From positions 2,357,501 to 2,421,500 of the forward strand of contig NZ_LBIA02000001.1 in NCBI RefSeq assembly GCF_001006325.2: 64,000 nucleotides of DNA, given 5' to 3'. The position numbers were made by a program, and so were the translations under genes. Shown here in pieces: positions 1 through 64,000 of this stretch. Positions within the stretch are counted from its first letter, which is position 1; the number at the start of each line of letters is the position of its first letter. The notes under the pieces were generated by a model. That model worked only from the letters and a program-made list of their open reading frames with translations, made no database searches and was not told where the DNA came from. This DNA comes from Afipia massiliensis. GTDB lineage: Bacteria; Pseudomonadota; Alphaproteobacteria; Rhizobiales; Xanthobacteraceae.

Positions 1-38
1 ACGGGATCGAAAACGGGGAACGCGATGGTCAGCATCAT
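1..38 (-). CDS. lgt: Prolipoprotein diacylglyceryl transferase, N-terminal fragment (gene runs off the left edge)
   Basis: Only the first 12 codons are in the window. On the minus strand they read M-M-L-T-I-A-F-P-V-F-D-P, which resembles the start of alphaproteobacterial Lgt, the inner-membrane enzyme that attaches diacylglycerol to lipoprotein cysteines. In related genomes lgt is often divergent from a UbiK-family gene, as here. No good ribosome-binding site is visible in front of the two ATG codons. The call rests on a very short peptide plus neighbourhood, so it is tentative. Confidence 0.5.
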   Translation of the reverse strand, partial: MMLTIAFPVFDP

Positions 39-203
39 GAGTGGGGCTGTTTCCGGCGGGGGCGCATGTCTGTTCGAAGCCTTGTCGAAAGCCTCGGCGC
101 GTCGGGCGCAAAATTGGCACCGGTTTGCGACAGGAATATGCGTTTACGATCCGGATGTTTACATCTTGCGTCCCGGCAACGCCATCACCATTGTCTGGGC
201 AAG

Positions 204-372
204 CTAGTGGTCCGTTTCTAACATTCGCACCCGGTTTCAGCAGACATTCTTGCGAATGTTAGAAACAAAGGACCACTAGCAAATATAAGTCTCTGGTGGA
301 GTTTTGGATTTGACATTCGCTTCGCTGGCGTGTGGTTAGTTGGATAGCGAATGTCAAATCCACTCCACCAGA
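204..372 (+). repeat. Twin-hairpin element, copy 1
   Basis: Two long hairpins separated by a short AT-rich linker (280-291). Hairpin 1 (204-279): outer stem 204-213/270-279 (10 bp, CTAGTGGTCC), an AAA bulge on the right arm at 267-269, inner stem 214-229/251-266 (16 bp), loop of 21 nt. Hairpin 2 (292-372): outer stem 292-301/363-372 (10 bp), a TTT bulge on the left arm at 302-304, inner stem 305-320/347-362 region (16 bp), loop of about 27 nt. All stems are perfect apart from the bulges. The element ends 26 bp before the UbiK-like start codon, hairpin 2 being nearest. Related copies are at 19512, 44685 and 58048. Confidence 0.9.
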
Positions 373-398
373 CGCGGTAATCGGCCCCTCGGAGTTTC

Positions 399-665
399 AT
401 GATGACCCAGACCAGCAACCGTTTTTTCGACGAGATCGCGCGCCTGATGAATGACGCCGCGGGCGCCGCTTCGGGCGTGAAGCGCGAGGTGGAAACCGTC
501 GTCCGCAGCCAGGCCGAGCGCATCCTGAGCGACCTCGATCTCGTCAAGCGCGAGGAATTTGAGGCGGTGAAGGATATGGCCCGTCTGGCGCGCGAGGAGA
601 ACGAGGCGCTGAAGACGCGCATCGCCGCGCTGGAGAAGAAACTAGGACCCGTCGCGGAGACGTGA
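399..665 (+). CDS. ubiK: UbiK-family accessory factor (BMFP domain, DUF526)
   Basis: An 88-residue, charged, almost entirely helical protein. Residues 1-35 look like an amphipathic helix and residues about 50-85 form a coiled coil ending in LKTRIAALEKKLG, the layout of the BMFP/UbiK family. In gammaproteobacteria UbiK binds the ubiquinone-biosynthesis complex and promotes aerobic coenzyme Q synthesis; that role is assumed here by homology. Two ATG codons are in tandem (399 and 402), preceded by GGAG at suitable spacing. It is divergent from lgt, and twin-hairpin copy 1 fills the space between them. Confidence 0.8.
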   Translation: MMTQTSNRFFDEIARLMNDAAGAASGVKREVETVVRSQAERILSDLDLVKREEFEAVKDMARLAREENEALKTRIAALEKKLGPVAET

Positions 666-722
666 GGTTCTTCCGTCTACCGAGAGAGTGACGAAAGCAA
701 GTGATCCGCGATCCATCACCGG

Positions 723-841
723 GTCGTCCCCGCGAAGGCGGGGACCCATATTTCCTAAGTGTGATGTGCAGCGAACAAGTTTCCAGCTTTCGCAAAAAAG
801 AGAGTGCGGTGGTTATGGGTCCCCGCCTTCGCGGGGACGAC
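723..841. repeat. R-type palindromic repeat (27-bp terminal inverted repeats), copy R1
   Basis: Left arm 723-749 and right arm 815-841 are inverted copies of a GTCGTCCCCGCGAAGGCGGGG-ACCCAT type sequence. Each arm is itself a small palindrome. The interior begins TTCCTAAG and ends GGTGGTTATG. The rest of the 666-1027 gap (842-1027) has no recognisable gene or structure. Confidence 0.9.
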
Positions 842-1027
842 CGGTTAGGCCCTTCGTGCCGTGCCCCCGCAATTGCAGGAGCGCAACAGTCTGCTCCCGC
901 GCAAAGCCGACCATTTGAATCGAAAAGCTTCGAGTTTGCGCCACAGACGTTGACTAATCTGTTCTCAGAATCACGACTTTGATTGCGTGGGAGTAGCTTG
1001 ACGCGCGCTGACGTTGCGAGGTGAGCC

Positions 1028-1600
1028 GTGGCTCCATTTAACCGCACAAATATCTCCGAGGTTGAGCACGTCATAAGAGCGCCCGCATCACGGTGGGACA
1101 AGAAGATTGCCGCCGATCTGGTTTCGGAAATGGAGGCCTTCTTCGGCAAGGTGGATACGATTCCGCAGATGAAGCAGGCCCTGGCCATCGCAGGCTACCA
1201 GGGACTGCAACGGCAGATTGAAAAGGCTGTCGAAGGAAAAACGCATCTGGATGCGGTTCGGGCGATGGCGCATGCGATGCGCAGCTTTGCTCTCGGCAGT
1301 CCCGGATTGGCAGTCGCGTCATTTCGCGATCCGGATGTCGATAACTCCGAGTCCCAGAAAGCGGCAGGGCAACTGGCTCAGGTCGTGCTGCATGTTTTTG
1401 GTGACGCAGGCATCAGCGGCACGACGGCCAGGCATGCGATCCGTATCCTCAAGAGCCTTGTCCGTGGATTCGTGCTCAACGAAATGTCGGCTCCGGTGGC
1501 TCGCCCGATGGAATATCAAAAGAGCTATGTCTTCGCTGTCGAGATGTTTGTTCGCGGCTTGACTGAGCTTCGGGATGCTTCAACCGCAAAAGAAACCTGA
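1028..1600 (+). CDS. TetR-type ligand-binding (WHG-like) domain protein lacking a recognisable HTH
   Basis: The 190-residue protein matches the C-terminal half of WHG-type TetR regulators. An AVRAMAHAMRSFALGSPGL helix pair (about 80-98) is followed by a second repeat containing AIRILKSLVRGFVLNE (about 142-157). A TetR N-terminal helix-turn-helix (roughly 45 residues, normally ending in a YxHF-like motif) is not recognisable in residues 1-45, and I found none upstream in other frames. The start is a GTG preceded by GAGGTGAG. It may be a regulator with a degenerated head, a DNA-binding-deficient sensor, or the remnant of a recombination event. A transcriptional role should not be assumed. Confidence 0.55.
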   Translation: MAPFNRTNISEVEHVIRAPASRWDKKIAADLVSEMEAFFGKVDTIPQMKQALAIAGYQGLQRQIEKAVEGKTHLDAVRAMAHAMRSFALGSPGLAVASFRDPDVDNSESQKAAGQLAQVVLHVFGDAGISGTTARHAIRILKSLVRGFVLNEMSAPVARPMEYQKSYVFAVEMFVRGLTELRDASTAKET

Positions 1601-1643
1601 GCGCATCGGATGATGCGCCGCGATTGCAGATTTTCGAATTGGA

Positions 1644-2654
1644 TCAATCCAGCTTGATGCCCGCGGTCTTGATGACCTTCTCCCATTTCGCCGTTTCCGA
1701 CGCGACATAGGCCGCCATTTCCTGCGGCGTGCTTTGCAGCGGGTCGATCCCGGCATCGATCAGCTTCTGCTTGTTCGCGGGGTCGTTGACCGCCTTGAGA
1801 TAAGCCTCGCGCAGCTTCGCGATGATGTCGGGCGAGACTTTCGCCGGCGCGGAAAATCCCTGCCATGCCCATGCCTCGAAGCCCGGCACCGTGGCGGCGA
1901 CGGCCGGCACGCCGGGCAATCCATAAAACTCGCCGGGCGAGCACACCGCAATGGCCTTGATCGATTTCAGGTTGAGCTGCGAACGCGCGGTGGCGAAATC
2001 GACGAACATCATGCCGATCTGGCCGCCCGCGAGATCCTGCAGCGCCGGTCCCGCGCCTTTATAAGGCACGTGGTTGAGCTTGATGCCGGATGACTGCGCG
2101 AACAGTTCAGCCGCCAGATGAAACGGCGAGCCGACGCCGGCGCTGGCATAGTCGATGGAGCCGGGCGCTTTCTTCGCGGCATCGATCAACGCCTGCACCG
2201 AGCCGACATTGAGCTTGTCGGTATTCACCAGCAGCACGATGGCGAAGCGTCCGGTCAGCGAGATCGGCGCGAAGTCCTTCTGCGGATCGTAAGGCAGCTT
2301 TTGATACAGGCTTCTGTTCGACGCATAGGTCGAGGTGTCGCCGAGCAGGAAGGTGTAGCCGTCGGGCTCGGCCTTGGCGGCGGCTTCGGCGCCGATCTGT
2401 GTTCCGGCGCCGGGGCGGTTTTCCACCACGATCTGCTGGCCGAGCGTTGCGCTCATCGAGGTCGCCACCAGCCGTGCGAAGAAATCGGTGCCGCCGCCGG
2501 CGGCATAAGGAACGATGAGACGAACCGGTCGCGCCGGATAGGCCGCCTGCGCCCAGGCGGGCACGGTCAGACCTGCGGGGGCAGCCAAATTCGCGCCGAG
2601 CGCGGCGGTGGCTGTCATGAACGAGCGGCGGGTCAACGGCGTATCGATCGGCAT
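1644..2654 (-). CDS. Bug/TctC-family tripartite tricarboxylate transporter substrate-binding protein
   Basis: A 336-residue periplasmic binding protein. The N-terminus has a twin-arginine-like signal (RRSFMTATAALGANLAAPAG) followed by the Bug-family opening YPARPVRLIVPYAAGGGTD. The family motif ENRPGAGTQIG and DYASAGVGSPFHLAAELF are present, and the length is normal. Bug proteins capture carboxylates or other small organic compounds for TctAB-like membrane components or for sensing. No tctAB genes are nearby, which is typical of orphan Bug genes in this group, so the substrate cannot be inferred. GGGAGAA precedes the start. A second member is at 56941-57933. Confidence 0.9.
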   Translation of the reverse strand: MPIDTPLTRRSFMTATAALGANLAAPAGLTVPAWAQAAYPARPVRLIVPYAAGGGTDFFARLVATSMSATLGQQIVVENRPGAGTQIGAEAAAKAEPDGYTFLLGDTSTYASNRSLYQKLPYDPQKDFAPISLTGRFAIVLLVNTDKLNVGSVQALIDAAKKAPGSIDYASAGVGSPFHLAAELFAQSSGIKLNHVPYKGAGPALQDLAGGQIGMMFVDFATARSQLNLKSIKAIAVCSPGEFYGLPGVPAVAATVPGFEAWAWQGFSAPAKVSPDIIAKLREAYLKAVNDPANKQKLIDAGIDPLQSTPQEMAAYVASETAKWEKVIKTAGIKLD

Positions 2655-2758
2655 GGACGTTCTCCCTGCGCGGCCGATACGTGCCGGCCGACGGTCTCAA
2701 TTAGTTGCAAGTGCATCTAATCGCGTCCCGCGGCTGAAATCAACAGCGTGGCGGAGCC

Positions 2759-3871
2759 CTACGTCCCCAGCGCGACCGGGCGAAAGGCCTGGCGCAATGC
2801 GTTGTCGAGCTTGTCGCCCATCAGTTCCATGATGCCGAAGGCCTGTTCCGGCGTCATCGCCGCTGTGCTGGCGTCGGGCTCGAGCAGGCTGGCGTAAGTA
2901 TCCACCAGCGTCATGATGCGGACGATGTCGCTGATCTGTTGTCCCTGAAGCCCGTCAGGATAGCCGGTGCCGTCGAGCATCTCGTGATGATGCAGCACGA
3001 CGTCGAGCACCTCGCCGGGAAAGCCGCGCTGTTCCTTCAGTGCATTGTATCCGAGCCGCGTATGCTGGGCGAGGATGGTGCTTTCGTCATCCGTTAGTTC
3101 GCTGCGCTTGTCGAGGATCGGCAGCGGCACGAACGCCTTGCCGACATCGTGAAGCAAAGCGGCGCGGGTCAGGCGGCGCTGGTCGTCCTCGCGCATGCCG
3201 AGATGGTGAGCGAAGGCGACGGCATAGCCGGTGACGTGGAGGGTGTGGCGATAGCTCTTGTTGTGATGCTTGTTCACGGCGATCAGCCATTGCCGCAGCG
3301 AGCAGCGCTTCAGGGCGCGCAGAATCTGCGTCTCCGCCTGCATCACGTCGTCGAGCGAGAACGGCATTCCGGCGGGGAGCCGGCGGAAGATCTTCGACAT
3401 CACGACCAGCGCTGCAGTGACGCCGTTGCTCAGGATGCGGGCGTCGGTGGTGTGCTCGTCTTCCGGCGTTTCCGGAAACACCTGGCGAATCCGGTGCAGG
3501 ATGCTTTCGGGATGGAACGGCCGCTGGATCGTGTCGGTCGCACCGAGCGCCCAGGCCTGCGCCGATCCGTGATGCAACGCGTCGGCCAGCACGAACAGCC
3601 GGGGTAGCGGCAGATAGGACTTGCCGGTCAGCTTGCTGCGGACGCGCTGCACCGCCGTGGCCGAGGTGAGATCAATGTCGATGACAACGCCGGCAAAATC
3701 GCTGGCGGGCTGATCGGGCAGATCGAAAATCGAAATTGCTTCCACGCTGCCCGCGTTTCTCAGAATGCGCGCGAGCTCCTCGCTCTGGTCTTCGCAATCC
3801 GATGCGAGCAGCAGACGCCGCGTGGATTGCGGCATATCTGCCAAAGCCGGGAGTTTTGCCAAAGCGGCCAT
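2759..3871 (-). CDS. HD-GYP domain protein with pseudo-receiver N-terminus
   Basis: 370 residues. The first 135 fold like a response-regulator receiver (VVIDIDL aspartate strand, RLFVLAD strand, GATDTIQRPF end). The normally invariant lysine before the final proline is replaced (QRP), so phosphorylation is doubtful. Residues about 200-345 are an HD-GYP phosphodiesterase domain with the metal ligand motif HDVGK and the HHHEMLDGTGYPDGL signature. Such enzymes hydrolyse cyclic di-GMP and affect motility and biofilm decisions. AGAGGAC lies before the chosen ATG. Confidence 0.88.
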   Translation of the reverse strand: MAALAKLPALADMPQSTRRLLLASDCEDQSEELARILRNAGSVEAISIFDLPDQPASDFAGVVIDIDLTSATAVQRVRSKLTGKSYLPLPRLFVLADALHHGSAQAWALGATDTIQRPFHPESILHRIRQVFPETPEDEHTTDARILSNGVTAALVVMSKIFRRLPAGMPFSLDDVMQAETQILRALKRCSLRQWLIAVNKHHNKSYRHTLHVTGYAVAFAHHLGMREDDQRRLTRAALLHDVGKAFVPLPILDKRSELTDDESTILAQHTRLGYNALKEQRGFPGEVLDVVLHHHEMLDGTGYPDGLQGQQISDIVRIMTLVDTYASLLEPDASTAAMTPEQAFGIMELMGDKLDNALRQAFRPVALGT

Positions 3872-4179
3872 GTCCGTCCTCTGCGGGGCGTTCGGTGGTT
3901 ATGTACTCCATAGATGTAGCGAAAAACCGATTCCCGACCCTTAACAGGTATCCTTAACGGGGCGTGGCGGCGCAGGGTCAGATTGGCTGTCAGGAGACGT
4001 TTTTTGGGGCTTTTAAGGTCCAAAATCGGAGATCGAACCCCCTCATTTCCTTGTCTTTCCGGCGGTTTGGGGCTAAGAACCCGCCACGTCCGCGGCCCCC
4101 GCACCCCTGGAGGCTTGTCGCGGCGTGAAACCGGGCCGCTTTGCGGCCCTTCACTTTTCAAGACTCAAGGAACTGAACA
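3872..4179 (+). promoter_or_regulatory. 308-bp intergenic region with an rplY leader hairpin
   Basis: No gene is visible between the divergent HD-GYP and rplY genes. A perfect 7-bp hairpin GGGCCGC-TTT-GCGGCCC at 4133-4149 lies about 30 nt before the rplY start and is followed by a short pyrimidine-rich stretch (TTCACTTTTC). It could be an attenuator or an autoregulatory leader for the ribosomal protein, but the sequence alone does not show this. TTAA motifs at 3948-3953 are spaced too widely to call a CtrA site. Confidence 0.35.
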
Positions 4180-4920
4180 ATGGCGACCGTCAAGGAATTG
4201 AAGGCGACCGCTCGTCCGAAGGCCGGCAAGGGGGCCGCTCGGGCTGAACGTCGCGCTGGCCGTATCCCGGCAGTGATCTATGGCAACAACCAGCCCCCGC
4301 TCACGATCTCGCTCGACGACGCGGAACTGCGTCTGCGCATCAATGCCGGACGTTTTCTCACCACGGTCCATGACATCGAACTCGACGGCAAGAAGCACCG
4401 CGTGATTCCGCGCGACTTCAGCCTCGATCCGGTGCGCGACTTCCCGCTGCATGTGGATTTCCTGCGTCTCGGCGAAGGCGCCAAGATCCGCGTCAGCGTT
4501 CCGCTGCACGTTCTGAATGCGGAAACCGCGCCGGGCGTGAAGCGCGGCGGCACGGTCAACATCGTGACCCACAACATTGAACTCGAAGTCCCCGCGGACA
4601 ACATCCCGCAGTACCTCGAAGCCGACGTTGGCAAGCTGGACATCTCCGGCTCGCTGCACATCACCGACATCAAGTTGCCCGCCAATGTGAAGCTGTTGAC
4701 GCGCGATGACGCAACGCTGGTCACCATCGTTCCGCCGTCGGGCTACAACGAAGAGCTCAAGGCTGCTGCTGCGGCTGCTGCCGGTGGCGCAGCTCCTGCG
4801 GCTGGTGCGGCTCCTGCGGCCGGTGCTGCTCCTGCGGCCGGCGCTGCCAAGGCGCCTGCGGCTGGCGGCAAGGCTCCTGCCGCTGCTGCGGCGAAGCCCG
4901 CTGGCGACAAGAAGAAGTAA
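4180..4920 (+). CDS. rplY: 50S ribosomal protein L25/general stress protein Ctc
   Basis: 246 residues. An L25 5S-rRNA-binding domain (about 5-95, beginning with the KATARPKAGKGAARAERRAG segment) is followed by the C-terminal beta domain of the long CTC/TL5 form (about 100-185). The tail after residue 190 is a low-complexity run of APAAGA repeats ending in DKKK; it is basic and probably disordered, and repeat number likely varies between strains. AAGGA precedes the ATG. pth follows 32 bp downstream and then ychF, the usual rplY-pth-ychF order of Rhizobiales, so the three are probably co-transcribed. Confidence 0.97.
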   Translation: MATVKELKATARPKAGKGAARAERRAGRIPAVIYGNNQPPLTISLDDAELRLRINAGRFLTTVHDIELDGKKHRVIPRDFSLDPVRDFPLHVDFLRLGEGAKIRVSVPLHVLNAETAPGVKRGGTVNIVTHNIELEVPADNIPQYLEADVGKLDISGSLHITDIKLPANVKLLTRDDATLVTIVPPSGYNEELKAAAAAAAGGAAPAAGAAPAAGAAPAAGAAKAPAAGGKAPAAAAAKPAGDKKK

Positions 4921-4952
4921 GCGGCCAGACGTAAACCAAGAGAACCCGCGCC

Positions 4953-5552
4953 ATGCGCCTGTTCGTCGGACTGGGCAATCCCGGCACGAAGTATCAGGGC
5001 AACCGGCACAATATCGGGTTCATGGCTGTCGACGAGATCGCGCGGCGTCACGGATTTGGTCCGTGGCGCCGTCGCTTTCAGGGCGAGACCTCCGAAGGCC
5101 ATCTCGGCTCCGGGCGAGTCATTCTGCTGAAGCCGGCGACTTATATGAACGAGTCGGGCAACGCGGTCGGCGAAGCAACGAAGTTCTTCAAGATGGGCGT
5201 CGGCGACATCACGGTGTTTCACGACGAGATTGAGCTGCCGCCCGCGAAGCTGCGGGTCAAGATCGGCGGCGGTATCGCGGGGCATAACGGGTTGCGCTCG
5301 ATCTCCGCACATGTCGGCAATGACTATCGTCGCGTGCGGCTCGGCGTCGGGCATCCCGGCGTCAGGGATCTGGTGCATCAGCACGTCTTGTCCGATTTCG
5401 CCAAAAGCGAAATGCCTTGGGTCAGCGCGCTGTGCGAAGCGGTTGCCGACAACGCGGCGTTTATCGTCACCGGGCAGGACGCGTCGTTTGCAAACAAAGT
5501 GCATCTTGCGATGGATGCAAAAGGATTCACATCGAAGGACGACGGCGGCTAG
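4953..5552 (+). CDS. pth: Peptidyl-tRNA hydrolase
   Basis: 199 residues, the normal length. It cleaves peptidyl-tRNAs released from stalled ribosomes. The N-terminus [20 protein letters not shown] holds the conserved Asn9 and catalytic His19 equivalents, and [12 protein letters not shown] holds the catalytic aspartate. [12 protein letters not shown] is the family signature in the middle. It sits between rplY and ychF. Confidence 0.97.
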
Positions 5553-5585
5553 TTCGCGCATCGTCCGGAAAATTCAGGGCAGGTT

Positions 5586-6683
5586 ATGGGTTTCAAATGC
5601 GGCATCGTCGGACTGCCCAATGTCGGCAAGTCCACACTGTTCAACGCGCTGACGGAAACGGCGGCGGCGCAGGCAGCGAACTATCCGTTCTGCACCATTG
5701 AGCCGAATGTCGGTGCGGTGGCGGTGCCCGATCCGCGGCTCGACAAGCTGTCGGCGATTGCGAAGTCGCAGCAGATCATCCCGACGCAGCTGACGTTCGT
5801 GGACATCGCGGGTCTCGTGCGCGGCGCCTCCAAGGGCGAAGGCCTCGGCAACCAGTTCCTCGCCACCATCCGCGAAGTCGATGCGGTGGCGCATGTGGTG
5901 CGCTGTTTTGAAGATTCCGACATCACCCATGTCGAAGGCAAGATCGCGCCGCTGGCCGACATCGAGACCATCGAAACCGAATTGATGCTGGCCGACCTCG
6001 ACAGTCTCGAAAAGCGCGTCGACAATCTGTCCAAGAAAGCCAAGGGCAACGACAAGGACGCCAAGGAGCAACTCGAACTGGTCGATCGCGCGCTGAAGCT
6101 GCTGCGCGAGGGCAAGCCGGCGCGTTTCCTCGAACGCAAGGCGGAAGAAGAGCGCGCGTTCCGCATGCTCGGCCTGCTGACGTCGAAGCCGGTGCTGTAT
6201 GTCTGCAACGTCGAGGAAGGCGCTGCCGCCACCGGCAACGCATTTTCGCAAGCGGTGTTCGAGCACGCCAAGACAGAGGGCGCGGTCGCGGTGGCGATTT
6301 CGGCCAAGATCGAATCCGAGATCGCGACGCTGTCACGCGAGGAGCGCGTCGATTTCCTCGATACGCTCGGGCTGGAAGAAGCCGGTCTCGATCGCCTGAT
6401 CCGTGCCGGTTACGAGCTGCTTCATCTCATCACGTATTTCACGGTCGGTCCCAAGGAAGCCCGCGCCTGGACCATCACCAAGGGCACCAAGGCGCCTGCG
6501 GCGGCGGGCGTGATCCATACCGATTTCGAGAAGGGCTTCATCCGCGCCGAAACCATCGCCTATGACGACTACATCGCGAACGGCGGCGAAGCCGGCGCGC
6601 GCGACACCGGCAAGCTGCGGCTGGAAGGCAAGGAATACGTTGTCGCCGATGGCGACGTGATGCATTTCCGGTTCAATACGTAA
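5586..6683 (+). CDS. ychF: Redox-regulated ribosome-associated ATPase YchF (Obg family)
   Basis: 365 residues. The P-loop is [14 protein letters not shown]. The G4 motif is replaced by CNVEEG, the change that makes YchF prefer ATP over GTP. A coiled-coil insertion (about 135-175) and a C-terminal TGS domain (about 280-363) complete the normal architecture. It associates with the 70S ribosome and affects oxidative-stress responses in other bacteria. It is the last gene of the rplY-pth-ychF cluster, ending just before a strong hairpin. Confidence 0.97.
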
Positions 6684-6700
6684 TTTGCCAGAAGCGTGAT

Positions 6701-6740
6701 CTCTCTGGTCGTCCCGGCCTGCGCCGGGATGACCAGAGAG
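6701..6740. terminator. Bidirectional hairpin between convergent ychF and DUF4282 genes
   Basis: The 17-bp stem (CTCTCTGGTCGTCCCGG with its complement at 724-740, one G-T pair) has a 6-nt loop. The location between two convergent stop codons and the long stem suggest a shared terminator. The sequence also belongs to the GTC-rich small repeats found elsewhere in the window. Confidence 0.6.
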
Positions 6741-6743
6741 AGA

Positions 6744-7049
6744 TTAAACCTGCCCCTCGCGGTCGCGGCCCTGATCGCGGATCGCGCCGAGATGCTCGTT
6801 GATCCGGAACACGATCAGGATCAGTTCGGCGCTGATGCGCGAGAGAATGATTCCGACGACGATCCCTGCGAGCGCAGCCAGCAGCAGCACGAAGCCGCCG
6901 AACGGGCTGATCGCCATCATGGTCAGCGCGGAGAACACGCCTGAGATGCCGAACAGGATCACCAGCGCGATGACCAGCCAGTAGAACGCCTTGATGATGG
7001 CGGGCGTGATGAACCTGTCCCACTGGAAGAGATCCTGAAACTGAAACAT
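6744..7049 (-). CDS. DUF4282 family small inner-membrane protein
   Basis: A 101-residue protein that opens with MFQFQDLFQWDRFITP and then has two predicted membrane helices (about 22-45 and 50-75), followed by a conserved polar segment RISAELILIVFRINEHL. This is the DUF4282 layout. The function is unknown. It is convergent with ychF. Confidence 0.8.
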   Translation of the reverse strand: MFQFQDLFQWDRFITPAIIKAFYWLVIALVILFGISGVFSALTMMAISPFGGFVLLLAALAGIVVGIILSRISAELILIVFRINEHLGAIRDQGRDREGQV

Positions 7050-7266
7050 GGGTTTGTCTCCAGATAAACCGCAAAGATGGATGACGGCAGGCGAACGGGT
7101 TGCCCGGAGCCGTCAGGCGATTGAGCGAATCAGCGGCCGACTGAATCGCTCCGGATGGTAAGGGTTGTCGCATATCGCCGAAAAGGACGGAAGGCGACGG
7201 CGAAACGCCTCACTTGAGGTGTCTGCAAATAACGGCCAAACTGCGCCTATCCACAACGTGATTGAA

Positions 7267-7728
7267 ATGATGAAACGCGCATTCGAAGACTTTAAGCCCG
7301 GTCACCTCGGTACGTTCGGCCCGCATCATGTGTCCCGCGAAGATATTATTGAATTCGCCACCGAGTTCGATCCGCAGCCGATGCACCTCGACGAGGAGGC
7401 GGCCAGCCGCACCATTTTGAAAGGTCTGTCGGGCTCGGGCTGGCACATGTGCGCACTCTGGATGCGCATGGCGTGGGACGGTTTCATCAGCGGGATCGCT
7501 TCGATGGGCGCCCCGGGTGTCGAGGAAGTCAAATGGGTCTCGCCGCTGCGGCCGGGAGACGATCTCATGCTTGATGTCGAGGTGCTCGACACGCGAGAAT
7601 CGAAAAGCATGCCGGACATCGGATTTGTCCATCTCAAGCAAGAGATGCGAAACGCATCCGGGCAGGTTCTCATGTTCAGCACGATTAAGATTATGGTCCT
7701 GCGGCGACACGCCGTGGAAGCGATGTGA
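7267..7728 (+). CDS. MaoC-like (R)-specific enoyl-CoA hydratase/dehydratase, first of a pair
   Basis: About 153 residues with a hot-dog fold. The hydratase-2 motif appears as EFATEFDPQPMHLDEEAA, carrying the catalytic Asp and His, followed by GLSGSGWHMCALWMRM. The reading frame is open further upstream, but the family starts near the tandem ATG codons at 7267/7270, which I chose. A second MaoC gene follows 13 bp downstream and shares the motif order. Tandem MaoC genes often act together in fatty-acid or polyketide breakdown, and no pathway genes are adjacent to narrow this further. Confidence 0.85.
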   Translation: MMKRAFEDFKPGHLGTFGPHHVSREDIIEFATEFDPQPMHLDEEAASRTILKGLSGSGWHMCALWMRMAWDGFISGIASMGAPGVEEVKWVSPLRPGDDLMLDVEVLDTRESKSMPDIGFVHLKQEMRNASGQVLMFSTIKIMVLRRHAVEAM

Positions 7729-7741
7729 GAGGCGCGCCGCA

Positions 7742-8221
7742 ATGCCGTATTTCGACGACATCAAGATCGGCGATCGCCGCGAACTGGGATCGTTCACGTT
7801 TACGCCGGAGAACATCAAGGCCTTCGCCACGAAGTTCGATCCGCAGCCGTTTCATCTTGACGAGGAAGCGGGCCGCAAGTCGGTGTTCGGCGGTCTCGCC
7901 GCGTCGGGATGGCATGTCGCTGCGGTCTACATGAAGCTGACGGTCGCGAGTTTTCAGCGCGAGGCGGCAGCGTTGATCGCGCGCGGCGAGAAGCCGGTGG
8001 CGTCAGGTCCGTCGCCGGGGTTTCGCGAACTGAAATGGATCAAGCCGGTGCTCGCCGGCGACACGCTGACCTACGCGTCGGAGGTTACCTCGATGCGGCC
8101 GCTGGAATCGCGTCCGCAATTCGGCTTCGTCGGCTTCTACAACACCGGCGTCAATCAGCGCGGCGAACTGGCGTTCTCGTTCATGGGTTCGGTGTTCGCG
8201 CCGAGGCGGCCCGCCGCTTGA
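7742..8221 (+). CDS. MaoC-like dehydratase, second of a pair
   Basis: 159 residues. The catalytic segment reads FATKFDPQPFHLDEEAG, and GLAASGWHVAAVYMKL follows as in the upstream paralogue. The spacing, with GAGGCG just before the ATG, indicates translation from the same transcript. The two proteins are only moderately alike, so a heterodimer is possible, but this is inference. The reaction is likely hydration or dehydration of an acyl-CoA thioester. Confidence 0.87.
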   Translation: MPYFDDIKIGDRRELGSFTFTPENIKAFATKFDPQPFHLDEEAGRKSVFGGLAASGWHVAAVYMKLTVASFQREAAALIARGEKPVASGPSPGFRELKWIKPVLAGDTLTYASEVTSMRPLESRPQFGFVGFYNTGVNQRGELAFSFMGSVFAPRRPAA

Positions 8222-8242
8222 ACCTCGCAGCCATGCGATAAA

Positions 8243-8282
8243 GAAAAAGCGCCGCCCGCTCGTGTCATGGAGAGGGCGGCGA
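8243..8282 (-). terminator. Terminator of the phasin-like gene
   Basis: An 8-bp GC stem (8250-8257 with 8274-8281) is followed on the minus strand by CTTTTTCTT, a rho-independent pattern for the gene at 8362-8781. Confidence 0.65.
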
Positions 8283-8361
8283 CAAGCCTCAGGGAGATTG
8301 CTTGTTTCAGAAGGCGTGATCCCGAAAGATCACGCCCGAACAAACAGAGTTCGGTCCTTAT

Positions 8362-8781
8362 TTAGTCCTGGCGCGGTTCGGGAGCGGTGCGCTTCCACTG
8401 CGCCAGATTGTCGGCGATCATGCGGGTCGACTTCATCGCGGTCTGGCCGAGCTGGGCATAACCGGCCAGTTCGCGCTGAATGCGCTGGCCTTCGTTGTGC
8501 ATCAGCGTGCGCAGTCCTTCCAACTCGGTGATCAGGTTTTCGATTTCCCCGAGCGACGCACCTGCGACGCGATGGATCAGCGTGTTGACGCTGCTGACCG
8601 CGGCTTCGGCGGACGTGTCTGCCGGTGCGTCGGTGGCTGGTGTTGCTGCTGTCGGGTTGCGGCGAAGATAGGCGACGTCCTTGCGGACGAAATCGCGAAT
8701 TCCGGCTTCAACATCGCTGACGGCGGCGAGGTTCTTGTCCTCATCACTGATTTCGGACTTTTCTGCCTGAATGGCGTTCAT
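8362..8781 (-). CDS. Helical hypothetical protein, phasin-like
   Basis: 139 residues from the ATG at 8781, which has AAGGA at good spacing; a longer frame exists but starts with unconvincing sequence. The C-terminal half (about 65-130) is an amphipathic helical stretch including SLGEIENLITELEGLRTLMH and resembles phasin or coiled-coil proteins. The middle is rich in Ala, Pro and Thr. I cannot assign a function: a granule-associated phasin or a cytoplasmic scaffold are both possible. Confidence 0.6.
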   Translation of the reverse strand: MNAIQAEKSEISDEDKNLAAVSDVEAGIRDFVRKDVAYLRRNPTAATPATDAPADTSAEAAVSSVNTLIHRVAGASLGEIENLITELEGLRTLMHNEGQRIQRELAGYAQLGQTAMKSTRMIADNLAQWKRTAPEPRQD

Positions 8782-8955
8782 CGGCTGTTCCTTGTTTCGC
8801 AGGTTGAGCGAGCGCGGAGGTCCCCCGCACGACGAATAGAGGTACATCAGTCCAGCCGATCGTGACCGAAACGCGGCAGGGATGCGGCGAAGACCGATTC
8901 ATACAGTGGACAAACCGGGAAAGGCCGGGATGGTAGCCATCCGGTTAAGCGGAAC

Positions 8956-9846
8956 CTACCAGCGGGTCTTGAAGCCCGCGCTCAGGCTGCGGTTGGCGAA
9001 CCCTTCGGACGTCTCGCTGACCGATCCCGTGACAGTGACGCCGCCGAACAGTTTCTGTTCAGCGCCGATCCGGCGCAGCCATTTGTCGTCGGCGGTCGAA
9101 TGGGTCTGGCCCGCGATGAAGCTGGTGCCGGTTTCAACGATGCCGAGCCGGGCGGACTGATCGACTTCATAAATCCGCGACGACGCGCCGAGGCCGAACA
9201 CCGGCACCAGCGTCTGTTGCGTGACATTGTAGCCGTTCTGAAGCGTAAGCGAGTATCGATCGCCGCCGAACGGCAGGGATTTGCTGAGTGACGTGGCGAG
9301 CTTGCTCTGTTCTTGCGCGGGATCTGTGCGCGCCTCGATGGCGGTCTTGTCCCAGATCGAGCCGAGACCGGGCGCGGTCATCGCGGCCCATGCGCTGCCC
9401 GACGATTGCGAAATCTGATTGTTGTGCGCGATTTTTTCCGCGAGGACTGCCGACGAGGTCAACGGCATCTGGGTCGTGACGTTCAGGTCGGCGCCGACGC
9501 GGGTGTCCCAGAATGGCGTGATCGGTTGCTTGATCGTGACCGCGGACGAGCCGTCCTCTTTGTCGTTGCGGCTCCATGACCAGGGGGCGTCCAATGCAGC
9601 AGCCGTCTTGCGATCGATCGCGGAAGGCGATTCATAAACCGATGTGGGATCGGTATTGAGGATGCTCCAGTCGATGTCCGCAGGCTCGATGAATTCCGGC
9701 GTGGCGGTCTCGGCGGCTTCAACCGCTTCAGGTGCATCGCCGTCTTCCGCTCGCGCGACATCGGCAACACAAAGGCCGCAGGCGAACGCCAGCGCGATCG
9801 TCGTCAAGCATCGTGATGGCGGGGAGAGCGGCATTCGCGGCGTCAT
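8956..9846 (-). CDS. Exported hypothetical protein, probably outer-membrane beta-strand rich
   Basis: 296 residues with a clear signal peptide (LTTIALAFACGLCVADVARA, cleavage after ARA). The mature protein has an acidic, Ala/Glu-rich segment, then alternating polar/hydrophobic strands such as RYSLTLQNGYNVTQQTL and SLSAGFKTRW, ending in an aromatic residue as outer-membrane barrels often do. No family is recognised. It is followed upstream by more than 200 bp without a gene. Confidence 0.6.
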   Translation of the reverse strand: MTPRMPLSPPSRCLTTIALAFACGLCVADVARAEDGDAPEAVEAAETATPEFIEPADIDWSILNTDPTSVYESPSAIDRKTAAALDAPWSWSRNDKEDGSSAVTIKQPITPFWDTRVGADLNVTTQMPLTSSAVLAEKIAHNNQISQSSGSAWAAMTAPGLGSIWDKTAIEARTDPAQEQSKLATSLSKSLPFGGDRYSLTLQNGYNVTQQTLVPVFGLGASSRIYEVDQSARLGIVETGTSFIAGQTHSTADDKWLRRIGAEQKLFGGVTVTGSVSETSEGFANRSLSAGFKTRW

Positions 9847-10027
9847 TGCATTGCGTCCGGCATTTTCGCGGGTCGTTATGGCTGATCGGGAGCCATCAAG
9901 TCATCAGGCAGGTTAATATCGTCTTTCGACGCCATCGCCGCCAGCCGCAGCGACGGTGTCTCAATCGTGTTTGTCGCAATTGTGACTCGGTGGGCTCAGG
10001 TGAATGAACCTTATGTGATGCTGCACA

Positions 10028-10056
10028 TAAAAAAACGGCCCCGCATCGGGGCCGCT
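10028..10056 (-). terminator. Terminator of the NTF2-like gene
   Basis: The stem CGGCCCCG/CGGGGCCG (10036-10043 with 10047-10054) is followed on the minus strand by a run of seven T, a classic intrinsic terminator for the gene at 10086-10517. Confidence 0.85.
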
Positions 10057-10085
10057 TGCGTTCGCCGAAGGATGCCGGGATTTGA

Positions 10086-10517
10086 TTACGCGATTTTCGG
10101 CAGATGAATCTGACGGCCCAGCGCCTGCTCGACCAGATCGAACGTGTCGATGATGGCGCGAAGGTTGGTCAGTCGACCGGCCTTGAACGTCGCGAAGATG
10201 GCGATCCGGACGCTGATCGGATTGCCCGAGGCGGCCGGCGTTAGCGAATAACGCATCAGCGACGCTGCCGAATCCTCGCCCAGCATGATCGATTCCCGGT
10301 CGAAACGATGAAGGCTGACGATGTCGGAGATTTCGCGAACGACATCGATCACGGCGCGCTTGCCGTGGCGGGGGCCAAGAAAGGCGAACATGTCGATCGG
10401 GCCGTAGATCGCCCAATCGACGTTCTCGTCGAGGATCGATTCGAGGTGATCGGTCTGACGCTCGTTCAGCGCACGATGAAACGCGCGAGAAAAACGCCAG
10501 AGGCTGTGCTCTGTCAT
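10086..10517 (-). CDS. SnoaL/NTF2-like protein, paralogue A
   Basis: 143 residues from ATG 10517, chosen over the upstream GTG (10538) because AGGA lies 8 nt before it. The cone-shaped NTF2-like fold is suggested by the sequence order helix-ILDENVDWAIYGPI-strands and by the end IIDTFDLVEQALGR. That ending closely matches FDTFDLVQQLLGR in the gene at 12465-12920, so the two are paralogues. NTF2-like proteins bind small hydrophobic ligands or act as isomerases or hydrolases; the substrate is unknown. Confidence 0.75.
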   Translation of the reverse strand: MTEHSLWRFSRAFHRALNERQTDHLESILDENVDWAIYGPIDMFAFLGPRHGKRAVIDVVREISDIVSLHRFDRESIMLGEDSAASLMRYSLTPAASGNPISVRIAIFATFKAGRLTNLRAIIDTFDLVEQALGRQIHLPKIA

Positions 10518-10755
10518 TTTGAGGTCCTGAAATGTCACTTAACCAAGCAGCAAACGGCCCATGTGGCGTCGCCGATGACGCCGGGCCAGGATGCTGGAAT
10601 TCCAATTGATGACATCGGAAGTATCAAATTTAGCCCGGATGACAACGCACGATATTGCATTGCACAAATGTGCGAAACGCGGGTTAGGCGCTCAAAGTTC
10701 AATCAGAACGTGCGGTGGCACAAAACGGCAGCAGCTCTGAAGGGGCTGAAACGCG

Positions 10756-11004
10756 TCAGGCGTCGCTTTCCATGCGGATGCGGGCGCGTGCGGCGGTATA
10801 AGCGGCCCAGATGGCGCCGATCAGCCCGCCGAGAACGGCGCCGATGGGCGCGAAGGTGAAGAACACCAGCATCGCGCTGTAGCCTTCGAAATCCGTGGTC
10901 TGAAAAATGCTGACCCATGCGATTCCCGCCAGGATGCCCAGCGCGACTCCCAGAACGAGGCCGACGACGGTCCCCAGAGCTGCCAAAACGATTGTCTTCA
11001 TCAT
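10756..11004 (-). CDS. Small inner-membrane protein with two glycine-rich helices
   Basis: 82 residues from the tandem ATG codons at 11004/11001, preceded by GAGGG. It has two hydrophobic helices rich in Gly and Ala (about 5-32 and 45-68) and a basic tail ending RARIRMESDA. The frame is open upstream, but that part does not look like protein. No family recognised. It is divergent from the serine hydrolase at 11156. Confidence 0.65.
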   Translation of the reverse strand: MMKTIVLAALGTVVGLVLGVALGILAGIAWVSIFQTTDFEGYSAMLVFFTFAPIGAVLGGLIGAIWAAYTAARARIRMESDA

Positions 11005-11155
11005 GTCCCTCGTGATCCGGGTTGCGTCCCGGACACCGGTTCGTCGGGCGGCAAGGCCGACAGGTTCATGGCCGGGAGCGGCTTGAACGCGATACGGTCC
11101 CGCGCCATCCTCGAAGTCATAAGTTGACCAAGCGCTTTTCAGGAACGAATCGCCG

Positions 11156-12445
11156 ATGACATGGTCATCCGCTCTCAATCGGCTGCGCGCGGCGGCATGT
11201 GTCTGCGTCCTGCTTGTGGCCGGAGCGGCGAAGGCGGAGGTGTCCGGCACACCCGCTGCCAAGACGTGCGGGCCGTCGTTCTCCCATTCAGGACCGGATG
11301 CGGAGGCCTATGGCGCGGTCCGGAATTACCCGCTCGGCACCATCGCCGACCGGCGGCGTCAGGACTACATGGTCGCGACGTTCAGCAATTTCGACAAGCT
11401 GCTACCTGCTCACGCTGTGGCGCCGCCGGCTGCGCCATCGCCGCTGGCGCGCGATTGCGACCGCGCCGCCTGGCATTATGACTTCGACGGCGAGCGCCGC
11501 ACCCTCGACCAGTATCTGGCGCGGCATCCCACGACGGGACTACTGATTGCGCGCGACCAGACCATCCTGTTCGAGCGCTATCAGTACGGACGCCGCGACA
11601 CCGATCGTCTGCTCTCCAACTCGATGGTGAAAACCATGGTCGCGATGCTGGTCGGCATCGCCATCAAGGAGGGCAAGATCCGCTCGATCGAGGATCTGGC
11701 GCAGGACTACGTGCCGGAGATGAAAGGCAGCGCCTACGGCCAGACGTCGCTGCGGGCGCTGCTCACCATGAGCGCGGGTATTGAGTTTTCCGAACGATAC
11801 GACGGCACCGACGACGCCATGAAGTTCGCCATGGATCTGCGCCGCTCCGATTTGCCGAGCGCCGCCATCCTCCTGCGGCGCTACAACAACCGGCCGGTGC
11901 CGCCTGAAACGAAATTCGCCTACACCGGATCGCAGACCGAAACCCTCGGCCTTGTGCTGATGGCCGCGACCGGCAAGCGCCTGTCGGATTATCTGTCCGA
12001 GAAAATCTGGAAGCCGATGGGCGCGGAGGACGAAGCAAGCTGGACCGTCGACGGCCACAATCAGGAACTGGCCTATTGCTGTCTCGCTGCACGGCTGCGG
12101 GATTACGCACGCTTCGGCCTTCTGCTCGCGCGGGACGGCGGCGGAATCATTCCGGAAGCATGGGTGATCGAGGCGACCACCGCGCCCGAAGGATCATTTC
12201 GTTCGCCGCGCGTGGCGACGCCGTTCTACGGCTACGGCTACCAGACCTGGATCATGCCGGCGAAGCGCCGCATGTTCGCGATGCTGGGGATCAACGGGCA
12301 GGCCATCTTTGTCGATCCCGCCTCGAAGCTCGTGCTGGTGCATACCGCTGTGCGCGTGAAGCCGAACAGGGATCCCGCAGCGCGCGAATTGACCGCGCTG
12401 TGGTTCGGGCTGGTGCGTGAGCTCGGTGTATCGGCGGCGCGTTAG
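11156..12445 (+). CDS. Exported serine hydrolase, beta-lactamase class C/penicillin-binding-protein fold
   Basis: 429 residues with a signal peptide (LRAAACVCVLLVAGAAKAE). The catalytic SxxK motif is SMVK in SNSMVKTMVAMLVGIAIKEG (about 160), and LRALLTMSAGIEFSE and the YTGSQTE segment match the class C/DUF6 esterase pattern. The C-terminal strand lacks a canonical KTG. Such enzymes are peptidases or esterases rather than antibiotic-inactivating enzymes in most cases. It lies between the two NTF2-like genes. Confidence 0.85.
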   Translation: MTWSSALNRLRAAACVCVLLVAGAAKAEVSGTPAAKTCGPSFSHSGPDAEAYGAVRNYPLGTIADRRRQDYMVATFSNFDKLLPAHAVAPPAAPSPLARDCDRAAWHYDFDGERRTLDQYLARHPTTGLLIARDQTILFERYQYGRRDTDRLLSNSMVKTMVAMLVGIAIKEGKIRSIEDLAQDYVPEMKGSAYGQTSLRALLTMSAGIEFSERYDGTDDAMKFAMDLRRSDLPSAAILLRRYNNRPVPPETKFAYTGSQTETLGLVLMAATGKRLSDYLSEKIWKPMGAEDEASWTVDGHNQELAYCCLAARLRDYARFGLLLARDGGGIIPEAWVIEATTAPEGSFRSPRVATPFYGYGYQTWIMPAKRRMFAMLGINGQAIFVDPASKLVLVHTAVRVKPNRDPAARELTALWFGLVRELGVSAAR

Positions 12446-12464
12446 TTCTGGCGGACCATCGTGG

Positions 12465-12920
12465 CTATTGCCGCATCGCGTTCTTCAGGCGGGCCGCGAA
12501 TTCGCCGGTCAGATCACGCCCGAGCAATTGCTGCACCAGATCGAAGGTATCGAACAGCGAGCGGTGCTCCAGGATGCGGCCGTTACGCAGGGTGAAGAAT
12601 TCCCCGACATTCAGCGTGATGACGCGCTGGTCGCTGCGCTTGGTCAGGGTCGCCTGCACGAATGTTGCGGCCTGCGTTTCATCTGCGACCACAAAATCGA
12701 TCGTATGGCGCCGGTCGGAATAGCGCTCATGCTGGATCTGGATCGCCTTCGCGATCCACGCCTTGCTCTGCTGGAGGCCGAGATGCGGAAATATTTCAAC
12801 GGGGGCATAGGTGACTGAAACAAAAGCATCGTCGCAGCACTGCTCCATGCGCGCGACGTCACCGGAATAATAGGAGTCGATAAAAGTCCGCACACATTTT
12901 TCGGACTGTTGATTGTTCAT
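12465..12920 (-). CDS. SnoaL/NTF2-like protein, paralogue B
   Basis: 151 residues from ATG 12920 with GGGGAG in front. The frame extends upstream but without family resemblance. The order FIDSYYSGDVARMEQCCDD, strands, GEFFTLRNGRILEHRS and FDTFDLVQQLLGR is typical of the NTF2-like group. It is convergent with the serine hydrolase and paralogous to 10086-10517, so the hydrolase is bracketed by two related genes on the opposite strand. Confidence 0.78.
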   Translation of the reverse strand: MNNQQSEKCVRTFIDSYYSGDVARMEQCCDDAFVSVTYAPVEIFPHLGLQQSKAWIAKAIQIQHERYSDRRHTIDFVVADETQAATFVQATLTKRSDQRVITLNVGEFFTLRNGRILEHRSLFDTFDLVQQLLGRDLTGEFAARLKNAMRQ

Positions 12921-13071
12921 TGCGTCGTCTCCCCCGTCTGGCGGTTCCGTAGGTGGGAACCGATTGAGGATCAAGCCGCATGCGGTGCGAGGTTTAACGA
13001 AGTCTATCCAATGTGTCGATGATTGTTCATGCATGTCCCAACGACGGAGAGCGACGTCGGCGACGAAAATT

Positions 13072-13752
13072 TCACCGGTAGTTAATGCTCCATTGCACGA
13101 TTTGCGGACGCACGCGGCGCAACACCAGATTTGTCGACGCGATCAGCACGTCGCCCGTCACCGATGCGAAGCGGGGCGGTAACGGATTAGCGATACCGGG
13201 TTCGAACCTGATTTTCAGGGTGCAGTCACCCGGCAGATCGACGAACGGACTGTTGAGCTTCGAGGCCTCGCCGCCACCGACGCCACCGAAGCCGGTGACG
13301 CTGAAGCCGCCACCGTTGAGCTTTTCGAGATCCTTCAGCGTCAGGCCGTTCCGCACGCTGCCGGGGCCGGTCCAGGTGGAAGGCGCCTCGACGGTGATGG
13401 ACAACGGCTTGGAGCGGGCCTTGCTGTCCTTCCAGAAGACAACGAGGCGCCGGGTCGGATCGCCGTCGAAAAGCACGGTGGCCTTGGTCAGCACGTTGTT
13501 GGTCACGTCGACGTCCTTGAAGGCGACATTCTTGACGCCGAACGCCGCCACCAGCTTGTCGTGCGTGGTGTCTTTCGCAAACGGCCCTTCGCAGGCCAGC
13601 GACGGAGCCTTCGGCGCGTCCTTCAGATTGTTGAGCGAGGTATCCTGCGCCATCGGCTCGGCAGGCTTGGTCGCCTTCTTCGCGGCATCAGCACCGGTCA
13701 ACGCGAAAGCGCAGATCAGCACGGCTCCGAATAGGGATTTCATAGCCGTCAT
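13072..13752 (-). CDS. Exported hypothetical protein
   Basis: 226 residues. The signal peptide is LFGAVLICAFALTGADA. The mature part begins with a Lys/Pro-rich linker and then a globular domain with LACEGPFAKDTTHDKLVAAFG, resembling periplasmic proteins of unknown function that are common in Nitrobacteraceae. A single cysteine pair (in LACEG and DCTLK) could form a disulfide. No family assigned. A second in-frame ATG (13743) is an alternative start. Confidence 0.7.
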   Translation of the reverse strand: MTAMKSLFGAVLICAFALTGADAAKKATKPAEPMAQDTSLNNLKDAPKAPSLACEGPFAKDTTHDKLVAAFGVKNVAFKDVDVTNNVLTKATVLFDGDPTRRLVVFWKDSKARSKPLSITVEAPSTWTGPGSVRNGLTLKDLEKLNGGGFSVTGFGGVGGGEASKLNSPFVDLPGDCTLKIRFEPGIANPLPPRFASVTGDVLIASTNLVLRRVRPQIVQWSINYR

Positions 13753-13871
13753 TGTCTTGTCCGTGGTGTGTCGCCTGAGCCAGTGGCGCTACCATACTAC
13801 ATCATACAGTAAGGTTGCGGGGAACGGTTGTCCGCAAGGCGCATTGTCTTCCCAATACACTGGAGGACTGC

Positions 13872-14051
13872 ATGACCAAAACGATCCCGCCCGTCCCGGA
13901 AGACAACCGCAGCGACAAGGGCCCCGGCAGCGCGCCGAAGGTGACGACTGACGACACCAAGGGGCATCGTGACGATGAAAAGCAGAACATCGATGAGCAG
14001 GGCGACCACGGAAACATGAAGCAGAACACCAGCAACCGCAGGTCCGGTTGA
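13872..14051 (+). CDS. Small hydrophilic protein of unknown function
   Basis: 59 residues, strongly charged and polar (MTKTIPPVPEDNRSDKG at the start, many Asp, Lys, Asn and Gln), with no hydrophobic core, so probably disordered. GGAGGA lies at ideal distance before the ATG, which supports real translation. No homologue recognised; a stress-related hydrophilin-like role is only a guess. Confidence 0.6.
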   Translation: MTKTIPPVPEDNRSDKGPGSAPKVTTDDTKGHRDDEKQNIDEQGDHGNMKQNTSNRRSG

Positions 14052-14128
14052 CGGGAAGCTGTCATGCCCCGCTCTTGTCAGTGCCCGTCCGCATGGACGG
14101 CAAGCGAATGGCATCCTAAAGTTCCCTC

Positions 14129-15100
14129 ATGAAAGCTATTGCGATCCTGACCAGCGGCGGCGATGCCCCCGGAATGAACGCCGCGATCCGCGCGGTCACG
14201 CGTAGCGCGCTCAATCGCGATATCGCGGTGTTCGGCGTACGCGAAGGCTGGCAGGGGCTGATCGATGACCGGATGACCCGGCTCAATGCGCGCGACGTCG
14301 GCGGCATCATCCAGATCGGCGGGACGTTTCTCGGCAGCGCGCGTTCGAAGGAATTTCGCGAGGAAAGCGGCCGCTCGAAGGCGCTGCGCAATCTGGCGAC
14401 GCGCGGCATCGACGCGCTGGTGGTGATCGGCGGCAACGGATCGCAGACCGGCTCCGCCGCGCTGCATGGTCTGGGCTTTCCCGTCGTCGGGGTCGCTTCG
14501 ACCATCGACAACGATCTCTTCGGCACCGACGTCACCATCGGTTGCGATACCGCGATCAACGTGACGCTTGAAGCCATCGACAATCTGCGCACCACGGGCT
14601 CATCGCACACGCGCGCGTTTCTGGTCGAGACCATGGGGCGCAACTGCGGCTATCTCGCCATGATGGCTGGTCTTGCCGGAGGCGCGGAGGTCATTTCAAC
14701 GCCCGAGCTGGAAGTGTCGGCTTTTGAAATCGCCGAGCGGCTGCGCGCGGCCTATGACCGCGGCAAGACCCATGCGATCGTGGTGATCGCCGAAGGCGTC
14801 AAGGAGAATGTTGCGCGTATCCTGGCTCACTTCGAGAAGGATCGGGATATGGTCGGGTTCGAATTGCGCGCCACCGTGCTCGGCCATGTGGTGCGCGGTG
14901 CGCCGCCCACGGCCTTCGACCGGCTGCTCGCGACACGGCTGGGTGTTGCCGCGCTCACGTCGCTGGCGGAAGGCGTGTCGGGAGTTCTGGTCGGCGAGCA
15001 GCGCGGCGAAATTACCCGCACGCCGCTGGCCGAGATTGCGGGACGCACCAAACCGATTTCCACCAGTCTCATCGACCTCGCGCGCGTGTTGGCGCAGTAG
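14129..15100 (+). CDS. pfkA: 6-phosphofructokinase
   Basis: 323 residues, normal for bacterial PfkA. It phosphorylates fructose 6-phosphate in glycolysis. Visible motifs: the nucleotide-binding TSGGDAPGMNAAIRA, GGNGSQTGSAAL (family usually GGDGS), the catalytic STIDND with the general base Asp, and the substrate loop VETMGRNCGYLA. The Asn in GGNGS and Gly nearby fit ATP rather than pyrophosphate use, but this is not certain. A small hairpin (14088-14102) precedes the start. Confidence 0.93.
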   Translation: MKAIAILTSGGDAPGMNAAIRAVTRSALNRDIAVFGVREGWQGLIDDRMTRLNARDVGGIIQIGGTFLGSARSKEFREESGRSKALRNLATRGIDALVVIGGNGSQTGSAALHGLGFPVVGVASTIDNDLFGTDVTIGCDTAINVTLEAIDNLRTTGSSHTRAFLVETMGRNCGYLAMMAGLAGGAEVISTPELEVSAFEIAERLRAAYDRGKTHAIVVIAEGVKENVARILAHFEKDRDMVGFELRATVLGHVVRGAPPTAFDRLLATRLGVAALTSLAEGVSGVLVGEQRGEITRTPLAEIAGRTKPISTSLIDLARVLAQ

Positions 15101-15145
15101 ATGCTCGCAGCATACCGCGCGGCGTTGTGACGAGGATAATTTGCG

Positions 15146-15508
15146 TCAGTAGACTTTCGCGCCGGGCGCGACGATGTCGCGGCCGGTGTCATCTTTGCGC
15201 GGCGACAGCAGGATGACTTTTCCATCGGCGTTCGGTGCGCCGAGGATCAGCACTTCGGACATGAAGCCCGCGATGTTCCGCGGCGAAAAATTGCAGACGC
15301 ACACCACCAGCGAGCCGACAAGCTGCTCGGCCGCGTAGTTGGTGATCTGTGCGCTCGACCATTTCTCGCCGAATTCGCCGAGATCGACCCGCACCTTCCA
15401 CGACGGATTGCGGGCTTTCGGAAACGGCTGAACTTCAAGAACGCGTCCGACGCGGAGGTCGACCTTGGCGAAGTCGTCATAGGTGATGGGGGAGGAGGTC
15501 ACATTCAT
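15146..15508 (-). CDS. csaA: CsaA-type tRNA-binding (EMAP II/OB-fold) protein
   Basis: 120 residues forming a single OB fold. DFAKVDLRVGRVLEV, the central NFSPRNIAGFMSEVLILGA and the end are typical of CsaA. CsaA has been linked to protein export and chaperone activity in Bacillus; in alphaproteobacteria its role is not established. It is convergent with pfkA. Confidence 0.9.
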   Translation of the reverse strand: MNVTSSPITYDDFAKVDLRVGRVLEVQPFPKARNPSWKVRVDLGEFGEKWSSAQITNYAAEQLVGSLVVCVCNFSPRNIAGFMSEVLILGAPNADGKVILLSPRKDDTGRDIVAPGAKVY

Positions 15509-15883
15509 CGATTGCGTTCGTGCACTGAGCGTGATGCATCACTATCTTCAACGCGACAGAGGGAACACCCGGTCTCGCTACAACATCTTGTTGTCTAGAG
15601 GAGAGAATTCACACGAGCAAGTTGTCTTGTCTGTTCGCGACGTCATCGATGTTCGGGATGGACAGGATTTCTTCCGGTGCTAGTATATTTTCAGCTCCCG
15701 ACGGGACGAAGGACTGCTGTCCTTACGCAGCGACAGCATGATCACTTCAACGACGTCCAGTCCGGCGCACCGAGGTTTCTCGGAGAGCCCGCGATGACGC
15801 GGTGCGAACTGAAGAAGTAAATCAAGAACGTGGCGACGAACGTCGGCGGCGTAATTTGTGATGTGTGGTCGCGACGGCGACGA
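15509..15883. other. 375-bp intergenic region, no gene seen
   Basis: Open frames here are short, lack ribosome-binding sites and do not resemble proteins. A GAGGAGAGAATTC stretch at about 15597 is not followed by a usable start. I see no tRNA or strong terminator. It could hold the promoters of csaA or a degraded gene. Confidence 0.5.
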
Positions 15884-16249
15884 TCAGCCCTTGGCTTTCC
15901 TGGTCGCCTTTTTAGCCTCCTTCTTGGAGGCTTTTTTCGCGGTCTTTTTTGCCGGTTTAGCGGATGCGACGGCCTTCTTGGCGGCAGCGGCATCGATTGC
16001 CTGCCGAACCGACCGGGCATAGCTGTAGGCGGCGTTGTCGGCGGACATCTGCAGGCGCTTCACCGTCGCCGTGCCGATCTCGAGAATGTCTTTCGCAAGC
16101 TGCCGCTGACGCTGCTTGCTCTCGGCATCCTTCGCCTTGGCGGCGAGGGCGATGGCGCGGTCCCGCCGCTTCTTCACGGCAGCCGTCAGAGCCTTGTTCT
16201 GCTGCTTTGCAAGCTGCCGGATGAGCGCATCGAGATCGGCGTCGGCCAT
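15884..16249 (-). CDS. Histone H1-like basic protein
   Basis: 121 residues. Residues 1-80 are helical and polar (MADADLDALIRQLAKQQNKA). The last 40 residues are a Lys/Ala-rich tail built on KKxxKKA repeats, as in bacterial histone H1-like or other nucleic-acid-binding proteins. DNA or RNA binding is likely from composition, but the family is not recognised with certainty. It is on the same strand as uvrB and its small partner gene. Confidence 0.65.
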   Translation of the reverse strand: MADADLDALIRQLAKQQNKALTAAVKKRRDRAIALAAKAKDAESKQRQRQLAKDILEIGTATVKRLQMSADNAAYSYARSVRQAIDAAAAKKAVASAKPAKKTAKKASKKEAKKATRKAKG

Positions 16250-16379
16250 TTATTCAATCCCCCAGGTGACGTGCAGAAATTCTGCTGATGACCTAGCAGG
16301 TGGCGAGGGGATTTTGCAATCGACGGCGCAGATGGAAACCAAGCATTTGAGCTTGTCTGAAACACAGAAGCAGGATCTC

Positions 16380-16522
16380 TCATCGGAGGACTGAGGCGAC
16401 TAAGTGGGCGATGGTGTCGATAAACCTTATAAGAAGTGAAATTGCCATCATAACCAAGATGAAAACTGCGAGCCGCTTGGGCCAGCGACGCGGTTTCCAG
16501 TGAGAAGCTGGCTGGCTCTGGC

Positions 16523-16538
<16 letters not shown>
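16380..16538 (-). CDS. 52-residue single-pass membrane protein overlapping uvrB
   Basis: It reads [20 protein letters not shown], then a hydrophobic helix [18 protein letters not shown] (about 22-39) and a C-terminal amphipathic stretch ending LVASVLR. The ATG at 16538 lies inside the last codons of uvrB (overlap 16 bp) with GGGGG in front, so translation may be coupled to uvrB. The basic patch before the helix predicts an N-in topology. No homologue recognised. Confidence 0.6.
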
Positions 16539-19453
<2,915 letters not shown>

Positions 19454-19511
19454 GGGCGGAATATGGGGCGCGAAGTGCGGAGAGAAAAGGGCATTTTCTT
19501 CGCCGCTTTCA

Positions 19512-19677
19512 AGTGGAGTGGATTTGACATTCGCGGCCGACCCGGCCGCACGTTCGCATCGCGAATGTCAAATCCAAAACTCCACTAAAAGCTTATAATT
19601 GCTAGTGGTCCTTCGATTCTTGCATTCGCAAGTTTGCCTATCGAAACGTGATGCGAATGTTAGAATCGGACCACTAG
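19512..19677 (-). repeat. Twin-hairpin element, copy 3 (inverted)
   Basis: Hairpin 2 occupies 19512-19586: outer stem 19512-19518/19580-19586, inner stem 19519-19534/19561-19576 (16 bp), AAA bulge 19577-19579. Hairpin 1 occupies 19602-19677: outer stem 10 bp, a TTC bulge at 19612-19614, inner stem 19615-19630/19652-19667 with two mismatches. The hairpin 2 side faces the uvrB start, 58 bp away. The element lies between the divergent uvrB and alkyl sulfatase genes. Confidence 0.9.
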
Positions 19678-19771
19678 CGAAGTTTGCGATGAAATTGACG
19701 CGTTTCCCCTGATAGGCTGAAGCCAACGCGTGGCGCATGCCGAGGACCACGCGGCAGTCCGGGAGTGTCCC

Positions 19772-21751
19772 ATGTCATCATCGCGCATTGCCAGCCTGCT
19801 GGCCGCCGTAGTTGCCATCGCGCCGCTTTCGTCCGCATTCGCGCAGTCCAAGGACGCCGAACCTGCCAGCCGCGCAGTCAACGACACTTTCCTCAAGACG
19901 CTGCCGTTCGGCGACCGCGCCGATTTCGAGGACGCCAAACGCGGATTCATCGCCACGCTGCCCGACGGCATCATTCCCGGCCCTACCGGCAAGCCGGCGT
20001 TTGACACCAAGCAATACGATTTTCTGAAAAGCGATCAGGTGCCTGCCACGGTGAATCCCAGCCTGTGGCGGCAGGCGCAGCTCAACGCCATCAACGGCTT
20101 GTTCAAGGTCACCGAGCGTGTCTATCAGGTGCGCGGCCTCGACATCGCCAACCTCACCATCATCGAAGGCGACAGCGGCCTCATCCTGATCGATCCGCTG
20201 CTGTCCAACGAGACCGCGAAGGCCGCGCTCGACCTTTATCTGAAGAACCGGCCCGCGAAGCCCGTCGCTGCCGTGATCTACACCCACAGCCACGCCGATC
20301 ACTTCGGCGGCGCCAAGGGCGTGATCAGCGAGGACGATGCCAGGCAGGGCAAGGTGAAGGTGATCGCGCCGGATGGTTTCATGGAACATGCGGTGGCTGA
20401 AAACGTCATCGCCGGTAACGCGATGTCGCGCCGCGCGCAGTATCAGTTCGGCAGCGCGCTGCCGGTCGGCGACCGGGCGCAGATCGACACCGGTCTGGGG
20501 AAGGCGCTGGCGCGGGGCTCCATCTCCCTGATCCCACCCAATGATGTGATCAAGCAGTCCTATGAGGCGCGCAATGTCGATGGCGTCGAGATCGAATTTC
20601 ATCTGGTGCCGGGCTCCGAAGCGCCGTCCGAGATGATCATGTACTTTCCGCAGTTCAAATTGCTGAACATGGCGGAAGACGCCACCCACAACATGCACAA
20701 TCTTTACACCATCCGCGGCGCGGAAATCCGCGACGGCCGGCTGTGGTCGCGCTACATCAACGAGGCGCTCGCGCGCTATGGTGACAAGACCGAGATCGTG
20801 ATCGCACAGCATCACTGGCCGATCTGGGACAATGGACGCGTTGTCGCCTTTCTGAAGAAGCAGCGCGATCTTTACAAATTCATCCACGACCAAAGCGTGC
20901 GGCTGCTTAACCACGGCCTGACCTCGACGGAAATCGCCGAGCAGTTGAAGTTGCCGCCGTCGCTGGCGAACGATTGGGCGGCGCGCGGCTATTACGGCAC
21001 GCTCAGCCACAACGCCAAGGCGGTCTACCAGTTCTATCTCGGCTGGTACGACGCCAATCCCGCCGATCTCAATCCGCTGCCGCGTGCGGACTACGCGAAG
21101 AAACAGGTGGAATACATGGGTGGCGCGGAGGCGACGATCAAACGCGCGCGCGACGACTTCAAGGCCGGACAGTATCGCTGGGTCGCCAGCGTGATGAGCC
21201 AGGTGGTGTTCGCCGATCCGGCCAACAAGGAGGCGCGCGAACTCGGCGCGGACGCTCTTGAACAATTGGGGTATCAGAGCGAGGCGGCGACATGGCGCAA
21301 CGCCTATCTGCTCGGCGCGCTGGAGCTGCGCAGCGGGGTCGGCCCGCAGCCACCGGCGCTGGTGAATGCGGAGCTGCTGAAAGGCATTTCCATCGATCTC
21401 GCGTTCGATTTCCTCGGCGTGCGGCTCAATGCGGCCAAGGCGGAAGGCAAGACAATCGTCATCAACTGGACCTTCACCGATCTCAACGAAACCTATGTGA
21501 TGAATCTGGAGAATTCCGCGCTGACGCACACGTCGGGCAAGCTTTCGGACAAGGCCGATGCCAGCGTGACGCTGACCCGCGCCGCGCTCGACGCCATCAC
21601 GCTGAAGCAGCGGACGTTCCTCGGCAGCGTGCTGACAGGGGATGTGTCCGTGGGCGGCAATCCGTTGAAGCTGCGCGAGCTGTTCGGGATGCTCGATGAA
21701 TTCTCGACTGGCTTCGAGATCGTGGAACCGAAGAAGGCGGCGGTGGAGTAG
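19772..21751 (+). CDS. SdsA-type alkyl sulfatase (metallo-beta-lactamase fold)
   Basis: 659 residues from ATG 19772, preceded by GGGAG. A signal peptide (ASLLAAVVAIAPLSSAFAQ) exports it. The zinc-binding HxHxDH motif is HSHADH in IYTHSHADHFGGAKG, the DPLLSNETAKAAL block is typical of the family, and the C-terminal 130 residues form the SCP2-like domain of SdsA1. The enzyme hydrolyses linear primary alkyl sulfates such as detergents to alcohols, allowing growth on them. Substrate range is inferred. Confidence 0.93.
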   Translation: MSSSRIASLLAAVVAIAPLSSAFAQSKDAEPASRAVNDTFLKTLPFGDRADFEDAKRGFIATLPDGIIPGPTGKPAFDTKQYDFLKSDQVPATVNPSLWRQAQLNAINGLFKVTERVYQVRGLDIANLTIIEGDSGLILIDPLLSNETAKAALDLYLKNRPAKPVAAVIYTHSHADHFGGAKGVISEDDARQGKVKVIAPDGFMEHAVAENVIAGNAMSRRAQYQFGSALPVGDRAQIDTGLGKALARGSISLIPPNDVIKQSYEARNVDGVEIEFHLVPGSEAPSEMIMYFPQFKLLNMAEDATHNMHNLYTIRGAEIRDGRLWSRYINEALARYGDKTEIVIAQHHWPIWDNGRVVAFLKKQRDLYKFIHDQSVRLLNHGLTSTEIAEQLKLPPSLANDWAARGYYGTLSHNAKAVYQFYLGWYDANPADLNPLPRADYAKKQVEYMGGAEATIKRARDDFKAGQYRWVASVMSQVVFADPANKEARELGADALEQLGYQSEAATWRNAYLLGALELRSGVGPQPPALVNAELLKGISIDLAFDFLGVRLNAAKAEGKTIVINWTFTDLNETYVMNLENSALTHTSGKLSDKADASVTLTRAALDAITLKQRTFLGSVLTGDVSVGGNPLKLRELFGMLDEFSTGFEIVEPKKAAVE

Positions 21752-21761
21752 GGCGCAGGCG

Positions 21762-21902
21762 GGTCACCCCCACCCGGCGCTTTGCGCCACCCTCCCCACA
21801 AGGGGGAGGGAGAAGACGGTCTTCTATGAACGCCGCATTTCTTATCCCTCCCCTGAATGGGGAGGGTGGCCGGCCCAAGCTTGGGCCGGTCGGGTGGGGT
21901 GA
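21762..21902. repeat. Pair of P-type palindromic repeats
   Basis: A unit at about 21762-21811 (CACCCCCACCC, then a GGCGC-TTT-GCGCC hairpin and a CCTCCCCACAAGGGGGAGG palindrome) and an inverted unit at 21840-21902 (CCCTCCCC..GGGGAGGG, then GGCCGGCCCAAGCTTGGGCC) are separated by about 28 bp. They are the same family as those at 19087, 28645, 50635 and 51037. Confidence 0.8.
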
Positions 21903-21937
21903 TATCTTTGAGCGAGTGGACTGCGAACAAGGAGTGG

Positions 21938-22567
21938 CTACCGCTCCGCGCCGCCCTTCAGATGCGGGCGGATCATCCCGACCATCTTCGCGGCATCGGT
22001 GCCCGGCGGAAAGAAGCCGAGATACTTGCCGTCGCGGTCGATCAGGTAGATGAAAGCCGAGTGATCCACGGTGTAGTCGTCGGGCTTCGATCCTGTTGAG
22101 ACCCGCTTGTAGTAGACCCTGTAGACATCGGCGGCCTGCGACACGTCCTTGATGCTGCCGGTGAGGCCGAGCAGTCGCGGATGAAACAACGGCACGTACT
22201 GTGCGAGATGCCCGACCGTATCGCGTTCGGGATCGAGCGTAATGAACAGCGGCTGCACGTTCTTCGCGTCGTCGCCGAGTTGCTCCATCGCCAGCCCGAT
22301 CTGCTGAAGATCCGTCGGGCAGATATCGGGACAATAGGTAAATCCGAAATAGACCAGTATCAGCTGGCCGCGGAAATCGGTGTCGGTGCGGATTTTGCCT
22401 GTCTGATCCTTGAGTGCGAACGCACCGCCGATCGGCTCGCGATTCCACATCACCGCGTCCATCAGTTCGGCTGCGGAGCGGGGCGAGCTTTGCGCGGATG
22501 CGGGAGATGTTATCCAAAGGCCAAACAGCAGCGCGGCCACAATGGCCGCGCCGGGCTTGCGCCACAT
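21938..22567 (-). CDS. SCO1/SenC family copper-binding thioredoxin-like protein
   Basis: 209 residues from ATG 22567, with a signal/anchor sequence AAIVAALLFGLWITSPASA. The copper and redox site is CPDICP in YFGFTYCPDICPTDL, with the distal conserved histidine in DDYTVDHSAFIYL. SCO proteins deliver copper to the CuA site of cytochrome c oxidase or act as thiol-disulfide reductases. It lies 20 bp downstream of the metallo-hydrolase gene on the same strand, probably in one operon. Confidence 0.93.
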   Translation of the reverse strand: MWRKPGAAIVAALLFGLWITSPASAQSSPRSAAELMDAVMWNREPIGGAFALKDQTGKIRTDTDFRGQLILVYFGFTYCPDICPTDLQQIGLAMEQLGDDAKNVQPLFITLDPERDTVGHLAQYVPLFHPRLLGLTGSIKDVSQAADVYRVYYKRVSTGSKPDDYTVDHSAFIYLIDRDGKYLGFFPPGTDAAKMVGMIRPHLKGGAER

Positions 22568-22587
22568 CACAGGAAGGCCGCGCGCGC

Positions 22588-23700
22588 TCACGCGCTGAAG
22601 ATCAGGCGGCTGCCGGTGGAGACGTTGATCACGTTGTCCGGCATCTGTGCGCGTGCTTCGAGCAGGAAGTTCAAGCCGCTGCAATGCATCGGGATGACCT
22701 CATCCGGCTGCAGCGCCTTGATCTCACCGACGATTTGCTTGAGGTAATCGGCGGGCGCGGGTCCGAGATGGAAGCCGCCGACCACGGCATGAACCTTCTG
22801 CACGCCGGACACTTCCTGCGCCTGCCGTACCGAATTGACGATGCCGACATGGCCGCAGGAGCTGATCACCACGAGTCCCTTGCCGCGGATGTTGAAGCAG
22901 GTCGCGTGCTCGTGGACATGTTCGTCCGGAACGAAATTGCCCTGCAGTTCGGCGGCGGTGTAGTGGCCATAGTCGCAACCGGCGCTTTCAGGTTTGTAGT
23001 CGACGAAGGTGTTGGGCAGAATTTTCTCGACGCTGCTGCGCTTGATCTTGCCGGTGGTGAAGGCATGGCCTTCGATCACGGTCGGCGTTTCGCAGAGTAT
23101 GGTCTGGACTTTCTGCGCCGTGATCTGCTTGCGATCCAGCACGCCGCCTTCGCCGAATTGGCCGGTGGATGCGCGGCTGACACGGTGACAGAAATTATCC
23201 TCGCCACCCGCATAGAGCTTCAGGTCGGGCGGAAGCACGTTGCGATACTTCTCGAGGAAGCCGATCAGGCCGCCGTAGTGGTCGATATGGCCGTGGCTGA
23301 CGATCAGCGCATTCACCTTGGCCGGATCGACCTTGAGCAGGCCGATGTTGTTGATGATGGCGGGCGAGGTGTAGCCGAAATCCAGCAGGATGTTGCGTTG
23401 CTCCTGCTCGCGCTGCGATTCCAGAAACAGTGACAGGCCCCATTCGTTATGCAGGACGTTGCGCGCATCGGCGCTGCGGCCGCCGCCCGGGCCTTCGTGC
23501 ACCACGCCATTCACCGTGCTGCCGCGCAGGAACTGGTCGTGCTGCTGATCGACCAGCACGCGGATCGACAGCTTGTCGATGGTCGGCACCTGGATCGGCG
23601 CTGCGCTTGCGACGCCCATGCATGAGAAGCCGCCGGTTGCGGCCAGCCCCATTGCGGTGGAGAGCTTCAGAAAATCCCGCCGTGCGAATTCTTTTGTCAT
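22588..23700 (-). CDS. Exported MBL-fold metallo-hydrolase
   Basis: 370 residues. A twin-arginine signal (RRDFLKLSTAMGLAATGGFSC) precedes a metallo-beta-lactamase fold with HGHIDHYGG (VSHGHIDHYGGLIGFLEK) and the downstream SSCGHVGIVNS histidine strand. The layout resembles the family annotated as methylaminobenzene-type synthase-like MBL hydrolases, but the substrate is unknown. It is followed by the SCO gene. Confidence 0.85.
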   Translation of the reverse strand: MTKEFARRDFLKLSTAMGLAATGGFSCMGVASAAPIQVPTIDKLSIRVLVDQQHDQFLRGSTVNGVVHEGPGGGRSADARNVLHNEWGLSLFLESQREQEQRNILLDFGYTSPAIINNIGLLKVDPAKVNALIVSHGHIDHYGGLIGFLEKYRNVLPPDLKLYAGGEDNFCHRVSRASTGQFGEGGVLDRKQITAQKVQTILCETPTVIEGHAFTTGKIKRSSVEKILPNTFVDYKPESAGCDYGHYTAAELQGNFVPDEHVHEHATCFNIRGKGLVVISSCGHVGIVNSVRQAQEVSGVQKVHAVVGGFHLGPAPADYLKQIVGEIKALQPDEVIPMHCSGLNFLLEARAQMPDNVINVSTGSRLIFSA

Positions 23701-23941
23701 TGTCGACCTTTCCTGACCCTGAATCCGGGTTTGCCGGAACTCTATCTGCGGGACGCGAGAGGGACTGTTCTTAGTTTTCGTCGGAGCGATGGAAATCTTT
23801 CACGATCATGGGCTTGGAACGAATGAAATATATTTGATATGCGCCGCGCGGCATTGACTTCGCAGACGCGAAGCGCAAGGTTCATGCAATAGCATTGACT
23901 TTGCGGCGCCTGCAAATGACCCTTAGTTCAAGGATAGCAAG

Positions 23942-24646
23942 ATGATCGATCTCTATTACTGGCCGACGCCAAACGGCCACAAGATCACGATGTTCCTCGA
24001 AGAGACCGGCCTCCCGTACAAGATTCACCCCGTGAACATCGGCACGGGCGATCAGTTCAAGCCGGAGTTTCTGGAATTCTCGCCGAACAACCGCATGCCC
24101 GCGATGATTGACCATGCGCCTGCCGACGGCGGCGCGCCGGTGAAGATCTTCGAATCCGGCGCGATCCTGATCTATCTCGCGGAAAAGACCGGCAAGTTCA
24201 TGCCGTCCGATCTGCGCAAGCGTTTCGATGTGATGCAGTGGCTGATGTGGCAGATGGGCGGCCTCGGGCCGATGGCCGGCCAGAACCATCACTTCAATGT
24301 CTATGCGCCGGAGAAACTTCCCTACGCGATCGACCGCTACATCAACGAGACCAACCGGCTTTACGGTGTGCTCAACAAACGCCTCGCGGATCGCGAGTAT
24401 GTCGCCGGTGATTACTCCATCGCGGACATGGCGTCCTATCCATGGATCGTGCCGTATGAGCGGCAGGGTCAGAAGCTGGAAGACTTTCCGCATCTCAAGC
24501 GCTGGTTCGAGACTATCAAGGCGAAGCCGGCGACGGTTCGCGCTTACGCGGTCGGCCCGACGGTGAATCCCAGCCTTGGAAAGACCTTCACCGATGAGCA
24601 GAAAAAAGTGCTGTTCGGACAGACCGCGTCCGTTGTGAAGGGCTGA
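23942..24646 (+). CDS. Glutathione S-transferase, YfcG/YghU-like disulfide-bond oxidoreductase
   Basis: 234 residues. The thioredoxin-like N-terminal domain MIDLYYWPTPNGHKITMFLEE has the YfcG/Ure2p-type pattern, with SPNNRMPAMID and FESGAILIYLAE motifs, and then a helical C-terminal domain. Members act as glutathione-dependent disulfide reductases. The next GST starts only 5 bp later, so the two are co-transcribed. A direct repeat of GCATTGACTT (23848 and 23891) lies upstream. Confidence 0.92.
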   Translation: MIDLYYWPTPNGHKITMFLEETGLPYKIHPVNIGTGDQFKPEFLEFSPNNRMPAMIDHAPADGGAPVKIFESGAILIYLAEKTGKFMPSDLRKRFDVMQWLMWQMGGLGPMAGQNHHFNVYAPEKLPYAIDRYINETNRLYGVLNKRLADREYVAGDYSIADMASYPWIVPYERQGQKLEDFPHLKRWFETIKAKPATVRAYAVGPTVNPSLGKTFTDEQKKVLFGQTASVVKG

Positions 24647-24651
24647 GAAAG

Positions 24652-25353
24652 ATGACCGCGTCGCGAAAGCTGTTCGAACTCTGCGGCACTGAAACCGAGC
24701 GCGTGTTCAGCCCGTTCTGCTGGCGCACGCGGATGGCGCTGGCGCACAAGGACATCAAGGCCGAAACGATTCCGTGGCGCTTCAGCGAAAAGGAGGCCAT
24801 CGCGCCGCATCAGTCCGACAAGGTGCCGGTGTTCATCGACGGCGACACATCCGTCGCCGACTCGTGGACGATCGCGAACTATCTCGAAGACACCTATCCC
24901 GATCGTCCGTCGCTGTTCGGCGGCGAGGGCGGCCGCGCCATGGGCCGGATGCTGAACTGGTGGGGCGATACGGTAGTGCTCGGCGGCATCTTTCCGATGA
25001 TCGCTGCGGATATTCATGCCCTGCTGCGGCCGGCCGATCAGGTGTATTTCCGCAAGACCCGCGAAGCGCGTCTCGGCAAAACGCTGGAACAGGCGGCTGC
25101 CAATCGCGACGAGGCGGTCGAGATGTTTCGCCAGAGCCTCACCCCGATGCGGCTGACGCTGAAGACACAAGCCTATCTCGGCGGCGCGTCGCCGAATTAC
25201 GCCGACTACATCGTGTTCGGCCCGTTCCAGTGGGCGCGTGCGACCAGTCCATTCAAGCTGTTGAAGGAAGACGATCCGATCTACGCTTGGCGCGAGCGGC
25301 TGCTCGATGCGTTCGGCGGCATGGCGCGGAACTCACCGGGCTATGCGGTGTAG
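24652..25353 (+). CDS. Glutathione S-transferase, LigE/beta-etherase-like
   Basis: 233 residues. The N-terminus reads LFELCGTETERVFSPFCWRT, and a conserved cis-Pro segment KVPVFIDGDTSVADSWTIANYLE follows, as in beta-etherase-type GSTs. A lignin-ether substrate is not implied. It overlaps the same transcript as the upstream GST, with GAAAGATG in the gap. Confidence 0.88.
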   Translation: MTASRKLFELCGTETERVFSPFCWRTRMALAHKDIKAETIPWRFSEKEAIAPHQSDKVPVFIDGDTSVADSWTIANYLEDTYPDRPSLFGGEGGRAMGRMLNWWGDTVVLGGIFPMIAADIHALLRPADQVYFRKTREARLGKTLEQAAANRDEAVEMFRQSLTPMRLTLKTQAYLGGASPNYADYIVFGPFQWARATSPFKLLKEDDPIYAWRERLLDAFGGMARNSPGYAV

Positions 25354-25390
25354 CTATATTTGATACTTTTCCGCAACCCTCAGTCAAATT

Positions 25391-25479
25391 CGTCATGGCC
25401 GGGCTTGTCCCGGCCATCCACGTCTTTGATGCTTGTGACAAGAAAGACGTGGATGCCCGGCACAAGGCCGGGCATGACG
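25391..25479. repeat. GTCATGGCCGGGC-type palindromic repeat
   Basis: The two halves (CGTCATGGCCGGGCTTGTCC and its imperfect complement ending GGCCGGGCATGACG) form a long imperfect hairpin between the GST and CWC genes. A half copy occurs at 59270-59330. It may also serve as a terminator. Confidence 0.7.
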
Positions 25480-25499
25480 AACTGATTGAGATAGCTGCG

Positions 25500-25712
25500 T
25501 CACGACGTTGTCCGCTGCTCTGCCGCCGCGGTCCGCAGGCAGGCCCGACACAGACAGTCCTCGCCCTCGGCGGGCATCGGCAGCTTCGCGGTCTCATCCA
25601 TGCACCAGCAATGCCCGGACAGGTCGCAGGTGAACGCTGTTCCGCAACGCGGGCAGTTCAGCGCACGGTGCGCCGCAGCGGCAGGTGAGGCGTTGTCTGG
25701 CCGATTTGTCAT
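25500..25712 (-). CDS. Cysteine-rich CWC family protein
   Basis: 70 residues from ATG 25712. Zinc-binding-like cysteines occur as CPRCG, FTCDLSGHCWCM and CLCRACL, the pattern of the Cys_rich_CWC family. Function unknown; a small metal-binding protein is likely. No strong ribosome-binding site is visible, and the frame is open upstream. Confidence 0.75.
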   Translation of the reverse strand: MTNRPDNASPAAAAHRALNCPRCGTAFTCDLSGHCWCMDETAKLPMPAEGEDCLCRACLRTAAAEQRTTS

Positions 25713-25841
25713 GAGGCGGTCCGGGAAATTGCCAATGTTTTGCGTGTCCTTCACGTCAGGTTCATGCGCCCGGGCAGCATAGTCTGCCGTTCCGGTGTAT
25801 ATTGGCCGGGACGTCAGCGAGATCAACCGTGAGATTCAGCC

Positions 25842-27374
25842 ATGGCGCGTGACCCGCAAGGTGCTCTCGTCGCTCTCAACCGGTTCGGGTTTGGCGCGCG
25901 CGGCGGCGCGGCCAGCGATTTCTCCAGCGCGGCCTCCGATCCGCGCGGTTTCGTGAAGGCCGAACTGGGTCGACCGAACGCGGCGCTGCTCGATGCGCCG
26001 GGTTTGCAGTCATCCCCCGCGCTGGCGCAGGCGGTGTTCGACTATCAGCACGACATCAAGCGGCAGCGCGAAGCCGCCGCGAAAACCGCGCAGGCGATGG
26101 CTGCTATTGGTGACGATCTGACCAGAAAAATGCAGAACGACTTGCCGAAAGAGCTGGCGGCAGAGTCCGGGCTCGAGATGAAGCCCGGCGTGGCAACATC
26201 GACGACGTCGCCAGATGTGATGCAGCCGACCGCGTCTCCCAAACAACCGCCGAAGCCGCTCAACATCATCCAGAAGACGTTCCGCGCCGAGGCGCTGGCG
26301 CGGATTCAGCGCGCCACCATGGCGGAAAGCGGATTCGTCGAACGGCTGGTGACGTTCTGGTCGAACCATTTATGCACCTCCGCCAGCAAGGGTGAACTGG
26401 CGCGGATATGGTCCGGCGCGTTCGAGCGTGAAGCGATCCGGCCTTACGTGCTGGGGAATTTCGGCGAGATGCTCCGCGCCGTCGAGCAACATCCGGCGAT
26501 GCTGTTCTTTCTCGACAACCAGCGCTCGTTCGGTCCGCAGTCGCGCGCCGGGCAGAACCGCAAGCGGGGTCTGAACGAGAACCTCGCCCGCGAGATCATG
26601 GAATTACACACGCTCGGCGTGAACGGCGGCTACACCCAGGATGACGTCGCGGCGCTGGCCCGTATCATCACCGGCTGGACCTTCGCCGGACGGGACGGGA
26701 AGCTCGCGCCGCCCGGCACCTTCACGTTTTTCGCCAATGCCCATGAGCCTGGGCCGCAAAAGCTGCTCGGCAAGGTCTACGAGGACACTGGCCTCGCGCA
26801 GGGCGAGGCGGCGCTGGCCGATATCGCGCGGCATCCGGCGACGGCGAAGTTCATCGCCACCAAATTCGTGCGCCACTTCGTGGCGGACGATCCGCCGCCT
26901 GCGCTGGTGGCGAAACTCGAAAGCACGTTCAAGAAAACCGGCGGCGATCTGCGCGCGATGACGCTGGCGCTGGTCGATGCGGACGAGGCATGGCACGCGC
27001 CGATGACCAAGATCCGCATGCCGTATGAATATCTGGTGGCGGCGGGACGGATGATGGGGCGCATTCCTGAAGATCCGCAACGCTATCTCGGCGGGTTGAA
27101 TGTTCTCGGCCAGCCGCTGTGGGCGCCGGCAGGGCCGAACGGTTTCGCCGACACCAACGCGGCATGGGCCGCGCCGGAAGGGATCAAGTTGCGGCTCGAC
27201 ATCGCGTCGCAGATTGCGTCGCGCATTGCCGACAACGTCGATCCGCGCGCACTGCTCGATGTGGTGGCAGGGGAGGCAGCGTCAACGGAGACGCGGCAGA
27301 CCGTTGAGCGCGCGGAATCGCGGCAGCAGGCCTTCGCGCTGCTGCTGATGTCGCCGGAATTCCAGAGGAGATGA
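25842..27374 (+). CDS. DUF1800 family protein
   Basis: 510 residues with the DUF1800 signature blocks: LVTFWSNHLC, LNENLAREIMELHTLGVNGGYTQDDV, and EPGPQKLLGKVY. No clear signal peptide is seen in this start. DUF1800 proteins are found next to DUF1501 proteins in many bacteria, and their role is unknown. The stop overlaps the start region of the downstream gene (TGA within ATGA), indicating translational coupling. Confidence 0.92.
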   Translation: MARDPQGALVALNRFGFGARGGAASDFSSAASDPRGFVKAELGRPNAALLDAPGLQSSPALAQAVFDYQHDIKRQREAAAKTAQAMAAIGDDLTRKMQNDLPKELAAESGLEMKPGVATSTTSPDVMQPTASPKQPPKPLNIIQKTFRAEALARIQRATMAESGFVERLVTFWSNHLCTSASKGELARIWSGAFEREAIRPYVLGNFGEMLRAVEQHPAMLFFLDNQRSFGPQSRAGQNRKRGLNENLAREIMELHTLGVNGGYTQDDVAALARIITGWTFAGRDGKLAPPGTFTFFANAHEPGPQKLLGKVYEDTGLAQGEAALADIARHPATAKFIATKFVRHFVADDPPPALVAKLESTFKKTGGDLRAMTLALVDADEAWHAPMTKIRMPYEYLVAAGRMMGRIPEDPQRYLGGLNVLGQPLWAPAGPNGFADTNAAWAAPEGIKLRLDIASQIASRIADNVDPRALLDVVAGEAASTETRQTVERAESRQQAFALLLMSPEFQRR

Positions 27375-27376
27375 GC

Positions 27377-28618
27377 ATGTCGGATATCCCGATGGATTGC
27401 TGCGAAAGCCACACCGCGCGCGGGCTGACGCGGCGCGCGTTGCTATTGGGCTCGGCGACCTTCGCAGCCTGGGCTTATCTGCCGAAATTCGCCCGTGCCA
27501 AGGACGGACGCGATCCGCGCTTCGTCACCATCATCCTGCGCGGCGCGCTGGATGGCCTTGCCACTGTCGCGCCGGTCGGCGATCCCAATTACGCCGGGCT
27601 GCACGGATCGATCGCGCTGTCGCTCGACGGCGCGCACGCCGCGACCCCGCTTGATTCATTCTTCGCGCTGCATCCGTCGATGACGGAATTCGCGCGGATG
27701 TATAAGGACAAGAAAGCTGCCGTCGTTCACGCGGTGGCGACGCCATATCGCGAGCGCTCGCATTTCGACGGGCAGGACGTGCTGGAAAGTGGCTTCGGTG
27801 GACCGGGCCGCGTACAGAGCGGCTGGCTCAATCGCGCGCTGGAAGCGATGCCGCGCGGTGAGCGGGTGATGAGCGGGCTCGCGGTCGGCCCGACCACGCC
27901 GCTGGTGTTGCGGGGCGCCGCGCCGACGGTCGGCTGGGCGCCGCCCTATATTCCGCAAGCGGCTGACGACACTGCGATGCGCCTCGTCAATCTCTACAAT
28001 CATCGCGATCCCGCGCTGGCCGCGGCGCTGTCGCAGGGTCTGCAGATCGACAGGATTGCGGCGCGCGACGACAGCATGAAACCGAAACGCGGCATGAACG
28101 GCGCGGCTGCGATGCGGCTCGCGGCCAAGGGCGCGGCGCGGTTGATGGCGGCGGATGACGGGCCGCGCATCGCGGCCTTGGCGTTCGACGGCTGGGACAC
28201 CCACGCCAATGAAGGCGGATCCGTCGGTCGTCTGGCACAATTGCTGTCCGGCCTCGACGGCGCGCTGGCAGAATTCGAGAGCGGCCTCGGCGAGCGCTGG
28301 CGCGATACGGTGATCGTGGTCGTTACCGAGTTCGGCCGCACCGCGCGCATCAATGGCACCGAGGGCACCGACCACGGCACTGGCACGGTGGCGCTGCTTG
28401 CAGGTGGCGCGGTCAATGGTGGGCGTGTGATTTCGGATTGGCCGGGACTGAAGGTCGCGAACCTTTATGAAGGCCGCGACCTCAAGCCGACCGCCGATCT
28501 GCGCGGTGTCATCAAGGGCGTGCTGCGCGATCACCTCGGCCTCGGAGAGCGCGTGCTGGCGGAGACTGTATTCCCCGACAGCGGTGCCGTGAAAGCGATG
28601 CAGGGGCTGGTTGTTTAG
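27377..28618 (+). CDS. DUF1501 family protein, Tat-exported
   Basis: 413 residues. It carries a twin-arginine signal (RRALLLGSATFAAWAYL) and the DUF1501 core with ERSHFDGQDVLESG, FDGWDTHANEGG and TEFGRTARINGTEGTDHG, a sulfatase-like fold with conserved Asp and His. The start at 27377 is preferred to 27371 because GAGGAG is 6 nt before it. It is the second half of the conserved DUF1800-DUF1501 pair; function unknown. Confidence 0.92.
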   Translation: MSDIPMDCCESHTARGLTRRALLLGSATFAAWAYLPKFARAKDGRDPRFVTIILRGALDGLATVAPVGDPNYAGLHGSIALSLDGAHAATPLDSFFALHPSMTEFARMYKDKKAAVVHAVATPYRERSHFDGQDVLESGFGGPGRVQSGWLNRALEAMPRGERVMSGLAVGPTTPLVLRGAAPTVGWAPPYIPQAADDTAMRLVNLYNHRDPALAAALSQGLQIDRIAARDDSMKPKRGMNGAAAMRLAAKGAARLMAADDGPRIAALAFDGWDTHANEGGSVGRLAQLLSGLDGALAEFESGLGERWRDTVIVVVTEFGRTARINGTEGTDHGTGTVALLAGGAVNGGRVISDWPGLKVANLYEGRDLKPTADLRGVIKGVLRDHLGLGERVLAETVFPDSGAVKAMQGLVV

Positions 28619-28644
28619 TTACCGGCCAACGATCTTGTTTTCAT

Positions 28645-28695
28645 CCCTCCCCCTTGTGGGGAGGGTCGACCGGCGTTAGCCGGTCGGGGTGGGGG
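28645..28695. repeat. P-type palindromic repeat, single unit
   Basis: CCTCCCCCTTGTGGGGAGG (hairpin), then GACCGGCGTTAGCCGGTC (hairpin) and GGGGTGGGGG. It follows the DUF1501 stop and is adjacent to an R-type copy. Confidence 0.85.
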
Positions 28696-28713
28696 CGTTG
28701 CACAAAATACCGC

Positions 28714-28833
28714 GTCGTCCCCGCGAAAGCGGGGACCCATAACCACCTGCGTATCTGTTCAGAAGAGATGTTTTAACGACCGCGCTAAGACACGATGACA
28801 GGGAGTATGGGTCCCCGCTTTCGCGGGGACGAC
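28714..28833. repeat. R-type palindromic repeat, copy R2
   Basis: Arms 28714-28740 and 28807-28833, with the interior in the opposite orientation to R3 and R4 (starts with AACCACC, ends GGGAGT). It lies between DUF1501 and the aldo/keto reductase gene. Confidence 0.9.
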
Positions 28834-28871
28834 ATTGAATGTGATTGCGCGCGCTTCTGCCTGCTAACGCC

Positions 28872-29813
28872 TCAGCCCTTCGTGATGCCGTCGATCTGCG
28901 CCATCTCGTCCGCCGTCAGCTTCCAGTTGATGGCCTTGGCGTTCTGCTCGATCTGTTCGGCGCTGGATGCGCCGGCGATCACGCTTGAGACCTGCGGCCG
29001 CGCCGCGAGCCATGAGAACGCCAGTTCGATCATCGTCTTGCCGTGCGCATTGGCGAAGTCCTGAAGCTTCGCGACGATGTCGAAGTTTCTGTCGGTCATG
29101 TAACGGTCACCGAGAGACGAGACCTTGCCGAAGCGCGAGTCGGCGGATGGCTTCTCGCCGCGCTTGTATTTGCCCGTCAGCAGGCTACTGGCCAGCGGGA
29201 AGAACGGCAGCAGGCCGAGATTGTAGGCCTGCGCCGCCGGCAACAGATCCTTTTCGATGTCGCGCACGATCAGGCTGTATTCGTCCTGACATGACACGAA
29301 GGCGTGGGTGTTGATGCCGCGCGCGGTGAACTGCGCTTCGGCGATGCGCCATGCCGGAAAGTTCGAGCAGCCGATGTAGCGTACCTTGCCCTGGCGGATC
29401 AGGTCTTCCAGCGCACGCAGCGTCTCTTCAATAGGCGTCAGTTCATCGAAGTCGTGTTGCTGGTAGAGATCGATGTAGTCGGTCTTCAGGCGGCGCAGGC
29501 TGTCTTCCACGGCATTCATGATGTAACGCCGCGATGCGCCCTGCTTGGTGCCGTCGTCGCTCATCGCCTTGGAATATTTCGTCGCCAGCACGATGTCCTT
29601 GCGGCGGTCGCCGAGCACCTGACCGAGCACGGTTTCCGAGCCGCCGCGCCCGGCATAGATGTCGGCGGTGTCAAACAACGTGATGCCGAGGTCGATGGCT
29701 TTGTGAATGATCTTGCGCGAGGTTTCGAGATCGCTGCGCTGGCCGAAGTTATTGCAGCCGATGCCGACGGCCGAGACGCGCAGGCCGGAGCCGCCGAGAT
29801 TTCTGATTTCCAT
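28872..29813 (-). CDS. Aldo/keto reductase
   Basis: 313 residues with a TIM-barrel AKR signature: catalytic Asp and Tyr in LFDTADIYAGRGGSE, Lys in ATKYSKA, His in LYQQHDFDELT. It reduces aldehydes or ketones with NADPH; the substrate is not predictable. It ends only 11 bp before the PlsC-like gene start on the same strand. Confidence 0.93.
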   Translation of the reverse strand: MEIRNLGGSGLRVSAVGIGCNNFGQRSDLETSRKIIHKAIDLGITLFDTADIYAGRGGSETVLGQVLGDRRKDIVLATKYSKAMSDDGTKQGASRRYIMNAVEDSLRRLKTDYIDLYQQHDFDELTPIEETLRALEDLIRQGKVRYIGCSNFPAWRIAEAQFTARGINTHAFVSCQDEYSLIVRDIEKDLLPAAQAYNLGLLPFFPLASSLLTGKYKRGEKPSADSRFGKVSSLGDRYMTDRNFDIVAKLQDFANAHGKTMIELAFSWLAARPQVSSVIAGASSAEQIEQNAKAINWKLTADEMAQIDGITKG

Positions 29814-29824
29814 GATCTTATCCG

Positions 29825-30670
29825 TCAGGTTTGTTCGAATGCGGGAACGGTCGATGCCGCCGCTTCATCCGTACCTGACGGCTGCGCCGCAGGCGAGCGC
29901 AAAGCGCGCGCCGTCATGCGCCGCACCGCGTTTTCGGCGTCCCGCGCGATCTCCTTGCGGTTCGCGGTCATGCCGTAGCCGATGGGATCGCCCCAGCTCA
30001 CCGTGACATCGACGGCGCCCGACGAAAACACGCCGAGCAGGTGCGGGATCAGATCGACATCGCCATACCACGCCACCTTGTCGCGCAGCGCGCGGCCGAC
30101 CGGAACGCCGCCATAGCGCACATAGGCGAGCGACACCGGCTGCACGGTGACGCGGTCATGATGGGTGGAATCGCCGATGGCGTGATGCACCGAGCCGATC
30201 AGCGCGGAGCGAAACGGCAGGATGCGGATGCCGTCGCTTGACGTGCCTTCGGGAAACAGCACGACGGCGTCGCCGCCGAGCAGGCGGTCGCCCATTGCGC
30301 GTGCGGCATCGCCGGTCTTGTGGCGGCGTTCGCGTTCGACGAACACCGTGCGCTGCAGTTTCGCCAATTGGCCGAACAGCGGCCAGTTCGCGACTTCGGA
30401 TTTGGCGACGAACACCACCGGGGCGATCGCACCGAGCACGATGATGTCGAGCCAGGATGCGTGGTTGGACAGGATCAGCGCCGGACTTTCGCGGGTGCGC
30501 TCGCCGATCTGCGTAATCCGGACGCCGATCACAGCGCAGGCGGCGCGATGAAACAGGTTCGGCACGATGCGCTGCAGTCGGGAATTGAGCAGGATGCCGG
30601 CGGCTTGAAACGGCAACAGCAGCAAGGCGATGAAGACCATGACGATGGTCACGTAGGCGGTGCGGATCAT
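29825..30670 (-). CDS. plsC: 1-acyl-sn-glycerol-3-phosphate acyltransferase
   Basis: 281 residues with an N-terminal membrane helix (YVTIVMVFIALLLLPFQAAG). The catalytic HX4D is NHASWLD, and FPEGTSSDG is motif III. It transfers an acyl chain to lysophosphatidic acid in phospholipid synthesis. Paralogues with ornithine-lipid roles exist, so the exact substrate is uncertain. Confidence 0.88.
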   Translation of the reverse strand: MIRTAYVTIVMVFIALLLLPFQAAGILLNSRLQRIVPNLFHRAACAVIGVRITQIGERTRESPALILSNHASWLDIIVLGAIAPVVFVAKSEVANWPLFGQLAKLQRTVFVERERRHKTGDAARAMGDRLLGGDAVVLFPEGTSSDGIRILPFRSALIGSVHHAIGDSTHHDRVTVQPVSLAYVRYGGVPVGRALRDKVAWYGDVDLIPHLLGVFSSGAVDVTVSWGDPIGYGMTANRKEIARDAENAVRRMTARALRSPAAQPSGTDEAAASTVPAFEQT

Positions 30671-30774
30671 GATGACGTGTCGTGAGAGTGAAAAAGCCTG
30701 ACGCGGCTGCGGGGAACCTGTCGAAAGATTATAGCGGGTCGGACGCTGCTGGCAAAAGCAGGTAAGATCGAGGC

Positions 30775-31155
30775 ATGAGTGGAAAGCTGAGAGATTGGGC
30801 GCGTGCTCTCAAGCGCGATGTTCATGCGATCTACCTTGCCAGCCGCGATCCGCGCGTGCCCTGGTATGCGAAGGCATTGGCCGTGGCGGTGGCGGGATAT
30901 GCGCTGTCGCCGATCGATCTCATTCCCGATTTTATTCCGGTTCTCGGTTATCTCGACGACGTCATTCTTGTGCCGCTGGGGATCGTGCTGGTTCTGCGGC
31001 TGATCCCGCCGCAGATCATGGCCGAGCATCGCGCCTCGGCGCTGGTGCAGCAGGATCGTCCGGTGAGCCGCATTGCTGCATTTGCAATCGTCTGCGTCTG
31101 GATGGTGTCCGCCGTGCTCGCGGGCTGGCTTGTGTACGGTCACGTCGCGGCATGA
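30775..31155 (+). CDS. YkvA family (DUF1232) membrane protein
   Basis: 126 residues. The DUF1232 core is YALSPIDLIPDFIPVLGYLDDV, flanked by two membrane helices, with a third at the C-terminus (IAAFAIVCVWMVSAVLAGWL). Function unknown. It is divergent from plsC. Confidence 0.9.
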   Translation: MSGKLRDWARALKRDVHAIYLASRDPRVPWYAKALAVAVAGYALSPIDLIPDFIPVLGYLDDVILVPLGIVLVLRLIPPQIMAEHRASALVQQDRPVSRIAAFAIVCVWMVSAVLAGWLVYGHVAA

Positions 31156-31416
31156 ATGTCCCGCTGACTCTCCGGAAAAAATGCGGCCCCGGCCGGATGC
31201 AGCGCAGAGGGGATTTACGCGACCGGGGGCCGCCCGAACGCGCGATCGGTGACGGGGGCATATCGCGCGCCATCGTCAGGCTAGAGGTTGAGCATTACAG
31301 GGCTGTGACAGGGCGAGTTGTCCACAGGGCATCAGGTGAGTTACCGGATTGCGCTCAAAACCTGTGTCGTCTCCGCTTTCGCGGGGACAGTGCAGTTTGT
31401 TCTCGAAAGGTCATCC

Positions 31417-31773
31417 ATGCCCATTGCCATCTCTCCCGCGCTTCAGCCGTTCCTGCTGCTCCTCGTGTCCAATGTCTTCATGACCTTCGCCTGGTACGGG
31501 CATTTGAAATACAAGGAACACTCGCTGCCGCTGGTTATCATGGTGAGCTGGGGCATCGCCTTTTTTGAATACTGCATCGCCGTGCCGGCCAACCGCTGGG
31601 GCAGCGCGGTCTATTCGGCGGCGCAGCTCAAGACCATGCAGGAAGTCATTACGCTGGTGGTGTTCGCCGGCTTCTCGGTGCTGTATCTGAAAGAGCCGCT
31701 CGGCTGGAATCACGCCCTCGGCTTCGCGTTCATCGCCGCCGGCGCGTTCTTTATTTTCCACAAATGGTCGTGA
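31417..31773 (+). CDS. DMT-like small membrane protein (DUF486)
   Basis: 118 residues with four membrane helices. It starts at ATG 31417 with AAAGG in front. Family features include FLLLLVSNVFMTFAWYGHLK and the end KEPLGWNHALGFAFIAAGAF. Likely function in small-molecule transport, not characterised. Its last 23 bp overlap a small gene on the opposite strand. A partial R-type arm lies upstream at about 31363-31392. Confidence 0.88.
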   Translation: MPIAISPALQPFLLLLVSNVFMTFAWYGHLKYKEHSLPLVIMVSWGIAFFEYCIAVPANRWGSAVYSAAQLKTMQEVITLVVFAGFSVLYLKEPLGWNHALGFAFIAAGAFFIFHKWS

Positions 31774-31903
31774 GCTGCGTCGCAACGCAGCCCGGCGGCT
31801 CCGCCGGGCTTTGGCCAAGCGCCTGCGTTGCGATCAAAAATCCTGCAACGAGGACGATCGCCAGCGTCAGAGTCGCTGAAACCACGACAAGCGGTGCTTT
31901 CAT
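31751..31903 (-). CDS. 50-residue secreted or membrane-anchored small protein
   Basis: Reads MKAPLVVVSATLTLAIVLVA followed by GFLIATQALGQ and a short Pro/Cys-containing tail ending TTICGK. GGAGA lies 6 nt before the ATG. The hydrophobic N-terminus looks like a signal or anchor. Two cysteines in the tail might pair. Two adjoining hairpins (31774-31791 and 31789-31810) fall inside the gene. No homologue recognised. Confidence 0.5.
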   Translation of the reverse strand: MKAPLVVVSATLTLAIVLVAGFLIATQALGQSPAEPPGCVATQLTTICGK

Positions 31904-31975
31904 TCGTGTCTCTCCACCGCGCACGCCAACGCGAGGCCGCGGGATTCCATCTCGGTGCGCAGGGAGTAAGTGGCC

Positions 31976-32155
31976 TCAGCCGGCAATCGGCATGGCGGCC
32001 ACGACCTTGATCGACAGCGCCGTGACAGTGACGAGCAGGCATACTGACAGCGACGCCACCGCGAGCGAGGCGGCGAGGGCGTTCGACAATCGGGCCGACG
32101 CAATGCGCGCGGACCGCAGTCCGAAACCAATTCCTGAAACCGGCGACCGGATCAT
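31976..32155 (-). CDS. 59-residue small membrane protein
   Basis: Reads MIRSPVSGIGFGLRSARIAS, then a long hydrophobic helix (ALAASLAVASLSVCLLVTVT) and a short tail ending AAMPIAG. GAGGA lies 9 nt before the ATG. It is 72 bp upstream of the small gene at 31751 on the same strand, so the two may be co-expressed. Not recognised as any family. Confidence 0.5.
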   Translation of the reverse strand: MIRSPVSGIGFGLRSARIASARLSNALAASLAVASLSVCLLVTVTALSIKVVAAMPIAG

Positions 32156-32316
32156 GGTCGTGAATCCTCAAATCGGGCGGCGAATCACCGCTGCCCGGAA
32201 TCTCTCAGGAATCGCTGTCAACATTGCGGCGCACGCGCGTCAAACGTGGCGGAAACGAGGCGAGTTGAGCAAAATCAGCGGGTTATGCCCGCTATCCCGG
32301 CTGGAATCGGCGCGTT

Positions 32317-32988
32317 TCAGGCCTCGGCCGTGAGGCCGGTCTCGGTCCCCGGGGCGGTTTCGGGAGCCGCCACTTCGGCGGGTTTCCACGCCATCGAGAC
32401 GAAGCGCGGCTCCTGTTCGATCCGCTTCAGCCAGGCACGCACCGACGGATAGCCGGAGAGATCGAAGTCGCACTGGTTGGCGACGTGGGTGTAGCCGTAC
32501 ATCGCGATGTCCGCGACGGTGAGATGTCCCGCCGCGAAATAGTCGTGGGTCTTGAGGTGATTTTCCATCACCCGCAGCGCGGCGTAGCCACGCTCCATCC
32601 AGTCTTCCAGCGAATGGGTCTGCAGATCGCGGCCGCCGCGCACCAGCACCAGCCAGAAATACGCGGCGCCGACGCTCGGCTCCAGCGCATGCTGTTCGAA
32701 GAACATCCATTGCAGCGCCTGCGCGCGATCGATGCGATCTTCCGGCGCGAGCGACGTGCCGATGGCGACGTACCAGAGGATCGCGTTGGACTCCGCAAGG
32801 TAACGGCCGTCAGCCACTTCCAGCAGCGGCACCTGTCCGCTGGGATTGCGCGCGAGAAATTCCGGCGTGCGGCTTTCGCCGCGCAAGATGTCGACCTCGA
32901 TGGCCTTGTAGGGCGCGTTCAACAGCGCCAGCGCAAGGCGAACCTTGTAGCTGTTGCCGGAACGTTGCATCGAGTAAAGTTTGTACAT
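32317..32988 (-). CDS. Glutathione S-transferase family protein
   Basis: 223 residues from ATG 32988. The N-terminal domain reads MYKLYSMQRSGNSYKVRLAL, the binding site has GQVPLLEV and ESNAILWYVA, and an all-helical C-terminal domain follows. It is similar in design to the GST at 50012, and the true substrate is unknown. The frame is open upstream but without family similarity. Confidence 0.9.
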   Translation of the reverse strand: MYKLYSMQRSGNSYKVRLALALLNAPYKAIEVDILRGESRTPEFLARNPSGQVPLLEVADGRYLAESNAILWYVAIGTSLAPEDRIDRAQALQWMFFEQHALEPSVGAAYFWLVLVRGGRDLQTHSLEDWMERGYAALRVMENHLKTHDYFAAGHLTVADIAMYGYTHVANQCDFDLSGYPSVRAWLKRIEQEPRFVSMAWKPAEVAAPETAPGTETGLTAEA

Positions 32989-33236
32989 GCGGGCTTTCGA
33001 AAAATACCGTCCAGAATAATTGCCAGTGACCAGCGGCGCGAGCGGAGTGCCGTCCGGCCGACCCTCAGGCCGGTGTAACAATGAGGTTCCGGGCCGCGTG
33101 CCGCAAGGCCTCCGCGTTAGAAAAAGTCAAATCGATCACAGCCATGCGGTCGGAGGCGATTTTATTCTGCGGTGCACATGATCGCGCGTCAATTTCGCGC
33201 AAAACGCCGTGAGGAAAATCCGGAAATCCGTGATCG

Positions 33237-34226
33237 TCAGGACTTGTTCGCAACTGCGTCAAGATCGAGATAGCGCATGCGCTTCGCCTCGCGGCGGCCC
33301 TGCGCGATGGCTTCGAGCACAAGGCCGATGGCGAAGGAGAGGAAGCCGAGTTGCGCGATGGCGGCGGCGAGAATCGCGGTCGGAAACCGCGGTACCAATC
33401 CCGTTTCCAGATAGGTGACGATCAGCGGCGCGCCGAGACCGGCGCAGATGATCAGCAGCATGGCGCCGATCGCGCTGAAGAAACGCAGCGGCCGGGTTTC
33501 CTTGTAGAGCTTGATCAGCGTCAGCAGGATGCGGGTGCCGTCGCGATAGGTCCGCAGCTTGCTCTGCGATCCTTCCGGCCGCGTCGCATAGGGCAACGGC
33601 ATTTCACCGGTGGCGATCTTGAGATCGAGCGCGTGGACCGACAACTCCGCCTCGATTTCGAATCCGCTCGAGGTGACCGGAAACGATTTCGCGAAGCGCC
33701 GCGACAGCACGCGGTAGCCTGAGAGAATATCGGTAAAGCCGTCGCCGAACATATGCGCGAGGATGCGGTTGAAAAGCTGATTGCCGAAACGATGACCGCG
33801 CGGGAACGCGCCGTCGCCGCCGTTGCGGGTGCCGACCATCATGTCGAGGTTGCGTGTCACCAGCGCCTCGATCAGCGCGCCGGCCGCGGTCGGATCGTAG
33901 GTCGCGTCGCCGTCGGCGAGAATGTAGATGTCGGCATCGATGTCAGCCAGCATGCGGCGGACGACGTTGCCCTTGCCCTGAAGCATTTCGCGCCGGACGA
34001 TGGCGCCGGCCGCGACAGCGGCCTCATAGGTGCCGTCGGTGGAATTGTTGTCGTAGACGTAGATCCGCGCGCCGGGCAGCGCGCGCTTGAAACCGTCGAT
34101 CACGCGACCGATGGCGGCTTCCTCGTTGTAGCAGGGCAGCAGCACGGCGATGGAGCGATTGCGCACCAGCGCGCTGTGCGGAAACAGGTCGTCGATTTCG
34201 TCGCGAACGCGATCAAGCTTTGACAA
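33237..34226 (-). CDS. Family 2 glycosyltransferase
   Basis: 329 residues. The GT-A domain includes LLPCYNEEAAIGRVIDGFKR, YVYDNNSTDGT and a DxD-like ADGDATYDP, followed by two C-terminal membrane helices (about 245-315). It likely transfers a sugar to a lipid carrier or to an exported glycan. Its start overlaps the end of the GT87 gene by 14 bp, so the two form an operon. Substrate cannot be determined. Confidence 0.9.
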   Translation of the reverse strand: MSKLDRVRDEIDDLFPHSALVRNRSIAVLLPCYNEEAAIGRVIDGFKRALPGARIYVYDNNSTDGTYEAAVAAGAIVRREMLQGKGNVVRRMLADIDADIYILADGDATYDPTAAGALIEALVTRNLDMMVGTRNGGDGAFPRGHRFGNQLFNRILAHMFGDGFTDILSGYRVLSRRFAKSFPVTSSGFEIEAELSVHALDLKIATGEMPLPYATRPEGSQSKLRTYRDGTRILLTLIKLYKETRPLRFFSAIGAMLLIICAGLGAPLIVTYLETGLVPRFPTAILAAAIAQLGFLSFAIGLVLEAIAQGRREAKRMRYLDLDAVANKS

Positions 34227-35442
34227 GGCGGCTGCTCCCGATTGTCTGGATGCCGAGGTCGCTCGCCGCGCGCCGCAGCGTCATGGCGTAGAGCGCGAGC
34301 ATGACGATGAGGCCGAGCGGAATGCCGCTCAGTCCGGCGATGCTGCGGGTGAGAAATGGCACGGCCCAGGCCAGCGCCAGCAAGGACAACTCATAAGGAT
34401 GAAAGCCGCGCGTCAGTCCGTGACGGACGAGAAACGCAATCGCGATGCCGAGCACCACCATGTCGTAGTCCAGCACGTAGGGCGTCGCGAGGAGGCAGGC
34501 GACCGCGAGCGCCGCGGCCTTGAGTTCGAACGCCGCCTGCGAGCGCCACAGCCAGACGATGGATGCGGCGAGCGCCAGCGCCAGTGCGCCCTGCGCGGCA
34601 TAGGCGGCATCGATGCTGCCGCCCCACATCCGCACCGCCGAGAACAGCGACTGGATTTTCTCCCAGCCGGTGCCGCCGGCTTCCAGCACCACTGTTCGGG
34701 TGAAGGTCGCGGAAGCGGCGAAGGCGTGCCACACGCTCATGCCGAATAGCAACGTCGATGCGACGATCAGCGCCGCCACGGTGGCGGTGGCGCTCAGGAT
34801 CGTGGTCCAGCGTCCGGTCGCGAGCAGCACGAGCGGAATCAGGAGTCCGAACTGCGGCTTGTACGACAGCAGGCCGAGCAGCACACCGGCCAGCACCGGC
34901 CGCCGGTCCAGCAAGGTGAGGAAGCCGCCAAGCAGCGCCGCGGTGAAAAACGCATTCTGGCCGTGACCGATATTGACGAACACGGCGGGGAACGCCGCTG
35001 TCGCAAGCCACGTCTCGCGCCGTGGCACGATGGCATAGACCGCCGCCATGAAAGCCGGGAGCGAGACCGCGAGCCAGCACGCGAGCGCGAGCGCGTAGGG
35101 CATCAGCGCCAGCAGTGCGGCGACCATCAGGAAGAACGGCGGATAGTGCCAGCCGAAGAAGGGGACGTCGCGGCCTTCGAACACGGCGATCTCGGCGGCA
35201 TGCTGAAGCTGTGGATCGTAGGCGTCGGGCGCCTTGCCCGACAGCGTCAGGACACCGGCGGCATAGACGTTGGAGAAATCGGTTCCGATCGGCTTGCCGT
35301 TGCGGTCGATGAAATGATTCGAGGTCGCAAGCAGGCCGATCAGGCCGGCCAGCGAAATGGCGAGCACCAGCAGGCAATAGCCGCGGATACGGCCTGGCGT
35401 GAGCCAGCTTCCGGTCCGCAGGTCTTGCCAGATATGGCTCAT
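34213..35442 (-). CDS. GT87/DUF2029 membrane glycosyltransferase
   Basis: 409 residues with about ten membrane helices. GKAPDAYDPQLQHAAEI and FFGWHYPPFFLMVAALLALM are the DUF2029 conserved segments, including the loop Asp that serves as catalytic residue in the family. Such enzymes use polyprenyl-phosphate sugars (mannose or arabinose in mycobacteria). It is upstream of, and overlaps, the GT2 gene, which may supply the activated donor. Confidence 0.87.
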   Translation of the reverse strand: MSHIWQDLRTGSWLTPGRIRGYCLLVLAISLAGLIGLLATSNHFIDRNGKPIGTDFSNVYAAGVLTLSGKAPDAYDPQLQHAAEIAVFEGRDVPFFGWHYPPFFLMVAALLALMPYALALACWLAVSLPAFMAAVYAIVPRRETWLATAAFPAVFVNIGHGQNAFFTAALLGGFLTLLDRRPVLAGVLLGLLSYKPQFGLLIPLVLLATGRWTTILSATATVAALIVASTLLFGMSVWHAFAASATFTRTVVLEAGGTGWEKIQSLFSAVRMWGGSIDAAYAAQGALALALAASIVWLWRSQAAFELKAAALAVACLLATPYVLDYDMVVLGIAIAFLVRHGLTRGFHPYELSLLALAWAVPFLTRSIAGLSGIPLGLIVMLALYAMTLRRAASDLGIQTIGSSRLVKA

Positions 35443-35658
35443 TTTCTCGCCAGAATTTACGAATGTTGCAGGGAGCGCCTTGGGCAGATTCTTGGGCGCA
35501 TCGACCCTAGGCGGCGCGCTTTAAGGTTTCCTTAGTCCGGCGTGCAATTTCGTGTGTTTCCGGCAAAGTTTCTTGCGATGCAGCGTCGCCCGTTTTAGGG
35601 TGCCCCGCCCCGCTAAATCCGCGAATCCGGGCCTTCGCGACCCTTCAGCATCCTTTAG

Positions 35659-36870
<1,212 letters not shown>

Positions 36871-36927
36871 CGCAGCACCACAAAAGCAACACTGCCGAAA
36901 CAATGTCGGCAGTTTGATATCAAATAA

Positions 36928-36964
36928 GGGAAGCGCCATGTTTTTGACACGGCGCTTCCCTTTT
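36928..36964 (+). terminator. Terminator of aatA
   Basis: The perfect 10-bp stem GGGAAGCGCC/GGCGCTTCCC (36928-36937 with 36951-36960) is followed by TTTT. Confidence 0.8.
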
Positions 36965-37005
36965 GTCCGGCCGCCAATCAAACTTGCAATCTGGAGTTCT
37001 AATTC

Positions 37006-37512
37006 ATGCGTCTTTCATCCCTCCTCGGTGTCGCGGTCGCGGCACTCGTCGCCTCGGTCGCTACGGCGAATGCACAGCAGCAGCAGGGCGTGCGCGTCGG
37101 CGTGCTCGAATGCAGCGGCGGCCAGAACGTCGGCATGGTGATCACATCCGCGACCACGCTTGAATGCGTCTTCCGCAGCGAAGGCCGCCGGCCGGAGCCT
37201 TATCTGGCGCATGTCAGCCGCTTCGGCATCGATCTCGGCGTCACCGCGAACACCGGCCTTGCCTGGGCCGTGCATGCGCCAACCCGGCGCGTTGGCCCCG
37301 GCGACCTCGCTGGTAACTATGGTGGCGTGGGCGGCAACGTCTCGTTCGGCGTCGGAGGCGGCGGCAACCTGCTGTGGGGTGGTTCGCAGAATTCCTTCGC
37401 GCTTCAGCCGCTCAGCCTGCAGGGCCAGACCGGCGTGAACGTGACGGGCGGCGTCGTCGGCCTCGACCTCGAGCCGGTCGCCTACAAGAAGAAGCGTCGC
37501 CATCGCGGTTGA
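37006..37512 (+). CDS. DUF992 exported protein, copy 1
   Basis: 168 residues. It has a signal peptide (LSSLLGVAVAALVASVATANA). The DUF992 pattern is GVLECSGGQNVGMVITSATTLEC, with two cysteines that may form a disulfide, followed by PEPYLAHVSRFGIDLG and GSQNSFALQPLSLQGQTGVN. The periplasmic protein has unknown function. A second copy lies downstream. Confidence 0.92.
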   Translation: MRLSSLLGVAVAALVASVATANAQQQQGVRVGVLECSGGQNVGMVITSATTLECVFRSEGRRPEPYLAHVSRFGIDLGVTANTGLAWAVHAPTRRVGPGDLAGNYGGVGGNVSFGVGGGGNLLWGGSQNSFALQPLSLQGQTGVNVTGGVVGLDLEPVAYKKKRRHRG

Positions 37513-37530
37513 GTTAACAAAACGGAATGA

Positions 37531-37558
37531 AAAAGGCCCGCTGATGCGGGCCTTTTTT
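37531..37558 (+). terminator. Terminator between the DUF992 genes
   Basis: AAAAGGCCCGC/GCGGGCCTTTT with loop TGAT and a T-run of six. Confidence 0.88.
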
Positions 37559-37674
37559 GTGACTCTTTAAGTGCTGTCGACGGGCGGCAATTGAACATTG
37601 GCCGATGGTATGACTAGATGCGGCGACTTTTCACATCATCAGTTCTGTTTGCGCCATTCAGCCGGAGATATCTC

Positions 37675-38157
37675 ATGCGCCGCCTTTCGACTTTCCTGAC
37701 CGTTGCCTCGACAGCCCTGATTGCGACGGCTGTTCTTGCTCATGCGCAGTCAGGACGCACCCAGGTCGGCGTGCTGGAGTGCCGCGGCGGTCCGAATGTC
37801 GGCATGATCGTCGGCTCGGTCACCAATCTCGGCTGCGTCTTCCGTTCGCAGGGCCGTCCGGATGATCTCTACACCGCGCGCATCACCAAGATCGGCGTCG
37901 ATCTCGGCATCACCACCGAGACGGCATTGTCATGGGCCGTGTTCGCGCCCACCGTGCAACTCGGCTCGGGTGACCTGGCCGGTAATTACGCCGGCGTGAA
38001 CGCCAGCGCCGCCGTCGGCGTCGGACTCGGCGCCAACGCCATGATCGGCGGCTCGCAGAACTCGTTCGCCTTGCAGCCGCTCAGCGTGCAGGGCCAGACC
38101 GGATTGAGTGTGGCGGGAGGCGTGCAGAGCCTGGAACTGCGTCCCGGCCGCTTCTGA
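37675..38157 (+). CDS. DUF992 exported protein, copy 2
   Basis: 160 residues from ATG 37675, preceded by GGAGA. The signal peptide is FLTVASTALIATAVLAHAQ. The mature part matches copy 1 throughout (GVLECRGGPNVGMIVGS, FALQPLSVQGQTGL), so the two arose by tandem duplication. Each has its own terminator, so they are separately expressed. Function unknown. Confidence 0.92.
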   Translation: MRRLSTFLTVASTALIATAVLAHAQSGRTQVGVLECRGGPNVGMIVGSVTNLGCVFRSQGRPDDLYTARITKIGVDLGITTETALSWAVFAPTVQLGSGDLAGNYAGVNASAAVGVGLGANAMIGGSQNSFALQPLSVQGQTGLSVAGGVQSLELRPGRF

Positions 38158-38501
38158 TTTCCGCACGAAATATTTTTGCAAAGGCCCGTCGTCATGGCGG
38201 GCCTTTTGTTTTCGATAATGTCTGCAACGGGTCAGCAACTTTAGGTGATCGGAGGATGCTGCGCAGCGGCATGTTTCCCGCTTGCCAACCGCGCCGCGCC
38301 TTGAGACGATCACCCTGCCGACCCGCGTGAGCGCATTCCGCAGAAGTGGGCTTGGCGCGAGCGGAATGCGCGCAACATTGAAGTAAGAGTGTTCCGGCGG
38401 CGACCGGATTCCACCTCGGGTCAAACCCATGGGGCTTGCCCAAGGACATGCTTCGCCGGAACTTGCTCGATGCGGGCCGTGCTCCAGACAGGAGACGGCA
38501 A
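38158..38501. other. 344-bp intergenic region upstream of the EF-G paralogue
   Basis: Besides the terminator at its left end I see no gene. The sequence is moderately GC-rich with no strong repeats. It presumably holds the promoter for the EF-G-like gene. Confidence 0.5.
38179..38212 (+). terminator. Terminator of DUF992 copy 2
   Basis: Stem AAGGCCCG/CGGGCCTT (38181-38188 with 38198-38205) and a T-rich tail. Confidence 0.8.
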
Positions 38502-40553
38502 ATGGGACAAGACAACCTGAGAAGTCCCCGTGGTCCCCGGTGCATCGCGCTGGTGGGCCCATTTCAGAGTGGCAAGACCACGTTACTTGAAGCGATCCTG
38601 GCCCGAACCGGGGCCATTCCCAAAGCAGGCACCATCGAGGCATGCAACACCGTCGGGGATTCCTCTCCGCAGGCGCGGCACCATCGCATGAGCGTCGGTC
38701 TGACTGCCGCGACCACGACCTTCATGGGCGACAGCTACACCTTTATCGATTGTCCTGGCTCCGTCGAATTCGCGCACGACATGCGCGCGGCGCTGCCGGC
38801 GGTCGACGCCGCCGTCATCGTGTGCGAAGCCGACGAGCGCAAGCTGCCGCAGTTGCAGCTGATCATGCGCGAGCTGGAAGACCTCGGCATTCCGCGCTTT
38901 CTGTTTCTGAACAAGATCGACAAGGCGAACAAGCGCATCCGCGAAACGCTGGCGACGTTGCAGCCGGCGTCACGCACGCCGCTGGTGCTGCGGCAGATTC
39001 CGATCTGGAAGGGCGATCTCATCGCCGGTTTCGTCGATCTCGCGCTGGAGCGCGCCTTTGTCTATCGCGAGCACATGCCGTCCGAGGTGATCGAGCTTGA
39101 GGCTGGCGATCTCGACCGTGAAAAGGAAGCCAGGCTCACGATGCTGGAGAAACTCGCCGATCACGACGACCGGCTGCTCGAACAGTTGCTGGAAGACATC
39201 CCGCCGCCGCGCGATGAGGTGTTCGACGATCTCGCCAGCGAATTGCGCGAAGGCCAGATATGCCCGGTGCTGCTCGGCTGCGCGACGCGCGAGAACGGCG
39301 TGCTGCGGTTGCTGAAGGCCTTGCGTCATGAAGCGCCCGATGTCGCCGCAACGGCGGAACGGCTCGGCGTCTCCAACGAGACCACAGCGCTCGCCTACGT
39401 CATGAAGACCACGCATCTTCAGCACGGCGGCAAGCTGTCGCTGACGCGGATCCTGCGCGGTCATATCGCCGACGGCGACACCGTGCAGTCCTCAGGTGGC
39501 GGCGCTGGCCGCATTTCGGGAATTGTTGCGCCGAATGTCGGCAGTGACACCAAGCGTGCATCGGCCGCTGCGGGCGAAACGGTCTCGCTCGGCAAGCTGG
39601 ATGCGGTGAAGACCGGCGATACGCTGACGACGGGCAAGACCGTGCCTGAAGCGCTGGTGGACGTTGTGCCGACCGCGCCCGTGCTGGCGACGGCGCTCGC
39701 AGCAACGGATCGCAAGGACGACGTCAAGCTCGGCCAGGCTCTGACGCGCCTTGTCGAGGAAGATCCGTCGCTGAGCGTGGTCCACAATCAGCTCACCCAC
39801 CAGATGGTGCTGTGGGGGCAGGGCGAGATGCATCTGCGCGTCGCGGTCGAACGGTTGCAGGACCGCTTCGGCGTCAGCGTGAAGCAGCACGCGCCGCCGG
39901 TGGGTTATCAGGAGACCATCCGCAAGACGATCACCCAGCGCGGGCGTCACAAAAAGCAATCCGGCGGCCACGGCCAGTTCGGCGATGTGGTGCTGGCCAT
40001 CAAACCGCTGCCGCGCGGCAGCGGTTTTGTGTTCATCGAGAAGATCGTCGGGGGCGCGGTGCCGAAGAATTATATCGGCGCGGTCGAGGAGGGCGCCGGC
40101 GACGGTCTTGCGCGCGGGCCGCTCGGCTTCCCGGTGATCGATGTGGAAGTCACGCTGACGGACGGCTCCTATCACAGTGTCGACTCGTCCGATCAGGCGT
40201 TCCGGACTGCGGCGCGGATCGGCGTCACCGAAGCCTTGCCGCAATGCGCGCCGGTGCTGCTCGAGCCGATCCATGTGGTCGAGATCGTCTGCCCGACCGA
40301 CGCAACCGCGAAGATCAACTCGATCCTCTCCGGACGGCGGGGCCAGATTCTCGGCTTTGACACCCGCGAAGGGTGGACCGGCTGGGATCTGGTGCGGGCG
40401 ATGATGCCCGAAGCGGAGATCGGCGATCTGATCGTGGAGGTTCGTTCCGCAACGGCCGGTGCGGGCGGCTTCACCCGGCAGTTCGACCACATGTCCGAAG
40501 TGACCGGCCGCGCGGCGGACCAGATCATTGCCGCTCATCGCGCGGCGGCGTAG
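38502..40553 (+). CDS. EF-G-like GTPase (divergent elongation factor G paralogue)
   Basis: 683 residues from ATG 38502 with GGAG in front. It has the G domain, domains II to V and the EF-G C-terminus. The P-loop is GPFQSGKT, and the switch region reads DCPGSVEF instead of the canonical DTPGHVDF, so the GTPase catalytic His is replaced by Ser. The NKID motif is present. Such paralogues occur beside a normal EF-G in alphaproteobacteria; their function is not established. No ribosomal genes are adjacent, and there is a strong terminator after the stop. Confidence 0.9.
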   Translation: MGQDNLRSPRGPRCIALVGPFQSGKTTLLEAILARTGAIPKAGTIEACNTVGDSSPQARHHRMSVGLTAATTTFMGDSYTFIDCPGSVEFAHDMRAALPAVDAAVIVCEADERKLPQLQLIMRELEDLGIPRFLFLNKIDKANKRIRETLATLQPASRTPLVLRQIPIWKGDLIAGFVDLALERAFVYREHMPSEVIELEAGDLDREKEARLTMLEKLADHDDRLLEQLLEDIPPPRDEVFDDLASELREGQICPVLLGCATRENGVLRLLKALRHEAPDVAATAERLGVSNETTALAYVMKTTHLQHGGKLSLTRILRGHIADGDTVQSSGGGAGRISGIVAPNVGSDTKRASAAAGETVSLGKLDAVKTGDTLTTGKTVPEALVDVVPTAPVLATALAATDRKDDVKLGQALTRLVEEDPSLSVVHNQLTHQMVLWGQGEMHLRVAVERLQDRFGVSVKQHAPPVGYQETIRKTITQRGRHKKQSGGHGQFGDVVLAIKPLPRGSGFVFIEKIVGGAVPKNYIGAVEEGAGDGLARGPLGFPVIDVEVTLTDGSYHSVDSSDQAFRTAARIGVTEALPQCAPVLLEPIHVVEIVCPTDATAKINSILSGRRGQILGFDTREGWTGWDLVRAMMPEAEIGDLIVEVRSATAGAGGFTRQFDHMSEVTGRAADQIIAAHRAAA

Positions 40554-40575
40554 GCCTGTCCCCAACACTTGCGAC

Positions 40576-40604
40576 AAAGGCCCGCCCTTGCGGGCCTTTT
40601 TTTT
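40576..40604 (+). terminator. Terminator of the EF-G paralogue
   Basis: AAAGGCCCG/CGGGCCTTT and a run of eight T. Confidence 0.9.
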
Positions 40605-40663
40605 GACGCGGGCGGACTTCCCCGACTCGGCATCGTTGGCGACAATGGCGCAGGGGGACATCG

Positions 40664-41314
40664 ATGCTGGACTCACGCGCGAACATCGCACTGGCTTGCC
40701 TGCTGAGCAGCCTCGCCGGATTTGTCGATGCCATCGGCTTTATCCATCTCGGCGGGCTGTTCGTCTCCTTCATGAGCGGCAACTCGACACGGCTCGGCGT
40801 GAGCTTGCAGGAGGGGCACTGGCGTGAAGCGCTTGAAACGGTGGGGCTGATCGCCTTGTTCGTCGCCGGCGCGGGCGCGGGAAACCTGATCGTGCTGGGC
40901 CGGGCCTCGTATCGGCAGACATGGGTGCTGCTTGCCGAAGGCCTGTTGCTGGTCGGTGCGGCGCTGTCTCATGGCTTCGGCTTTTCCGCGCTGTCGATTG
41001 CGCTGATTGTTTTCGCGATGGGGCTGGAGAATGCCGTGTTTTTCACCGGCGGTGCGGGCGGCCTCGGGCTGACTTACATTACGGGCGCGCTGGTGCGGGT
41101 CGGCCAACTCATGGCGCTGGCGCTACGCGGCGGCAAGCGGTGGGAATGGCTGCCGAGCTTCTTCCAGTGGGCTTCGCTTGTGGTCGGGTCCGTGCTCGGC
41201 GCATTCGCCTACCGGCTCTACAGCCTCGATGCGATCTGGTTCGGTGCGGCTCTGGCGCTCATGCTGAGCGCGGGGCTGGCGTTCGTTGCGCGCGCGAATG
41301 CCGCCGCTCCCTAG
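40664..41314 (+). CDS. YoaK family (DUF1275) membrane protein
   Basis: 216 residues with six predicted membrane helices. The N-terminal SLAGFVDAIGFIHLGGLFVSFMSGN is the DUF1275 signature. Roles are unknown. GGGGGA precedes the ATG. aroE follows 65 bp later. Confidence 0.9.
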   Translation: MLDSRANIALACLLSSLAGFVDAIGFIHLGGLFVSFMSGNSTRLGVSLQEGHWREALETVGLIALFVAGAGAGNLIVLGRASYRQTWVLLAEGLLLVGAALSHGFGFSALSIALIVFAMGLENAVFFTGGAGGLGLTYITGALVRVGQLMALALRGGKRWEWLPSFFQWASLVVGSVLGAFAYRLYSLDAIWFGAALALMLSAGLAFVARANAAAP

Positions 41315-41379
41315 CGGTTCGCATTGACAGCCGCGGGTGCCGCGTGATTTGACCCATCATCCAACCGGAGTCCGTCCTC

Positions 41380-42210
41380 ATGAGCGCCACCCCCGCCGCG
41401 TGTCTGATCGGCTGGCCGGCGGCGCATTCGCGTTCGCCGCTGATCCATAAATACTGGCTGAAGTCGTTCGGCATCGACGGCGATTATCGCATCGAGGCGG
41501 TGGAGCCGGCGGCCTTCGCGGAATTCATCGGCGGTCTCAAGGCGCGTGGCTACAAAGGTGCGAACGTCACCATCCCGCACAAGGAGCAGGCGCTCGCTTT
41601 GTCGATGCCCGATGCGCGCGCGCGGGCGGTGGGCGCGGCCAACACGCTCTATTTCAATGACGGTGAACTGTGTTCGACCAACACCGATGTCGAAGGCTTT
41701 ATCGGCAATCTCGACGCCAGCGCGCCGGGCTGGGACAGCGCGGACGACGTGCTGGTGCTGGGCGCGGGCGGATCGTCACGCGCGGTGATTTTCGGATTGA
41801 TCGAACGCGGCATCAAGCGCGTGCATCTTGCCAACCGCACCGCGTCGCGCACTCAGCTGCTGGCCGATCAGTTCGGCGCACAGGTGCAGCCGCTGGCATG
41901 GGATGCGGTTGCCGGAGTGTTGCCGCGCGCGAAGCTGCTGGTGAACACCACGTCGCTCGGCATGAAGGGACAGCCGCGGCTCGATATCGATCTCGGTGCA
42001 CTTCCGGCGGGTGCGACTGTTGCTGATCTGGTTTATGTTCCGCTGGAAACCGATCTGCTGAAAGCCGCGAAGGCGCGGGGCCTGAAAACCGCCGATGGCC
42101 TCGGCATGCTGCTGCATCAGGCTGTGCGCGGATTCGAGTTATGGTTCGGGAAACGGCCGACGGTGACGCCGGAACTGCGCGCGCTGGTCGAGGCTGATTT
42201 GCTAAAGTAG
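41380..42210 (+). CDS. aroE: Shikimate dehydrogenase
   Basis: 276 residues. Shikimate-binding segments are GWPAAHSRSPLIHKYWLK and NVTIPHKEQAL (catalytic Lys), with the catalytic Asp in NTDVEGF and the NADP-binding LVLGAGGSSRAV. It reduces 3-dehydroshikimate to shikimate in aromatic amino-acid synthesis. The family length is normal. No other aro gene is adjacent. Confidence 0.96.
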   Translation: MSATPAACLIGWPAAHSRSPLIHKYWLKSFGIDGDYRIEAVEPAAFAEFIGGLKARGYKGANVTIPHKEQALALSMPDARARAVGAANTLYFNDGELCSTNTDVEGFIGNLDASAPGWDSADDVLVLGAGGSSRAVIFGLIERGIKRVHLANRTASRTQLLADQFGAQVQPLAWDAVAGVLPRAKLLVNTTSLGMKGQPRLDIDLGALPAGATVADLVYVPLETDLLKAAKARGLKTADGLGMLLHQAVRGFELWFGKRPTVTPELRALVEADLLK

Positions 42211-42230
42211 ATGCTTTCAACAAACACAAT

Positions 42231-42358
42231 GTCGTCCCCGCGAAAGCGGGGAACCATACTCCCTGCGCTCCCATGTTTTGTCAGGAAGTTGCAACGCGTC
42301 GTTTTGGGTGCAACACGAGAGTTGAGGGGTTATGGGTCCCCGCCTGCGCGGGGACGAC
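42231..42358. repeat. R-type palindromic repeat, copy R3
   Basis: Arms 42231-42257 and 42332-42358. The interior starts ACTCCCTG and ends GAGGGGTT. Between aroE and the small hypothetical gene. Confidence 0.9.
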
Positions 42359-42393
42359 CCGAGATTTGTTAAAGCTTCAACACAGGACTTGAT

Positions 42394-42699
42394 GTGAACA
42401 GAACCGGAAAATTCATCGTGCTCGCGGCGCTGGCGATCGTGCTCTACAGCGCCTGGACCGTTTATCAGGGCGCGCAGGGTTTCAATCCGCCTGCGATCGA
42501 GGATGTAAAGAAGCGCATGCAGGTGGACTTCGCCGCGAAGAACATGACGGTGACCGAGATATCGATGCTTCGCCGCAGTCCTCGCGAACTCGCGGGCTTC
42601 GTGAAGCTGAAGGCGCAAGGTTCCGATGAGATTCAGCAGAAGGCCTGCACGGCGACCATGGCCAAGGACAACGTGACCACGTCGTGGAGTTGTCAGTAG
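42394..42699 (+). CDS. Small exported or membrane-anchored hypothetical protein
   Basis: 101 residues from a GTG start, chosen because no ATG is in frame nearby. The N-terminal helix FIVLAALAIVLYSAWTVYQG is a membrane anchor or signal. The rest is a globular domain with cysteines in QKACTATM and SWSCQ at the C-terminus. No family recognised. It is flanked by repeats on both sides. Confidence 0.6.
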   Translation: MNRTGKFIVLAALAIVLYSAWTVYQGAQGFNPPAIEDVKKRMQVDFAAKNMTVTEISMLRRSPRELAGFVKLKAQGSDEIQQKACTATMAKDNVTTSWSCQ

Positions 42700-42719
42700 G
42701 GTGGGCTCAGTTGCGAGTC

Positions 42720-42800
42720 GTCATTGCGAGGAGCGTAGCGACGAAGCAATCCAGTCTTTGTATATGTTGCTCTGGATTGCTTCGCTTCGCTCGCAATGAC
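42720..42800. repeat. GTCATTGCGAG-type palindromic repeat, copy 1
   Basis: GTCATTGCGAGGAGCGTAGC and its imperfect inverted complement (ending CGCAATGAC) surround CAATCCAG/CTGGATTG arms. Between a hypothetical gene and lldD. A second copy is at 47756. Confidence 0.85.
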
Positions 42801-42801
42801 G

Positions 42802-43977
42802 TCAATTCCTCGGGCTGCTCACCGCGTTGGTCTGCATGTAATCCGTCAGCACGCGGCGATCGATTTCGTCGATACGATTGACGCCGCACAGGCCCATCGT
42901 CACGCTCAGCTCCTTGCCGATCAGGTCGAGCGCCATGGTTACGCCGGCCTGTCCTCCGGCACCGAGGCCGTAGATATAGGCGCGGCCGATCATGCAGGAC
43001 TTCGCGCCGAGCGCCAGCGCGCGCATCACGTCCTGACCGGAGCGGATGCCGCCGTCGAACATGATTTCAGTTTGCGAGCCGACATCCTGCACGATCTCCG
43101 GCAACACCGAGATCGATGACGGTGCGCCGTCGAGCTGGCGGCCGCCGTGGTTCGACACGACGATTGCTTCCGCACCGGTCTTCACTGCTTCGCGCGCATC
43201 GGCGACATCGAGGATGCCCTTGATGATGAGTTTGCCCGGCCAGATGCTGCGGATCCATTCGACGTCCTTCCAGTTCAGCGTGGTGTCGAACTGCGAGGCG
43301 ACCCATTCGGAAACCGAGCCGAGATCCTGCGACCCGGCGACATGGCCGGCGATGTTGCCGAAATTCCGGCTCTTGCCCTTCAGGATGCCCGAGACCCAGC
43401 CCGGCTTGGTGGCGAAGTCGATGATGTTCTTCAGTGTCAGCAGTTTCGGCGGCACCGACAGGCCGTTCTTGACGTCGGCGTGACGCTGCCCCAGCACCTG
43501 CAGATCGACGGTCAGCACCAGCGCGCTGCATTTCGCGGCGATGGCGCGTTCAATGAGTGATTTCGCGAAGCCGCGATCCTTCATGACGTAAAGCTGAAAC
43601 CAGAACGGCTTGTCGACATTCGCCGCGACGTCCTCGATCGAGCAGATCGACATGGTCGAGAGGGTGTAGGGAATGCCGAGCGCCTGCGCGGCGCGGCAGG
43701 CGTAAATCTCGCCGTCGCCATACTGCATGCCGGTCGAGCCGACCGGCGCCAGGATCAGCGGCATCGCGGCGGGCTCGCCGAGGATGGTGGTGGTCAGCTC
43801 GCGCTTCGAGACGTCCACGAGAATGCGCTGGCGAAACTTGTACTTCTGCATGTCGCTGACATTGGCGCGCAGGGTTTCTTCCGCATAGGAGCCGCCGTCC
43901 ACGTAGTCGAAAAAGGGCTTCGGCACGCGGCGCTTGTGAAGCAGCCGCAGGTCCTCGATGCAGGTAATGTTCTTCAT
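42802..43977 (-). CDS. lldD: FMN-dependent alpha-hydroxy acid dehydrogenase (L-lactate dehydrogenase type)
   Basis: 391 residues forming an FMN TIM-barrel. The N-terminus NITCIEDLRLLHKRRVPKPF is followed by FMN contacts including LAPVGSTGMQYGDGE, and the catalytic histidine is in SNHGGRQLDGAPSS. It oxidises L-lactate or another 2-hydroxy acid to the 2-oxo acid, feeding electrons to the respiratory chain or oxygen. The substrate is inferred. Confidence 0.92.
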   Translation of the reverse strand: MKNITCIEDLRLLHKRRVPKPFFDYVDGGSYAEETLRANVSDMQKYKFRQRILVDVSKRELTTTILGEPAAMPLILAPVGSTGMQYGDGEIYACRAAQALGIPYTLSTMSICSIEDVAANVDKPFWFQLYVMKDRGFAKSLIERAIAAKCSALVLTVDLQVLGQRHADVKNGLSVPPKLLTLKNIIDFATKPGWVSGILKGKSRNFGNIAGHVAGSQDLGSVSEWVASQFDTTLNWKDVEWIRSIWPGKLIIKGILDVADAREAVKTGAEAIVVSNHGGRQLDGAPSSISVLPEIVQDVGSQTEIMFDGGIRSGQDVMRALALGAKSCMIGRAYIYGLGAGGQAGVTMALDLIGKELSVTMGLCGVNRIDEIDRRVLTDYMQTNAVSSPRN

Positions 43978-44070
43978 GGACGCATCCTCACGTCATTGAA
44001 TTTCTTATTGTGGCGATCATCTATCATGGTTGAGGCGCACGCAAATAGCCGCTGCGCCGTGGAGAGGCTC

Positions 44071-44244
44071 ATGAGCAAGAAAACCTCCAGTCCCAAATCA
44101 GCCAAGTCCGCCAAAGAGGCGGAAGCCGAAAAGCGCAAGCTGGACGAGGAGCTTGATGAAGCCCTGCGGGAGACTTTTCCTGCCTCCGACCCGGTCAAGC
44201 TGACCCAGCCGGACCCGCACGCCGAGCCCGATCCCGAGACGTGA
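44071..44244 (+). CDS. Small acidic protein with an FPASDPV motif, copy A
   Basis: 57 residues from ATG 44071 with GGAGAGG ahead. Lys/Ala-rich N-terminus, then LDEELDEALRETFPASDPVK and TQPDPHAEPDPET. The TFPASDP motif matches the second protein at 44335, so they are paralogues. Charged and probably disordered. I know the motif occurs in other small alphaproteobacterial proteins, but no function is established. Confidence 0.72.
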   Translation: MSKKTSSPKSAKSAKEAEAEKRKLDEELDEALRETFPASDPVKLTQPDPHAEPDPET

Positions 44245-44511
<267 letters not shown>

Positions 44512-44582
44512 ATGAATCTCCGGGAGCCCCCGCCAAGGTAGGGGAGTCGAGATAAAGTCTTTATATATCAAATAGATAATGG

Positions 44583-44640
44583 CCGCCGCCCGCTCCGGGC
44601 GGCGGTAATGATTCATCATATTATTTGAAGGATTACCGCC
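44583..44640 (+). promoter_or_regulatory. Mutually exclusive hairpins downstream of copy B
   Basis: CCGCCGCCCG-CTC-CGGGCGGCGG is a perfect 10-bp hairpin (44583-44605). Its right arm (44601-44605) also belongs to a 9-bp stem GGCGGTAAT (44601-44609) with ATTACCGCC (44632-44640). Only one can form. The layout resembles an attenuator, but no protein-coding context proves it. Lies upstream of the twin-hairpin copy 4 and glmM. Confidence 0.45.
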
Positions 44641-44684
44641 CGCAGAGGCATTATAACTCGCTCTCCGCTAGAATGGGGCGTTCG

Positions 44685-44850
44685 CCAGTGTCCTTGAATC
44701 CGAAGTTCGCCTTACTTGGCAGCGTCTTCTGCAGCGAACTTCGGATTCAAGAGGACACTGGTATTTATGGATTCTAGTGTGGCTTTGGTTCGCAAGTCCG
44801 CAACAGTGCGTGCTGCAAAGAAATGCGGACTTGCGAACCGCCACACTAGA
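44685..44850 (+). repeat. Twin-hairpin element, copy 4 (diverged)
   Basis: Hairpin 1 (44685-44761): outer stem CCAGTGTCC/GGACACTGG (44685-44693 with 44753-44761), inner stem of 17 bp (44694-44710 with 44734-44750), a GA bulge at 44751-44752 on the right arm, loop 23 nt. Linker 44762-44772 is AT-rich. Hairpin 2 (44773-44850): outer stem of 11 bp (44773-44783 with 44840-44850), a TTT bulge at 44784-44786 on the left arm, inner stem of 15 bp (44787-44801 with 44825-44839). The design equals copies 1-3, yet the arm sequences differ at about a third of positions with both arms changed together. It ends 56 bp before the glmM start, hairpin 2 nearest. Confidence 0.85.
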
Positions 44851-44906
44851 GCCAAACAGGTGCTTTTCGGGGACCTGGCCGGAGACGCGGCGGAGCAGGG
44901 GAATTC

Positions 44907-46256
44907 ATGGTGCGCAAATATTTCGGGACCGACGGCATTCGTGGCCGCGCCAATGGCCTGATCACGCCTGAACTGGCGCTCAAGGTCGGGCAGGCTGCCG
45001 GGCTGGTGTTTCAGCGCGGTGACCATCGTCATCGCGTGGTGATCGGCAAGGACACCCGCCTGTCCGGTTACATGATCGAAAACGCCATGGTGGCGGGCTT
45101 CACCTCGGTGGGCATGGACGTGCTGTTGCTCGGCCCGATGCCGACGCCGGCCGTCGCCATGCTGACCAAGTCGATGCGCGCCGATCTCGGCGTGATGATT
45201 TCAGCGTCGCATAACCTGTTCGACGACAACGGCATCAAGCTGTTCGGCCCCGCCGGATTCAAGCTGTCCGACGATGTCGAAACCCAGATCGAACAGTTGA
45301 TGGACGAGAACCTCGACAAGCGGCTCGCCCAGAGCGCCAGTCTCGGCCGCGCCCGCCGTATCGACGGCGTGCATGACCGCTACATCGAATTCGCCAAGCG
45401 CACCCTGCCGCGCGATCTCAGCCTCGACGGTCTGCGCGTCGTGGTCGATTGCGCCAATGGCGCGGCCTACAAGGTGGTGCCGGAAGCGCTGTGGGAGCTG
45501 GGTGCGGACGTCATTTCCATCGGCGTCGAGCCGGATGGCTTCAACATCAACAAGGATTGCGGATCGACCTCGCCCGAAGCGCTGTCGCGCAAGGTGCGCG
45601 AGATGCGCGCCGACATCGGCATCGCGCTCGATGGCGACGCCGATCGCGTCATCATCGTCGACGAGCGCGGCCATGTGGTCGACGGCGACCAGCTTCTCGC
45701 GGTGATCGCGCAGAGCTGGAAGGACGACGGGCGGCTGTCCAAGCCCGGCATCGTCGCCACCGTGATGTCCAATCTCGGCCTCGAACGCTATCTGAAAGAG
45801 CAGGGCATCGAGCTGCTGCGCACGCCGGTTGGCGATCGCTACGTGCTCGAGCAGATGCAGAAGGGCGGCTACAATCTCGGCGGCGAGCCGTCGGGTCACA
45901 TCATCATGTCCGACTTCGCGACCACCGGCGACGGCTTCGTCGCGGCGCTTCAGGTTCTCGCCGTGGTGCAGCGCCTTGGCCGTCCGGTCTCGGAAGTCTG
46001 CCACCGCTTCGAGCCGATGCCGCAGATCCTCAAGAACGTGCGCTACCGCACCGGCAAGCCGCTCGACAATCCGGGCGTGAAATCCGCGATCCTTGATGCC
46101 GAGAAGCGCCTCAACGGCAGCGGCCGCCTGCTGATCCGTCCAAGCGGGACCGAGCCGGTCATCCGCGTGATGGGCGAGGGCGACAACCGCGACCTCGTCG
46201 AGGAAGCCGTCGACATGATCGTGTCGGCTCTCGGGACAGCCTCCGCCGCGGCGTAA
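44907..46256 (+). CDS. glmM: Phosphoglucosamine mutase
   Basis: 449 residues. It interconverts glucosamine 6- and 1-phosphate for peptidoglycan and LPS. The phosphoserine is S101 in GVMISASHN, the metal site DGDADR, the sugar-binding EPSGH, and the phosphate-binding [12 protein letters not shown] all present. Normal length. Preceded by twin-hairpin copy 4, and followed by an R-type repeat. Confidence 0.97.
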
Positions 46257-46265
46257 AAAGCTCCA

Positions 46266-46383
46266 GTCGTCCCCGCGAAAGCGGGGACCCATACTCCCTG
46301 TCGGCGTTGTTCTGGAAAGACGTTAGCCACGCGGCCCAACGGCGGGCTTCGTGGTTATGGGTCCCCGCTTTCGCGGGGACGAC
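46266..46383. repeat. R-type palindromic repeat, copy R4
   Basis: Arms 46266-46292 and 46357-46383, interior starts ACTCCCTG and ends GTGGTT. Between glmM and the MFS gene. Confidence 0.9.
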
Positions 46384-46501
46384 GAAAACCAGTGAGTCCG
46401 GCCAATCCGGCACATCAGCCATGGTCAATCGCGACTGGTGGGATTGCCGCTGAATTTGTATTTCGTGGTTCATTCGATTTTGAATTTGCCGGGAAACTGC
46501 C

Positions 46502-47746
46502 GTGAACAAGCCCGTTATCCTGTCCGAAGATACCCTCGTTGCGCCCATCGTCGTGGATGCACCGGCGACGCCGGCTCCGGCCGCGCCTGCGTTCGCGGTC
46601 ATCGGCGCCATCAGCTTCTCGCATCTTCTCAACGACCTGATGCAGTCGCTGATCCCGTCGGTCTATCCGATCCTGAAGGACAACTACGCGCTCGACTTCG
46701 GCCAGATCGGCATGATCACGCTGGCCTTCATGTTCACATCGTCGCTGCTGCAGCCGCTGATCGGCGCTTACACCGACAAGTATCCGAAGCCGTTCTCGCT
46801 CGCGCTCGGCATGGGCTTCACCTTCGCCGGGCTGATCCTGCTCAGCGTCGCGCACCATTACTGGGTGATCCTGCTGGCGGCCGGCCTCGTCGGCACCGGC
46901 TCGGCGGTCTTCCATCCGGAATCCTCACGCATCGCGCGGATGGCATCGGGCGGCCGCGTCGGCATGGCGCAATCGGTGTTTCAGGTCGGCGGCAATCTCG
47001 GCACGGCGATCGGCCCGGTGCTGGCGGCGCTGATCATCGTGCCGTTCGGGCAGGGCAGCATCGCGTGGTTCTCGCTGGTCGCCGCACTCGCCATCGTCGT
47101 GCTGTGGCAGATCGGGCGCTGGTATCAGCCGCGCATCGCGCATCGCAAGGGCGCGCATACGTCCCTGCCGGAAGACGGCCCGTCTTCGACGCGCACCATG
47201 GTCGCGCTCACCGTGCTGATGGTGCTGCTGTTCTCGAAGACGTTCTACACCGCGAGCATCGGCAGCTACTACACCTTCTTCCTGATGCAGAAGTTCGGCG
47301 TCAGCACACAGGCGTCGCAGATCTATCTGTTCCTGTTTCTGGGGGCGAGCGCGGTCGGCGTATTCTTCGGCGGCCCGCTGGGCGATCGCTTCGGCCGCAA
47401 GTACGTGATCTGGTTTTCGATCATCGGCGCGCTCCCGTTCACGCTCGCGTTGCCTTACGTCGATCTCTACTGGAATGCGGTGCTGAGCATCGTGATCGGC
47501 TTCATCATCTCGTCGGCGACACCCGCGATCATCGTCTACGCGCAGGAGCTGATGCCGCATCGTCTCGGCATGATCTCCGGACTGTTCTACGGCATGGCGT
47601 TCGGGTTCGGCGGCATCGGCGCCGCAGTGCTCGGTCAGGTCGCGGACTGGAAGGACATCAACTTCGTCTATCAGGTCTGCGCATTCCTGCCGGCGATCGG
47701 CCTGCTCGCGATCTTCCTGCCACAGATGAAGCACCGCAAGCTCTGA
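46502..47746 (+). CDS. MFS transporter, fosmidomycin-resistance (Fsr) family
   Basis: 414 residues with about twelve membrane helices. A 35-residue Ala/Pro-rich N-terminus precedes SFSHLLNDLMQSLIPSVYPI, the Fsr-type start, with GSAVFHPESSRIARMASGGR and GGPLGDRFGRKYV (the DRFGR motif between helices) following. Members export fosmidomycin or other small molecules; the actual substrate is not known. Downstream there is a GTCATTGCGAG repeat. Confidence 0.9.
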   Translation: MNKPVILSEDTLVAPIVVDAPATPAPAAPAFAVIGAISFSHLLNDLMQSLIPSVYPILKDNYALDFGQIGMITLAFMFTSSLLQPLIGAYTDKYPKPFSLALGMGFTFAGLILLSVAHHYWVILLAAGLVGTGSAVFHPESSRIARMASGGRVGMAQSVFQVGGNLGTAIGPVLAALIIVPFGQGSIAWFSLVAALAIVVLWQIGRWYQPRIAHRKGAHTSLPEDGPSSTRTMVALTVLMVLLFSKTFYTASIGSYYTFFLMQKFGVSTQASQIYLFLFLGASAVGVFFGGPLGDRFGRKYVIWFSIIGALPFTLALPYVDLYWNAVLSIVIGFIISSATPAIIVYAQELMPHRLGMISGLFYGMAFGFGGIGAAVLGQVADWKDINFVYQVCAFLPAIGLLAIFLPQMKHRKL

Positions 47747-47755
47747 GTCTTTTCT

Positions 47756-47834
47756 CGTCATTGCGAGCGAAGCGAAGCAATCCAGTCTTCACAGATTCTG
47801 GATTGCTTCGTCGCGAGTGCTCCTCGCAATGACG
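47756..47834. repeat. GTCATTGCGAG-type palindromic repeat, copy 2
   Basis: Inverted halves with CAATCCAG/CTGGATTG and CGTCATTGCGAG/CTCGCAATGACG. Shared with 42720. Confidence 0.85.
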
Positions 47835-47957
47835 AATGCAAATAGTGACCATGTCCGATCGCAGCGGCCCAGCGCCATCCTGTGATCTTGCGTCAGGATT
47901 CCTGACCTACCAGTCAACACATCGTTAGGATTTGCGGCGCGATGCCGCGCGCGTTGT

Positions 47958-48028
47958 GTAAACGTTTACCGTCTCGCTTAAGGCCGCTTAAAAATCACGG
48001 TTAAGAATTAGGGTTAAGTGGCGCTTAA
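47958..48028 (+). promoter_or_regulatory. LacI-type palindrome and CtrA-like site upstream of the beta-barrel gene
   Basis: GTAAACGTTTAC at 47958-47969 is a perfect 12-bp palindrome of the type bound by LacI/GalR regulators. TTAA-N7-TTAA at 48014-48028 fits the alphaproteobacterial CtrA full-site consensus, in a stretch with three further TTAA motifs. Both are about 80-150 bp before the start at 48105. Binding is not shown. Confidence 0.4.
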
Positions 48029-48104
48029 GCATTTGGTGGCATCGTCCGGCTCGTGAGTTTTGTGTGTGAGGCCGTGTTGCCTCACCGGGGAAAGGACCGG
48101 ACCA

Positions 48105-48923
48105 ATGCGTACTCTCAAGAACCTGATTGCCGCAGGAGCGGCGTCATTGATTTCATCGGCCGCGCTCGCCGCCGACCTGCCGCCGCCGCCCATGTATGTC
48201 CCGCCTCCGGTCGAGGACTTCGGCGGCTGGTATCTGCGCGGCGATATCGGATTCAGCAATCAGCAGGTCAAGCGTCTCGACAACGCGCTCTACTACACGC
48301 CTGGAACGACCGTGCAGAACACCGGCCTCGGCTTTGACAGTGCCGGCATCTTCGGCCTCGGCGCCGGCTATCGCTTCAACAACTGGTTCCGCGCGGACGT
48401 CACCGGTGAGTATCGCGGCAAGTCGAATTTCCACGGCACCGACATCGTATTCTCCAACGGCGTGCCCACAAGCACCAACACCTACACCGGCAGCAAGTCC
48501 GAGTGGCTGGTTCTCGCCAACGCCTACTTCGATCTCGGCACCTGGTGGTGCATCACGCCGTTCGTCGGCGCCGGCATCGGTGGTTCTGCCAACACCATCT
48601 CGAGCTTCACGGATACGGGCGTGCAGAACAACAGCGTTGCATTCGGTCCAACTGCGACGAAATGGAATTTCGCTTGGGCGGTCCATGCCGGTCTCGCCTA
48701 CAAGATCAATCCAAGCCTGACCATGGAACTGGCGTATCGCTACGTCGATATGGGTGACGGCATCACCGGCGACATGTACGCCTACGACGGCACAAATGCT
48801 CTCTACAACCCGATGCACTTCAAGAACATCACGTCGCATGACCTGAAGTTCGGTGTGCGCTGGGCGATCGATCCGGCTCCGGTTTACGCGCCGCCGATGC
48901 TGCCGCTCATGCGCAAGGGCTGA
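48105..48923 (+). CDS. Outer-membrane beta-barrel protein, copy 1
   Basis: 272 residues from ATG 48105, preceded by AAAGGA. A signal peptide (NLIAAGAASLISSAALA) precedes a proline-rich ADLPPPPMYVPPPVEDFGGW and an eight-stranded-type barrel with alternating residues. The end KFGVRWAIDPAPVYAPP is followed by a short tail, so the barrel does not end in the usual terminal aromatic. Similar proteins are abundant in this bacterial family, and their role is unknown. A second barrel gene follows. Confidence 0.85.
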   Translation: MRTLKNLIAAGAASLISSAALAADLPPPPMYVPPPVEDFGGWYLRGDIGFSNQQVKRLDNALYYTPGTTVQNTGLGFDSAGIFGLGAGYRFNNWFRADVTGEYRGKSNFHGTDIVFSNGVPTSTNTYTGSKSEWLVLANAYFDLGTWWCITPFVGAGIGGSANTISSFTDTGVQNNSVAFGPTATKWNFAWAVHAGLAYKINPSLTMELAYRYVDMGDGITGDMYAYDGTNALYNPMHFKNITSHDLKFGVRWAIDPAPVYAPPMLPLMRKG

Positions 48924-49083
48924 TCGGATTTCTTCTCTCTTCTCGTCTTGCCTTCTTACAAACTTCATCGGCGCGGATTTTTCCGCGCCGCTTTCTTTTG
49001 CGCTACACGCGCTGTGGGAACGATTGATTAAGGTTAACGCGGCATCATCGAACGTAGTTAAGCGTTTATGACGGAGTTTGGTG

Positions 49084-49890
49084 ATGCGTCGGACTGTGTT
49101 GGCGATGGCTCTGGTTGTGGCGGCGCACGGCGCACAGGCCGCGGACCTTCCCGATCTCCCGATCCTGCGCGGAGGCTTTAACGACGGCGTGATCCCGCGA
49201 TGGCAGGGCTTCTACGTAGGTGGGCAAGCCGGAACCGGTTCGTCGGATATGAACTTCGCCGGCACGACGCAGGACATCGTAGCCAAACTTCTGGTGAACA
49301 CCGCGATCGAAAACGTCGGCCGTGTTTCCGAGTGGCCGGTCATGGGCAAGAAATCGCAGCGGGGCAATGGCGCTGGCGGTTTCGTCGGCTACAACTCGCA
49401 GTGGGATGACGTCGTGCTTGGCATTGAAGCCAGTTACATGCATGGCAATTTCGGCGGTAGCGATTCAGGGACGATATCGCGATTCTTCGATGCGGGAGGT
49501 TCCACCAACTTCGTGGATTATACCGCGTCGTCAAGTTTCAAGATCAAGGACATGGGGTCGATCCGCGCGCGCGCCGGATATGCCTGGGGCGCCTTCTTGC
49601 CCTACGCGTTCGGCGGTGTTTCGCTCGGCCGGGCCGACGTCTTCAAAAGCGCGACCGTTTCGGGCACGCAGGTGCAAATTGCTCCTCCAAACACTGTCGT
49701 TCCTTTCTCGGTCAGTCAGACCGAAGGCCAGAGCAATCGCTTCATCTACGGTTATGCAGCGGGTCTCGGGGTCGATGTGATGCTGGCCGGCGGCCTGTTC
49801 ATGCGCGGTGAGTGGGAGTATCTCAAGTTCGTTGGCCCCATCGATACCAGCATCAACACGGTGCGCGGCGGTCTCGGCTACCGGTTCTGA
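49084..49890 (+). CDS. Outer-membrane beta-barrel protein, copy 2
   Basis: 268 residues from ATG 49084 with GGAG ahead; GTG 49081 and TTG 49078 are less likely. The signal peptide is VLAMALVVAAHGAQA, followed by ADLPDLPILRGGFNDG and an Omp25/31-like barrel ending GGLGYRF, a typical terminal aromatic motif. GGTTAA-type motifs (49028-49037) lie upstream, as with copy 1. Confidence 0.85.
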   Translation: MRRTVLAMALVVAAHGAQAADLPDLPILRGGFNDGVIPRWQGFYVGGQAGTGSSDMNFAGTTQDIVAKLLVNTAIENVGRVSEWPVMGKKSQRGNGAGGFVGYNSQWDDVVLGIEASYMHGNFGGSDSGTISRFFDAGGSTNFVDYTASSSFKIKDMGSIRARAGYAWGAFLPYAFGGVSLGRADVFKSATVSGTQVQIAPPNTVVPFSVSQTEGQSNRFIYGYAAGLGVDVMLAGGLFMRGEWEYLKFVGPIDTSINTVRGGLGYRF

Positions 49891-50011
49891 TTGATCCGTC
49901 ATCGGCAATCGTTTCTGGCGCAATTCCTGCGGCTGCTGTCGTTGACAGCGGCCACATCGCCTGTTGTGCTGCTCGCCTTATGAAAGTGGCGGCCATCGGG
50001 AAGGTGCGGTC

Positions 50012-50590
50012 ATGAAAATCTATGGCGACCTGAAATCCGGCAATTGCCTGAAGGTGAAATGGGTGTGCGACAGGCTTTCGCGCCGCTACACCTGGGTCGA
50101 GATCGATACCCTGAAGAATGAAAGCCGCACGGCGGAGTTTCTCAAGCTCAACGGAGCGGGGCAGGTGCCCGTGCTTGAGCTCGACGACGGGCGCACGCTC
50201 GCGCAGTCCAACGCCATCATCCGCTATCTGGCGCGCGGCACCGACCTGATCCCCGCCGAGGCATTTCTCAGCGCAAAGATGGACGAGTGGCTGTTCTGGG
50301 AGCAGTACAGCCACGAGCCTTATCTCGCGGTCTGCCGCTTCCAGATGTTCTACCTCGGCAAGTCGCAGGGCGAGCTCGATCCCGAGAAGGTCAAGCGCGG
50401 CTATTTCGCGCTGGCGCGGATGGAACATCAGCTTCACGACACGCGGTTTCTGGTCGGCGATGCGCTGTCGCTCGCGGACGTGGCGCTGCTGGCCTATACC
50501 CGCGTCGCCCATGAAGGCGGCTTTCACCTCGACGGTTACGCCTCGGTGCGGCGCTGGATCGCGGACTCGGAGAAGGTGCTGGGGCTTTGA
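50012..50590 (+). CDS. Glutathione S-transferase family protein
   Basis: 192 residues from ATG 50012 (AAGGTG ahead). The N-terminal domain MKIYGDLKSGNCLKVKWVCD, the GQVPVLELDDGRTLAQSNAI binding strand, and a helical C-terminal domain place it in the GST family. The substrate is not predictable. A P-type repeat follows its stop. Confidence 0.9.
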   Translation: MKIYGDLKSGNCLKVKWVCDRLSRRYTWVEIDTLKNESRTAEFLKLNGAGQVPVLELDDGRTLAQSNAIIRYLARGTDLIPAEAFLSAKMDEWLFWEQYSHEPYLAVCRFQMFYLGKSQGELDPEKVKRGYFALARMEHQLHDTRFLVGDALSLADVALLAYTRVAHEGGFHLDGYASVRRWIADSEKVLGL

Positions 50591-50630
50591 GGCTTCTAAG
50601 AGCGGCGCGTTGCCGCACATGCGGATAGTT

Positions 50631-51017
50631 TTATCCCTCCCCCTCGTGGGGAGGGTCGACCGGCGCAAGCCGGTCGGGGTGGGGGGCCGCCAGTTTCGAC
50701 AGAATGACATCCATGACGCCATCGAGATTGGCGTCAATGTCCGAATTCCAGAAACGGATAATGTGGTAGCCCTGCGATCTCAGAAAATTGTCGCGAATGC
50801 GATCTAGCTCTGCGTGTTGCGAGAGGTTGTGTTGACCCCCATCGGCCTCGATGATGATCTTTCGACTGAAGCAGACAAAATCGACGATATAGCGGCCGAC
50901 CGGCGCCTGGCGGCGAATATGCAAACCCATGGTTTTCAAGCTCCGCAGCTTGACCTAGAGTTTGACCTCCTGCGGCGTGAGACGCTTCCGAAGGCGGCGC
51001 GCATTCTCATTTGCCAC
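50631..51017 (-). pseudogene. DUF559 (Vsr-like PD-(D/E)XK) nuclease with an in-frame stop
   Basis: From GTG 51017 (GGAG ahead) the frame reads VANENARRLRKRLTPQEVKL, then TAG at 50955-50957, where family members have Trp (KLW), and then continues VKLRSLKTMGLHIRRQAPVG and GRYIVDFVC. The nuclease core after the stop (IIIEADGGQH and HIIRFWNSDI) is intact. The last residues (PPHEGEG) come from the adjoining P-type repeat. Either the gene is broken or a shorter product starts at an internal TTG. P-type repeats lie on both sides in inverted orientation. Confidence 0.75.
50635..50686. repeat. P-type palindromic repeat at the 3' end of the DUF559 gene
   Basis: CCTCCCCCTCGTGGGGAGG, then GACCGGCGCAAGCCGGTC and GGGGTGGGGGG. 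It supplies the last codons of the nuclease frame. Nearly identical to 28645. Confidence 0.85.
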
Positions 51018-51036
51018 GGAACGCTCCAGCAGTTCA

Positions 51037-51143
51037 CCCCACCCGGCTGCCCTGCGGCATAGCCGATGCAAAGCATCGGCGTTCTATCATAAGAACGGCG
51101 GCCAAAAGCCGCCTATGCACCCTCCCCATCAAGGGGAGGGATA
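51037..51143. repeat. P-type repeat with a fully paired cloverleaf
   Basis: Left flank CACCCCACCCGG; cloverleaf 51057-51118: closing stem GCATAG/CTATGC (51057-51062 with 51113-51118), arms CCGATGC/GCATCGG (51063-51069/51073-51079), CGTTCT/AGAACG (51080-51085/51092-51097) and GCGGC/GCCGC (51098-51102/51108-51112), no unpaired junction base; then a CTCCCCATCAAGGGGAG hairpin. The whole lies upstream of the DUF559 gene. Confidence 0.85.
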
Positions 51144-51284
51144 GACTCGCAGCAGGCATGTGCTCTGTCCATCCGGCCGTTCGGTACCCGGCCTTCGCCG
51201 GGACGACCTCAACCAGAGGTGCGCGCCGGCCCCGCATCCCAGCCTTGTGAACGGGGCCGGGCGAAGTTTCTTGACGAAGTCCAG

Positions 51285-51352
51285 AACCTCCCATATTCAC
51301 GGCGGCGGGAAACCTCCCCCCACCGGGAGGCAGCTATCTGGAAGGATAGACT
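51285..51352 (+). promoter_or_regulatory. serC-type leader RNA
   Basis: A 6-bp hairpin CCTCCC/GGGAGG (51313-51318 with 51325-51330) and a second hairpin CTATC/GATAG (51334-51338 with 51345-51349) directly precede the serC start; the second encloses GGAAGGA, the ribosome-binding site. This fits the serC RNA motif described upstream of serC in alphaproteobacteria, by recollection of its general layout. Control of translation through the sequestered binding site is inference. Confidence 0.6.
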
Positions 51353-52525
51353 ATGACTGTAGCGAAGCCCGCTTCGCGGCCTAACGTGCCGCATTTTTCG
51401 TCCGGCCCCTGCGCCAAGCGCCCCGGCTGGAACCCCCAAAATCTCAAGGACGCAGCCCTCGGCCGTTCGCATCGCGCGAAGGTCGGCAAGGCCAAGCTCA
51501 AGCTCGCGATCGATCTGACGCGCGAGGTGCTTGAAGTGCCTGCCGACTACAAGATCGGCATCGTGCCGGCGTCCGACACCGGCGCCGTCGAGATGGCGCT
51601 GTGGTCGCTGCTCGGGCCGCGCCCGGTCACCACCATTGCCTGGGAATCCTTCGGCGAAGGCTGGGTCAGCGACGTCGTCAAGGAATTGAAGCTCAAGGAT
51701 GTCGTCAAGCTCCACGCGGGCTATGGCGAGATTCCCGATCTGTCGAAGGCCGACAAGAACTCGGACATCGTGTTCACCTGGAACGGCACCACCTCCGGCG
51801 TGCGGGTTCCGAACGCCGACTGGATCCGTGACGACCGCGAAGGCCTGACCATCTGCGACGCCACCTCCGCCGCGTTCGCGCAGCCGCTCGACTGGCCGAA
51901 GCTCGATGTCGTCACCTTCTCCTGGCAGAAGGCGCTGGGCGGCGAAGCCGCGCACGGCATGCTGATCCTGTCGCCGCGCGCCGTTGCCCGGCTCGAGAGC
52001 TACACGCCGCCGTGGCCGCTGCCGAAGATCTTCCGCATGACCAAGGGCGGCAAGCTCAACGCCGGCATCTTCGAGGGCGAAACCATCAACACGCCGTCGA
52101 TGCTCTGCGTCGAGGACTATCTCGATGCGCTGAACTGGGCGAAATCCGTCGGTGGCCTCAAGGGGCTGATGGCGCGCGCCGACGCCAACACCAAGGTGCT
52201 CGCGGACTGGAAGGCGAAGACGCCGTGGGTGGATTTCCTCGCGGCCGACCCGGCGATCCGTTCCAATACCTCGGTGTGCATGAAGGTGGTCGATCCGGCG
52301 ATCACGTCGCTGTCCGCCGATGCACAGGCCGACTTCGCCAAGAAGCTGGTTGCCGCGGTGGAAAAGGAAGGCGCCGGTTACGACTTCGCGCACTACCGCG
52401 ATGCCCCCGCGGGCCTTCGCATCTGGTGCGGCGCGACGGTCGAGGCCAAGGACGTCGAGATCCTCACCGCATGGATCGACTGGGCGTTCGCCGAGACCAA
52501 GGCTTCGCTCGCCAAGGCGGCATGA
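51353..52525 (+). CDS. serC: Phosphoserine aminotransferase
   Basis: 390 residues. It converts 3-phosphohydroxypyruvate to phosphoserine. [17 protein letters not shown] is the family start, PLP binding includes [12 protein letters not shown], and the Schiff-base lysine is in [13 protein letters not shown]. serA follows after a small gene, so the two enzymes that follow 3-phosphoglycerate into serine are together. Confidence 0.96.
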
Positions 52526-52588
52526 TTTTCCAAAGATGACGTCTCCTCTCCCATAATGGGGGAGGGGTTCTCCGCTTCGGAGGCCTTC

Positions 52589-52927
52589 ATGATCTCACGC
52601 ATCTGGCATGGCTGGACCACGCCCGCGAACGCGGACGTTTACGAACGTCTGCTGCGGACGGAAATCTTTCCGGGAATTCTCGCTCGCAAGGTCGCGGGCT
52701 TTCACGACATTCAGCTTCTGCGGCGTGACGCCGGCGCGGAGGTCGAGTTCGTCACCATCATGACGTTCGAGACACTCGACGCGGTGATCGCTTTCGCCGG
52801 GCCGAACTACGAAGAAGGCGTCGTGCCTGACAAGGCGCGTGCCGTGCTGTCGCGCTTCGACGCGACATCGCAACACTACGAAATCATCGAGACGCGGCAG
52901 AACCGCCAGCGCCCCCCAAATTTCTGA
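52589..52927 (+). CDS. Antibiotic-biosynthesis-monooxygenase-like (ABM/dimeric alpha-beta barrel) protein
   Basis: 112 residues from ATG 52589 (GGAGG ahead). ISRIWHGWTTPANADVYERL, FHDIQLLRRDAGAEVEFVTI and AGPNYEEGVV match a small family with a dimeric alpha-beta barrel fold. Between serC and serA with short gaps, so probably in the same transcript, but its role in serine synthesis is unclear. The upstream edge overlaps a weak P-type palindrome at 52540-52565. Confidence 0.7.
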   Translation: MISRIWHGWTTPANADVYERLLRTEIFPGILARKVAGFHDIQLLRRDAGAEVEFVTIMTFETLDAVIAFAGPNYEEGVVPDKARAVLSRFDATSQHYEIIETRQNRQRPPNF

Positions 52928-52938
52928 TTGGAGTTTCC

Positions 52939-54528
52939 ATGTCCAAGCCTAAAGTTCTCATTTCCGATGCGTTGTCTCCTGCCGCGGTGCAGATCTTCAA
53001 GGATCGCGGCATCGAGGTCGATTTCCAGCCCGATCTCGGCAAGGACAAGGACAAGCTCGCCGAAATCATCGGCAACTATGACGGCCTCGCGATCCGCTCC
53101 GCCACCAAGGCGACTGCGAAGATCCTCGAGAAGGCGACCCGCCTGAAGGTGATCGGCCGCGCCGGCATCGGCGTCGATAACGTCGAGATCCCGGCCGCCA
53201 CGGCCAAGGGCATCATCGTGATGAACACGCCGTTCGGCAATTCCATCACCACCGCCGAACACGCGATCACGCTGATGCTGGCGCTGGCGCGCGAAATCCC
53301 CGCCGCCGATGCGTCGACCCAGGCCGGCAAGTGGGAAAAGAACCGTTTCATGGGCGTCGAGATCACCGCCAAGACTCTCGGCGTGATCGGCGCAGGCAAC
53401 ATCGGCTCGATCGTCGCCGACCGCGCGCTTGGGCTGCGCATGAAGGTCATCGCGTTCGATCCGTTCCTGTCGCCGGAGCGCGCCAAGGACATCGGCATCG
53501 AGAAGGTCGACCTTGAGGATCTGTTCAAGCGCGCCGACTTCATCACGCTGCACACGCCGCTGACCGATAAGACCAGGAACATCATCGATGCGGCCTCGCT
53601 CGCCAAGATGAAGAAGGGTGTGCGCATCATCAACTGCGCGCGCGGCGGTCTGGTGGACGAGGCGGCGCTGGTCGATGCGCTGAATTCCGGCCAGGTCGCG
53701 GGCGCAGCCTTTGACGTGTTCGTGGAGGAGCCGGCCAAGACCAACGTGCTGTTCGGTCATCCCAACGTCATCTGCACGCCGCACCTTGGCGCATCCACCA
53801 CGGAAGCGCAGGAAAACGTCGCGTTGCAGGTCGCCGAGCAGATGTCGGATTACCTGCTGACCGGTGCAATCTCTAACGCCGTCAACTTCCCCTCGATCAC
53901 TGCGGAAGAAGCGCCGAAGCTGAAGCCGTTCATTGAACTCGCCGAAAAGCTCGGCTCGTTCGCGGGCCAGCTCACCGAGACCGGCATCGCCAAGGTCACG
54001 ATCACTTATGAAGGCGTGGTTGCGGACATGAAGATCAAGGCGCTGACCTCGGCGGCGCTGACCGGGCTGCTGCGGCCGATGCTGGGCGACGTCAACGTCG
54101 TTTCCGCGCCGGTGGTGGCGAAGGAGCGCGGCATGGTGGTGGACGAAGTGACCCGCGCCGCGCGCAGCGACTACGAAAGCCTGATCACGGTCACCGTCGC
54201 GACCGAACGGCAGGAGCGGTCGGTGTCCGGCACGGTCTATCACGACGGCAAGCCGCGCCTCGTGGACATCAAGGGCATCCGCGTCGATGCCGAGTTCGGC
54301 AAGTCGATGATCTACATCACCAACGAGGACAAGCCGGGCTTCATCGGCAAGTTCGCCTCGTTGCTTGGCGATGCCAAGATCAACATCGCGACCTTCCATC
54401 TCGGCCGCAACGAGCAGGGCGGCGACGCCATCGCGCTGGTCGAGGTCGACGGTGCGGTGCCGGCCGAGGTTCTCGCCAAGGTCTCGGCGTTGCCGCAGGT
54501 CAAGCAGGCCAAGGTGCTGACGTTTTAG
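52939..54528 (+). CDS. serA: D-3-phosphoglycerate dehydrogenase
   Basis: 529 residues, the long type. NAD-binding GVIGAGNIGSIVADRA, catalytic Arg in NCARGGLVDEAAL, Glu in DVFVEEP and His in CTPHLGASTTEAQ are present. Residues about 315-450 form the ASB domain and 455-529 an ACT domain, which can bind serine for feedback control. It catalyses the first step from 3-phosphoglycerate into serine. Confidence 0.97.
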   Translation: MSKPKVLISDALSPAAVQIFKDRGIEVDFQPDLGKDKDKLAEIIGNYDGLAIRSATKATAKILEKATRLKVIGRAGIGVDNVEIPAATAKGIIVMNTPFGNSITTAEHAITLMLALAREIPAADASTQAGKWEKNRFMGVEITAKTLGVIGAGNIGSIVADRALGLRMKVIAFDPFLSPERAKDIGIEKVDLEDLFKRADFITLHTPLTDKTRNIIDAASLAKMKKGVRIINCARGGLVDEAALVDALNSGQVAGAAFDVFVEEPAKTNVLFGHPNVICTPHLGASTTEAQENVALQVAEQMSDYLLTGAISNAVNFPSITAEEAPKLKPFIELAEKLGSFAGQLTETGIAKVTITYEGVVADMKIKALTSAALTGLLRPMLGDVNVVSAPVVAKERGMVVDEVTRAARSDYESLITVTVATERQERSVSGTVYHDGKPRLVDIKGIRVDAEFGKSMIYITNEDKPGFIGKFASLLGDAKINIATFHLGRNEQGGDAIALVEVDGAVPAEVLAKVSALPQVKQAKVLTF

Positions 54529-54567
54529 AGTTCGGGTTCCCTGAACTGAAATACGCTCACTCCGCTC

Positions 54568-54630
54568 ATTCCCGCGGAAGCGGGAATCCAGCCCAATGAA
54601 AATCATGGGTCCCCGCTTTCGCGGGGACGA
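54568..54630. repeat. Hybrid of a short palindrome and an R-type half arm
   Basis: CATTCCCGCGGAAGCGGGAATCC (short palindrome) is followed after 13 bp by ATGGGTCCCCGCTTTCGCGG, a right-arm half of the R family. A partial copy that lacks the left arm. Confidence 0.7.
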
Positions 54631-54642
54631 GCGAGATGAATG

Positions 54643-54672
54643 ACGGGCCGGAGTTTCTCCGGCCCGTTTTGC
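54643..54672 (+). terminator. Terminator of serA
   Basis: ACGGGCCGGAG/CTCCGGCCCGT (11 bp, loop TTT) followed by TTT and further T-rich sequence. Confidence 0.88.
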
Positions 54673-54788
54673 TTTCGGCGAACGAGAATCCGCAAACGTG
54701 ACAGGGGTAACAAACCCGAAAGGAAGTTTCGATAGCTGATGGGAACGAATCCGCGCAGAAGCGCGCGATCCCGCCCCGGAGTGTCATC

Positions 54789-56477
54789 GTGAAATTCCTG
54801 AATAACCTGCCCATCACCGCCAAGCTCGGTATCTTGGTCGGTGCGACCCTGCTCGGCCTCAGCGCAGCCGGCCTGTACTCTGCCTACATGATGCAGCGTG
54901 AAATGGTCAGCGCACGCGAGGCTCAGACCCACGCACTGGTGGAAACGGCACTCAACACCGCGATCGGACTGCAGAAGCAGGTCGATGCCGGGAAGATGAC
55001 CAAGGACGCCGCGATCGCTGAATTTGGCCGCGTTGCCCAGACCATGACCTACGACAAGGGCGATGGTTACATGTTCGCCTACACGATGGACGGCGTCACC
55101 GTGGCGACGCCGAACGCCAAGCAGATCGGCACCAACCGCCTCGACATCGAAACCAACGGCCGCAAGCTGGCGCGCGAGCTGCGCGACGGCGTTGCCGCCA
55201 AGGGCGATGTGACCCTGCGTTATGAATACTTCAAGCCCGGCGAGGAAAAGCCGATCCGCAAGATGTCCTATGCCGTGGCGATTCCCGGCTGGAACATGTT
55301 CGTCGGCACCGGCGCCTATCTCGACGATCTCGACGCCAAGCTGAAGCCCATCATTGTTGCGCTCGCGCTCGCCACTCTCCTGATCGGCGCATTCTCCGGC
55401 GCGGTTGCCTGGATGATCGGCCGCAGCATCACCAAGCCGCTCGGCCAGCTCGGCGCCCGCATGCAGACGCTGGCGGACGGTCAGCTTGAGGAAAACATCC
55501 CCGGCAGCGACCGCCGCGATGAAATCGGTGCGATGGCCGCGACCGTGCAGGTCTTCAAGGACAACGCAATCCGCATCCGCGAAATCGAGAAAGTAGACGC
55601 CGAAGCTCAGGAACGCGCTGCCGCGGAGCGCAAGGCGATGATGAACAGCATTGCCAGCAGCTTCGAGAGCAGCGTCAACGGCATCGTGCGTTCGGTGTCG
55701 GCCTCGGCGGCCGGCATGCAGAGCACCGCGGAATCCATGACGGCGTCGGCGAGCGACGCCAGCGCCCGCGCGGCCAACGTGGGATCGGCCTCGGAGCGGG
55801 CTTCCAACAACGTCGGAACGGTCGCGGCTGCGGCGGAAGAACTGTCGAGCTCGGTCGCCGAGATCGCACGCCAGGTCAACCAGTCCAACGAAATCGCCAG
55901 TAAGGCGGTGGGCGATGCCGAGCGTACCAACGCGACGGTTCAGGTGCTCTCCAGCGGCGCCGAGAAAATCGGCGAGGTGGTTCAGCTCATCCACTCCATC
56001 GCGGCGCAAACCAACCTGCTCGCGCTGAACGCGACCATCGAGGCGGCGCGCGCAGGCGAGGCCGGTCGCGGCTTCGCGGTGGTGGCATCCGAGGTCAAGG
56101 CGCTGGCCAACCAGACCGCCAAGGCCACCGAGGAAATCTCCGCGCAGGTTGCCGCCATGCAGGCGACCACCAGCGATGCGGTCGTGTCGATCGGCGGCAT
56201 CACCGAGACCATCGCGCGGATGAGCGAGATTACGATGAACATCTCCAGCGCGGTCGAGGAGCAGGGAGCTGCGACCCGCGAGATCGCACGCAACATCCAG
56301 TCGGTGGCGGCGGGATCGAGCGAGATCAGCGATCACATCGGCGGCGTCAGCGCGGCGGCGGCTGCGACCGGCACCGCGGCGTCGGACGTTCTCACCAGCG
56401 CCCGCGATCTCGACCAGCAGTCGGGCATGCTGCGCACGGCAGTGGACGAATTCCTCGGCAAGGTGCGGGCGGCTTAG
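54789..56477 (+). CDS. Methyl-accepting chemotaxis protein with single Cache domain
   Basis: 562 residues. Helix 1 is about 9-33, followed by a periplasmic single-Cache domain (to about 180; [19 protein letters not shown] inside), a second helix (about 188-212), HAMP (about 213-265) and the signalling coiled coil with the tip [20 protein letters not shown]. It is a membrane receptor that feeds CheA; ligand unknown. No che genes nearby. Starts with GTG and has GGAG before it. Confidence 0.95.
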
Positions 56478-56510
56478 CGTTCGGTAGCGAAATATAGCTA
56501 CGTACAGGGT

Positions 56511-56902
56511 GTCGTCCCCGCGAAAGCGGGGACCCACGCTTCCTAAGAAATTCCGGAGATGGCGAGATCAGACAAGTCCCGCCATTCCGGGTTCATCTTT
56601 TCGATGAGTTCGATTTTCCAGGCCCTATTCCATTTTTTAAGTTGTTTCTCCCGGCGGATCGCATCTGAAGGCGTGTCGTAGCCTTCAACGTAGACAAGAC
56701 GATTAACGGCATAGCGTTGCGCGAACTCCGATCCGCGCCCGCCCTTATGCTGAGATAGCCGAAGAGCAAGATTATTTGTGATGCCGATATAGAGCGTGCC
56801 GTTGAGCTGGCTCGCGAGAATGTAGACGTAGTACGTCACACTCATTTGCGGTCACCACGAGTTCACTTCCAGGCAATGGGTCCCCGCTTTCGCGGGGACG
56901 AC
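56511..56902. repeat. R-type repeat arms enclosing a GIY-YIG gene, copy R6
   Basis: Left arm 56511-56537 and right arm 56876-56902 are inverted 27-bp R-type arms. The inner flank TTCCTAAG after the left arm equals that in R1. Instead of about 70 bp, the interior holds 338 bp containing a complete small nuclease gene. Confidence 0.9.
56543..56845 (-). CDS. GIY-YIG nuclease domain protein
   Basis: 100 residues. YYVYILASQLNGTLYIGITN is the GIY-YIG motif, and the arginine/glutamate residues follow in IRREKQLKKWNRAWKIELIE. It is intact. Stop is 6 bp from the left R arm and start about 30 bp from the right arm. Single-domain members (UPF0213-like) are of unclear role. Its setting inside the repeat is unusual. 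Confidence 0.92.
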   Translation of the reverse strand: MSVTYYVYILASQLNGTLYIGITNNLALRLSQHKGGRGSEFAQRYAVNRLVYVEGYDTPSDAIRREKQLKKWNRAWKIELIEKMNPEWRDLSDLAISGIS

Positions 56903-56940
56903 ATCTTTTTCATAACCAGCGCTATCGTAATCGATAGCAA

Positions 56941-57933
56941 CTACTGCTTCTCGATCTTGGCTTCGCGGATCAGCTTTTCCCACACCACGAGCTGCTCCTT
57001 CAGGAACTTGTCGAAGCTCTCGGGCGTGCCGGAAAATGCCTCCATGCCGCGGCCGGCCAGTTCCTTCTGCATGTCGGGCCGCTCGATGACCTTGCGGATC
57101 TCCGCATTCAGCTTCGTCACGATATCCTTGGGCATGTTGGCCGGGCCGAGATAGCCCTGCCATGACGTGATGTCGAAGCCCTTCACGCCGGCTGCATCCA
57201 TGGTGGGGAGATCCGGCAACAGCGCGGAGCGCTTCATCGTGGTCACCGCCAGCGCCTTCAGCGCCTTGGCGTTGACATGCGGCAGGCCGGTCGGAACGTC
57301 GATGAACATCATCGAGACCCGGCCGGCGATCACGTCGGTCAGCGCCGGCGGCGAACTCTTGTAGGGAACGTGAAGCAGATCGATGCCGGCCAGCGTCGCG
57401 AAGGTCGCGCCGGAGACGATCGCCGACGAACTGCCGCTGGCATAGGAGTATTTGCCGGGATCCTTCTTGGCGAGCGCAACCAGTTCGGCAACCGAGTTGG
57501 CCGGGATTTCGGGATTGATCACCAGCATGAACGGCAGGTCGCCGGTGCGTGCGATCGGCGTGAAATCCTTGATCGGATCGTACGTCATGTTCTTCAGGAG
57601 GTACGGATTGGCCGAGTGCGACGTGTTGGTGGTGACGAAAATCGTATAGCCGTCCGGCTCGGCGCGCGCGACATAGCTCGCCGCGATCGACCCGTTGGCG
57701 CCGGGCTTGTTCTCGATCACGATGTTGGCGCCGAGCCCGGCGGCGAGCTCCTTCGAGATCAGGCGCGTCGTGCTGTCGGTGCCGCTGCCCGCCGCGAACG
57801 GCAGCACCAGTGTGATGTTCTTGCCCGGCGCCGGCCAGGGTGTTTGCGCGGCCGCTGGTCCGGCAGCCAGAACGCCCGCCGCGACGGCGAGCGCCAAGGT
57901 CATTGGCGATATCGTTGATTTCAGGAAGTTCAT
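56941..57933 (-). CDS. Bug/TctC-family substrate-binding protein, second copy
   Basis: 330 residues with signal peptide (LALAVAAGVLAAGPAAA). The opening NITLVLPFAAGSGTDSTTRL and IENKPGANGSIAASYVA match the Bug family, and YASGSSSAIVSGATFATLAG the central region. Same family as 1644-2654 but clearly divergent. Its substrate is not predictable. No tctAB genes nearby. Confidence 0.92.
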   Translation of the reverse strand: MNFLKSTISPMTLALAVAAGVLAAGPAAAQTPWPAPGKNITLVLPFAAGSGTDSTTRLISKELAAGLGANIVIENKPGANGSIAASYVARAEPDGYTIFVTTNTSHSANPYLLKNMTYDPIKDFTPIARTGDLPFMLVINPEIPANSVAELVALAKKDPGKYSYASGSSSAIVSGATFATLAGIDLLHVPYKSSPPALTDVIAGRVSMMFIDVPTGLPHVNAKALKALAVTTMKRSALLPDLPTMDAAGVKGFDITSWQGYLGPANMPKDIVTKLNAEIRKVIERPDMQKELAGRGMEAFSGTPESFDKFLKEQLVVWEKLIREAKIEKQ

Positions 57934-58047
57934 TGATGGTGTCTCCCGCCCTGTCAGTTTTTTGACATGCCGGTCGCTACGTCACCGAGGCGGTGACGAC
58001 GCCGGCACTTGGAGCAGAGATTGCGCGAACTCGTGGCGAATTGCCAG

Positions 58048-58214
58048 CTAGTGGTCCGATTCTAACATTCGCACCCCTTTTCAACAGGCATTCCTGCGAA
58101 TGTTAGAATCAAAGGACCACTAGTAAATATAAGTTTCTAGTGGAGTTTTGGATTTGACATTCGCTTTGAGGACTCGCCTCCGGCGGGCCGCGAATGTCAA
58201 ATCCACTCCACTAG
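58048..58214 (+). repeat. Twin-hairpin element, copy 2
   Basis: Hairpin 1: outer stem 58048-58057/58114-58123, inner stem 58058-58073/58095-58110 (16 bp), AAA bulge 58111-58113. Linker 58124-58135. Hairpin 2: outer stem 58137-58145/58206-58214 (9 bp), TTT bulge 58146-58148, inner stem 58149-58164/58190-58205 (16 bp). Its end CTAG forms the stop codon of the EamA gene on the minus strand (58211-58213). Confidence 0.92.
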
Positions 58215-59158
58215 GAAGCGGGACGTTTCCCGGCCGATCCGCGCCGCGATGCGGTGAAAATGCCGGCCAGTACCAGCACGTAGCCGACCAGATGAAACAG
58301 CTCCGGCTTTTCGCCGAGCAGCATGATCGCCATCACCGAGCCGAACACCGGCACCAGATGGAAGAACGGCGCGGCGCGGTTGGGGCCGATCAGTTCGATG
58401 CCGCGGTTGTAGAAGATGTAGGCCAGCGTCGAGGGAAACAGCACGACAAAGACGATTGTCGATACCGTGAGCGTGTCGAAGGTCAGCATCTCGCCGGTCG
58501 AGACTTCCCATCCCACCAGCGGCAACAGCATCACGGCGCCGGTGCCGGTGGTGAAGGCGATCAGCGAGAGCGGGCTGATCCGCGGACGTTTCGGCATCAG
58601 GGCCGAGTACAATCCGAACACGAACAGCGCGGCGGCAAAACTGATGTCGCCGGCGTTGACCTGGATCGCTGCCAGCGCGGCAAGATCCCCCCGCAGCACG
58701 ATGACGAGCACGCCGAGCAGCGAGACGACAATGCCGGCGGCCTGCATCCATGACAGCCTGACGCCGAACAGCATCAGCGACCAGAGCGCCACGAACAGCG
58801 GCCCCGACGACTGGATCAGCAGTGCGTTCAATGCCTGGGTGTGCTGCAGGCCCCAGTAGGACAGCGCATTGTTGAAGGCGAAGCCGGTAAAGGCGAGCAG
58901 CAGCAATAGCGGCAGATTCCTCCGGATCACCGGCCAGTCGCGCACAAGATACGGCCAGGCGAAGGGAAGGATTACGAGAGCCGTTCCGGCCCAGCGGCAG
59001 AATGTGAGGGCGAAAGGCGGCACATGACCCGCGACGAAACGGCCGAGCACGATGTTCATCGCCCAGAACAGCGACATCAGGCTGAGCATCAAATAGGGCT
59101 GATTGAAAAGCCAGCTAGCCGGCGAGGGCTTGCGCAAGGGCGGATCGGCAACGGTCAT
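58211..59158 (-). CDS. EamA/DMT-family transporter, copy 1
   Basis: 315 residues with ten membrane helices in two EamA halves. The stop TAG lies in the end of twin-hairpin copy 2. Likely exports metabolites; substrate unknown. A second, very similar gene follows upstream on the same strand (59344-60270). Confidence 0.9.
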   Translation of the reverse strand: MTVADPPLRKPSPASWLFNQPYLMLSLMSLFWAMNIVLGRFVAGHVPPFALTFCRWAGTALVILPFAWPYLVRDWPVIRRNLPLLLLLAFTGFAFNNALSYWGLQHTQALNALLIQSSGPLFVALWSLMLFGVRLSWMQAAGIVVSLLGVLVIVLRGDLAALAAIQVNAGDISFAAALFVFGLYSALMPKRPRISPLSLIAFTTGTGAVMLLPLVGWEVSTGEMLTFDTLTVSTIVFVVLFPSTLAYIFYNRGIELIGPNRAAPFFHLVPVFGSVMAIMLLGEKPELFHLVGYVLVLAGIFTASRRGSAGKRPAS

Positions 59159-59269
59159 GGGGCTTTGGGAAAGAGGATGCGCAAATTGTGCCGATATTTC
59201 GCACCTTCACAACCGCCAATCCCGGATTGCTCCGTTGCGCTATGCGGGCAGCGCGTCATCTCAACGTCA

Positions 59270-59330
59270 TGCCCGGGCTTGTCCCGGGCATCCACGTCTT
59301 CGTCGTTCCGCTCCTCGCAACGACGAATGA
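59270..59330. repeat. Half copy of a GTCATGCCCGGGC-type repeat
   Basis: CGTCATGCCCGGGCTTGTCCCGGGCATCC-like sequence, related to 25391-25479, ending near CGACGAATG. Truncated. Between the two EamA genes. Confidence 0.6.
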
Positions 59331-59343
59331 GAATTTCGCGGCC

Positions 59344-60270
59344 TCAAACCGGATTCGCCGAAGTCCGCCGCGCGGCGATGGCGACGCCCGCCAGCACCAG
59401 CGCGTAGCCTGCGAAATGGAAAGGCTGCGGCCGCTCGCCGAGGAACGTAATGGCGAGCAGCGATCCGAACACCGGGATCAGGTGGAAAAACGTTGCTGCG
59501 CGGTTCGCGCCGATCAGTTCGACCCCGCGATTGAAGAACAGATAGGAGAGGATCGAGGGAAAGATCGCGACATAGGCCAGCGTCAGCGCATTGTTCACGG
59601 TCAGTGCCGGGTGGTGTCCGCTCGCGGCTTCCACGATCACGGCGGGAATCAGCAACAGCGCTCCATAGCCGGACGTGAAGGCGACGAAGGCGAGCGGATG
59701 AATCGTAGGCCGTTTCATCGCCAGCACCGAGTAGACTCCGAAGATGACCATCGCGACGAGGAAGATCACGTCGCCCTTGTTCAGGTGGATCGCGGCAAGC
59801 GTCGCCGGATGGCCGCGTGACAGAATGGTGAGGACGCCGAGCAGCGAAATGCCGATGCCGATGGTCTGCGGCCAGGTGAGGCGGATGCCGAGCAGGGCGA
59901 GCGACCAGAGCGCCACGAACAGCGGCCCTGCGGACTGGATCAGCAGCGCATTCAGCGCCTCGGTGGATTGCAGGCCGAGATAGGCGATGGCGTTGTAGCC
60001 GGCGAGCCCGGTGAGGGACAGCAGCGTGAGAATCGGCAGGTGTTTGCGGATCACCGGCCAATCGGCCCGGAGATGCCGCCATGCGAACGGCAACGTGATC
60101 AGGCAAGCGAAGCCCCAGCGCAGGAAGGACAGCGCCATCGGCGGAAAATCGGCTGCGATGAAGCGCCCCAGCACGATGTTACCGGCCCAGAACAGGGCGG
60201 CGAGCGACAGCAGCACATAGGGCTGGTTCTTTAGCCAATTGGCCGGAGAACGCGGGGCGGGATCGTTCAT
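59344..60270 (-). CDS. EamA/DMT-family transporter, copy 2
   Basis: 308 residues from ATG 60270. Ten membrane helices; NWLKNQPYVLLSLAALFWAG and EALNALLIQSAGPLFVALWS match copy 1, so the two are tandem duplicates. The substrate is unknown. Divergent from purA. Confidence 0.9.
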   Translation of the reverse strand: MNDPAPRSPANWLKNQPYVLLSLAALFWAGNIVLGRFIAADFPPMALSFLRWGFACLITLPFAWRHLRADWPVIRKHLPILTLLSLTGLAGYNAIAYLGLQSTEALNALLIQSAGPLFVALWSLALLGIRLTWPQTIGIGISLLGVLTILSRGHPATLAAIHLNKGDVIFLVAMVIFGVYSVLAMKRPTIHPLAFVAFTSGYGALLLIPAVIVEAASGHHPALTVNNALTLAYVAIFPSILSYLFFNRGVELIGANRAATFFHLIPVFGSLLAITFLGERPQPFHFAGYALVLAGVAIAARRTSANPV

Positions 60271-60490
60271 GTCGGTGGCGGATTGGAGACTTTGCAAGGG
60301 TGCTCGGGACTGGCCGGAATTATTTGGGGATATCAATGATTTGCACCCCATTCGGCGCGAGCGTCAACCGCCGTTGGCGCTTGCGTCCCATGCGCGCATC
60401 CGTTATCCGATGATGCCTCGCACATGAGCGGCCCTGGCTGCAAGGCGCTGGATTTTCGGCAGATTTGCGGGTCGAGGAGATTCTCTGGAA

Positions 60491-61783
60491 ATGGCCAATG
60501 TTGTCGTCGTCGGCGCCCAGTGGGGCGACGAAGGGAAAGGCAAGATCGTCGATTGGTTGTCGGAGCAGGCCGACATCGTCGTTCGCTTTCAGGGTGGGCA
60601 TAATGCCGGCCATACCCTCGTCATCAACGGCAAGACCTACAAGCTCGCGCTGCTGCCGTCGGGCGTGCTGCGGCCGTCGAAGCTGTCGGTGATCGGCAAC
60701 GGCGTGGTGTTCGACCCGCAGGCGTTTCTCGCCGAACTCGACAAGCTGCGGTCCCAGGACGTGTCGATCACGCGCGACAATCTGCGCATCGCCGAGAACG
60801 TCACGCTGATCCTGCCGCTGCATCGCGAACTGGATTCAGTGCGGGAGAACGCCAGCAAGGCCACCGCCATCGGCACCACCCAGCGCGGTATCGGCCCGGC
60901 CTATGAGGACAAGGTCGGCCGGCGTGCGATCCGGCTGATGGATCTCGCCGACCCCGAGACGTTGCCGCACAAGATCGACCGCCTGCTCGCGCATCACAAC
61001 GCGCTGCGGCGTGGCCTGAACCTGTCCGAGATCGACGGCAAGGACGTCCTGTCCGAGTTGATGGCGGTTGCGCCGAAGGTGCTGCCGTTCGCCGATTCAG
61101 TCTGGAACCTGCTCGACCAGAAGCGCCGCGAAGGCAAGCGCATCCTGTTCGAAGGCGCGCAGGGCGCGCTGCTCGACGTCGATCACGGCACTTATCCCTA
61201 CGTCACCTCGTCCAACACCGTGGCGGCGCAGGCCGCGACCGGCACCGGCATGGGGCCGAGCGCGGTGGGCTATGTACTCGGCATCTGCAAGGCCTACACC
61301 ACCCGCGTCGGGCAGGGACCGTTTCCGACCGAACAGGACAACGACATCGGAAAGCTGATCGGAGAGCGCGGCCGCGAATTCGGCACCAACACTGGCCGTC
61401 CGCGCCGCTGCGGCTGGTTCGACGCCGTACTGGTGCGGCAGACCGCGCGCACCAGCGGGATCAACGGACTCGCCCTGACCAAGCTCGACATCCTCGACGG
61501 CTTCGATGAGATCCAGGTCTGTGTCGGCTACACGCTGGACGGCAAGGAGATCGACCATCTCCCCGCAGGCGAGGGCGCCCAGGCGCGCGTCGTGCCGATC
61601 TATGAAACCATCGAAGGCTGGAAAGAGCCGACGGCCAACGCCCGGTCGTGGGCGGACCTGCCGGCGCAGGCCATCAAGTATGTTCGCCGGGTCGAGGAAT
61701 TGGTCGGCTGCCCGATCGCGCTGCTTTCCACCAGCCCCGAACGTGAGGATACTATCCTCGTGCAAAATCCGTTCGAGGCATAA
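60491..61783 (+). CDS. purA: Adenylosuccinate synthetase
   Basis: 430 residues. [16 protein letters not shown] carries the P-loop-like motif with catalytic Asp13 and GTP-binding Lys18; HNAGHTLVI and [15 protein letters not shown] follow. It makes adenylosuccinate from IMP and aspartate. Normal length. Confidence 0.97.
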
Positions 61784-61907
61784 GGATGGCCGGGCCCCGG
61801 TTTTCGGATCAGGCCATGGACAAAAAGAGCACGATCTTCGAGCAGGTTGTGAGGATTGACGTTTTTTAAGTACAGGGTTTGTAAAGAATCCTGCAGACTG
61901 GACGAGG

Positions 61908-63506
61908 ATGGCTGATTACTACCCGCTCATAGCCCGTGCCATCGCCGGACTGGACCCCAGTGCTCCCGGCGAGCAGCGTCGTGCGCTCTATGAACGCGCG
62001 CGGACAGCCCTGATTTCCCAGTTGCGCGGCGTGCAGCCCGCATTGAGCGAAGCCGAAATCACCCGCGAGCGCCTGGCGCTCGAAGACGCAGTGCGCCGGG
62101 TCGAAGCCGACGCCGCCCGCCGCGCTGCGGCGCTTCAGGGCAATGAACCGCCGCGCGAGCGTCCCGCCGCGCCGCCGCCACCGGGTCCTTCCGCACCGCC
62201 GCCGTCCGCGCAGCCGCGCGCGCCGCTGCCGGGCCGCCGCGAAGGTCCGCGCCCGGGCGATGCCCTGCGGGAAAGCGCGCGCAGCGCGCGTGGCGGAACC
62301 GCGCCGCCCCCGCCAGGCCGGCCGGCTCCGCGACCCGATGCGAATGGAGCACCGGAGCAGCGTCCGCCGCGCAACCTGCGCGGCGATCAGCCGCCGCCGA
62401 CCCGCGCCCAGCCGCCCGGTCCCCAGCAAGGTCTGCCAACGTCCATGCGTGACGTCCGCGCGCGCGATCAGCGCAGCGACGACACCCGCATGCTCGATGA
62501 ATTCACGGAAGGCGCGCGCATGCCGCGCCGCGCACCGCAAGGCTCGGGCATGCGCGATGTGGTCGCGGACGCCAACGACCTCGGCAGCGCCACCCGTTCG
62601 GCGCGGCGCAGCCAGGCGCAGGACTTTCCCGATCAGCGCGGCGGCCCGGCGCCGTACAGCTACGACGAATCCGCCGAAGAGGCCGGGCGCTATCAGCCGA
62701 ACGACCGGCCGCGCGCCCGCATTCAATCGCGCGACGAACCGGAAACCGCCAAGCGCGGCTTTCCGGTCAAGACCGCCATCGCGGTCTGCGTCGCCATCAT
62801 CGCCATCGGCGGCGCGGTCTGGGGCGGGCCGAAGGTGTATTCGCTGGTCAAGTCGCTGACCACGAAGCCTGCGCAGCAACAGGCCGATACCGCGCAGAAG
62901 GATGCCTCGGGAACGCGGCCGAAGATCACCGATCGGGTGGGCCAGCCCGGCTCGGCGCAGATTGCGCCGGTGGCGCAGCGTGTGGTGCTCTATGACGAGG
63001 ACCCCTCGGCGCCGCAGGGCAAGCAGTATGTCGGCTCGGTGATCTGGCGCACCGAAGCGGTCAAGGTGCCCGCCGGTCAGCCGCCGGATATCGGCGTGCG
63101 CGCCGACATCGATATTCCCGAGCGCAAGATCAAGATGTCGCTCTCGATCCGCCGCAACACCGATGCGTCGCTGCCCGCGAGCCACACCGCCGAACTCACC
63201 TTCGTGCTGCCGCCGGACTTCGGCACCACCATCGCCAACGTGCCGGGCGTGCTGATGAAGTCCAACGAGCAGGCGCGCGGCACGCCACTGGCCGGGCTCG
63301 CGGTGAAGGTCACCGACGGCTTCTTCCTGGTCGGGCTGTCGAATGTCGAGGCCGACAAGTCGCGGAACCTGCAGCTTCTGAAGGAACGGTCGTGGTTCGA
63401 TATTCCGCTGGTCTACGCCAACCAGCGCCGTTCGATCATCGCCATCGAAAAGGGCGCGCCGGGCGAGCGCGCGTTCAACGAAGCATTCACGGCCTGGGGG
63501 CAGTGA
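61908..63506 (+). CDS. Proline-rich single-pass membrane protein of unknown function
   Basis: 532 residues. N-terminal 60 are helical (RAIAGLDPSAPGEQRRALYE). Residues 70-270 are Pro/Arg/Ala-rich and probably disordered. One membrane helix (about 287-305, TAIAVCVAIIAIGGAVWGG) is followed by a C-terminal globular domain of about 200 residues. Such proteins are known only as hypotheticals in this bacterial group. The next gene starts 4 bp later. Confidence 0.8.
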   Translation: MADYYPLIARAIAGLDPSAPGEQRRALYERARTALISQLRGVQPALSEAEITRERLALEDAVRRVEADAARRAAALQGNEPPRERPAAPPPPGPSAPPPSAQPRAPLPGRREGPRPGDALRESARSARGGTAPPPPGRPAPRPDANGAPEQRPPRNLRGDQPPPTRAQPPGPQQGLPTSMRDVRARDQRSDDTRMLDEFTEGARMPRRAPQGSGMRDVVADANDLGSATRSARRSQAQDFPDQRGGPAPYSYDESAEEAGRYQPNDRPRARIQSRDEPETAKRGFPVKTAIAVCVAIIAIGGAVWGGPKVYSLVKSLTTKPAQQQADTAQKDASGTRPKITDRVGQPGSAQIAPVAQRVVLYDEDPSAPQGKQYVGSVIWRTEAVKVPAGQPPDIGVRADIDIPERKIKMSLSIRRNTDASLPASHTAELTFVLPPDFGTTIANVPGVLMKSNEQARGTPLAGLAVKVTDGFFLVGLSNVEADKSRNLQLLKERSWFDIPLVYANQRRSIIAIEKGAPGERAFNEAFTAWGQ

Positions 63507-63510
63507 TCCT

Positions 63511-64000
63511 ATGAAAATAACGCTTGCCGGCTCGCGCCACTTTGGCGTGGAGACGCTGAACATGATGCGCGGTCATGGCATCGAGGTGATCCGCGTCGTG
63601 GTCGCCGACGGCGAGGACCGTCTCGCCACAGCCGCGCGCGCCGCGGGCATCGAGGTCGTGGTGCAGGCGAAGCCGAAGCTGATCGTGGCGGCGGAAATCG
63701 CGCCCGGCACCGATCTCATCGTCACCGCGCACAGCCACGCGCTCGTTAGCGAGGGCGCGCTGCAAGCCTCCAAACATGGCGGCATCGGCTATCACCCGTC
63801 GCTGCTGCCGCGTCATCGCGGCATCGCCGCGGTGGAATGGACCATCAAGGAAGGCGACGCGATCGCCGGCGGCACGATCTATCACCTGTCGGAGCGGCTC
63901 GACGCCGGTGCGATCGCCGCGCAGGACTGGGTGTTTGTGAAGAAGAACGAGACCGCGCGCGAACTGTGGGAGCGGGCGCTGGCGCCGCTCGGACTCAGGC
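63511..64000 (+). CDS. Formyltransferase-domain protein, N-terminal part
   Basis: The frame is open to the right edge (163 codons). It starts MKITLAGSRHFGVETLNMMR and has the formyl-transferase signature HPSLLPRHRG, with GGTIYHLSERLDAGAIAAQD as in methionyl-tRNA formyltransferase. The length and C-terminus are outside the window, so it could be Fmt or a related hydrolase. Confidence 0.8.
   Translation, partial: MKITLAGSRHFGVETLNMMRGHGIEVIRVVVADGEDRLATAARAAGIEVVVQAKPKLIVAAEIAPGTDLIVTAHSHALVSEGALQASKHGGIGYHPSLLPRHRGIAAVEWTIKEGDAIAGGTIYHLSERLDAGAIAAQDWVFVKKNETARELWERALAPLGLR

Follow-up and report, generated by a model that had tools for sequence, protein, structure and literature searches.

Mobile twin-hairpin elements with complementary four-base feet in Afipia massiliensis and its relatives, and a candidate single-strand mode of movement

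A window of 64,000 nt from the genome of Afipia massiliensis (the whole stretch of DNA analysed here) opens with a 168-bp sequence (204-371, forward strand) composed of two long hairpins in inverted order, raising the question of what kind of element this is and how it comes to be inserted at many places. A sequence-only reading of the window had described two 26-bp stems with 3-nt bulges facing each other across an AT-rich linker; folding and coordinates agree with that description, and the twin-hairpin observation is confirmed as real. The start at 204 stood as well, while the end was corrected from 372 to 371.

Architecture and conserved pairing

Each hairpin of this first copy consists of 10 bp, a 3-nt bulge, 16 bp and a loop of 21-24 nt. 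Hairpin 1 (204-279, forward strand; subtype A, TGGTCC stem, 21-nt loop) carries an AAA bulge (267-269) on its inner 3' arm, and hairpin 2 (293-371, forward strand; subtype B, TGGAGT stem, 24-nt loop), beyond an AT-rich linker of 13 nt (280-292, forward strand), carries a TTT bulge on its inner 5' arm, the placement of which can shift by one T. The inner arms are the complements of the outer arms plus three extra bases, and since the two hairpins face each other with bulged inner arms, the outer arms form imperfect terminal inverted repeats. The outer feet read CTAG...CCAG, and the TAG of the left foot (204-207, forward strand) is the stop codon of an upstream open frame (1-207). On a plasmid of Bradyrhizobium CB82, an ABC substrate-binding protein gene stops within the first four bases of the match (L419 6001-6004). 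Folding of both hairpins as single-stranded DNA, on both strands, reproduced the stems and the 3-nt bulge with z scores of -8.0 to -11.6 (0/200 shuffles as good for the single-hairpin folds), and the whole 168-nt strand reached a z score of -12.7.

Three further copies in the window, located in the sequence-only reading at 19512, 44685 and 58048, share the plan, with hairpin 1 of copy 3, the net bulge of which is 2 nt, as the exception. Copy 2 (19510-19677, reverse strand) comprises a subtype B hairpin (19510-19588), a linker and a subtype A hairpin (19602-19677), with outer/inner feet CAAG/CTAA and CTAG/CTAG. Copy 3 (44685-44849, forward strand) joins a subtype C hairpin (44685-44761) through a linker to a subtype D hairpin (44774-44849), with feet CCAG/CTGG and CTAG/CTAG, and copy 4 (58048-58214, forward strand) has a subtype A hairpin (58048-58123), a linker and a subtype B hairpin (58137-58214), with CTAG/CTAG at both hairpins.

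The pairing is kept while the sequence changes. Among 54 hairpins (70-79 nt long) from 27 elements, 40 were retained in alignment A2, in which 98.7% of 1041 cells were paired, a value that is high by choice because 14 hairpins that folded oddly, had a shorter bulge or were awkward to align had been excluded by eye. A2 contained 152 two-sided changes in 18 pairs, compared with means of 41 changes and 10 pairs in shuffles (0/500 as high), and pairing dropped to 25-37% in slid versions of the alignment. A wider scan, itself confined to hairpins with at least 21/25 pairs, found mismatches in 102/3575 pairs of 143 hairpins from the genome of the window and in 208/8325 pairs of 333 others. The bulge, on the conserved position of which the sequence-only reading had staked the existence of a family, was 3 nt long in 132 of these 143 distinct hairpins, 2 nt in 8 and 4 nt in 3, with none at 0, 1, 5 or 6 nt; among 412 hairpins of other genomes it was 3 nt in 316 and absent in 9. 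Read with the bulge on the left, its sequence was TTT in 81/132 and TTC in 32/132.

The two hairpins of an element are almost always unlike. Among 208 distinct paired elements, 207 combined two different hairpin subtypes and one was a like-like pair; TGGAG+TGGTC accounted for 125, TGTCC+TGTGG for 36, TGATC+TGTCC for 18 and TGGTC+TGTCC for 6, others being rarer. Such unlike hairpins would keep one from pairing with its partner. Moreover, on the strand carrying the T bulge, G-T mismatches exceeded A-C mismatches (116 vs 59, p = 2e-5), as seen in the three commonest subtypes (17:9, 26:10 and 40:12), whereas the excess was missing in the next four (2:4, 3:3, 5:5 and 2:5). The first two of these subtypes make up the main pair, in which they occupy opposite strands, so that a G-T excess in both favours DNA folding at each end over a single RNA. 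Short forms consisting of outer arms only, that is, the left arm of one hairpin and the right arm of the other, were also seen (L164, L183, L201 and L343); at locus L013, the copy in relative G019 is such a short form, and the genome of the window and G017 have the full element.

Copy number and distribution

A scanner applied to fetched DNA, requiring GTG/CAC at positions 4-6, at least 21/25 pairs and hairpins in the order of copy 1 at 3-30 nt from each other, recovered at least 66 paired elements in the genome of the window, a lower bound since decayed or otherwise built copies go uncounted under such strictness. Linkers in these 66 elements were 10-15 nt long, within the permitted 3-30 nt. 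BLAST with copy 1 against the same genome gave 37 rows, and a covariance model of one hairpin (R1) gave 149 matches among 150 places scored, antisense matches included.

The covariance-model search proposed in the sequence-only reading uncovered a large family. Under stricter filters, R1 matched 34/61 genomes, all of one family, comprising 29/29 genomes of the genus (that of the window included), 5/8 from other genera of the family and 0/24 from other families; in a larger draw, the hairpin model matched 50/100 genomes of the family at 1e-7. An exact 26-mer search returned at least 120 stretches in named genomes, and the matches listed included Afipia, Nitrobacter, Bradyrhizobium, Pseudolabrys, Rhodoplanes, Methylocella, Phyllobacterium and several metagenome bins. 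BLAST against phage records gave zero matches to the element, and viral contigs gave zero exact 26-mer matches. An open frame of at least 100 codons spans 28/62 joined element sites, compared with 100/131 random positions, indicating an intergenic preference. The relative G028 (6.0 Mb), a genome lacking a match to the Y1 transposase model, has more stem subtypes, including stems beginning CTAGTGTCCCGTCTCCGAATAACCG, and several nested elements.

Nesting, empty sites and four-base feet

Evidence for movement came from nesting and from empty sites. Near-identical elements in G031 and G036 have unrelated flanks that start right after CTAG; in other cases, the CTAG of one element holds a nested element of a different subtype or is shared with a second element (4-nt overlaps). 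Empty sites were sought at 21 loci of the genome of the window, namely copy 4 (28 relatives searched, junctions read in eight) and two batches of ten (read in nine and six relatives); 20 of the 21 had been chosen for a foot differing from CTAG, out of 40 such elements. Five loci were clear, three fitted better at one end, one fitted both ends, four were uninformative and eight were unclear or did not match. The nesting and the empty sites in relatives indicate that the family is mobile, bearing out what the sequence-only reading had inferred, and the empty sites for which it had suggested looking are clear at these five loci.

At the clear loci, the tetranucleotide of the empty site is identical to one outer foot in at least one filled genome and differs from the other foot: TCAG at copy 4, CCAG at copy 3, L007 and L122, and CGAG at L022. 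At copy 4, the empty site reads gccag- or gcgag-TCAG-gaagcggg in G002 and G017, the filled site reads gccag-TCAG-element-CTAG-gaagcggg in G019 and G026 and CTAG-element-CTAG in the genome of the window, and four further relatives have other sequence at this place. At copy 3, the flanks enclose CCAG in G026, G017, G019 and G014 and CCCG in G002, and the window has CCAG-element-CTAG. L007 is empty in G026 (CCAG) and G019 (CCTA), with CCAG-element-CTAG in the genome of the window and CTAG-element-CTAG in G017. L022 is empty in G019, G018, G024 and G002 (CGAG) and in G027 (AAAA), with CGAG-element-CTGG in G017 and CTAG-element-CTGG in the genome of the window; a few tens of bases beside this site, G026 carries a separate element (L336) with outer feet TCAG and CTGA. 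L122 is empty in G024 (CCAG), G026 (TCAG), G017 (TCAA) and G014 (CCAA), with CCAG-element-CTAG in G002 and G019 and GCAG-element-CTAG in the genome of the window. The tetranucleotide is thus present once before insertion and once after, the second foot arriving with the element, and the target is not duplicated, as the two ends differ from each other. Duplication of TA or of a 4-bp target was rejected on account of these empty sites.

Among the remaining loci, L025 has an empty CCAG in three relatives that fits both ends, and L051 (CAAG in four relatives, CTGG in G014), L023 (CCGG in three) and L135 (CCCG in two) match 3/4 bases at one end and 2/4 at the other. The ends of L006, L013, L102 and L107 are indistinguishable. 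For L001, L009, L016, L017, L024, L045, L059 and L104, the alignment was not clean or gave no match; L045 was placed here because its flanks differ in length, and L017 was seen in the first junction reading and left out of the following one. The place of copy 2 lacks the element in G026, G017, G019, G014 and G024 and is filled in G002, the alignment of its four bases not being clean. At the locus of copy 1 (L334), the element of G026 ends in CTAG on the right, and its left CTAG is preceded by an additional CCAG, an arrangement outside a simple insertion model.

Outer and inner feet were fully complementary in 115/132 hairpins (2000 shuffles: mean 57, maximum 70), including 36/53 hairpins with a foot other than CTAG. 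Read inward, the 132 outer feet were CTAG in 83, CCAG in 22, CTGG in 10 and CTCG in 4, others being fewer, and GTAG in none. The left and right outer feet were equal in 29/66 elements, 26 of which have CTAG at both ends, and in 3/40 elements with an outer foot other than CTAG. At copy 4, L007 and L022, the target is kept with a matching or near-matching inner foot in one lineage, and CTAG stands on both sides in another, as if target and inner foot had been mismatched and the mismatch then resolved in either direction. In the stems of orthologous copies (18 of 22 comparisons parsed, 7 hairpins skipped), 33/725 pairs differed: 9 by two-sided changes that left the bases paired, 8 by one-sided changes to G-T, 15 by one-sided mismatches and 1 otherwise. 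As only about 0.2 compensated pairs are expected by chance from the rate of single changes (a hand calculation), the 9 observed suggest that template switching or selection re-matches the arms where they stand. The survival of the bulge through such re-matching suggests that it is needed for movement.

Candidate mechanisms and relation to known repeats

Four features together, namely insertion next to a tetranucleotide that is not duplicated, bulges in the hairpins, pairing of the feet and a G-T excess on opposite strands, point to single-strand transposition with guide pairing as the most likely explanation. On balance, it is probable that the elements form a non-autonomous family, about 165 bp in length, and that they move as single-stranded DNA in folded form, with a tetranucleotide target, guide-like feet and an enzyme supplied in trans. 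At the clearest loci, an element, with its two unlike hairpins turned towards each other, has inserted 3' of a CTAG-like tetranucleotide (CCAG, TCAG or CGAG; CTAG in nested copies); the target then serves as one outer foot, and the foot at the opposite end is the element's own. The enzyme may recognise the hairpin by its T-rich bulge, and the choice of target and cleavage site may depend on whether the tetranucleotide can pair with the inner foot, like the guide of IS200/IS605. After insertion, template switching or selection would restore the likeness of the two arms at the site, as the orthologous copies suggest, giving CTAG/CTAG feet in one lineage and target-like feet in another. Several findings count against single-strand movement with a guide: no enzyme is linked, 33/50 carrier genomes are without a Y1 match, 8/21 loci are unclear or unmatched with 4 more at which the ends cannot be separated, and the replichore bias of feet other than CTAG is inconsistent. 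Regarding the last point, outer arms other than CTAG lie 4/1 on the forward/reverse strand in the genome of the window and 8/13 in G028 (p = 0.16), and replication-strand bias was discarded as evidence since the two genomes run opposite relative to GC skew.

The strongest competitor, which we consider possible if somewhat doubtful, holds that arm and foot complementarity arise solely by template switching within the palindrome after insertion, with targets chosen without pairing. The 115/132 complementary feet are compatible with guide pairing at the cleavage site, and the same pattern could be obtained by post-insertion correction alone; the feet of copy 4, L007 and L022, which vary between lineages from CTAG/CTAG to target-like, and the nine two-sided changes between orthologues also agree with correction. 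However, all 13/13 readable empty-site loci have at least one empty genome with a Y..G tetranucleotide, mostly YNAG (the other empty genomes at these loci reading CCTA, AAAA, TCAA, CCAA, CAAT, TTAA or CAAA), and the bulge, which is the largest mismatch of the stem, has been erased in 0/143 hairpins of the genome of the window and 9/412 of other genomes.

A rather unlikely version of single-strand movement, overlapping with the guide-pairing explanation and naming its enzyme, is that the elements are oversized REP/BIMEs moved by an IS200/IS605-like or RAYT (Y1 HUH) transposase present in some strains and lost from or transferred between others. Guide-like feet, a bulge, inverted pairs and the lack of duplication are all found in REP and IS200/IS605, according to PMC8266576 and PMC6006769, yet the genome-linked Y1/RAYT gene that the sequence-only reading had proposed to look for is not supported. 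The Y1 model (PF01797) gave zero matches in the complete genome of the window, and among 100 genomes of the family Y1 was found in 17/50 with the element and 11/50 without (p = 0.27). A post hoc comparison gave an association with high copy number (11/17 genomes with at least 40 hits vs 17/83 others, p = 0.0006), the threshold being picked after the table had been seen and the top hit counts being read as at least 48 per genome; general mobile-DNA load may be its cause. Against a Y1 mover, G028, assembled as one contig, has at least 48 element hits and is without a Y1 match. When 28 Y1 loci were read (8 and 20 from two genome searches), 27 lacked an element within a distance of about 2 kb. Ordinary GTAG REPs flanked at least 3 of the loci, among them three RAYTs of G031. 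The one exception is an IS200-like element in G082 (L423 2190-3010, tnpA of 143 aa), which starts about five bases past a twin-hairpin element and carries GC-rich hairpins of its own; we take this neighbour as chance or as an IS200 using the site.

Other searches for the mover were equally negative within their scope. The Y2 (IS91) model gave zero matches in the 29 genus genomes searched, and with one neighbour in all from the Y1 and Y2 searches and the 28 loci, a linked HUH transposase was rejected. Among the 40 most recurrent frames in the surroundings of 108 loci, the only recurring transposases were Y1 genes that had been retrieved deliberately; these frames mostly encode ABC transporter, substrate-binding and dehydrogenase-like proteins, and on two annotated plasmids the elements lie next to genes for transport, regulation and metabolism. 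An autonomous copy was likewise missing from 100 loci (80 + 20) of a few kb each, where consecutive hairpins in the right order were never more than 37 nt apart; the paired scans covered gaps of up to 30 nt. About as unlikely as a Y1 mover is the idea of a large class of orphan single-strand elements with a mover outside the Y1/Y2 HUH enzymes, in which the hairpins would be read by their shape and the foot would be an evolvable guide that sets the target. Reading by shape, if true, would leave the stem sequence free and hold the bulge and the pairing fixed.

It is improbable that the hairpins are kept for a function in RNA, as an mRNA end or a small RNA, with their spread incidental. The intergenic preference (28/62 vs 100/131 sites spanned by an open frame) and the predominance of G-T over A-C would suit such a role, but the G-T excess follows the orientation of the T bulge in both partners of the main pair, on opposite strands, presence at the same locus differs between species of the genus, and zero Rfam families matched at the gathering score, the microRNA-like matches below it being weak and chance-like. 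Least probable of all is a MITE of an IS630- or IS5-like DDE transposase with a TA or CTAG target, an identity suggested by outer arms that form imperfect terminal inverted repeats and by perfect CTAG sites resembling TA or CTAG duplications but disfavoured by the insertion junctions, where TCAG, CCAG and CGAG empty sites, targets without TA, gave unequal ends (TCAG..CTAG, CCAG..CTAG and CGAG..CTGG), where a 2-bp AG duplication fits 4/5 clear loci and fails at L022, and by inner arms with a conserved 3-nt bulge to which it gives no role.

Among known systems, the nearest are REP/BIMEs and the IS200/IS605 group, as the sequence-only reading had sensed in likening the hairpins to REP/BIME-type inverted palindromes, though much longer, and their strand asymmetry to that of single strands that fold into substrates, among them attC sites and IS200/IS605 ends; of these points, the BIME-like inverted pairs, the polarised bulge and the likeness to IS200/IS605 ends are supported. 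With REP/BIMEs and their RAYTs, the elements have in common an intergenic position, many copies, a bulge or mismatch in the hairpin (group 2), inverted pairs and a foot tetranucleotide ending in TAG. They differ in hairpin length (70-79 nt, compared with 21-65 nt in REP/BIMEs as given in PMC6006769), in the tag, which is CTAG within the stem rather than the GTAG 5' of the hairpin foot that REPs require according to PMC8266576, in the lack of a linked RAYT gene such as REP copies flank, in the combination of two different subtypes in 207/208 pairs, and in insertion beside a CTAG-like site. Identity with GTAG or CGTC REPs is excluded by size, tag and linkage. For IS200/IS605 and, as proposed, REPs, PMC8266576 and PMC6006769 describe insertion at the side of a tetranucleotide, bulged hairpins and foot pairing, with the guide 5' of the hairpin. 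Like IS608 and ISDra2, the twin-hairpin elements lie 3' of a tetranucleotide without duplication, have extrahelical bases in their end hairpins and a guide-like tetranucleotide, and carry the tetranucleotide of the other end with them; unlike these, they lack tnpA between their ends, almost all of the element is taken up by the hairpins, which are mutually inverted, and the guide would be the 3' foot, whereas the left guide of IS200/IS605 is 5' of its hairpin.

Based on these comparisons, the family may be a variant of REP- and IS200-like hairpin elements, and there is some chance of a mover of a new type. A search of titles and beginnings of abstracts in the literature outside subscription papers and preprints found no description of twin-hairpin elements. 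The family bears on the question of how REP-like repeats spread, as its copies are long, numerous, still polymorphic between the species of one genus and accompanied by empty sites, so that both the choice of target and the chemistry of the ends can be deduced from genome sequences. Foot pairing predicts that a change of four bases would retarget the element; moreover, the family offers a natural case of co-evolving palindrome arms and a handle on the mover.

More distant likenesses were also considered. The core boxes of integron attC sites are GTT/AAC, whereas twin-hairpin ends read CTAGTG. The RIME elements of rhizobia are likewise large palindromes in intergenic DNA, a likeness in general description. 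The CGTC-tagged REPs of Alphaproteobacteria, as described in PMC3733652, are palindromic repeats without linkage to a transposase gene in the same group of bacteria, and they differ in being short (20-40 bp) and of other sequence. A separate repeat family in the window, at 722-842, 28714-28833 and 46266-46383, consists of perfect inverted pairs of GGTCGTCCCCGCGAARGCGGGGACCCATA spaced 62-64 nt apart, which look like CGTC-type REPs. In addition, the window holds an inverted repeat at 42216-42373, with 62-nt arms that are 73% complementary and 34 nt apart, and a serC leader RNA (RF00517) at 51303-51354, matched with 65.6 bits.
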